A DNA stretch of 37,399 nucleotides from Oscillospiraceae bacterium (lineage in GTDB: Bacteria; Bacillota; Clostridia; Oscillospirales; Oscillospiraceae), in the NCBI GenBank assembly GCA_016292255.1, contig JAEEZZ010000087.1, positions 1 to 37,399 on the forward strand. Reading direction: 5' to 3'. The notes beneath the pieces were generated by a model, which was not told the origin of the DNA, searched no databases, and worked only from the letters and a program-made list of their open reading frames with translations. Positions 1 through 37,399 of this stretch are shown here, in pieces. Positions within the stretch are counted from its first letter, which is position 1. Each line of letters starts with the position of its first letter. Both the position numbers and the translations under genes were made by a program.

Positions 1-29
1 GCTTGAGGGTTTGTGTTAAAGTAGTCATG

Positions 30-110
30 GCGAATCGGTCACCTGCCCTTTCGGTTTTGTCTGAGCAACTTAACCATATCACAGGTGCTCCCGATTCGCT
101 ATTCTTTTTT
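30..110 (+). ncRNA. Candidate structured RNA 3' portion, or hairpin ending in an intrinsic terminator
   Basis: GCGAATCGG (30-38) pairs with CCGATTCGC (91-99); CACCTG (40-45) pairs with CAGGTG (82-87); followed by ATTCTTTTTT. Family not identified; the 5' part may lie outside the window. Confidence 0.35.
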
Positions 111-170
111 CAACTGTTAAGTATCATTGTAACACCTACATGAGACGGGGATACTTTCCAGAAAAAAGTC

Positions 171-199
171 TGGAAATTCGAGTTTCGATGTGATATAAT
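171..199 (+). promoter_or_regulatory. Putative sigma-A promoter of uppP
   Basis: TGGAAA (171-176), 17-nt spacer, TATAAT (194-199) with extended TGn; a dyad overlaps the -35. Confidence 0.5.
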
Positions 200-237
200 A
201 CCCCTAATGTGGCGACGATTCGCCGTTTGGAGGAACT

Positions 238-1083
238 ATGACCATTCTTGCCGCTGTTTTGCTGGCTCTGGCCGCCGGGATCACTGAAATCCTGCCTGTT
301 TCCGGTTCGGGCCATATATATTTGCTTGCCGAGCTTTTGGGTGTGCCGGTCTCTGAAGGGGAATTTCGGTCTTTTTATGCCATGCTTCTCTTTGGCGTCA
401 GCTTTGCCGGGATCCTGTTCTATCATACGCAGCTGATGGATATGCTGCGTGAGAATCTGGTGTTGTTCGGCCTGCTTCGCCCGACGAATCGGGAGCGGGG
501 CGTCCCCTTTGGCAGAAGGCTCGGGCAGCTTGTTTTCCTGGCGCTGCTTCCTATGCCCGCTGCCTTTCTGTTCAACGGTCTTCGCGTCCGGATCGTGTCC
601 GGAGATTACAGGCTGGTTTACGTGTGCGGCCTGCTGATCCTGTCCGGTACGGTGCTGTTTCTTTCCGCCCGCGCTGCCCGGGAAAAAAGAACGATCCATC
701 AAATGACGCTGCGCGACGCGGTGCTCACCGGTGCCGTCCAGACGGTCACTGTGCTGCCCGGCCTGTCCAGAAGCGGCATGACCGTGTCCGTCCTGTTCCA
801 TCTCGGGCTGAACGGCGCTGCGACTGCGGAGTTCGTCGGCCTGCTGGGGATCCCGGTGTTTTTGATCTCGGGCTTGATCCAGCTAATCTCCGCAGGTGCG
901 GGGGAGGGAAGCATTGCTTCCGCGCCTTATCTGATCCTGGGGTTTGCCGTTTCCTCGCTGGCAGGGTTTTTCACCCTTCGATTTTTTACCGATTTTATGG
1001 CGCACCGCCGTCCCACCGTCTTTGCCTATTGGTCCTGGGGCGCGGGGATCCTTGCGCTGATTCTGTTTTTGATCTCCGCCTGA
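238..1083 (+). CDS. uppP: Undecaprenyl-diphosphatase (UppP/BacA family)
   Basis: 281-aa multi-TM protein; GITEILPVSGSGH and LPGLSRSGMT motifs of the BacA family. Confidence 0.9.
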   Translation: MTILAAVLLALAAGITEILPVSGSGHIYLLAELLGVPVSEGEFRSFYAMLLFGVSFAGILFYHTQLMDMLRENLVLFGLLRPTNRERGVPFGRRLGQLVFLALLPMPAAFLFNGLRVRIVSGDYRLVYVCGLLILSGTVLFLSARAAREKRTIHQMTLRDAVLTGAVQTVTVLPGLSRSGMTVSVLFHLGLNGAATAEFVGLLGIPVFLISGLIQLISAGAGEGSIASAPYLILGFAVSSLAGFFTLRFFTDFMAHRRPTVFAYWSWGAGILALILFLISA

Positions 1084-1132
1084 TGGGCGGGGCAGATCCT
1101 ATTCCGATTCCATAACAGGAGTTCATCGTATT

Positions 1133-3790
1133 ATGGCTACAAGCAAGAAGAAAACCAAACGGGCCGGTGCGTCCAACGGCAGCTCCAAAAACGCTGCGGC
1201 AAAGCAGAAGCAGCGCCGCGACCCCGGCATTTTATCTGAATTCCGCAAGGAGCTCTGGGGCGGCGTCTGCGTTCTGCTGGCGCTGCTGATCCTGCTCAGC
1301 GGGCTGGACAAGGAAAGCGTGCTGGCCAGGTTCTTTATGGGCATGGTCGGCCACGTTGGGCTGGTGATCCTGCCCCTCGGTCTGATCCTGTGTGCGATCG
1401 CGCTTTTCTTCCACGGTGGGAAGCCTGTCACCATGCGGATCCTGTGCTCTCTGGGCTTTGCCCTGCTGGTTTCCGCGCTGGCACATTTGGTGATCGGGGA
1501 ATCCAAGGCTGTGTGGGGCGTCGAAATGCTCGGCGTCCTCTACCGGGAAGGAGCCGACAATCTCTCCGGCGGTCTGCTGGGCGGCCTGCTTGCCATGCTG
1601 TTCTGCCTGCCCGGCGGCAATGCCGTGGGATGGGCGGTCTGCATCCTTCTGCTGATCGTCACCCTTCCCGCGTCCTTGAATCTGACGCTGACCGGTCTGC
1701 TTCGTGCCTTGAACGACCACCGGGACGAGCTGCATCGGAAGGATCGGCCCCAGCGGAAGGAACCTGCCGAGGTTCTGGTGGAGCGTGCCATCCAGCACCG
1801 TGAGATCCGCGACGAGCGCCGGCAGGAGCGGCAGCTCCGCCGACAGGAACGGAACAGATTTGACTACGATCTGCCGGTGGATGATCCGGATCAGATCCGT
1901 AAGAACGCCGCGGAGAAAAAGGAACAGGCCGTTCCGGTTCAGCTCCCCTTGGAACCCGTTACGCCCAGACCGGCGCAGAAGCCCCGCCGCATCGACATTG
2001 ATCTGCCGGTGGACGACCCTATTCTGGTTTCTTCCCAGAAGCCCGCTGCGGAGCAGAGCGTTCAGCCGGATCCGGAGCCGATCTTCCCCCCCAAGCCGGC
2101 TGCTTCTGAGCCGATCCCCGCAGACGAGCCCGTGAAGGCGCCGCCCTCCGAGAAGGTCAAGGCCTCTGAGGCAAGAAAGGCTGCCGCGGAGATCGGCATG
2201 GAGATCGAACAGGCGCAGGCCCAGACCCAGGAGCAGGAAAAGCCGGCCTATGTCTATCCGCCCATCGATCTGCTGAATACAGTTGCCCATGACAGCGTGG
2301 ATGCCAGCGCGGAAATGCGGGAGAATACCCGCCGTCTGCAGGAGAAGCTGGCCTGTTTTAACGTGGACGCCCAGATCGTGAACGTCACCCGCGGCCCCAA
2401 CGTGACCATGTATGAGCTGCAGCTCGCCCAGGGCGTCAGACTGAACAAGCTGACTGGTCTGGCGGACGATATCGCCCTGGAGCTGGGCGCGTCCGGCGTT
2501 CGCATCTCCGCCATCCCGGACAAGAACTCCATGGTGGGTATTGAGGTGCCCAACAAGCAGGTGAGCACTGTTTCCATCCGGGAGGTCATCGATTCCAAGG
2601 AATTCCGCAGTGCGAAATCCAAGATCTCCTTTGCGGTGGGCAAGGATATCAACGGTGCCTGCGTGGTGGGGAATATCGCCAAGATGCCCCACGTTCTGAT
2701 CGCCGGTACCACCGGCTCCGGTAAATCCGTCTGTACCAACAGCATTTTGATCTCTCTGCTCTATAAGGCTACCCCGGATGAGGTCAAGCTGATCGTGGTG
2801 GATCCGAAGATGGTGGAGTTCGGCATCTACAACGGCATTCCGCACCTGCTGATCCCCGTTGTCACAGACGCCAAGAAGGCTGCCGGCGCGCTGCAGTGGG
2901 CCGTCACCGAAATGATGCGCCGCTATCGCTCCCTGTCGGAAGCCGGTGTACGGGATATTGAGTCCTACAACAGGCTGGCCGCAGAGGAAGAGGGGCTGGA
3001 ATCTATTCCGAAGCTGGTCGTGGTCATCGACGAGCTGGCTGACCTGATGCTGGTGGCCGGTAAGGAGGTCGAGGAGGCCATCTGCCGCATTGCCCAGATG
3101 GGTCGTGCCGCTGGCGTGCACCTGGTGATCGCGACCCAGCGTCCCTCCGCCGACGTCATCACCGGTCTGATGAAAGCAAATATCCCCTCCAGGATCGCGC
3201 TGGTTGTTTCCAGCGCCATGGAGTCCCGTATCATTCTGGACTCCATGGGCGCAGAAAAGCTCATCGGCCGCGGCGATATGCTTTACGCACCCCTTGGCAT
3301 GGGCAAGAAGCGTGTCCAGGGCTGCTACATTGACGAGACAGAGGTGCAGCGGGTCATTGACTTTGTGAAGGCCAACGGCTGCGCGGAGTATAACGACGAG
3401 ATCCAGCAGGAGATCGACCAGCGCGCAGCCCAGTCCGGCAAGGGGAATGCCGCCAGCGCCAGCGCCACGCCCTCCAATCCCAGCGGTGCTGCCGTTGAGG
3501 AGGAGGCAGGGGACGAGCTTCTGCCTGCCGCGGTGGAGGTCATCCTCGAGACCGGCCTGTGTTCCGTGTCCCTGCTGCAGCGCCGTCTCAAGCTTGGCTA
3601 CGCCCGGGCCGCCCGGATTGTGGACGAAATGGAGGAGCGCGGGATCGTCGGGCCCTTTGAGGGCTCCAAGCCCCGGCAGCTTCTGATCACCAAGGAAAAG
3701 TGGGCAGCCATGCAGAACGGCGCGCCGATGGATCCCGAGGAAGTGCCTGTGGTACAGGACGAGCCGGTGGAAGAGCTGTTTGAGCCCTGA
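1133..3790 (+). CDS. ftsK: DNA translocase FtsK/SpoIIIE
   Basis: 885 aa; N-terminal TM segments, low-complexity linker, Walker A in PHVLIAGTTGSGKSVCTN, VVVIDELADLM, IATQRPSADVITG, C-terminal winged-helix gamma domain. Confidence 0.95.
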   Translation: MATSKKKTKRAGASNGSSKNAAAKQKQRRDPGILSEFRKELWGGVCVLLALLILLSGLDKESVLARFFMGMVGHVGLVILPLGLILCAIALFFHGGKPVTMRILCSLGFALLVSALAHLVIGESKAVWGVEMLGVLYREGADNLSGGLLGGLLAMLFCLPGGNAVGWAVCILLLIVTLPASLNLTLTGLLRALNDHRDELHRKDRPQRKEPAEVLVERAIQHREIRDERRQERQLRRQERNRFDYDLPVDDPDQIRKNAAEKKEQAVPVQLPLEPVTPRPAQKPRRIDIDLPVDDPILVSSQKPAAEQSVQPDPEPIFPPKPAASEPIPADEPVKAPPSEKVKASEARKAAAEIGMEIEQAQAQTQEQEKPAYVYPPIDLLNTVAHDSVDASAEMRENTRRLQEKLACFNVDAQIVNVTRGPNVTMYELQLAQGVRLNKLTGLADDIALELGASGVRISAIPDKNSMVGIEVPNKQVSTVSIREVIDSKEFRSAKSKISFAVGKDINGACVVGNIAKMPHVLIAGTTGSGKSVCTNSILISLLYKATPDEVKLIVVDPKMVEFGIYNGIPHLLIPVVTDAKKAAGALQWAVTEMMRRYRSLSEAGVRDIESYNRLAAEEEGLESIPKLVVVIDELADLMLVAGKEVEEAICRIAQMGRAAGVHLVIATQRPSADVITGLMKANIPSRIALVVSSAMESRIILDSMGAEKLIGRGDMLYAPLGMGKKRVQGCYIDETEVQRVIDFVKANGCAEYNDEIQQEIDQRAAQSGKGNAASASATPSNPSGAAVEEEAGDELLPAAVEVILETGLCSVSLLQRRLKLGYARAARIVDEMEERGIVGPFEGSKPRQLLITKEKWAAMQNGAPMDPEEVPVVQDEPVEELFEP

Positions 3791-3818
3791 TCAGCATTCC
3801 TGTGAGTGGTGAATTCGC

Positions 3819-4508
3819 ATGAATTACGTGATTTCAGACGTACATGGCTGCTTTGCGCTGTTCCGTCGTATGCTGGAACGGATCCGTTTCTCTGATTCCG
3901 ATACTCTGTATCTGCTGGGAGACGTTGTTGACCGTGGGCCGGACGGCATTTCTGTGCTGCAGGATGTGATGCGGCGGGACAATGTGGTCATGCTTCTGGG
4001 CAACCATGAGGATATGTTCCGCCGCGTGATCCAGAACCGGGAAATCAAGCCGCCGATCCTGGAACGTGCGACCGCCAGGCGAATCTTTGTCAACTGGACG
4101 GAGCGCAACGGTGGGCTTGTGACCTGGGAGGCCTATCTGGCCCTTCCGACAGAGCAGCAGAAGGCGATCCGTGACTACCTGCAGCGGCTGCCCCTGTTCC
4201 GCGATCTGTCGGTGAACGGCAGAAGGTTCCTTCTGGTTCACGCGGGGGTAGGGGATTATCCGCCGAGCAAACAGCCGGAGGACTGCGATCCGATGGATCT
4301 GATCTGGACGCGTATGGACTATTCCAAGGCCTATTATGAAGACAGATACCTTGTAACAGGCCATACGCCCACGGTTCTGATCGACCCGGACTATAAAGGA
4401 AAGATCTTCCGCGGAAACAATCACATCGAAGTAGATTGCGGCGCGGTGTTCTTCGGCACCCTCGGCTGCTTTTGCCTGGACACGATGGAAGAATTCTATG
4501 TTTCTTGA
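3819..4508 (+). CDS. Metallophosphoesterase / serine-threonine protein phosphatase (bis(5'-nucleosyl)-tetraphosphatase-like)
   Basis: DVHGCF, GDVVDRGPDG, LGNHEDM, VHAGV and TGHTP motifs of PPP-family metallophosphatases. Confidence 0.85.
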   Translation: MNYVISDVHGCFALFRRMLERIRFSDSDTLYLLGDVVDRGPDGISVLQDVMRRDNVVMLLGNHEDMFRRVIQNREIKPPILERATARRIFVNWTERNGGLVTWEAYLALPTEQQKAIRDYLQRLPLFRDLSVNGRRFLLVHAGVGDYPPSKQPEDCDPMDLIWTRMDYSKAYYEDRYLVTGHTPTVLIDPDYKGKIFRGNNHIEVDCGAVFFGTLGCFCLDTMEEFYVS

Positions 4509-4578
4509 CCGGAATCGGCTTGCCTGCCCGGCTCTTTCTGTTGGGCAGCCTGTAAGGTAAAAAAGTTCAAAAAAGATG

Positions 4579-4606
4579 TTGACAAATCCGAAGAATGTGC
4601 TATAAT
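4579..4606 (+). promoter_or_regulatory. Promoter of tRNA-Gly
   Basis: TTGACA (4579-4584), 16-nt spacer, TATAAT (4601-4606). Confidence 0.75.
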
Positions 4607-4619
4607 ATCCCCGTTGCTT

Positions 4620-4695
4620 GCGGGTGTAGCTCATCCGGTAGAGCGCCACCTTGCCAAGGTGGAGGTAGCGAGTTCGAGCCTCGTCACCCGCTCCA
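4620..4695 (+). tRNA. tRNA-Gly (anticodon GCC), CCA encoded
   Basis: Acceptor stem GCGGGTG/CACCCGC, anticodon loop TTGCCAA, T-arm GTTCGAGCC, 3' TCCA. Confidence 0.93.
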
Positions 4696-4696
4696 T

Positions 4697-4732
4697 AAAA
4701 CCTCTCTTGTTCCTGACAAGGGAGGTTTTTTC
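4697..4732 (+). terminator. Intrinsic terminator after tRNA-Gly
   Basis: AAAACCTCTCTTGT-TCCT-GACAAGGGAGGTTTTTT. Confidence 0.8.
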
Positions 4733-4823
4733 ATGCCTGTTATTCTTTTTTTTCATTTGGGAACATTATCCAATTTGCGCCGTCTAAGAACCAAAGCAAT
4801 TCACAGGAAAGGAAGTATGAAAA

Positions 4824-6398
4824 ATGAAAAAGAGATCCATCCTTGCACTCCCCATGGCAGCCCTGCTTCTGGCTTCCGCTCTGACCGGATGCGCTTCAAA
4901 TGCGGTCAAGGATGCCAGCCCCGCAGACGGGAAGACCGGCGGAAAGAATTATAGGCAAGAGTTGATAGCTGAGGCCGAGTATGACGGCATGAATTCCCCC
5001 GTGGACGAACCGGATTGGAACACGGAGGAATATGATTACCAGCAGGAAAACAGCTTCCAGAGCGTCTCGGCCAATCCCTTTGCCACCTTTGCGGCGGATG
5101 TGGACACGGCTTCCTATTCCAACTTCCGGCGTCAGGTCAAGAAAGGGCAGACCGTGCGCCCGGACTCCGTTCGGGTGGAGGAGTTCATCAATTATTTCCG
5201 CTACGACTATCCGGAGCCCGAGGGAGAGGATCCGTTTTCTGTCACGCTGGAGGCCGCTCCCTGCCCCTGGAACGATCAGACTCAGCTGCTTTCCATCGGC
5301 CTGCAGGCGAAGTGTCTGAACGCAGAAGAGCTTCCGCGCTCCAACCTTGTCTTTTTGATCGACGTCTCCGGCTCCATGGATTCCGCCGACAAGCTGCCCC
5401 TGGTGCAGCGCTCCTTCTTAACGCTGGTGGAAACCCTGGATCAGAACGATACGGTCTCGATCATTACGTATTCCTCGGGGGAGGAGATCATTCTGGACGG
5501 TGCCAACGGCAGCCAGCAGCAGAAGATCGCGGCAGCGATCGAAGGACTTGTGGCGCACGGCTCAACCCAGGGCGACAAAGCCATCCAGATGGCCTACCAG
5601 CTTGCGGAGCGCCATTTCATCGAAGGCGGAATCAACCGCGTCATCATGGCGACCGACGGCGACTTCAATGTTGGCATCACCAGCGAGGGCGAATTGACCA
5701 GGCTGATCCAGGAAAACGCCAAGAACGGTGTGTATCTTTCCGTCCTGGGCTACGGGATGGGAAACTATAAGGACAATAAGCTGGAATCCATGGCCGACAA
5801 CGGCAACGGCAACTATGCCTACATCGACACCATTGACGAGGCCCGGCGGGTCCTGGTCAATGAGGCGGGCGGCACGCTCTTTACCGTTGCCAAGGACGTG
5901 AAGCTCCAGGTGGAATTCAACCCGGCGGTGATCAAGGGTTATCGGCTGATCGGCTATGAAAACCGGGTCATGTCCGCAACGGACTTTGCAGACGACAGCA
6001 AGGACGGCGGCGAGATCGGCGCAGGCCACCAGGTCACGGCGCTGTTTGAGATCGTCCCCGTGGATTCTGAATTCGAGATCCCCGAAGTGGACTCCAAGTA
6101 CAGCAAGACGGAAGCTGCACAAAACGCGTATTCCGACGAGATCGGGACGCTGAATATTCGCTATAAGGCGCCCGAGGGGAAGGACAGCACGCTGAAAAGC
6201 TATCCGATTTCCAGGGAAGTGTTCCACGAGAGCATGAGCGACAATCTGCGCTGGGCGGCCGGTGTGGCAGAGTGCGCTATGATCCTCAAGAGCTCCGCCT
6301 ACAAGGGAAGCGCTACCTACCAGAGCGCCAGAGAGCTGCTGACGCCTGCGGCGAACGACGATTTCCGGACTGAGTTCCTGGAGCTGATCGCAAAGTAA
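4824..6398 (+). CDS. von Willebrand factor type A domain lipoprotein (YfbK-like)
   Basis: Lipobox LLASALTGCAS; VWA MIDAS motif DVSGSMDSADKL; ATDGDFNVG; YfbK-type N-terminal FAADVDTASYSNFRR. Confidence 0.88.
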   Translation: MKKRSILALPMAALLLASALTGCASNAVKDASPADGKTGGKNYRQELIAEAEYDGMNSPVDEPDWNTEEYDYQQENSFQSVSANPFATFAADVDTASYSNFRRQVKKGQTVRPDSVRVEEFINYFRYDYPEPEGEDPFSVTLEAAPCPWNDQTQLLSIGLQAKCLNAEELPRSNLVFLIDVSGSMDSADKLPLVQRSFLTLVETLDQNDTVSIITYSSGEEIILDGANGSQQQKIAAAIEGLVAHGSTQGDKAIQMAYQLAERHFIEGGINRVIMATDGDFNVGITSEGELTRLIQENAKNGVYLSVLGYGMGNYKDNKLESMADNGNGNYAYIDTIDEARRVLVNEAGGTLFTVAKDVKLQVEFNPAVIKGYRLIGYENRVMSATDFADDSKDGGEIGAGHQVTALFEIVPVDSEFEIPEVDSKYSKTEAAQNAYSDEIGTLNIRYKAPEGKDSTLKSYPISREVFHESMSDNLRWAAGVAECAMILKSSAYKGSATYQSARELLTPAANDDFRTEFLELIAK

Positions 6399-6461
6399 AT
6401 TGAAGAAAGCGGGGCCGGTGCTGTGACGCATGACAGCACCGGCCACATTTTAATTTGCTGA

Positions 6462-6839
6462 TCAGCCCTTGTACGCGATGACCTCGACCTCGACCAGGGC
6501 GCTCTTGGGCAGCTCCCGGACAGCCACGCAGGAGCGGGCAGGCTTGGAGCTGAAGTATTCGCCGTATACGGCGTTGAAGGCGGCAAAGTTGCCCATATCG
6601 GAGAGGAAGCAGGTGGTCTTGACAACGTTCTCCTGGGTAAGACCCGCCTCGGACAGGACAGCTTCAATATTCTTCATGATCCGGGCGGCCTGGACGGTGA
6701 TGTCGGCAGGCTCCAGCGCGCCGGTAGCGGGATCAATGGGCATCATGCCGGAGAGGTACAGGAAATTACCGGCCCAGACAGCCTGGGAGTAGGGGCCGAT
6801 CGCCGCGGGGGCATTGGAAGTAGATACTCGGTTCAGCAT
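6462..6839 (-). CDS. RidA family reactive intermediate/imine deaminase
   Basis: APAAIGPYSQAVWAGNFLYLSGMMPIDPATG...; ORF extends to 6872 but the ATG at 6839 has a GGAG ribosome site and fits the family N-terminus. Confidence 0.88.
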   Translation of the reverse strand: MLNRVSTSNAPAAIGPYSQAVWAGNFLYLSGMMPIDPATGALEPADITVQAARIMKNIEAVLSEAGLTQENVVKTTCFLSDMGNFAAFNAVYGEYFSSKPARSCVAVRELPKSALVEVEVIAYKG

Positions 6840-6973
6840 TCGGAAAACTCCTTTCGGTTCTTTATTACGCATCCATTATAGCAAATCGTTTTAGAATTGC
6901 AAGGGTGTTTTTCAGTTTCTTTTTTGTTGGAAAAATAGCAAAAATAAGAGTGGAATTTTCAAATGATGTATGA

Positions 6974-6979
6974 TATAAT
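6974..6979 (+). promoter_or_regulatory. Extended -10 box upstream of the phosphonate operon
   Basis: TGATATAAT (6971-6979). Confidence 0.45.
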
Positions 6980-7041
6980 ACGCCATGAGCAAAAATTTGA
7001 ACGAAAATCGAATTGATTGAACAATCGGAAAGGAGCGTCTC

Positions 7042-8175
7042 ATGGAATCTGTCAAGAGAAATGTCTTATTGAATCCCGGCCCCTCCACCACCACGGACAG
7101 CGTGAAGTATGCCCAGGTCGTGCCGGATATTTGCCCGAGAGAGAAGGAATTCGCCGGTCTGATGAAGGGCCTGCGGGAGGATCTGGTGAAAATCGTCCAC
7201 GGTGATTTGGAGAAATACACCAGCGTTCTGTTTTGCGGCTCCGGTACGATCAACATAGACGTGGTGCTGAACAGCCTGCTTCCGGCAGGGAAGAAGATCC
7301 TGGTGGTGAACAACGGCGCCTACAGCTCCCGTGCGGTGGAAATCTGCAGCTATTACGGTCTGCCCCATATCGATCTGCAATTCCCGGTGGATCAGCGGCC
7401 CGATCTGGCTGCCGTGGAAGAAACGCTGAAGGCCAATCCCGATATCGCGCTGGTGCATACCACGCACAATGAGACAGGCACCGGCATTCTGAATCCCATC
7501 CGTGAGATCGGCGCGCTGGCCCATCGCTACGGCGCGATTTTCACCGTGGATACCACCAGCTCTTACGCCATGCGGCCCATTGACGTGGAAAAGGACAACA
7601 TCGACTTCTGCATGGCAAGCGCCCAGAAGGGTCTGATGGCCTTTACGGGCCTGAGCTTTATCGTCGGCAACCGGAGTGTGATCGAAAAGAGCAAGGATTA
7701 CCCGAAGCGCTCCTATTATTGCAATTTGTATATGCAGTATGATTATTTTGAACGCACCGGAGAGATGCACTTTACGCCGCCGGTTCAGACGATCTATGCC
7801 ACGATCCAGGCCCTGAAGGAATATTGGGCCGAGGGCGAGGAGGCCAAGTGGGCGCGGCACACCAGAGTCTTCAACGCCATCAACGCCGGTCTGGACGAGC
7901 TTGGTTTCCGCCAGGTCATCAAGCCGGAGTGGAGAACGGGGCTGGTTTCCTCGGCCATCTATCCGGACGATCCGAATTGGTCGTTTGAGGCGGTTCATGA
8001 CTACTGCTATCAGCGGGGCTTCACGATCTATCCGGGCAAGATCAGCACCACGAATACCTTCCGCCTCTGCGCCCTGGGCGCCATCGACGAGGCCGATATC
8101 AAGGACTTCTTTGATGTTTTCAAGGAAGCGCTTGCCGTGACCGGCGTAAAGACTCCGGTCGTATACAAGAAATAA
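7042..8175 (+). CDS. phnW: 2-aminoethylphosphonate--pyruvate transaminase-like class V aminotransferase
   Basis: LLNPGPSTTTDSVKYAQV, FCGSGTINIDVVLNSLLP, THNETGTGILNP, VDTTSSYA, SAQKGLMAFTGLSF; AGGAG ribosome site; adjacent to PEP mutase. Confidence 0.85.
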   Translation: MESVKRNVLLNPGPSTTTDSVKYAQVVPDICPREKEFAGLMKGLREDLVKIVHGDLEKYTSVLFCGSGTINIDVVLNSLLPAGKKILVVNNGAYSSRAVEICSYYGLPHIDLQFPVDQRPDLAAVEETLKANPDIALVHTTHNETGTGILNPIREIGALAHRYGAIFTVDTTSSYAMRPIDVEKDNIDFCMASAQKGLMAFTGLSFIVGNRSVIEKSKDYPKRSYYCNLYMQYDYFERTGEMHFTPPVQTIYATIQALKEYWAEGEEAKWARHTRVFNAINAGLDELGFRQVIKPEWRTGLVSSAIYPDDPNWSFEAVHDYCYQRGFTIYPGKISTTNTFRLCALGAIDEADIKDFFDVFKEALAVTGVKTPVVYKK

Positions 8176-8191
8176 AGGAGTAGAATAAAAC

Positions 8192-9487
8192 ATGAAAACA
8201 GTCTACACCTGCTTCTGCACGGATGTTTTGCATGAAGGGCATATGAATATTATCCGGGAAGCACGGCAGCGGGGCAAGGTCATTGTCGGCGCGCTTTCCG
8301 ACAAGGCGCTGATCCGCTATAACAAGTTCCCCACCATCAGCCAGGAGGATCGCGTAAGGCTCTATCGGAGCATAGAAGGAGTGGAGCAGGTCGTCATTCA
8401 GGACGACGCCATGTACGATGACGTGATCACCTTGATCCGGCCGGATTATGTGGTGCACGGCGATAACTGGAGAGAAGGCCCGGAATCTGCCATCCGGCAG
8501 CACGTGGCAGACCTGCTGGCCCAATACGGCGGCGAGGTCGTTGACATTCCCTATACCTACAATGAGAAGGTCAAGAAGATCGACCTGCAGCTGCGGGAAA
8601 AGCTTGCGATGCCGGAGTACAGAAGAAAGCGGCTCCGCCAGCTCATCGAAATGACGCCTGTGGTCAAGGCCATGGAGGCGCACAGCGGCCTCACCGGGCT
8701 GATCGTGGAAAAGACCGTCGTGGAGCACGAGGGGAAGCTGGATCAGTTTGACGCCATGTGGGTCTCGTCTCTTTGCGACAGCACGGCAAAGGGCAAGCCG
8801 GATATCGAGCTTGTGGATATGACCAGCCGCTTCCGCACCATCGACGACATCATGGAGGTCACCACCAAGCCGATCATCTTTGACGGAGACACAGGCGGTC
8901 TGACAGAGCATTTTGTCTACACGGTCCGCAGTCTGGAGCGAATGGGCGTCAGCGCTGTGATCATTGAGGACAAGAAGGGGCTCAAAAAGAACAGCCTGTT
9001 CGGCACAGAGGTCCAGCAGACCCAGGCGACCATCGAGGAATTCAGCGCGAAGATCGCCGCCGGCAAGAAGGCCCAGCTGACAGACGACTTCATGATCATC
9101 GCCCGGATCGAAAGCCTGATCCTGGAGAAGGGGATGGAGGATGCGCTGGAACGTGCCCGGGCCTTTGTCAAGGCAGGGGCGGACGGCATTATGATCCACA
9201 GCCGGAAGAAGGATCCTGCGGAGATCGTGGAATTCTGCGACTGTTTCCGCCAGGAGAATACGAAAACGCCCATCGTGGTGGTGCCCTCAAGCTTCAACGT
9301 GATCACCGAGGAGGAGTTGGCGCAGCATGGGGTGAATATCGTGATCTATGCGAACCAGCTGACCAGATCGGCGTTCCCGGCCATGCAAAAGACGGCGGAG
9401 GATATTCTCCGCTATCACCGGGCCAAGGAAGTGGACGACCGCCTGATGCCCATTAAGCAGATCATCACATTGATCGACGAACTGTAA
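8192..9487 (+). CDS. aepX: Phosphoenolpyruvate mutase with N-terminal cytidylyltransferase-like domain
   Basis: N-terminus CTDVLHEGHMNIIREA (HxGH nucleotidyltransferase motif); C-terminal part FDGDTGG and IEDKKGLKKNSL (PEP mutase motif EDKxxxKxNS). Confidence 0.9.
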   Translation: MKTVYTCFCTDVLHEGHMNIIREARQRGKVIVGALSDKALIRYNKFPTISQEDRVRLYRSIEGVEQVVIQDDAMYDDVITLIRPDYVVHGDNWREGPESAIRQHVADLLAQYGGEVVDIPYTYNEKVKKIDLQLREKLAMPEYRRKRLRQLIEMTPVVKAMEAHSGLTGLIVEKTVVEHEGKLDQFDAMWVSSLCDSTAKGKPDIELVDMTSRFRTIDDIMEVTTKPIIFDGDTGGLTEHFVYTVRSLERMGVSAVIIEDKKGLKKNSLFGTEVQQTQATIEEFSAKIAAGKKAQLTDDFMIIARIESLILEKGMEDALERARAFVKAGADGIMIHSRKKDPAEIVEFCDCFRQENTKTPIVVVPSSFNVITEEELAQHGVNIVIYANQLTRSAFPAMQKTAEDILRYHRAKEVDDRLMPIKQIITLIDEL

Positions 9488-9499
9488 GAGGAAAAACAG

Positions 9500-10621
9500 A
9501 TGAGAGTTGAACGACTTGTAGAGATTATCGGCGCTGACTTTTATACCGGCGTGCCGGACAGCCAGCTCAAGGCTCTTTGCAATTATCTGATGGCGCGCTA
9601 CGGAATCGACCCGAAGCACCACGTCATCGCAGCAAACGAAGGCAACTGCACGGCGCTTGCCGCAGGCTATCACCTGGCTACCGGCAAGGTCCCCGTGGTG
9701 TATATGCAGAACTCCGGCGAGGGCAATATCATCAATCCGGTAGCCAGCCTGCTGAACGACAAGGTGTACGCCATCCCGGTGGTGTTCATTGTGGGCTGGC
9801 GCGGAGAACCGGGGGTGCATGACGAGCCGCAGCATATCTACCAGGGCGAGGTGACCGTAAAGCTTCTGGAGGACATGGGGATCTCCGCGTTTGTGATCGG
9901 GAAAGAGACCACAGAGGAAGCCCTCTCGGCCAAGATGGAGGAGTTCCGGACGATTCTCGCCGCGGGTAAGGACGTCGCCTTTGTGATCCGCAAGGGCGCT
10001 TTGACCGACGCGCCGAAGGTGGAATACCGGAATGACAATACCATGATCCGGGAGCAGATCATTCAGCATATCGTAAAAATCAGCGGGGAAGACCCGGTCG
10101 TCTCCACCACGGGAAAGGCCAGCCGGGAACTGTTTGAGACCAGGGTGGCCAACGGACAAAGCCACAAATACGACTTTTTGACCGTCGGCTCCATGGGGCA
10201 CAGCTCTTCCATCGCCCTTGGAGTGGCGATTCAGAAGCCGGAGCAAAGGATCTGGTGCGTGGATGGCGACGGCGCGGTTCTGATGCACATGGGCGCCATG
10301 GCGGTCATCGGAACCAATCACCCGAAGAATCTGATCCATGTGGTGATCAACAACGGCGCCCATGAGACGGTCGGCGGGATGCCTACGGTGGCAAAGGATA
10401 TCGATCTGGTGGCGATCGCAAAGGCCTGCGGTTATCCGTATGCAGTATGTGTGGATAATTTTGACGACCTGGACAGAGAGCTTGCCGCCGCGAAGCAAAG
10501 AAATGAGCTCAGCCTGATTGAGGCCAAGTGCTCTATCGGCGCCAGAGAGGATCTGGGACGGCCCACGACCACCGCGCTGGAAAACAAGCGGAACTTTATG
10601 GAGTACCTTTCTACACTTTGA
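9500..10621 (+). CDS. aepY: Phosphonopyruvate decarboxylase (ThDP-dependent)
   Basis: FYTGVPDSQLKALCNYL, ANEGNCTALAAGYHLATGK, YMQNSGEGNIINP, ThDP motif GDGAVLMHMGAMAVIG...NN. Confidence 0.92.
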   Translation: MRVERLVEIIGADFYTGVPDSQLKALCNYLMARYGIDPKHHVIAANEGNCTALAAGYHLATGKVPVVYMQNSGEGNIINPVASLLNDKVYAIPVVFIVGWRGEPGVHDEPQHIYQGEVTVKLLEDMGISAFVIGKETTEEALSAKMEEFRTILAAGKDVAFVIRKGALTDAPKVEYRNDNTMIREQIIQHIVKISGEDPVVSTTGKASRELFETRVANGQSHKYDFLTVGSMGHSSSIALGVAIQKPEQRIWCVDGDGAVLMHMGAMAVIGTNHPKNLIHVVINNGAHETVGGMPTVAKDIDLVAIAKACGYPYAVCVDNFDDLDRELAAAKQRNELSLIEAKCSIGAREDLGRPTTTALENKRNFMEYLSTL

Positions 10622-10627
10622 TGATTT

Positions 10628-10671
10628 GCCGGATTATCCTGCTGTGTCGGCGGGATAATCCGGCTTTTTTT
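10628..10671 (+). terminator. Intrinsic terminator of the phosphonate operon
   Basis: GCCGGATTATCC (10628-10639) pairs with GGATAATCCGGC (10653-10664), then T7. Confidence 0.85.
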
Positions 10672-10715
10672 CAACTGTGTTTGCTTGACTGCGGGGGCGA
10701 AAGATTACCCGAATG

Positions 10716-10731
10716 GGATTGTATACAATCC
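10716..10731. promoter_or_regulatory. 16-bp perfect palindrome, candidate operator
   Basis: GGATTGTATACAATCC, about 10 nt upstream of the copy 1 -35 box. Confidence 0.5.
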
Positions 10732-10741
10732 AAAATGGGGA

Positions 10742-10770
10742 TTGATTTTTACAGCTTTTCCTGCTATACT
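10742..10770 (+). promoter_or_regulatory. Promoter of TPR-GGDEF copy 1
   Basis: TTGATT (10742-10747), 17 nt, TATACT (10765-10770). Confidence 0.6.
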
Positions 10771-10806
10771 TAATAAGTATAGGTATAGCAGGAATCGGGT
10801 GATTTT

Positions 10807-12438
10807 ATGAGCAAGCTGACGAATAACGAGAGAATCGATGAGGCTGTAAAAAGGTACAAAAATGAATTGCCGCGCCTGGTGAAGGCACTGAACCGGATCT
10901 TAAAGAATGCAGAGGCGGACGAGGACCTTTTTGCGGTCGGAAAAATCAATCTGTTTCTTTCTATTTGCTACTTCGATTTGGGAGATCGAAGCAGCATTTT
11001 CCCTTACGCCATAAAGGCGGTGAGCGTTTTTGAGAAATTAGGCAATCATAATTTCTTGCCCCGCAGCTATAATATTCTGGGCCTCGCTTATCTGGCGCTT
11101 GGTAATTATCAGCTTGCCCTTTCCACATACAACAAGGCGCTTGCCACGATCCGCCGCCGGAAGAGACCGGGCCTGAGCAAAGATACCATTCTGAACAATA
11201 TTGCAGAGTGCTATTATGAGATGGGGGAGTACCGGAAGGGTAATCGCATCTATGAAGACTGCTTCCGTGTGGTTCGGACAACGCGGCCCGACGATCATGT
11301 ATGCGCGGTCATTTACGGCATTAACATCTCTGACTGTTATGAGAGCTGCGGCGACTACCAAAAGGCGCTCAATATCCTGGATACCATCAAGCCAAATTGT
11401 GATGTACTCGACCGGGAAGTCCTCGTTTGGGGATATTACGGCAGGCGCTGCTGTGTGCTGTATCTGCTTGGCCTTACAGAGGAGGCCGAGCAGTATGCGG
11501 ATCTTGTGATAGACGCCGTGACAACCAATTACGATTCCTATGAATTCCATCGGGATTTTGAGAAGATCGCGGCGCAGGAGGTAAAATCCGGCGACTTTGT
11601 ACGCGCCCAGCGCTTTGCAGATATTCTGAAAAAATATGCCGATGAAAACGGCAATACCATCGATATGATCCTGTCCAAACGGGTACAGGCGAATATCTGC
11701 TATGCCAAAGGTGAGATGGATGCTGCATTGGGGCTCTATAAGGAATTGAACGTCCTCTATGAGAGGCGCATCAAGGAAGAGAACGCGATGCAGTACGAGA
11801 TCCAAAAGAACGCGGACACTGCCACAAAGGAAGTATCAAAGCTGATGAAGCGGGTTCGCGACAGCGAACAGAGGGCGCAGCGGGATGCTCTTACCGGGTT
11901 GATGAACCGTTCGGCTTTGACCAGCGTCGCAGAGACTTTCTTCAATGAGGCCAAGGAGCGTGGAAAATGCCTGGGCGGTATTTTCCTGGATATTGACTAC
12001 TTCAAGGAGTATAACGACACCTATGGCCACGCGGCAGGGGACGAGGCCATTAAGTATATCGCCAGGCAGTGCATGGAAGAAGAAACTTCCACCGTGAAAT
12101 TCTTCCGATACGGCGGCGATGAGTATTTCGGATTTATTCTTGGTCATAAGGAAAAAGATCTGCAGGCGCTTGCGCTTCGTATTTCCGAAAAGGTCCGCGC
12201 TTCCGCGATTGACCATGTCAAGAATCCCAACGGCCAGCGGATCACTGTGTCCATCGGTATCGTCAATATTGATTTGAAAAAGTCTGATGATTCTGTGCTG
12301 GATATTATCAAGTATGCAGACAGAGCTCTTTATCATGCGAAGGATCGGGGTAAGGACGACGTGTTCCAATACTGTGTCCTTGACAATTCTGAGCACGAAT
12401 TCAGGCGAGTTTGCTCCGATGAGAAGCAAAACAGATAG
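10807..12438 (+). CDS. TPR-GGDEF putative diguanylate cyclase, array copy 1 (subfamily A)
   Basis: 543 aa, no TM segment; TPR-like helices (NYQLALSTYNKALATI); DALTGLMNRSAL, FLDIDYFKEYNDTYGHAAGDEA, FRYGGDEYFG. Confidence 0.9.
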   Translation: MSKLTNNERIDEAVKRYKNELPRLVKALNRILKNAEADEDLFAVGKINLFLSICYFDLGDRSSIFPYAIKAVSVFEKLGNHNFLPRSYNILGLAYLALGNYQLALSTYNKALATIRRRKRPGLSKDTILNNIAECYYEMGEYRKGNRIYEDCFRVVRTTRPDDHVCAVIYGINISDCYESCGDYQKALNILDTIKPNCDVLDREVLVWGYYGRRCCVLYLLGLTEEAEQYADLVIDAVTTNYDSYEFHRDFEKIAAQEVKSGDFVRAQRFADILKKYADENGNTIDMILSKRVQANICYAKGEMDAALGLYKELNVLYERRIKEENAMQYEIQKNADTATKEVSKLMKRVRDSEQRAQRDALTGLMNRSALTSVAETFFNEAKERGKCLGGIFLDIDYFKEYNDTYGHAAGDEAIKYIARQCMEEETSTVKFFRYGGDEYFGFILGHKEKDLQALALRISEKVRASAIDHVKNPNGQRITVSIGIVNIDLKKSDDSVLDIIKYADRALYHAKDRGKDDVFQYCVLDNSEHEFRRVCSDEKQNR

Positions 12439-12462
12439 ATTATCTGCCTCAGAGGTACGATT

Positions 12463-14091
12463 ATGGAAAAGCTGTCATTGAGTGATCGGATAAGTCGTGC
12501 GATTAAACAATATCCGAATGATCCTTTCCGCCTGGCACAGGAGCTGAAAAAGCTTCTCAGAGTTGCGGAGAGGGAAAAAGACGTCTATAATATCGGAAAG
12601 CTCAATTTGAACCTTGCGATCTGCATTGTCCACCAAGGTCGGCGTGACAGTATTATTCCCTATGCCTATAAGGCAGTCAGTATTTTGGAGACACTGAACG
12701 ATCCGGCGCTGCTTTCACGCAGCTACAACCTGCTTGGCATTGCCTATGCCGGGCAGGGCAATTATCAGCGCGCCCTGGAATCCTACAATAAGGCGCTGAA
12801 GGTGATTCGCGGCAGGAAGAAGCCGGGCGTTCGGAAGATCACCCTGCTGAACAATATCGGCGATGCCTATTTCTCAATGGGCGCCTTTGATAAGACGCTC
12901 AAAATTTCACAGGACTGCCTTTCCTTCTGCAGAGCGCATTCGCCGGACGACCACACGGCGATCGTCCTGTACGCGGTCAACATTTTTGACAGCTATATCA
13001 GCATGAATGATTTCCGGAGAGGGCAGGAGATCCTTGACGAGGTTCAGCAGGATGCCGAATTCCTTCCCGAAAGCATATTGCTGTGCGGGTATTATATCAG
13101 AATGTCCTGTGCGCTTTACGCGAACGGCGACCCGATTGGTGGAGCCAAATATGCGGATCTGATGTTAAAGCTGGTCCATGCACATCTGGACACCTATGAG
13201 TTCCACTCGGTCACCGTGCGGATCGTTTCCTTCCAGCTCCAAATCGGCGACTTTGAAAGAGCCCGGATCATTTCCGATACCCTGACAGAGTACGCAGAGA
13301 AAAGCGGCCACGCCTTGGATCATATCATTGCAAAGCGCGTCCTGGGCAATATTTGCTATGCCAGCGGCGATTATGATCGCGCCCTCTCCCTGTTCAAGGA
13401 ACTGAACGTGCTCTACGAGGAGTGGATGACGGAGCAGAAGACCATGCAGTATGAGGCGCAAAAGAGTATCGACGCCGCCAACAGAGAGATCTTAAAGCTG
13501 ATGAATAAGGTACGTGCCAGCGAAGAAAAAGCGGAGCGCGATCCGCTTACAGGCTTGATGAATCGCTCTGCGCTGGTCAATGTTACCACGGAGTTTATTG
13601 AAAAGTCCAAGGCGCTGGGCAAGAAGCTGGGCGGTATCTTCCTGGATATCGATTATTTCAAGGAGTATAACGACAGCTACGGCCATGCCGCCGGAGATGA
13701 GGCGATCAAGTTTATCGCGAAGATCTGCCTGGATGAGGAATCACAGAACATTAAGTTTTTCCGGTACGGCGGCGATGAGTACTTCGGGGTCATCCTGGGC
13801 TTCCGTGACGAGGAATTGCGTAAGCTGGCGTTCCGGATTTCTCAGAAGATAAGGGCCTCCGGCTTTGAACATCTCAAGAATCCCAACGGTCAGCGGCTGA
13901 CCGTTTCAGTCGGTATCGTCAACGTCGATATGAAGAAATCCGGCTACACGATCCTGGATATCATCAAGTATTCGGATGAGGCGCTTTATCATGCCAAGGA
14001 TCGCGGCAGGGATGATGTGTTTGAATACTGCTTTTTGCCCGATGCGGAGCATGAATTCAGGCGCCTCGAGAGCAATGCGAAGGCTGAATAG
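12463..14091 (+). CDS. TPR-GGDEF putative diguanylate cyclase, array copy 2 (subfamily B)
   Basis: 542 aa; NDPFRLAQELKKLLR, YAYKAVSILE; DPLTGLMNRSAL, DIDYFKEYNDSYGHAAGDEA, FRYGGDEYFG. Confidence 0.9.
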   Translation: MEKLSLSDRISRAIKQYPNDPFRLAQELKKLLRVAEREKDVYNIGKLNLNLAICIVHQGRRDSIIPYAYKAVSILETLNDPALLSRSYNLLGIAYAGQGNYQRALESYNKALKVIRGRKKPGVRKITLLNNIGDAYFSMGAFDKTLKISQDCLSFCRAHSPDDHTAIVLYAVNIFDSYISMNDFRRGQEILDEVQQDAEFLPESILLCGYYIRMSCALYANGDPIGGAKYADLMLKLVHAHLDTYEFHSVTVRIVSFQLQIGDFERARIISDTLTEYAEKSGHALDHIIAKRVLGNICYASGDYDRALSLFKELNVLYEEWMTEQKTMQYEAQKSIDAANREILKLMNKVRASEEKAERDPLTGLMNRSALVNVTTEFIEKSKALGKKLGGIFLDIDYFKEYNDSYGHAAGDEAIKFIAKICLDEESQNIKFFRYGGDEYFGVILGFRDEELRKLAFRISQKIRASGFEHLKNPNGQRLTVSVGIVNVDMKKSGYTILDIIKYSDEALYHAKDRGRDDVFEYCFLPDAEHEFRRLESNAKAE

Positions 14092-14119
14092 ATTATATAT
14101 TATTGGATTTATGTTAACT

Positions 14120-14151
14120 CCGGCCTCTTTTCCAGAGGCCGGTGCTTTTTT
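14120..14151 (+). terminator. Intrinsic terminator after array copy 2
   Basis: CCGGCCTC (14120-14127) pairs with GAGGCCGG (14135-14142), then TGCTTTTTT. Confidence 0.8.
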
Positions 14152-14217
14152 GAACGAGAAAAAGAGCTAAAAATTTGAATGGACAAACAAAAAATTGAAT
14201 GAAAATCAAAATATGAA

Positions 14218-14246
14218 TTGATTTTTGTTGATTTGACTGCTATAAT
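14218..14246 (+). promoter_or_regulatory. Promoter of array copy 3
   Basis: TTGATT (14218-14223), 17 nt, TATAAT (14241-14246). Confidence 0.7.
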
Positions 14247-14280
14247 CAATTTAGAAATCAAAATGTAAGAGGGTGTAACT

Positions 14281-15894
14281 ATGGAAAGGTCGAAAATAGA
14301 TGATCGGATCGAACAGATCATGAAAGATCATCGGCGTGATTATCCGCGGCTTGAACGTGAGCTCAAGAAGTGCCTGAAGGAAGCGGAAAAAGACGGTGAG
14401 ATTATGCTCATCGGCAAAATCAGCCTGTATCTGTCCATGTGCTATTTCGAGATGGGCGACCGGGTTCGCATCCTTTCGCATGCTTTTAAGGCTGTTGGCA
14501 TTTTTGAAAACTCGGATGATATGACGTTGCTTGCCCGCAGCTATAACCTGCTCGGCATTGGTTACGGTGCCCAGGAGAATTACCAGCTTGCTTTGGCTTC
14601 CTACAACAAGGCGCTGGATACGATCCGCGGCCAGAGAAAGCCCGTGTTGAGAAAGGAAATGATTCTCAACAACATTGCCGATTGCTATTATCAGATGGGC
14701 GAGTACCAGAAGAGTATCCATCTGATGAAGGGTTGTTTGTCCACCTGCCAGAAGAAGAATCCGGACAATCATGCCTCCATCTCGGTTTACGGTCTGAATC
14801 TTTCCGATTGTTACGAAAGCCTCGGGGAGATCCAGCAGGCAAAAGAGATTCTGGACTGCGTTGAGCCCGACGTTAAAACGCTGGGAGAAGATTCTCTGGT
14901 CTACGGCTACTACGCCAGACGCTCCGTGATCCACTATCGGCTTGGCGATTTGGAAAAGGGTGCGGAATATGCCGATCTGACCTTGAGTGGGATGAATATT
15001 ATTCATGACCTTTATGAATTCCACCGGGATTTTGAAAGGATCGCGTCTTTGGAGGTCCAGGCCAACGACTGCGATCGCGCCCAGAAATTTGCGGATATTC
15101 TGTCGGAGTATGCCAATTCGAACGGGCATACCTTTGAGCTGATCATTGCCAAGCGTGTCCAGGCGAGTATCTTTGATGCCCGCGGCGATCGGGCCAATGC
15201 GCTGGAGCTCTATAAGGAACTCAATGATCTGTATGAAAAGCGCGTGCAGGAACAGAACGCAATGCAGTATGAGAGCCAGAAGAATGCCGAAGCTGCCAGC
15301 AGAGAGATCGCAAAGCTGATGAAGAAGATCCGCATCAGTGAGGAGAAAGCCGAACGCGATCCGCTTACAGGGCTGATGAACCGTTCCGCTTTGGTCAGCA
15401 TCACGAATGAGTTCGTTCAAAGCGCCAAGGAACACAACAAAAAGCTCGGCGGTATTTTCCTGGATATCGACTATTTCAAGGAATATAACGACACCTACGG
15501 CCATGCCGCAGGCGACGAGGCAATCAAGTATATTGCCAGTGTTTGCCTGGGTGAGGAGACTTCGTCCATCCGCTTCTTCCGGTATGGCGGCGATGAGTAT
15601 TTCGGCGTGATCCTGGGCCATAAGGATGAGGACGTGGAAAAGCTCGCCCTACGAATTTCCGAGACGGTCCATTCCTCCGGCTACCAGCATATCAAGAACC
15701 CCAACGGTCAGCGGCTGACCGTATCCATTGGTGTGGTCAATGTGGATATGAAGGATTCCGACTATACCATCCTGGATATCATCAAGTACGCGGATAAAGC
15801 GCTTTACCACGCAAAGGATCGTGGAAAGGACGTCGTTTTTGCCTATCATGCGTTGGCAAATTCCGAGCATGAATACAGGCGGGTTCGCACTTAA
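14281..15894 (+). CDS. TPR-GGDEF putative diguanylate cyclase, array copy 3 (subfamily A)
   Basis: 537 aa; TPR-like N-terminus; DPLTGLMNRSAL, DIDYFKEYNDTYGHAAGDEA, FRYGGDEYFG. Confidence 0.9.
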   Translation: MERSKIDDRIEQIMKDHRRDYPRLERELKKCLKEAEKDGEIMLIGKISLYLSMCYFEMGDRVRILSHAFKAVGIFENSDDMTLLARSYNLLGIGYGAQENYQLALASYNKALDTIRGQRKPVLRKEMILNNIADCYYQMGEYQKSIHLMKGCLSTCQKKNPDNHASISVYGLNLSDCYESLGEIQQAKEILDCVEPDVKTLGEDSLVYGYYARRSVIHYRLGDLEKGAEYADLTLSGMNIIHDLYEFHRDFERIASLEVQANDCDRAQKFADILSEYANSNGHTFELIIAKRVQASIFDARGDRANALELYKELNDLYEKRVQEQNAMQYESQKNAEAASREIAKLMKKIRISEEKAERDPLTGLMNRSALVSITNEFVQSAKEHNKKLGGIFLDIDYFKEYNDTYGHAAGDEAIKYIASVCLGEETSSIRFFRYGGDEYFGVILGHKDEDVEKLALRISETVHSSGYQHIKNPNGQRLTVSIGVVNVDMKDSDYTILDIIKYADKALYHAKDRGKDVVFAYHALANSEHEYRRVRT

Positions 15895-15956
15895 GCGTGA
15901 ATCATTTGGAGTTTTTCCAAGCTGTGTCTTCAGTTTCCCAGGACGGTCAATCTGAA

Positions 15957-16008
15957 TAGAATGCGGAACGGGAAACAGACCTCTATGCAATCGGAAAAAT
16001 CAGAATGC
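15957..16008 (+). pseudogene. Short relic of a subfamily-B TPR-GGDEF gene
   Basis: agaatgcggaacgggaaacagacctctatgcaatcggaaaaatcagaatgca closely matches copy 5 at about 17665-17716; translates NAERETDLYAIGKIRMQ versus NAERESDLYAIGKISML. Confidence 0.75.
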
Positions 16009-16050
16009 AGGTCACTGAATAATAAGCGGTTTTTTGATCCGGTTTGACCG

Positions 16051-16086
16051 ACTTCTCCCTTCGACAGAAGGGAGAAGTTCTTTTTG
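16051..16086 (+). terminator. Intrinsic terminator after array copy 3
   Basis: ACTTCTCCCTTC (16051-16062), GACA loop, GAAGGGAGAAGT (16067-16078), T-rich tail. Confidence 0.85.
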
Positions 16087-16116
16087 TTCTTTTTTACAGA
16101 AAAACAAAAAAATGGA

Positions 16117-16145
16117 TTGATTATTTTCTTATTAATTGTTATAAT
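16117..16145 (+). promoter_or_regulatory. Promoter upstream of decayed array copy 4
   Basis: TTGATT (16117-16122), 17 nt, TATAAT (16140-16145). Confidence 0.7.
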
Positions 16146-16179
16146 TAGAGTGTATAAATTTCCGAAAGGGGGTAAGTGA

Positions 16180-17393
16180 AGGGAACGGACGACATTAGAC
16201 GAGCGAATCACGCAGGCCTTCAAAAAATACCGTGGCGACAATAAACACCTGGTTGTGGAATTAAAGAAGTTTCTGAAAGAAGCGGAAGTAGCCGGTGATG
16301 TCCAATATATCGGCAAGTTGAATATGCACATCGCGGGCTGCTATTTTGATTTGGGCAACCGGGTCAAGATCCTTCCGTATGCGCTGAAGGCTGTCAACAT
16401 TTTTGAAAACTCGGATAACCGTTCCTTGCTTGCTCGCAGTTACAACATTCTCGGCATCGCCTACCATGCACAGGATCTGACCTACGAATATGTGATCAAC
16501 GGAACGGATTCATACGAGGGACATCTTGATTTTGAGAAGATCTCAAAGCAGGAAGTCCGGTTCGGCGAATACGAGCGTGCACAGCGCTTTGCTGATATCC
16601 TGATAAAGTATGCAGAAGAGAACGGACATACGCTGGATCAGATCATTTCCAAGCGCGTGCAGGCGAACATTTCTTATGCCGTCGGCGAAGAGAAACGGGC
16701 GTTGAACTCTATCGGGAGCTGAACGATCTCTATGAGAAGCGCATGAACGAAGATAATGTGATGCAGTACGAAAGCCAGCGTAATGCGGAGGCCGCGACGC
16801 GAGAAATCACAAAGCTGATGAGAAAGATCCGCGACAGTGAGGAGAAGGCCGAAAGGGACGCTCTTACGGGCCTGCTGAACCGCTCGGCCCTTGTGAATAT
16901 AGCGGAAGAGTTTCTCCGCGATGCCAGGAATAACGGAAAGAAGCTTGGCGGCATTTTTCTTGACATTGACTATTTCAAGGAATACAACGACACCTACGGC
17001 CATGCTGAGGGTGACTTGGCTATCAAGTATATTGCAGATGTCTGCAAGGGAGAAGAATCCTCGCAGATGAAGTTTTTCCGATACGGCGGGGACGAATTAT
17101 TTGGAATTGTCCTGGGATGGGAAGATAAAGACCTGGAAGCCGCGGCCCTTCGGATTTCAGAGGCGATACGCGCATCCGGCATTGCACACGTCAAAAACCC
17201 GAACGGGCAGCGCTTGACGGTGTCGATCGGCATTGTCAATGTGGATATGAAGGGCTCCGATGAAACGATCCTGGATATCATCAAGTACACGGATAAAGCG
17301 CTGTATCATGCGAAGGATCGCGGCAAGGACGATGTGTTTGCATATCATAATCTGCCCAATGCCGCGCATGAATACGAACGCGTGGAGCGCTGA
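16180..17393 (+). pseudogene. Decayed TPR-GGDEF gene, array copy 4 (subfamily A); GGDEF half remains open as 16743..17393
   Basis: Expected ATG GAA is AGG GAA at 16180; in-frame ERITQAFKKYRGDNKHLVVELKKFL follows; ~133-aa TPR segment missing at about 16474; 1-nt deletion near 16704 (ttgaactctatcgggagctg where ttg-gaa-ctc-tat is expected) shifts frame; 216-aa GGDEF ORF follows. Confidence 0.85.
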
Positions 17394-17537
17394 CGGCTTA
17401 ATACGGCCGGAAATAACGGGATGTTGTGTGCGCTTCTCATGCTTCATCGGGGGAGACGCACGAATATCGGAAGATCCAATCTGCATGATCGCTTCTGCTT
17501 GGATGTTTTCCATAGCCGCCTTACATGATTTGATCCT

Positions 17538-19181
17538 ATGCAGGGAGTGAATGATGTGAAACAGCAGTTGTTAAGAGATCGGATCGATCAAGTCGTCCGG
17601 GAAAACAAGAATGATCCGTTTCGACGTGAACAAGAACTCAAAAAGCTGCTCAAGGAAGCGGAAAAGAATGCGGAACGGGAATCAGACCTCTATGCGATCG
17701 GAAAAATCAGTATGCTGTTGGCAAACAGCATTCTCGGCCAGGGAAAACGCGGAACGATGCTTTCCTATGCTTACAAAGCGGTGAGCATTTTTGAGAAAAC
17801 AAACGAACGGGCCCTTCTTGCACGCAGTTATAATCTTCTGGGCATCGCGTATTCCGGCCTGGGAAATTATCTTCGCGCTGTTTCGGCATACAACAATGGC
17901 CTCCGGATCCTCCGCGGCCGTGATTGCGACTTGATCAAGAAAAACACCCTGCTGAATAACATCAGTGATGCGTATTATCACATGGGTGTCTATGAGAAGA
18001 GCTATAGCATTTCTACGGACTGCTATGAGAACTACAGGCATACAGCGCAGGATAATCCGCTCCGGGCGATCGTCTTCGGCTTGAACGTCTGCGACAGCTG
18101 CCTTGGCTTGGAAAACTATAAAAGGGCAAAGGAGATCCTTGACGAGATCAAAGGGGAGATCGATAACAGCCCCAAAAGCATTTACGTGTGTGCCTATTAT
18201 ACCAGACTTTCCTATGTGCTGTATGTGACCGGCGACATGGAGGGCGGCGAAAAGTTTACGGACATGGCGTTCGATCTGATCGACCAGAATCTGGACTATT
18301 ACGACAATCACATCTTTTATACGAAGATTGCCGCGATCCAGATCGATCATGGCGACTATGATCGTGCCCTGCGCTATTATGCCGCCATGGCGAAGTATGC
18401 CGAGGAGAACAACCACACCCTGGATCTGATCATGGCCAAAAGTGTTCGGGCCAACATTTGCCGCGCAAGGGGAGAGCAGGATCAAGCCCTCGCGATCTAC
18501 AAAGAGCTCAGCGCACTGTATGAGACATGGATCAGCCAGCAAAGGGCGATGCAGTACGAGGGGCAAAAGAGCTTGGAGGATGCGAACAAAGAAATCGTAA
18601 AGCTCATGAAGAAGATCAAAAGCAGCAATGAGCTGGCGGAGCGCGATCCGCTTACGGATTTGATGAATCGATCCTCCCTGATCAGAGTTTCAAGCAGCTT
18701 TCTTCAAACGGCCAAGGAAAAGAAAAGGCATCTCGGCGGGATCTTCTTTGATATTGATTGCTTTAAGGAGTACAACGATCATTACGGTCATGCCGCGGGC
18801 GACGAGGCTATAAAGCTTGTTGCGAATGTTTGCAAGAGTGAAGAATCCGCAACGATCAAATTCTTCCGCTACGGCGGCGATGAGTACTTTGGCGTCATTC
18901 TTGGTCACAGTGACGAGAGCATCGAAAAGCTTGCGCTTCGGATTTCGGAAAAGGTTCACGATGCCGGGCTTGAGCACGTTTTGAACTCCAACGGCAAACG
19001 CTTGACCGTATCCATCGGCATTGTCAACCTGGACATGAGAAAGTCCGACGCGACGATCCTGGACATCATAAAATTCGCAGACAAGGCACTGTACCGTGCG
19101 AAGAATTCCGGGAGAGACTGTGTGTACGCGTTCCGATACAGAGCTGATTCGGGGAATGAATATAAGCAGGTGGTTCAATAG
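17538..19181 (+). CDS. TPR-GGDEF putative diguanylate cyclase, array copy 5 (subfamily B); start probably GTG at 17556
   Basis: 547 aa; NDPFRREQELKKLLKEAEK, YAYKAVSIFE; DPLTDLMNRSSL, DIDCFKEYNDHYGHAAGDEA, FRYGGDEYFG; AGGGAG at 17540 suits the GTG at 17556. Confidence 0.88.
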   Translation: MQGVNDVKQQLLRDRIDQVVRENKNDPFRREQELKKLLKEAEKNAERESDLYAIGKISMLLANSILGQGKRGTMLSYAYKAVSIFEKTNERALLARSYNLLGIAYSGLGNYLRAVSAYNNGLRILRGRDCDLIKKNTLLNNISDAYYHMGVYEKSYSISTDCYENYRHTAQDNPLRAIVFGLNVCDSCLGLENYKRAKEILDEIKGEIDNSPKSIYVCAYYTRLSYVLYVTGDMEGGEKFTDMAFDLIDQNLDYYDNHIFYTKIAAIQIDHGDYDRALRYYAAMAKYAEENNHTLDLIMAKSVRANICRARGEQDQALAIYKELSALYETWISQQRAMQYEGQKSLEDANKEIVKLMKKIKSSNELAERDPLTDLMNRSSLIRVSSSFLQTAKEKKRHLGGIFFDIDCFKEYNDHYGHAAGDEAIKLVANVCKSEESATIKFFRYGGDEYFGVILGHSDESIEKLALRISEKVHDAGLEHVLNSNGKRLTVSIGIVNLDMRKSDATILDIIKFADKALYRAKNSGRDCVYAFRYRADSGNEYKQVVQ

Positions 19182-19202
19182 TCGTTTTGTGTGTAAGAGG
19201 AA

Positions 19203-20828
19203 GTGGAAATGGACAAATCAGAATTGCTTGCACGCGAGAAACAGATCCTGAGTGATTATAAACGCGGCACCGTACCGCTTTTGAGGGAATTGAAAAAATT
19301 CCTGAAGGAAGCGGAAAAAGCTGAGGATCTTGGTTATATCGCCAGGACCAATTTGTCGATCGCCATTTGCTATTTTGAACTCGGCAATCGAATCAATATC
19401 CTTCCCTATGCTGTCAAGGCTGCGGAGGTCTTTGAAACCCTGAATGAACAAAACCAGCTTGCGTCCAGCTTTAATATTGTTGGGCTTGCGTACAGAGCCA
19501 CGGGCAATTACATTCGCGCCGTGGAATACTATGAACGTGCGATAAAAACGATACGCGGTCTGAAAGAACCCTTTGTCCGCAAGGACGTCATTCTCAGCAA
19601 TATCGCAGAAGCCTACTTTTTGATGGGAGAATATAAGGTCGCTGCCCGTCTGTTAAAGCGCTGTGTTTCCGTGATTCGCACGAAGCATCCGGAAGATCAC
19701 GTCAGCGCAGTGATTTACGCGATCAATATTTCGGATGCTTACGAGGCGCTTGGAGAGCTGGAGAAAGCGATCAATGCGCTGGATGCTGCCGTAAACGAGG
19801 CTGAGCTTTCAGATCGGAAGGTCCTCCTGTGGGGGTATTATGCCAGAAGAAGCTGCGTCCTGTACAAGCTTGGCAGAGTGGATGAGGCGCAACGATATGC
19901 CGATCTGACCATCGATTCTGTGCATACCGGGTATGACTCCTATGAATTCCACCGTGATTTTGAGAAAATTGCCAGACTTGAGGTGGAAGCCGGCGATCTG
20001 GTCAGAGCGCAGCAATTCGCGGATATCCTGGCAGACTACGCGGAAAAGAACAAAAACACCATCGATCTGATCATTGCAAAACGCGTTGAGGCCAATATCT
20101 GCGATTCTCGCGGGGATTGCGACCGGTTGTTTGCCCTCTATAAAGAGCTCAGCGCACTGTATGAGAAGCGAGTCAAAGAACAGAACGCAATCAAGAATGA
20201 CAGTCAGAAACGAGTTGAGCTTGCAAGCAAAGAGATTGCGAGCTTGATGAAGAAGATCCGCCTCAATGAGGATAAAGCGGAGCGGGATCCGCTTTCCGGC
20301 TTGTTGAACCGGGCTGCGCTCGTCAGTATTACAGACGACTTCATACAGAAAGCGAAAACAGCCGGAAAGAAGCTTGGCGGCATCTTTATTGACATCGACT
20401 ATTTCAAAGAATTCAATGACACCTACGGCCATGCGGCAGGGGATGACGTGATCCGTGTGGTTGCAGGCAACTGCATGGAAGAAGAGAGCGACACAGTGAA
20501 ATTCTTCCGCTATGGCGGCGATGAGATCTTCGGAATTGTTCTCGACCATAAGGACGCGGAGATTGAAGCGCTTGCGCTGCGGATCGTCGAGCGGGTCCAT
20601 GCCTCCGGGGTCGAGCACAGAAAAAACCCCAGAGGGCAGAGACTGACGGTGTCCGTTGGCATTGCCAACATCGACATGAATCGGGCAAACAATACGATGC
20701 TCGACATCATCAGAAATACGGACAGCGCGCTCTACCGTGCGAAGAATTACGGAAGAGACGCAGTGTTCGCGCTTCATTCTGAGTCAGATTCTGAGCAGGA
20801 GTATCGTAGAGTCGTGGCCCAAGCATGA
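19203..20828 (+). CDS. TPR-GGDEF putative diguanylate cyclase, array copy 6 (subfamily A); ATG at 19209 is the likely start
   Basis: 541 aa; DPLSGLLNRAAL, DIDYFKEFNDTYGHAAGDDV, FRYGGDEIFG. Confidence 0.88.
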   Translation: MEMDKSELLAREKQILSDYKRGTVPLLRELKKFLKEAEKAEDLGYIARTNLSIAICYFELGNRINILPYAVKAAEVFETLNEQNQLASSFNIVGLAYRATGNYIRAVEYYERAIKTIRGLKEPFVRKDVILSNIAEAYFLMGEYKVAARLLKRCVSVIRTKHPEDHVSAVIYAINISDAYEALGELEKAINALDAAVNEAELSDRKVLLWGYYARRSCVLYKLGRVDEAQRYADLTIDSVHTGYDSYEFHRDFEKIARLEVEAGDLVRAQQFADILADYAEKNKNTIDLIIAKRVEANICDSRGDCDRLFALYKELSALYEKRVKEQNAIKNDSQKRVELASKEIASLMKKIRLNEDKAERDPLSGLLNRAALVSITDDFIQKAKTAGKKLGGIFIDIDYFKEFNDTYGHAAGDDVIRVVAGNCMEEESDTVKFFRYGGDEIFGIVLDHKDAEIEALALRIVERVHASGVEHRKNPRGQRLTVSVGIANIDMNRANNTMLDIIRNTDSALYRAKNYGRDAVFALHSESDSEQEYRRVVAQA

Positions 20829-20863
20829 GATACACGGGGTCGGAAAAGCGCACATAAGAGGTT

Positions 20864-22486
20864 TTGACTATGAAGAAATCAGAATTGGATTTACGGGTCG
20901 ATCAGATTGTGAAGGATACAAAGAACGCTTACGATCGACGCGAAAAGAAGCTCAAGAAGATATTGAAGGAAGCAGAGAGAGCGGAAGACGTATACGTCAT
21001 CGGGCGGATCCATCATCTTCTTTCCCTGTGCTATTTCGATCTGGGAAGCAGGAACAAGATCCTTCCCCACGCCGTCAAAGCAGTGGATATCTTTGAAAAG
21101 CTGAATGACAAAAGGATGCTGGCCCGCAGCTATAATCTCCTGGGAATTGCCTATCTGGCGCAGGGGAATTATTTGCGTGCCGTTGAGTATTATAACCGTG
21201 CGCTGGAGAAGACCTACAGGCAAAAAAAGCCCGGCATTCGCAGGGATGTCATGCAGAATAACATCGCTGAATGCTATTATTTGATGGGCGAGTACAGCAC
21301 GAGCATTCGACTGATGAAGAAGTGCTTCTCTGTCATCCGTACCAAACGTCCGAACGATCACGTCAATGCGGTGATTTACGCGATCAACCTTTCCGACGAC
21401 TATGAAGGAATGGAACAATACGAGAACGCGCTGGAGACCCTTGACAGCGTCAAGCCGGACGTGGAGCTTCTTGCCCGTGATGTTCTGCTCTGGGGCTACT
21501 ATGCCAGACGCTGCTGTGTGTTGTATAAGATCGGAAAGCTGGAGGAAGCGGCATCATATGCCGATCTGACGATTGAGGCGATAAACAACGGGTATGATTC
21601 CTATGAGTTCCACCGGGACTTCGAGAAGATCGCAAAGCTTGAGGTGCGTGTCGGTGACTACGAAAGAGCGCAGGGCTTTGCGGACATTCTGACCAGGTAT
21701 GCGGATACCAACGGCCATACCATTGATAAGATTATCTCCAAACGCGTTCAGGCAAACATCTGTATTGCCCGCGGGGAATCAGACCGTGCCCTTGCGCTCT
21801 ATAAAGAGCTCAGCAGCCTCTACGAGAAGCGCGTACGGGAGCAAAACGCCATTCAGTACGAGAGTCAGAAAAACGTCGAGGCCGCAAGCAGGGAAATTGC
21901 GAATCTGATGAACAAGATCCGGGCCAGCGAAGAGAAAGCGGAGCGAGATCCGCTTTCCGGGCTGTTGAATCGCGGCGCATTGATCAACATTTCCAGCGGC
22001 TTCTATCAGAGCGCAATAGAAAAGGGAACGACGCTCGGCGGCGTGTTCCTGGATATTGATTTCTTCAAGGAGTATAATGACACCTACGGTCACGCAGCAG
22101 GTGATGATGCGATCCGATCTATCGCAAAGGCTTGCCTGGAAGAGGAAAACGGAAACGTCAGATTTTTCCGCTACGGCGGGGACGAGTTTCTCGGTATTGT
22201 TCTCGGCTATCGGGATGGAGACTTGGAAAAGCTTGCACTGCGGCTCTGGGAAAGAGTTCGTACATCGGGTATTGAGCACGTCAAAAACCCAAATGGACAG
22301 TGCCTGACGGTATCCGTCGGTATTGTGAATATCAATGTGAAAAACAGTGATGATACGGTACTGGATATTATCAAGTATTCGGATAAGGCGTTGTATCACG
22401 CAAAGTCAGCAGGGAAGGACGACGTATACGCGATTTGCACTGCGAAGCAGGGCGAGCTTGAATATCGACGACTCGTGAAGCCCTGA
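20864..22486 (+). CDS. TPR-GGDEF putative diguanylate cyclase, array copy 7 (subfamily A); ATG at 20870 is the likely start
   Basis: 540 aa; DPLSGLLNRGAL, DIDFFKEYNDTYGHAAGDDA, FRYGGDEFLG (the only canonical GGDEF in the array). Confidence 0.9.
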   Translation: MTMKKSELDLRVDQIVKDTKNAYDRREKKLKKILKEAERAEDVYVIGRIHHLLSLCYFDLGSRNKILPHAVKAVDIFEKLNDKRMLARSYNLLGIAYLAQGNYLRAVEYYNRALEKTYRQKKPGIRRDVMQNNIAECYYLMGEYSTSIRLMKKCFSVIRTKRPNDHVNAVIYAINLSDDYEGMEQYENALETLDSVKPDVELLARDVLLWGYYARRCCVLYKIGKLEEAASYADLTIEAINNGYDSYEFHRDFEKIAKLEVRVGDYERAQGFADILTRYADTNGHTIDKIISKRVQANICIARGESDRALALYKELSSLYEKRVREQNAIQYESQKNVEAASREIANLMNKIRASEEKAERDPLSGLLNRGALINISSGFYQSAIEKGTTLGGVFLDIDFFKEYNDTYGHAAGDDAIRSIAKACLEEENGNVRFFRYGGDEFLGIVLGYRDGDLEKLALRLWERVRTSGIEHVKNPNGQCLTVSVGIVNINVKNSDDTVLDIIKYSDKALYHAKSAGKDDVYAICTAKQGELEYRRLVKP

Positions 22487-22516
22487 TGACATAGCCGGAG
22501 CCATCGATCAGCCTGC

Positions 22517-24169
22517 ATGGGAGGTGTGGAAATGGAAAAGCAGCCATTGGATAAACGAATTGATCTTGTGTCGGATAAACATAAGAACGATCCTTATCTT
22601 CGTGAAAAGGAATTGAAGCTTTTACTGAAGGAAGCAGAGAAGTGCGCCGATCTCCATGCAATCGGGAAAACCAATCTGTACATATCGATTAGTATTTTCA
22701 ATCAGGGGAAACGGGGCAGTATGCTTGGGTACGCCTATAAGGCGGTCAGCGTTTTGGAAAAGCTGAATGACCCGTCCCTTCTTGCACAAAGCTATAATCT
22801 GATGGGAATCGCCTATGCGGGCCTTGGCAGCTTTCAGAGCGCGATCACATACTATAATAAGGCACTTCAGCTTGTCCAAGGCAAAAAGAACCCGAGCATC
22901 CGAAAGGAAACACTGTTGAACAATATCGGTGATTCCTATTTTCAGATGGGGGCATTTCAGAAAAGCCTTCGGATCTCCTTAGACTGTCTTTCCGGCTGCA
23001 GGAAGAAAAACCCGGAGAATCACAGAGCAATGATCCTCTATGGCATCAACTGCTCCGACAGCTTTTGCAGCTTGGGTCAGTTCAGCCAGGCGAAGGAGGC
23101 CCTGGACAGCGTTGAACCGGATGCGAAATACATTGAACACCCGATCCTTTTGTGCGGCTATTATACCCGTCGGTCCTATGTTCTCTATGCCATCGGCAAT
23201 GCAGAAGAGGGCGCAAAGAATGCGGACCTGGTTCTTGAGCTTGCACATTCCAACGGAGATTCCTATGAATTTCACTACTATTTTGAACAGATAGTCGGTT
23301 TTCAGATCAAGATCGGCGATCTCGAACGGGCAAAGCGCTTTTCCGATACACTGACGCAATATGCCTCGGTTGGAGGACATACCCTGGATCAGATCACTGC
23401 GAAACGTGTGGAGGCCATGCTTTGCATTGTCTGCGGCGACCGTGACCGCGCTTTGGAGCTCTACAAGGAAATCGCGTCGCTTTTCGATGAGCTGCTGAAA
23501 GAGAAACGGGAAATTCAGTATGAGAGCCAGAAGAGCGTGGATATCGCCCGTTTGGAGATCAGTAAAATGATGCAGAAGATCCGGATGAACGAGGAAAAAG
23601 CGGAACGGGATGCGCTTACCGGCTTGATGAACCGCTCCGCGTTGGTCACTGTCTCCGGCGAATTCATCGAAAACGCAAAAAAGAACAAGAAAAAAATCGG
23701 GGGTATTTTCCTCGATATCGACTATTTCAAAGAGTATAACGACACCTACGGCCATGCAGCGGGGGATGAAGCCATCAAGCTGATCGCAAACGTCTGTAAG
23801 GCGGAGGTGAATGCTTCGGTGAAATTCTTCCGATACGGCGGCGATGAGTATTTCGGTCTCGTCCTTGGACACAGCAACAAAAAAATGGAGGAGCTTGTCC
23901 TGCGTATTTACGATAACGTCCGCAGCTCCGGCGTCAAGCACGTTAAGAATCCAAACGGGCAGCGCCTGACCGTGTCAGTCGGTGTTGTCAATGTGGATTT
24001 GCAGAATACGGATATCACCATCCTGGACATTATCAAATACGCCGACCGTGCGTTGTACCATGCAAAGGACCGTGGAAAGGATGACGTTTTCGCCTACATT
24101 CCGATGCCTGGTTCTGAGCATGAATATAAACGAATCAGCCCGGATGCATTTCTGGTACAGGAACAGTGA
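22517..24169 (+). CDS. TPR-GGDEF putative diguanylate cyclase, array copy 8 (subfamily B); ATG at 22532 is the likely start
   Basis: 550 aa; NDPYLREKELKLLLKEAEK, YAYKAVSVLE; DALTGLMNRSAL, DIDYFKEYNDTYGHAAGDEA, FRYGGDEYFG. Confidence 0.9.
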   Translation: MGGVEMEKQPLDKRIDLVSDKHKNDPYLREKELKLLLKEAEKCADLHAIGKTNLYISISIFNQGKRGSMLGYAYKAVSVLEKLNDPSLLAQSYNLMGIAYAGLGSFQSAITYYNKALQLVQGKKNPSIRKETLLNNIGDSYFQMGAFQKSLRISLDCLSGCRKKNPENHRAMILYGINCSDSFCSLGQFSQAKEALDSVEPDAKYIEHPILLCGYYTRRSYVLYAIGNAEEGAKNADLVLELAHSNGDSYEFHYYFEQIVGFQIKIGDLERAKRFSDTLTQYASVGGHTLDQITAKRVEAMLCIVCGDRDRALELYKEIASLFDELLKEKREIQYESQKSVDIARLEISKMMQKIRMNEEKAERDALTGLMNRSALVTVSGEFIENAKKNKKKIGGIFLDIDYFKEYNDTYGHAAGDEAIKLIANVCKAEVNASVKFFRYGGDEYFGLVLGHSNKKMEELVLRIYDNVRSSGVKHVKNPNGQRLTVSVGVVNVDLQNTDITILDIIKYADRALYHAKDRGKDDVFAYIPMPGSEHEYKRISPDAFLVQEQ

Positions 24170-24202
24170 GTTGTTCTTGAATGAATAAAGCGCGTGAATA
24201 AA

Positions 24203-24241
24203 AGCCCAACTCAATCGGATCACTCCGGTTGAGTCGGGCTT
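24203..24241. terminator. Probable bidirectional terminator between the array and the minus-strand phosphatase gene
   Basis: AGCCCAACTCAA ... TTGAGTCGGGCT (one mismatch); A-rich left and T-containing right flank. Confidence 0.65.
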
Positions 24242-24271
24242 TCAGTTATGATTCGATTCCTCGAAAACTTG

Positions 24272-25636
24272 TCATGCCGCCTCCGGCAGGGCGTAGGTCT
24301 GCGTGATCCGGTCGTATTCGGCGATGGCGTTCTCCAACAGATCCCGGAAATCTCGCTCAGCATATAGCCCGTCAGCGTTGGCGGTGATGCCTCGGAAACG
24401 CAGGGGAACGATGGCGGGGTGGTTGTCCAGGTCCAGCAGGGAAGCGGTCCGGAGCTGATCGACCGTCTGATAGACCAGATCGATGGTACAGTAGCTGCTG
24501 CCGTCCGGGCCTCTCCAGCGACAGAACACCAGCTTGCAGCCGATCGGCGTTTTGGACTCGATCGCGCCGGGCAGCTCGTAGGCCTCGGCCCCGAGTGCGG
24601 CAAGCACGCTTCCGACGTTGGAGTCGTGACCGCACAGGAAGCTGAAGGTTCGCCCGTCGGTGGAAAGCTCCTGCTCGATCTCCTGCAAGAGCGGATGGGC
24701 CACGTTGGCAGCGACCAGGGGAGCGGTAAAGAGCACGTCGCCGTAGACATCCTTGATCTCGGAGATCTGCTGCCACTGTTCAAAGCTCAATTCGTGGCCG
24801 AAGCCCGCCTTGATGGGATCGCTTTCCTCATAATACTGCAAAACCAGCGCGTCGGCGACCGAACAGCCGGTTTTCAGCGAGCCCTTCATTCCGGGCTCCT
24901 TGTCCAGCTCCAGAATAAGTTTTGTATCGTCGGTTTGGAATGCCGTTACGGAACCGTCCTTCCAGGCGGCAGACTGCTCCAGATCGATCACGTCGGAAAG
25001 TAACTCATAGTTGTCCGACAGACCGTTTACGACGTCAGTGTAGCGTTCCCGGATCTGCGCCTCGGCAGCGGCATTGTAGTCCGGCGAGACAAAGTTCAGC
25101 TTCGGCGTAAACACCGGATCCATCTGGTCGAATTCCATGTGATATTCGATCTCGGGATTTGCAGTGGGCAGCAGGCCGGAAACGAAGTATTCCGCGGTCG
25201 CGATGGTGCGCTGCTTGGAGTTTGCATAGATGCGGATCTGCCCGTCCTCGGGGTGATAGTTCTCCGGAAACAGGCCCTCGGCTTCCAACCATTTTCGGAA
25301 ATACTGTCCCATCTCCGTCTCCAGAACGCCGCCCCGGAGGGACAGCTCGCTCGGATTTGAAGACCAGGCGAACCATGCGTGCGGCGTAATCTTGCCCAGC
25401 AGCGAGTCACCGCCGGAGAGCGGCGAGCGGATGTTGTGCCTGCTGAGCACAACGACCTGCTCAAGCGTATAGCCCTTACGGGAGAGACTCCCAACCGCTT
25501 CCCGGGCGACGGCTTGCGCCGTCTGCGCGCTGCCGAAAACGCCTGCCCAGAATAGGCACTGCACAAGCAGCACACAGACCAGCAGAATGGAAACCACGAT
25601 CAGAAGCGTGCGGGTCGATAAGGCTTTCTTGTTCAT
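24272..25636 (-). CDS. Histidine-type acid phosphatase (glucose-1-phosphatase/phytase-like, branch 2), secreted or anchored
   Basis: N-terminal hydrophobic anchor; VVVLSRHNIRSPLSGG catalytic motif resembling Agp; CGHDSNVGSVLAALG; SKQRTIATAEYFVSG. Confidence 0.85.
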   Translation of the reverse strand: MNKKALSTRTLLIVVSILLVCVLLVQCLFWAGVFGSAQTAQAVAREAVGSLSRKGYTLEQVVVLSRHNIRSPLSGGDSLLGKITPHAWFAWSSNPSELSLRGGVLETEMGQYFRKWLEAEGLFPENYHPEDGQIRIYANSKQRTIATAEYFVSGLLPTANPEIEYHMEFDQMDPVFTPKLNFVSPDYNAAAEAQIRERYTDVVNGLSDNYELLSDVIDLEQSAAWKDGSVTAFQTDDTKLILELDKEPGMKGSLKTGCSVADALVLQYYEESDPIKAGFGHELSFEQWQQISEIKDVYGDVLFTAPLVAANVAHPLLQEIEQELSTDGRTFSFLCGHDSNVGSVLAALGAEAYELPGAIESKTPIGCKLVFCRWRGPDGSSYCTIDLVYQTVDQLRTASLLDLDNHPAIVPLRFRGITANADGLYAERDFRDLLENAIAEYDRITQTYALPEAA

Positions 25637-25723
25637 TTCCCGAATTCCTTTCTTATATTGCGGTCGATGAAACGGATAGAAACCGTTTCATCGACCGCGG
25701 CCTTGCTGCAGTTTTCAAGTCCA

Positions 25724-26173
25724 TCAGCTTCCACTGTAAAATTCCGTCACAGTGCTATTGGTTTGGATCAGCACCGAGCTTTGGTTGAAGACGCGGATCA
25801 TGTCCTTTGCCGCCGCGTGTACCGCATCCAAGTTGGTGTCGCTCAGATAGATCACGATGGTGTACTCCTGATAGCGCGTGCCCTCGTACTCCCAGCCGCC
25901 GTGGGCCTCCTGGATCGTGTAGCCGCCGAAGTGCTCAATCAGAATGTCTTCCGCTTTGGTTCTGGCTTCATCCGGAGAGAAGACGGGCTCATTTGTATCC
26001 TTGTCGTTGGTACCGAGATACAGCACGTACTGCAAGTCCTGCTCATCCTTCACGTCCTCCTGTTTCGGCTGCAAGGTGACAGACAGGGACACGGCCGATA
26101 CGCAGAGCGCAAGCAGCGCGATCACAAGAACGATGAGATTGACTTTTTTGCACATTATGGGTACCTCCTGCAA
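25724..26173 (-). CDS. Small protein with N-terminal signal anchor, unknown function
   Basis: 149 aa; VNLIVLVIALLALCVSAVSLSVTL membrane segment; lies in the minus-strand gene block. Confidence 0.65.
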   Translation of the reverse strand: MQEVPIMCKKVNLIVLVIALLALCVSAVSLSVTLQPKQEDVKDEQDLQYVLYLGTNDKDTNEPVFSPDEARTKAEDILIEHFGGYTIQEAHGGWEYEGTRYQEYTIVIYLSDTNLDAVHAAAKDMIRVFNQSSVLIQTNSTVTEFYSGS

Positions 26174-26220
26174 ATTTGAATTTATAATTGAACTATCTGT
26201 GTTTCGTGTGCTTTAGGGTA

Positions 26221-29007
26221 CTATTTCGTACTGTCCCGGTGCAGGAACGTCACGACCTGCGCTCTGGTGCAGGTGTCGTCGGGGCCAAAGGTCGTGGCGG
26301 AGGTACCGGCAGTGATCCCATTCTCGGCGGCCCAAAGGACGGCCTTTTCATAGTAGGCGCCGGCCTCCACATCCTCGAAGGGGTTATCGGTGCTTGAGGG
26401 CTCGGGATTGCCCTCATAGCGCCAGAGAAAGGTGACGATCTGTGCACGGGTGCAGGTGGCGTCCGGGCTGAACTCGTCGGGAGCGGTACCGGCGGTGATC
26501 CCGTTCTCTGCGGCCCAAAGGACGGGCTTCTCGTAGTATGCGCCGTCCTCCACGTCCTTAAAGGGATTGTCTGTTGTGGCGGGCTCCGGGGCGCCGGCAG
26601 CTCTCCAAAGGAAGGTCACGACCTGGGCGCGGGTACAGCCCTCGTCGGGGCCGAAGGTCGTCTCGGAGGTACCGGCAGTGATGCCGTGTACCACGGCCCA
26701 ATCGATCGCGTCGTGTGCCCAGTGATCCTTGGGAGGCATATCAGTAAACCTGCCGCCCGGGCAGCTGTCTCCGCCGTCGCAGGGCAGGCCGTCGTCCATC
26801 GGCTCCACCGTCTGCAGCAGATAAAGCTGTCCGCCATAGAAGGGGTTGCAGGTGCCGAGGTAGAGCCCCTCTTCGGTCTCCAGGAAGGCGGAGCAGCCGT
26901 AGTTGTATTTGTCCCCGAATCCGTCTCTTGTAATTACCTCAAAGTTTTCACCGTCAGAGGTGCGGAACAGATCAAAGCCCCACTCGTTGTTCTTTACCTG
27001 ATCGCTGATCCAGAGGTACATACGGACGCCCTCAATGTCGATCATGTCAAAGGCCTCGTTGATCTTGTCCTTCCACTCGTTAAGCACACTCTCCAGATAA
27101 TTCCGAATAATGATCTTCACGAACTCCCGGTAGTAGGCCTGGGTCTCCTCATCTGCCGCAACGTAGCCTTCGCTGAAGCTCTGCAGCATTTGCAGCACGC
27201 TCACCAGCTGTTCGGTGAATTCGTTGGTGAGTTCCTCGGGGATCAAGCCTGCGATGTCGACGCCCTGGAACAGAATGTCCGCCAGATTCAGCGTCCCGTC
27301 GATCAGCTGTCCGGCAACGTCCCCGGTCAGCAGTTCGATCGCCAACTCGTCCAGGCTCATGTCGCTGAGCGAGGCCAGGGCGGACATGGCTGCGCTGGAA
27401 AGCGCGGCCTGGAAGAGCGTGTAATTTTCCAAAAACTGCGCCAGATTCTCCTCGTCGATATCCATGGTGAGCAGGGTCCTTAATAGGTCGACCCCATCGA
27501 GCAGCGCATCCCTGATCTGGTCCAGGTCAAGGATGGAGGCATCGCCGGAGGCAATCAGCAGCTGGAGCAGGTTTCGCAGATATTGAAGCCGCTGCAGGAT
27601 CTGCTCTGTGTCGGCAGAGAAGAAGCTGCCGTTGGTGAGCTGGGTCAGATAGTTATAGAACACGCCTGCATCCATCGTTGCGATATAAAGGCTGTCGTCG
27701 TATTCACCCATGCGCCAGATGTATTCGTTCAAAGTGCCATCGGTCAGCGCGGTAAAGGCCTCGACCTCCTCAAATTTTCCGGTCTCGTCGTCGAGCGCCC
27801 AGATCTTCTGCGTGTTTTGCAGGGAATCGTAGAGATAGAAAAGGTACTCGGAGGCCTTGACTTTTTTGCCCGCGAGTTGCTGCAGCGCGCCGACAAAAGC
27901 GTTGGCGCAGCCGCCGAAGCAGTGGTCGAAGTTGTAGGCATAGAGCGTGCCATTCCACTCATAGACGGAGCCGACCAGGGAGCGCATGGTATCGGGTTCG
28001 CCGCCCTCAACGTCGGAAAGGTCCGGGTTGTTGACGCCGTTGTTCGGCCCTGCCACCTCTTGCCAGACCCAACCGTACGCGTTGGCTTCTTCGTCGTCCT
28101 GCGCGGGATGTCCCTTGAAGACCACAAAGCCTGCCGATGACGGCGCTGTGGCGTAGATCTCGTCGTTGTGGACCGCCATTTCCCAGATCGGAGATTCGGC
28201 CCAGCTTTCCATGATCGGATCGTAGGGCGCATCGCCGAAGTCCTTGTAGTCCGCGACGCGCTCCCAGACGCTGTCGTCCTCGTTGCTCTTTCGCAGAATT
28301 GCCATCTTTGTCGGATTACCGTGGAGGAAAAGGTCGATGATGTCAACCTCCTCGCGGTCGTCCGCCCCGGCAAAGAACAGGTGATCGTCGTACACACAGT
28401 TCGCGCGCAGAGAGATCGAGCCCATCGTCTGAAACACTTTCGTGAAGTTGCCGTCCGGGTCGAGCTTCAGAATGTACTGCGGGTTTTCCGGATTTGCGGA
28501 ATAGGAGCCGAAGTAGACGTCGTCACCAAAGGTGACCGCCATACGAAAATAGTCGCCGGGGTCGGCAGTGTAGAGCACCTGGAACTCGCCGGTCACGCGG
28601 TTGTAGCTGATAATGTTCGCGCCTTCATTCTCGTCGTTTCTGAGAATGTCGCCGTTTGTTACCAGATCGATCATGGCCCAGAAGCTGTCCAGGGAGATGC
28701 CGGCCTCCGCGAACGCGCTGCCGTACTTGTTGACCAGCGCGCTGGCGATGTTGCGGGCGGTGGCAATATAGATCTCGTCTCCGCGCATGGCAAGCCGCCA
28801 GGTGTAGCTGTTCTCACGGTCGCCGCCGGGGATCAGACCGTCAACTTCGCCCTCTCCCGCCGCGGGGTTTGAGAGCTTAGTCACCGTGTAGCCGTCGCCT
28901 GCCGCCACAATGCGGCCGATCTGTGCGTCTGCGGAGGCCGGCACGGTAAGCGTGATCAAAAGGGTTAGGCAGATAAAAACGGATAAGATTCGCTTTTTCA
29001 TCTTCAT
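26221..29007 (-). CDS. SLH-domain surface protein with beta-propeller-like repeats
   Basis: 928 aa; signal peptide; three C-terminal SLH motifs (WAHDAIDWAVVHGITAGT..F.P...CTRAQVVTFLWR and two relatives). Confidence 0.9.
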   Translation of the reverse strand: MKMKKRILSVFICLTLLITLTVPASADAQIGRIVAAGDGYTVTKLSNPAAGEGEVDGLIPGGDRENSYTWRLAMRGDEIYIATARNIASALVNKYGSAFAEAGISLDSFWAMIDLVTNGDILRNDENEGANIISYNRVTGEFQVLYTADPGDYFRMAVTFGDDVYFGSYSANPENPQYILKLDPDGNFTKVFQTMGSISLRANCVYDDHLFFAGADDREEVDIIDLFLHGNPTKMAILRKSNEDDSVWERVADYKDFGDAPYDPIMESWAESPIWEMAVHNDEIYATAPSSAGFVVFKGHPAQDDEEANAYGWVWQEVAGPNNGVNNPDLSDVEGGEPDTMRSLVGSVYEWNGTLYAYNFDHCFGGCANAFVGALQQLAGKKVKASEYLFYLYDSLQNTQKIWALDDETGKFEEVEAFTALTDGTLNEYIWRMGEYDDSLYIATMDAGVFYNYLTQLTNGSFFSADTEQILQRLQYLRNLLQLLIASGDASILDLDQIRDALLDGVDLLRTLLTMDIDEENLAQFLENYTLFQAALSSAAMSALASLSDMSLDELAIELLTGDVAGQLIDGTLNLADILFQGVDIAGLIPEELTNEFTEQLVSVLQMLQSFSEGYVAADEETQAYYREFVKIIIRNYLESVLNEWKDKINEAFDMIDIEGVRMYLWISDQVKNNEWGFDLFRTSDGENFEVITRDGFGDKYNYGCSAFLETEEGLYLGTCNPFYGGQLYLLQTVEPMDDGLPCDGGDSCPGGRFTDMPPKDHWAHDAIDWAVVHGITAGTSETTFGPDEGCTRAQVVTFLWRAAGAPEPATTDNPFKDVEDGAYYEKPVLWAAENGITAGTAPDEFSPDATCTRAQIVTFLWRYEGNPEPSSTDNPFEDVEAGAYYEKAVLWAAENGITAGTSATTFGPDDTCTRAQVVTFLHRDSTK

Positions 29008-29081
29008 ACCTCCCGTTGATGGTTTTCAAATATTGACGTTTATGGCTTTTGTATCTAAAATCGTTTCAGATATGCTGACTC

Positions 29082-29786
29082 TTATTCAAATTCAATGTAC
29101 GTTGGATCGAAGATATTGTCAAATGTCACGGATTTCACGGTAAGTGCGCGGAAATCCTCCTCACCAAAATCATTCAAATCACCAGTTTCTCCGTCCACGT
29201 CCAACTTGAAGCTGTAAGGTCCCTTGCTCAAATAGAAGTTCGGGACATCAGAATTGACCTTACTCCAGCCCATATAGCTCCAACCTTCGTCAAGGAGCTC
29301 CGCGCCGGTCTTTCCGACGAGCTGGTCGAGCTCCTCCTGGGACGGAATGCCCTCGGTCAGGTTCGTGATCTCAATGACTTTGAGCGACGAAACGAGCGCT
29401 TTTTGTTTTTCGTCGCGTTCGGGGTCGTCCCAGTCGAGGGCGTAGAACGCTTCGGAAACGTCGCTCGGCATCTCAGCGACTGCACGGTATGTCATCCTGC
29501 CCTGCTCGAAGGCCAGGACGAATGTGTCTCCCATCGCGCCCATCGTACAGTTCTTCATTTCCAGCAGCTCGCCGATCGTCTGAACGGCGTCGAGGTCAGA
29601 CTTAGGATCGCCCTGTATGCTGTCAGTCTGCTTCTGTGTATTGGATGCTTCCTTTGACGGCTCGCTGACCGGTTTGGTGGACGGTTTATCAGATTGCTCG
29701 GTCGACGGTTTGCTGCCGCCCGCGCAGGCCGCCAGCGACAGGACGAGCAGGAGCGCCAAAAGTACGCTTGTAAGTTTCTTTGTCAT
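29082..29786 (-). CDS. Lipoprotein, unknown function
   Basis: 234 aa; lipobox LSLAACAGG followed by a Ser/Thr/Lys/Pro-rich linker. Confidence 0.8.
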   Translation of the reverse strand: MTKKLTSVLLALLLVLSLAACAGGSKPSTEQSDKPSTKPVSEPSKEASNTQKQTDSIQGDPKSDLDAVQTIGELLEMKNCTMGAMGDTFVLAFEQGRMTYRAVAEMPSDVSEAFYALDWDDPERDEKQKALVSSLKVIEITNLTEGIPSQEELDQLVGKTGAELLDEGWSYMGWSKVNSDVPNFYLSKGPYSFKLDVDGETGDLNDFGEEDFRALTVKSVTFDNIFDPTYIEFE

Positions 29787-29902
29787 TTTTCACTCCTCCA
29801 TTTAACTATTTGATGATTTGATTCGGGATCCCTGCGGAACAGCGCCGCAGATCCCGAAATGGTAGACTGCTGCATCATGCATATACTTCTATTATATATA
29901 CC

Positions 29903-29945
29903 AAAGCGTACAGAAGTGGCACTATTTCCGACTTCTGTGCGCTTT
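29903..29945. repeat. 15-bp inverted repeat with 13-nt spacer, candidate operator
   Basis: AAAGCGTACAGAAGT (29903-29917) and ACTTCTGTGCGCTTT (29931-29945), one mismatch; minus-strand TATAAT at 29891-29896. Confidence 0.6.
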
Positions 29946-29972
29946 GATGAAAAAATATTAAAACGTATCGCC

Positions 29973-30770
29973 TTAAAAGTGAAATGTCAGCGTTCCTGCG
30001 CTCATCTCCGCCCAGGAATACTGCACCATAAACTCGCCCTTGAAGGCGTTGACCGCCTCCATATCACCGTCCAGCATTCGGAAAAAATCGCAGTCCAAAA
30101 GTGCGCGGTTGACTGCAAGGCTTGCCCGGTGCCGGATCAACACGTCCTCCATTCCGATGTCTGAGAATGTCTTTCGCAGATCGGCAAGCAGGGTCCGAAT
30201 GCGATTACCCGTCAACTTCAGGTCTGTCTCGTCCTCCCACAGGGCCGCGGATATTTCCCCATGGGTACACATACCGCCCTCTCGGCTGATCAAATAGGCA
30301 AAGAGCTCCTTGGATTGCTGCCGCTGAAAATGCAGCGGCCGGTTATTCCAAAATACCTCGAAGTATCCAAAGCACTGAATCGTGAGCCTTTGCGTCGGCG
30401 CAGCAGGCCGTGGGGAGGGAAGTGCATCCAGCTCCTCCCGGATCTTTGCTGCGCTGATGGGCTTGAGCAAATAGCCGCTGACGTGCCGCTGATAGGCGTC
30501 CAGGGCGTAGTCGTCATAGCCGGTGACAAACACGATCCGCGTCTCGGCTGACAGCTCTTTCATGCGAACCGCCAGCTCCAGGCCTGTCACACCGGGCATA
30601 CGGATATCAGAGAACACCACGTCCGGGCGAAGCCCCTCCTGCGCGACGGCGTCCAGCGCTGCCTGCCCGCGCAGAAAGTCTCGGATCTCCGCGCCGGGCG
30701 CCGCCTCCGCAATGGCGCTGTGCAGAAATTGCAGCAGCGTTCGCTCGTCATCAATCGCAAAAATCAGCAC
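29973..30770 (-). CDS. Response regulator: CheY-like receiver plus winged-helix (SARP/OmpR-like) output domain
   Basis: FAIDDERTLL, VVFSDIRMPGVTGLELA, FVTGYDDYALDAY; C-terminal IQCFGYFEVFWNNRPLHFQRQQSKELFAYLISREG. Confidence 0.87.
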   Translation of the reverse strand: MLIFAIDDERTLLQFLHSAIAEAAPGAEIRDFLRGQAALDAVAQEGLRPDVVFSDIRMPGVTGLELAVRMKELSAETRIVFVTGYDDYALDAYQRHVSGYLLKPISAAKIREELDALPSPRPAAPTQRLTIQCFGYFEVFWNNRPLHFQRQQSKELFAYLISREGGMCTHGEISAALWEDETDLKLTGNRIRTLLADLRKTFSDIGMEDVLIRHRASLAVNRALLDCDFFRMLDGDMEAVNAFKGEFMVQYSWAEMSAGTLTFHF

Positions 30771-32059
30771 GGTTTTTCCTCCTGTTCGGTCTTCGGAATT
30801 CGGATCGTCACGGTAGTTCCGCTGCCTTGTTTGCTTTCAATGTGCAGTGCGGCTCCGTGCCTTTGCAGGCGATCTCGCACATTTCTCAGACCGATGTGCG
30901 GTCTTCCGTCGGTGGGAGGCGTATTCGGGTCAAACCCGGGGCCATCGTCCCGAACGGAGATTACATAGCAATCCGGCAGCTCCGCCGTTTTGATTTCTAC
31001 GATACCCTTGCCGTCGCTCTTCATACGAACGCCGTGCCGCACAGCGTTCTCCGCCAGTGGCTGCAGTGTCAGCGGCGGCAGGAAAAAATCGGTGCACGTG
31101 ATGTCATAGACCACCTGCAGATCCTCCTGAAAGCGCATCTGTTCCAGCTCCAGATACAGCCGCGTGTGGGAAAGCTCCTTCTCAAACGGGATCGTGTTTT
31201 CCGTGTTGAGCCCCGTCAGATTGCCGCGTAAATAGCCGGAGAATCTGGCAGTTGCCTCCCTGGCCGCCTCCGGGTCGATCAAGCAGAGCGCCTCGATCGT
31301 TTCGAGCGTGTTGTAGAGAAAATGCGGCTTGATCTGCGAGAACATGAGCTGTAATTGCTGTTGCTCCCGCATTCCTCGCTCATGCACCTGCACAAGCTGC
31401 AAGTGCAGCCACAGATAAAACAGCACCGCAGCGCAGATGATCGCAATCGTCAGAAAGGAAACCGGCTGCGGAGAATCTCCCACTTGATAGTCCAGATACA
31501 CGGAGAAGAGAATCATCAGCACAATAAACAGCGGAAGTGCAAGATTTTTTCCCGCCTGCCTTCGTACCATACGTATCGTCAGCCAAAGCTGCCACGCCAG
31601 CAGGATCAGACTGACGTACAGGCACAAGCGGGAAAGCGGCCCTGCATGATAGTGGTTTCCAGAGTCAATATAGAAAACCTGCTTTGTCAGCGGGGTCGTC
31701 AGATACATCACCGCGTTAACGCCCACAAGTACCCAGCCGGGCCGGTACAACCTGGCGTTCTGCGGCTCCACGAGAGAGCAAAACAGCAGCAGGATCAGCG
31801 GGCGCACACAGTAACCGTAGACGGAAAACGCCGTCCGTGCGGGAATGTTCCATAGCTCCGTCATCCACATTTCCAGATAGTTCTGTGCAACCAGACTGAT
31901 CGACAGCGCGATGCTCAGCAGAAATGTCTGCCGCAGCCGCTTGGTGAGATAGCTGTCCGAGAGTACTGCGATGCTTAGACCGATCGGAATGATCAACAGC
32001 GGCAGCAGGATCGCAAGCAGATCTGTGTACTCCCGGCTCAGTTCAAAAAGCTCCATCAC
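30764..32059 (-). CDS. Sensor histidine kinase (LytS/YehU-like His_kinase family)
   Basis: TM segments; QIKPHFLYNTLETIEAL; LQPLAENAVRHGV; DDGPGFDP; GLRNVRDRL; overlaps the regulator gene. Confidence 0.9.
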   Translation of the reverse strand: MMELFELSREYTDLLAILLPLLIIPIGLSIAVLSDSYLTKRLRQTFLLSIALSISLVAQNYLEMWMTELWNIPARTAFSVYGYCVRPLILLLFCSLVEPQNARLYRPGWVLVGVNAVMYLTTPLTKQVFYIDSGNHYHAGPLSRLCLYVSLILLAWQLWLTIRMVRRQAGKNLALPLFIVLMILFSVYLDYQVGDSPQPVSFLTIAIICAAVLFYLWLHLQLVQVHERGMREQQQLQLMFSQIKPHFLYNTLETIEALCLIDPEAAREATARFSGYLRGNLTGLNTENTIPFEKELSHTRLYLELEQMRFQEDLQVVYDITCTDFFLPPLTLQPLAENAVRHGVRMKSDGKGIVEIKTAELPDCYVISVRDDGPGFDPNTPPTDGRPHIGLRNVRDRLQRHGAALHIESKQGSGTTVTIRIPKTEQEEKPC

Positions 32060-32115
32060 ACGCCTCCCGACTTGTTTCTGGGAAAAGGATCACGAAGAAA
32101 CGGCTGAAAGCATCC

Positions 32116-33372
32116 CTATCCGTCAATGCGATCTCCAACAAAAATGCAGGTTGCGTCAAAGCGGATTTTCAAAAGAATGCCAGACAACGCCTCACGCAGC
32201 AGCATGAAGTCGGAGGCGTCGTCCGAGAGGACGAGCTCCGCACTCGGTTCCGCCGGCGAATAATGATACGCCGCCCACTCCAGATATTGCTCCGGCGCCT
32301 TGGTAATGCCGTCCGGGTAGATCTGGGCAAAGTCGTTTTTCATAGAGATCGGAATAAATCCTTTTGCCCTGTAATCTGCAGACTTTTTTCCCCAATCCTG
32401 GGTGCCCCATTCTCTGACGTTGTCGTCCGCGACGACCATATACGCCTGCGCGGGATATGGGTTTCTGCTGTCGATGGTATAATTCATCATGCTGGTGTCG
32501 CTGCCGCTGTTCCCGAACGCCAGCACCGGCCTCTGGCCGATCTCTCTTTCCACGTAGATGGACTTGTTGCCGTTGAGGTTTTTCTGGATAAAGCCGCCGG
32601 TGAGGACCAGCTCATCGCCGTTTTCATACTTGAAGTCCATGTTCGATGAGACGTCCTCATACCCAGCCTGTTTGACTTCAAAATCCGTGCCGATCACGTG
32701 GTTCGGCGTGACGTAATCTCTGTACGGAGAGTTCGCGATCACGGCCCGGGTGGTAGTGCGCTCTGTGCCGCTGATCACGTAGATCGTAAAGCCGTTTTCA
32801 TACAGATACCGGACTAACTCCACCATCGGAAGATAGGCGTTGTCAATGTACCGCATATTTTGGAAGCTGTCGGTGTACTTTTTCCCGAATTCCACCGCGT
32901 ATGCGGAGAATTCCTCCATCGTCATTCCGGCGTAGGCCTTGGCGAAGTTTCTTGCCAGATTTTCGTCCGCCGTATAACCGGGCCGGATAGAAGCGGCGAC
33001 CTGCTTCAGCTCTTCTGAGACCCGTTCCGGATGATCGACCAGGCAGTATTCAATAAACATCATCGTGTCGTAATAGGTATAGTACGTTTCGCAGGCCAGT
33101 GTGCCGTCCATATCAAAGACCGCGATCCGATCCTTCTCGGGAATGAAGTCGGCTTTGTTCTCGGGATCCGTTACTTTGGCGACGTAGTCCCTCAGGCTTT
33201 GCGCCGCAGGAGAATCCGACGTCCAGTAGGCCGTCAAAGGCGTGGCCGCCGTTTCCGTCTTTTGACCGGCGACGACCAGACACACGATCACCGCGATCAC
33301 GGCCAACAGCACCAATCCGACGATCACATATAATCGTTTGTTCTGTTGCATTTCCATTACACAAGCCCCCAT
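32116..33372 (-). CDS. HAD-superfamily phosphatase with N-terminal membrane anchor
   Basis: AVFDMDGTLACETYYTYYD (HAD motif I), YVISGTERTT (motif II), AFGNSGSDTSMM (motif IV). Confidence 0.85.
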   Translation of the reverse strand: MGACVMEMQQNKRLYVIVGLVLLAVIAVIVCLVVAGQKTETAATPLTAYWTSDSPAAQSLRDYVAKVTDPENKADFIPEKDRIAVFDMDGTLACETYYTYYDTMMFIEYCLVDHPERVSEELKQVAASIRPGYTADENLARNFAKAYAGMTMEEFSAYAVEFGKKYTDSFQNMRYIDNAYLPMVELVRYLYENGFTIYVISGTERTTTRAVIANSPYRDYVTPNHVIGTDFEVKQAGYEDVSSNMDFKYENGDELVLTGGFIQKNLNGNKSIYVEREIGQRPVLAFGNSGSDTSMMNYTIDSRNPYPAQAYMVVADDNVREWGTQDWGKKSADYRAKGFIPISMKNDFAQIYPDGITKAPEQYLEWAAYHYSPAEPSAELVLSDDASDFMLLREALSGILLKIRFDATCIFVGDRIDG

Positions 33373-33771
33373 TTCATCAGTTTTTCCGGCAGAATCATCT
33401 ATTATTGTGCAACCATCCGGATGCAGCTGCCGTCTTTGCAGTCATTATAACAAATTATTAGAAAGGAAGCAAGCCTGCAAACGTGATCTTGTCCCCGTAG
33501 TCAGAAACGGTTTCTTTCGGTTCGTCTTTTGCCAGTTTCGCTTCTCAGACGTACTGTTCCGCACGACCTCGCGGTATCGTTAAGCATAATTGCGCGGGTG
33601 GTGTTGTCGGGTAGCTACATGACCACAGAAGCAAAATAGCAACTTGACGTTACAGGCACACTCATCCAGTGGAGCTTTTTGGATATTTCTTCTTTTCACA
33701 GGTAGGATTATCTTGATTTTGAACTGTTTTATGGATATAGTAAAATCCTGAGAGAACGGGGGCGCTATGTC

Positions 33772-35460
33772 ATGCGAATAATGGAATCAAAAAAGAATCA
33801 CCTTCTTTTCATCGGCTTGTTGTTGCTGGCCGGTGTTCTTCATGTGGTCGAGGATTGGCTTCATAACGTGACGCAGCCGAATTACGCGCTTGTCACGCTG
33901 TGCTTCTGCCTTGTTTTTGCAATCTATGCTGCCCTGCTTCTTGTTTGGATACGTTCCGTCCATTCTCGCCTCTTACCCATAAGGCCACGTACTTATCTGA
34001 TCGCAATGGCGCTGCTGATGCTTCTTTACCTCTCTCTGCGGGTCTATCGATATCGCGTTGCCGTAAGTGCTGCCGCGCTGCGGCTGACCTGGTACGCTTT
34101 CTATCTGCCGATGACCACGATTCCGGCCCTGTTCTGGATGGTGTGCGTTCGAATTGGCAGAGGGGAAACTCGCAAGGGCTGGGACGAGCGCCTGCTGCTG
34201 ATCCCTGCGGCTTTTCTTTCCGCGCTGATTCTGACCAACGACCTGCATCATCTGGTTTTCGCGCCGAAGCCGGGAATAGAAACTCTGATCGGCACAAGCG
34301 GAACCTATCGCTACCGCCTGCCGTTTTATTTGACCTATGCCTGGATGATCCTGGCGGTTGCCGCCGGACTGCTTCTGCTGATTCACACCTGCGGGCGCAG
34401 AAAAAACAAAAGGACGATCGCGTTGTTTGTGGGGATACTTCTGCTCTGGTTCGCTCTGATCGAGCTGCACAGTCTCAAGAGGATCATTGCATTCATTCCG
34501 CCCTATGAATCGCCGGAGATCCACGTTTTTTCCATGCTCGCCATTTGTGAGATCTGCATTCAAAAAAGGTTGATCCCGCATAACGCAAACTACGCCGGTT
34601 TCTTTTCAGAGCTTCCCATGCCCGTTCTGATTACGGACCTGGAGCTCCGCGCAAGTTATCGATCTGCAGCCAGGATCCACGCAAAGCGCAGCCAGCTTGC
34701 AGCGGCGCTGGAATCTCCGTTCCAGCTTACGTCGGATCAAAAGCTGTACGGCAAGCGAATCAGCGGCGGCTATGCATTCTGGATCGAGGATGAAGGCGCG
34801 GTTCGCAAGGCGAACGAGGCGCTTGCAGAGGCGAACGAACTGCTGGAGGGCGAAAACACCCTCATCGAATATGAAAACCGGCAAAAAGAGCAAAACGCAT
34901 TTCTCCGTTCCCGGCATCACATTTACCATGAAATTGCTGAGAAAATGTATCCGTGGCAAAAACGGATCGAGGGACTTCTGCGCGAAACCAATTCCGAGTC
35001 TCCGAGTTTTCGCAGCGACGTTGCGCGTGTTTCCGTATTGAATGCATTTGTTAAGCGCAAAACCAATCTGTTGCTGACGGTATCCGAGCGGGAGACCCTC
35101 CCTATGCGCGAGCTCCTGCTGGCGGTTTCCGAGTCCGGACGGTATCTCTCCTATGCAGGCCTCAAAACGTCTGTAGATGAGAGCGGCTTTTTGGAAGAGC
35201 GGAAGCCGGAGATGGGAGAGGCGCTGCTGCCGTCCGGCACGATTATTGCTTTGTATGATGCCTTTGAGATCCTGGCAGAGCGGCTGCTTGGCTGCGCTTC
35301 TCTGCTGATGGTTTCCTATTCCAATGGCGACCTTCGGCTGGCATCCAACCCTGCGGCCGGGATCGCAATTGCCGATACGCCGCTGCCGGTCCTTTCTGAG
35401 GAACACGAAGGGATCCTGTATCTGACTGTCCGCGCGCGGGAAGGCGGTGATTTGACATGA
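33772..35460 (+). CDS. Multi-TM sensor protein with cytoplasmic coiled region; no ATPase domain recognised
   Basis: Seven or so hydrophobic segments in the first ~270 aa, then PMPVLITDLELRASYRSA and a helical region (EENTLIEYENRQKEQNAFLRSRHHIYHEIAEKM). Confidence 0.7.
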   Translation: MRIMESKKNHLLFIGLLLLAGVLHVVEDWLHNVTQPNYALVTLCFCLVFAIYAALLLVWIRSVHSRLLPIRPRTYLIAMALLMLLYLSLRVYRYRVAVSAAALRLTWYAFYLPMTTIPALFWMVCVRIGRGETRKGWDERLLLIPAAFLSALILTNDLHHLVFAPKPGIETLIGTSGTYRYRLPFYLTYAWMILAVAAGLLLLIHTCGRRKNKRTIALFVGILLLWFALIELHSLKRIIAFIPPYESPEIHVFSMLAICEICIQKRLIPHNANYAGFFSELPMPVLITDLELRASYRSAARIHAKRSQLAAALESPFQLTSDQKLYGKRISGGYAFWIEDEGAVRKANEALAEANELLEGENTLIEYENRQKEQNAFLRSRHHIYHEIAEKMYPWQKRIEGLLRETNSESPSFRSDVARVSVLNAFVKRKTNLLLTVSERETLPMRELLLAVSESGRYLSYAGLKTSVDESGFLEERKPEMGEALLPSGTIIALYDAFEILAERLLGCASLLMVSYSNGDLRLASNPAAGIAIADTPLPVLSEEHEGILYLTVRAREGGDLT

Positions 35461-36734
35461 CGATCTGGCAGGCTGCTGAAACGCCCCTTCGCGGGTTATT
35501 GATCGTGGCGGTGCTATTACTGCTGTTTTGGAATGGCTATCTTTGTCTGCTGTTGACCCGCGTCAAGGAAGAACGCACGCATATTTTTCCTGTAGTCCTC
35601 TCTCTGCTTACGCTTTTTGCGCTGTTCTTTCTTTTGCTGGACGGTATGTTTCACTACGGAGAATCGGAATACCCGAGAAGCTGGCCGGCTGTGACCGCCT
35701 CCTTCTGCGCGCTGCCGGTGTTCGTTCCGGTCTTGGTGGAGCTTCTTGCTGCATTCTGGCTGTATGCGGTTTCACACAAGCTGATACTTCTGCGAAGAGC
35801 TCACCCTACGCCGGACTCCATCAAGGAAACCCTGGATCTTCTCCCCGCAGGGATCGCCTTTGCCGCGAAGGACGGGCAGACCGTGTTTACCAATTTGACC
35901 ATGGACGCGGTTTCCCGCGCTCTGACCGGGAAAGCGTTGACGGATCTGCGTCCTTTGCTGGATCTGGCCGAGGCGGATGACGGCACGGAAGCCACGGCGC
36001 CTCACGACGTGGTTTCCGACGGTAAACAGGTATGGAAGCTCTCTGCCGGCAGGATCACGCAGGATAAAATCGCATACTACCAGCTAACTGCAACGGACGT
36101 TACCGCCCTGGCCCAAATCAACAACGAGCTGCGAAGTAAAAACGAAAAGCTCCGGGAGCTGCATCAACGCCTGGAGAACTACAATCGCGAGGTAGAGCGG
36201 ATCGTCATATCCCAGGAGCTTCTGAACGCCAGAATGCAGGTCCATAACGAGACCGGCCACGTTCTCCTGATCAGCCGTCGTTACATGGATGACCCCGCAG
36301 CGATCGACGCGACTGCACTGCTTCGGACGCTGACCATTACTAATACACAGCTTTTGAAGGAATTTGAAGAGGATGATACCCAGCGCGATGCGCTGGACGA
36401 GGCGATCCGGGGAGCCGGAGCCATTGGCGTCACGGTACTGCTGTGCGGCGCGATTCCGGAAAGCGGAACCCCCCGAAGCGTTCTGGCCGCAGCCATTCAG
36501 GAATGTGCATCCAACCTTCGCAAGCATTCGGATGGGGATCGGCTTGAAGTCAATACGGAAGATGGATGCGGCAAATTCCGCTTCACGCTGACCGGGAACG
36601 GCCGCGTCCCTGACAAGCCGCTTTCCGAAACCGGCGGCTTGTCATCACTTCGCACTCTGGTGGAAAACGCCGGTGGAACGATGTCTGCATTGACCCGGCC
36701 TTCGGTCACGATCGTGATCCATCTTCCGGGATAA
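35457..36734 (+). CDS. Sensor kinase-like protein with PAS-like segment and degenerate HATPase-like C-terminus
   Basis: Three to four N-terminal TM segments; LLPAGIAFAAKDGQTVFTN; RMQVHNETGHVLLISRRYM; AAAIQECASNLRKHSDGDRLEV (N-box-like) and GGLSSLRTLVENAGG. 4-bp ATGA overlap with the upstream gene. Confidence 0.68.
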   Translation: MTIWQAAETPLRGLLIVAVLLLLFWNGYLCLLLTRVKEERTHIFPVVLSLLTLFALFFLLLDGMFHYGESEYPRSWPAVTASFCALPVFVPVLVELLAAFWLYAVSHKLILLRRAHPTPDSIKETLDLLPAGIAFAAKDGQTVFTNLTMDAVSRALTGKALTDLRPLLDLAEADDGTEATAPHDVVSDGKQVWKLSAGRITQDKIAYYQLTATDVTALAQINNELRSKNEKLRELHQRLENYNREVERIVISQELLNARMQVHNETGHVLLISRRYMDDPAAIDATALLRTLTITNTQLLKEFEEDDTQRDALDEAIRGAGAIGVTVLLCGAIPESGTPRSVLAAAIQECASNLRKHSDGDRLEVNTEDGCGKFRFTLTGNGRVPDKPLSETGGLSSLRTLVENAGGTMSALTRPSVTIVIHLPG

Positions 36735-36830
36735 AATGGTTCTCGCGGACGATGTAAAACGGCTTCACATTCTGTATAATTCTTTCAACGGACGAAATAT
36801 GTCCCAAAACAGAAAAGGAGATAAAACGTA

Positions 36831-36959
36831 ATGAAAAAAACCGCGTGGATTGTAACAGAGGCGCATAAGGAAGTATTTCCTTGTAGGAATGGTGCAGTCC
36901 CTTTTTGGGGGCTGCACTGTTTCATTTCCGTGGGTTTTCAGTTGAGCTTCGTTCTTTAA
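36831..36959 (+). pseudogene. Apparent 5' remnant of a third gene in the sensor operon, cut off near the mobile element boundary
   Basis: AAAAGGAGATAAAACGTAATG gives a strong ribosome site; short ORF MKKTAWIVTEAHKEVFPCRNGAVPFWGLHCFISVGFQLSFVL* has no recognisable domain. Confidence 0.45.
36892..36917. terminator. Hairpin near the putative mobile element end
   Basis: GTGCAGTCCC-TTTTTG-GGGGCTGCAC. Confidence 0.5.
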
Positions 36960-36975
36960 TTGCTGTTACGATTGG

Positions 36976-37399
36976 CTACGATACTGCGACTTTAGACCGT
37001 TCTTTCTCAGCGTGCTCCTCTTCGTATTCCGTAATCAGCTTTTCCATGTCTTTCTCCGTAGGAAGGTTGATTATTCCGATGGCGGTAAAGTAGATATCGA
37101 CCTTTACTCGAATCTTTCCGCCGGAACGGTCGCTGTTATGGACCTCGATGCGCTGGATCAGGGTATTGACCAGCTCAGGTGTCAGTTTCTTCAGTTCTGT
37201 GAACTCTCTGAGACCTTTCAGCAGCATCCGCAGATCAACGCTGGCCTTGTCTGCGTCTCGGAGCTTCTGCTCAATCATGGAGACCTCCGCATCCAGAGTC
37301 TTTTGCTCCGCCTCGTAAGTCGCAGACATCTTGGAAAAGCGTTCGTCCGAAATCTTCCCCAGGATATTGTCCTCGTACAGTCTGGAAATAACCCGGTCA
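36976..37399 (-). CDS. C-terminal part of a large serine recombinase (DUF4368/TnpX-like), truncated by the window edge
   Basis: The frame stays open to the window edge: DRVISRLYEDNILGKISDERFSKMSATYEAEQKTL..., then LTPELVNTLIQRIEVHNSDRSGGKIRVKVDIYF. Confidence 0.85.
   Translation of the reverse strand, partial: DRVISRLYEDNILGKISDERFSKMSATYEAEQKTLDAEVSMIEQKLRDADKASVDLRMLLKGLREFTELKKLTPELVNTLIQRIEVHNSDRSGGKIRVKVDIYFTAIGIINLPTEKDMEKLITEYEEEHAEKERSKVAVS

Follow-up and report, generated by a model that had tools for sequence, protein, structure and literature searches.

Background

The described systems closest to the locus reported here are tandem arrays of paralogues under birth-and-death evolution, templated (filler) insertions together with tandem-duplication scars, and the TPR-GGDEF diguanylate cyclases. 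Nothing specific to arrays of such cyclases was found in the literature. The locus lies within a 37,399 bp stretch of DNA, referred to here as the window, from an Oscillospiraceae gut bacterium with relatives from ruminants; this stretch forms contig C102 in a draft genome of 2.94 Mb (168 contigs, 86% complete). It consists of a short gene fragment, denoted relic 1, located between the third and the fourth of eight tandem genes (c1 to c8).

As in tandem paralogue arrays, a short truncated copy of a neighbour, an in-frame stop codon and an adjacent pseudogene were identified, and the copy number differs between related species. Compared to birth-and-death gene fragments, however, only 55–60 bases with sharp edges are present here, and their parent can be identified as a living neighbour, c5, instead of an independent copy that has been lost. 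With templated insertions and tandem-duplication scars the locus shares a short direct copy from about 1.7 kb away, at a junction that is occupied by a gene in siblings; on the other hand, no Ku gene was found here. As for TPR-GGDEF diguanylate cyclases, the parent genes match both Pfam families, whereas the relic covers only codons 42–59 of c5.

The TPR-GGDEF array in the window and in related species

The eight tandem genes of the window encode TPR-GGDEF proteins (Table 1), which are probable diguanylate cyclases; the parent genes of the relic score above the cut-off for Pfam PF00990 (GGDEF) and TPR_12 (PF13424). In a tree of 24 array genes, c2, c5 and c8 formed one clade with the last gene of the sibling arrays L045, L047 and L048 (support 100/100), and this clade is the subfamily B of the initial annotation. 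A B gene closes the units c1-c2 and c6-c7-c8. Genes encoding phosphoenolpyruvate mutase and phosphonopyruvate decarboxylase precede the array (window 8192–10621). The decarboxylase gene occupies the identical place in each of the three siblings; downstream of the array, the sequence is unlike theirs.

Arrays of this kind were detected in 4 of the 23 genomes of the genus, the present genome counted. The siblings represent other species, with one genome per species, and all are metagenome assemblies of Oscillospiraceae: L045 comes from water-buffalo rumen, L046 and L048 from dairy-cattle duodenum, and L047 from the RUG series. Eight copies are present here, against 4 in L045 and in L047, both of which show the gene order A, A, A (the c4 orthologue), B. 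The gene after the c3-like gene, which has 67–69% protein identity to c3, is an A gene in 3 out of 3 siblings (L045, L046 and L047) and never a B gene; L045_g2 and L047_g2 did not group together in the tree. Because siblings have an A gene after their c3-like gene, the slot now holding the relic probably lost an A gene, the alternative being that an A gene was gained in the siblings. The initial annotation had expected a B gene after c3, which disagrees with the A gene found there in these species. It had also suggested a comparison with sibling strains, in which a full-length B gene in this slot would speak for its reading and the fragment with never a gene there would speak against it; in the sibling species no full-length B gene was found in the slot, nor was the fragment without a gene, since a match search of the sibling spacers returned no relic fragment and the A gene is present.

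In the sibling array L048 (genome G007), the last, B-type gene (4507–6114) is split by an in-frame TAA, and decay may thus also have occurred in a sibling array.

Table 1 Positions in the window of the array genes and of the features around the two relics
Feature	Position	Strand	Description
c1	10807-12438		
c2	12463-14091		B type
c3	14281-15894	+	A type, TPR + GGDEF
Relic 1	15954..16008	+	Fragment derived from c5 (codons 42-59 and one further base); matches 17661-17715 at 51/55 bases
In-frame TAG within relic 1	15957..15959	+	AAG in c5; precedes NAERETDLYAIGKIRMQVTE
Intrinsic-terminator-like hairpin and T-run	16050..16079	+	41 nt 3′ of relic 1
Promoter-like TTGATT-17-TATAAT of c4	16117..16145	+	Conserved upstream of c4 orthologues
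c4	16180-17393	+	Pseudogene
Relic 2	17420..17488	+	c4-c5 spacer; DVVCASHASSGETHEYRKIQSA followed by a stop; probable C-terminal end of an A-type (c3-like) gene
c5	17538-19181	+	B type; parent of relic 1
Source segment within c5	17661..17715	+	Includes (part of) the private 12-nt insertion of c5
c6	19203-20828		
c7	20864-22486		
c8	22517-24169		B type

Relic 1 and its parent gene

The initial annotation had reported, for 15957–16008, a string (located at 15958–16003) that nearly equals about 17665–17710 of c5 and reads in frame, and its coordinates, frame and comparison proved correct (51/55 identical, E about 1e-18). In the blastn self-comparison of the window, relic 1 and the c5 segment aligned on the same strand without gaps, with 82.4 bits and an E value of 2e-18, far beyond chance. 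Only two places matched in a genome-wide search with the relic (E 1.2e-16), and no copy of the fragment other than c5 turned up in its own genome, nor any in 401 genomes sampled from the family. A chance match was rejected, since none of 500 dinucleotide shuffles reached the relic–c5 score (90, against a maximum of 34). At lower stringency the match reaches left to 15949 (60 nt, 90%), and the exact runs common to the relic and c5 do not exceed 17 nt. Read in the c5 frame, the relic gives E-stop-NAERETDLYAIGKIRMQVTE-stop, with four changes from c5 (AAG to TAG, TCA to ACA, GCG to GCA and AGT to AGA). It corresponds to the edge of the first TPR match of c5, with none of the GGDEF domain covered.

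Relic 1 stems from c5 itself, and not from an independent B gene, because blastn gives it over twice as many bits against c5 as against c2, the next copy (34.6), and because it reads through an insertion private to c5. At this place c5 has four extra codons (12 nt) that none of the other 22 aligned array genes has, although the alignment leaves the placement of the insertion ambiguous by a few codons. These extra codons (window 17658–17681) possibly represent an imperfect 12-nt tandem repeat, GCGGAAAAGAAT/GCGGAACGGGAA. The fragment had been annotated as a relic of a subfamily-B gene, and it is indeed a dead fragment of a B-type gene, but one coming from c5 rather than from a generic member of the subfamily. 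The copying from c5 is recent, as the relic differs from c5 at 4 of 55 positions (0.073, 95% interval 0.02–0.18), compared to about 57% at fourfold sites between species, a value (~0.57) near saturation.

Edges and flanks of relic 1

Relic 1 sits in the spacer between the stop codon of c3, 59 nt to its left, and the terminator, and is predicted to be part of the 3′ untranslated spacer of c3 and to make no protein. Neither the left 59 bases nor the right 41 bases showed similarity to c5, to the c5 flanks or to any copy beyond that of control windows and shuffles, and both edges of the relic are thus sharp. Since retained c5 sequence would be obvious at 7% divergence, the unmatched flanks count against a longer c5 copy. 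A candidate flank homology, GTGAATCATTTGGA near the c5 start, was rejected as it did not beat the controls. A nearby TAA lies in frame with the relic (QVTE followed by the stop); the loose likeness of this end to a cyclase C-terminus was not significant, the controls again not being beaten. When the left flank was checked for foreign origin, no second place was found in the genome.

On the right side, the terminator-promoter block from 16050 belongs to c4 and is conserved in L045, its promoter part being clearly conserved in L047. In L045 and, on inspection of the spacer, in L047, the same terminator-like element precedes the c4 orthologue. In both siblings the stop codon of the preceding A gene is located 38 nt before the sequence corresponding to the terminator, compared to 41 nt for the relic end, as though the right junction coincided with the point where a lost A gene had ended.

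Decay of c4 and a probable second relic

Alignment with L045_g3 and L047_g3 showed three changes in c4: the start codon is lost (ATG to AGG), an in-frame internal deletion has removed about 411 nt, TPR repeats included, and the loss of one base near 16700 causes a 1-nt frameshift. By these alignments c4 is a pseudogene carrying three lesions, while conservation of its promoter is seen in the siblings.

The spacer between c4 and c5 contains relic 2, probably the final ~23 codons of a cyclase gene of the A type, its own stop included. Support for relic 2 is moderate: it was detected by blastx with an E value of 5e-4 in a small database and by nhmmer with an E value of 0.017; with the protein profile, 7 of 2000 control sequences scored higher, 6 of the 7 being shuffles. 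The assignment gains weight because the match is on the sense strand and at the very end of the profile, with a stop soon after. The initial annotation had described the array as being in birth-death turnover, which agrees with the c4 pseudogene, the probable relic in the c4-c5 spacer and the 8 versus 4 copies.

Origin of relic 1

Relic 1 is probably a recent, non-functional copy of an internal piece from the N-terminal part of c5, left by illegitimate recombination, and not a worn-down ninth B gene. The slot after c3 would have lost its A gene, and there are two routes by which the c5 piece could have reached the junction. Perhaps a template switch or filler synthesis copied 55–60 bases of c5 where the A gene was lost. 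Otherwise, a tandem duplication would have run from just before the c4 terminator into codon 59 of c5, and one later deletion would have reached back to the 3′ flank of c3, a route that would require no special enzyme. Both routes would yield the observed right junction, at which c5 ...ATGC runs into the c4 terminator-promoter block. No duplicated c4 sequence is left that would mark a tandem duplication. Ku-dependent end joining was rejected, as the lack of any Ku gene found in the genome (86% complete) makes classical end joining unlikely. The c4 pseudogene and the other gene end in the c4-c5 spacer count in favour of recombination as the source of the fragment.

A stretch of 55 bases is too short to rule on a longer ancestor, and a complete ninth gene, that is, a c5 duplicate between c3 and c4 cut to 55 bases by at least two deletions, has to be weighed as a possible, though rather unlikely, origin. 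The relic keeps the orientation and frame of c5, there is clear turnover nearby, and the layout, in which the units c1-c2 and c6-c7-c8 end in B, would accommodate a B gene ahead of the terminator at 16050. Such a history, however, demands that a full duplication was followed by two or more deletions, with more than 96% of the gene gone within four substitutions per 55 bases, and it places a B gene in a slot where the siblings have an A gene and never B. Against the complete ninth copy envisaged by the initial annotation, the fragment is c5-derived, recent and abrupt at its edges, with no further c5 sequence on either side. We therefore retain a recombination scar as the favoured origin, at somewhat better than even confidence. 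An assembly artefact, namely a chimeric join in the draft contig, is highly improbable. The genome is a draft in many contigs and the siblings are metagenome assemblies, but the longest exact run shared with c5 (17 nt) is below the k-mer sizes that assemblers normally use, the two copies differ by four substitutions, and what lies to the right of the relic is the terminator-promoter block that is conserved in the siblings.

We also give very little credit to a functional fragment, which would either serve, within the c3 3′ UTR, as a sense decoy to a small RNA targeting c5 mRNA or act as a template for reverse-transcription-based editing of c5. Three of the four relic–c5 differences fall on an A in the relic and the genome has two reverse-transcriptase genes, but these genes (an RT-Cas1 fusion and one of unassigned type) are on other contigs, no Rfam match was found in the array, the siblings are without the fragment, and the fold signal (z -2.45) covers a stretch including the terminator hairpin and is not separated from it. 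That the c5-derived segment would be kept in the c3 3′ UTR as a sense decoy coupling c3 to c5 expression is fainter still. A known or structured RNA was rejected, given the missing Rfam match and the extent of the fold signal over the terminator. The template of a diversity-generating retroelement was likewise rejected, with no reverse-transcriptase match on the contig of the window and one of the four differences not at an A of the relic. The reverse transcriptase-Cas1 fusion protein is encoded on contig C52 of the same genome (L153, 1306–3207); the second reverse transcriptase, on contig C101 (L154, 272–1567), falls below the cut-off of every NCBIfam model.

Implications for the array

The locus represents ordinary genome evolution in an unusual array. 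It provides direct evidence, from the sequence, for ongoing remodelling of a row of TPR-GGDEF cyclase paralogues in one species lineage, as seen in what is probably a recent c5-derived scar, in a pseudogene, in a probable second gene end and in the differing copy numbers of the siblings. It also serves as a warning that a gene scrap is not always a lost gene, and that it can be a rearrangement scar from a living neighbour.
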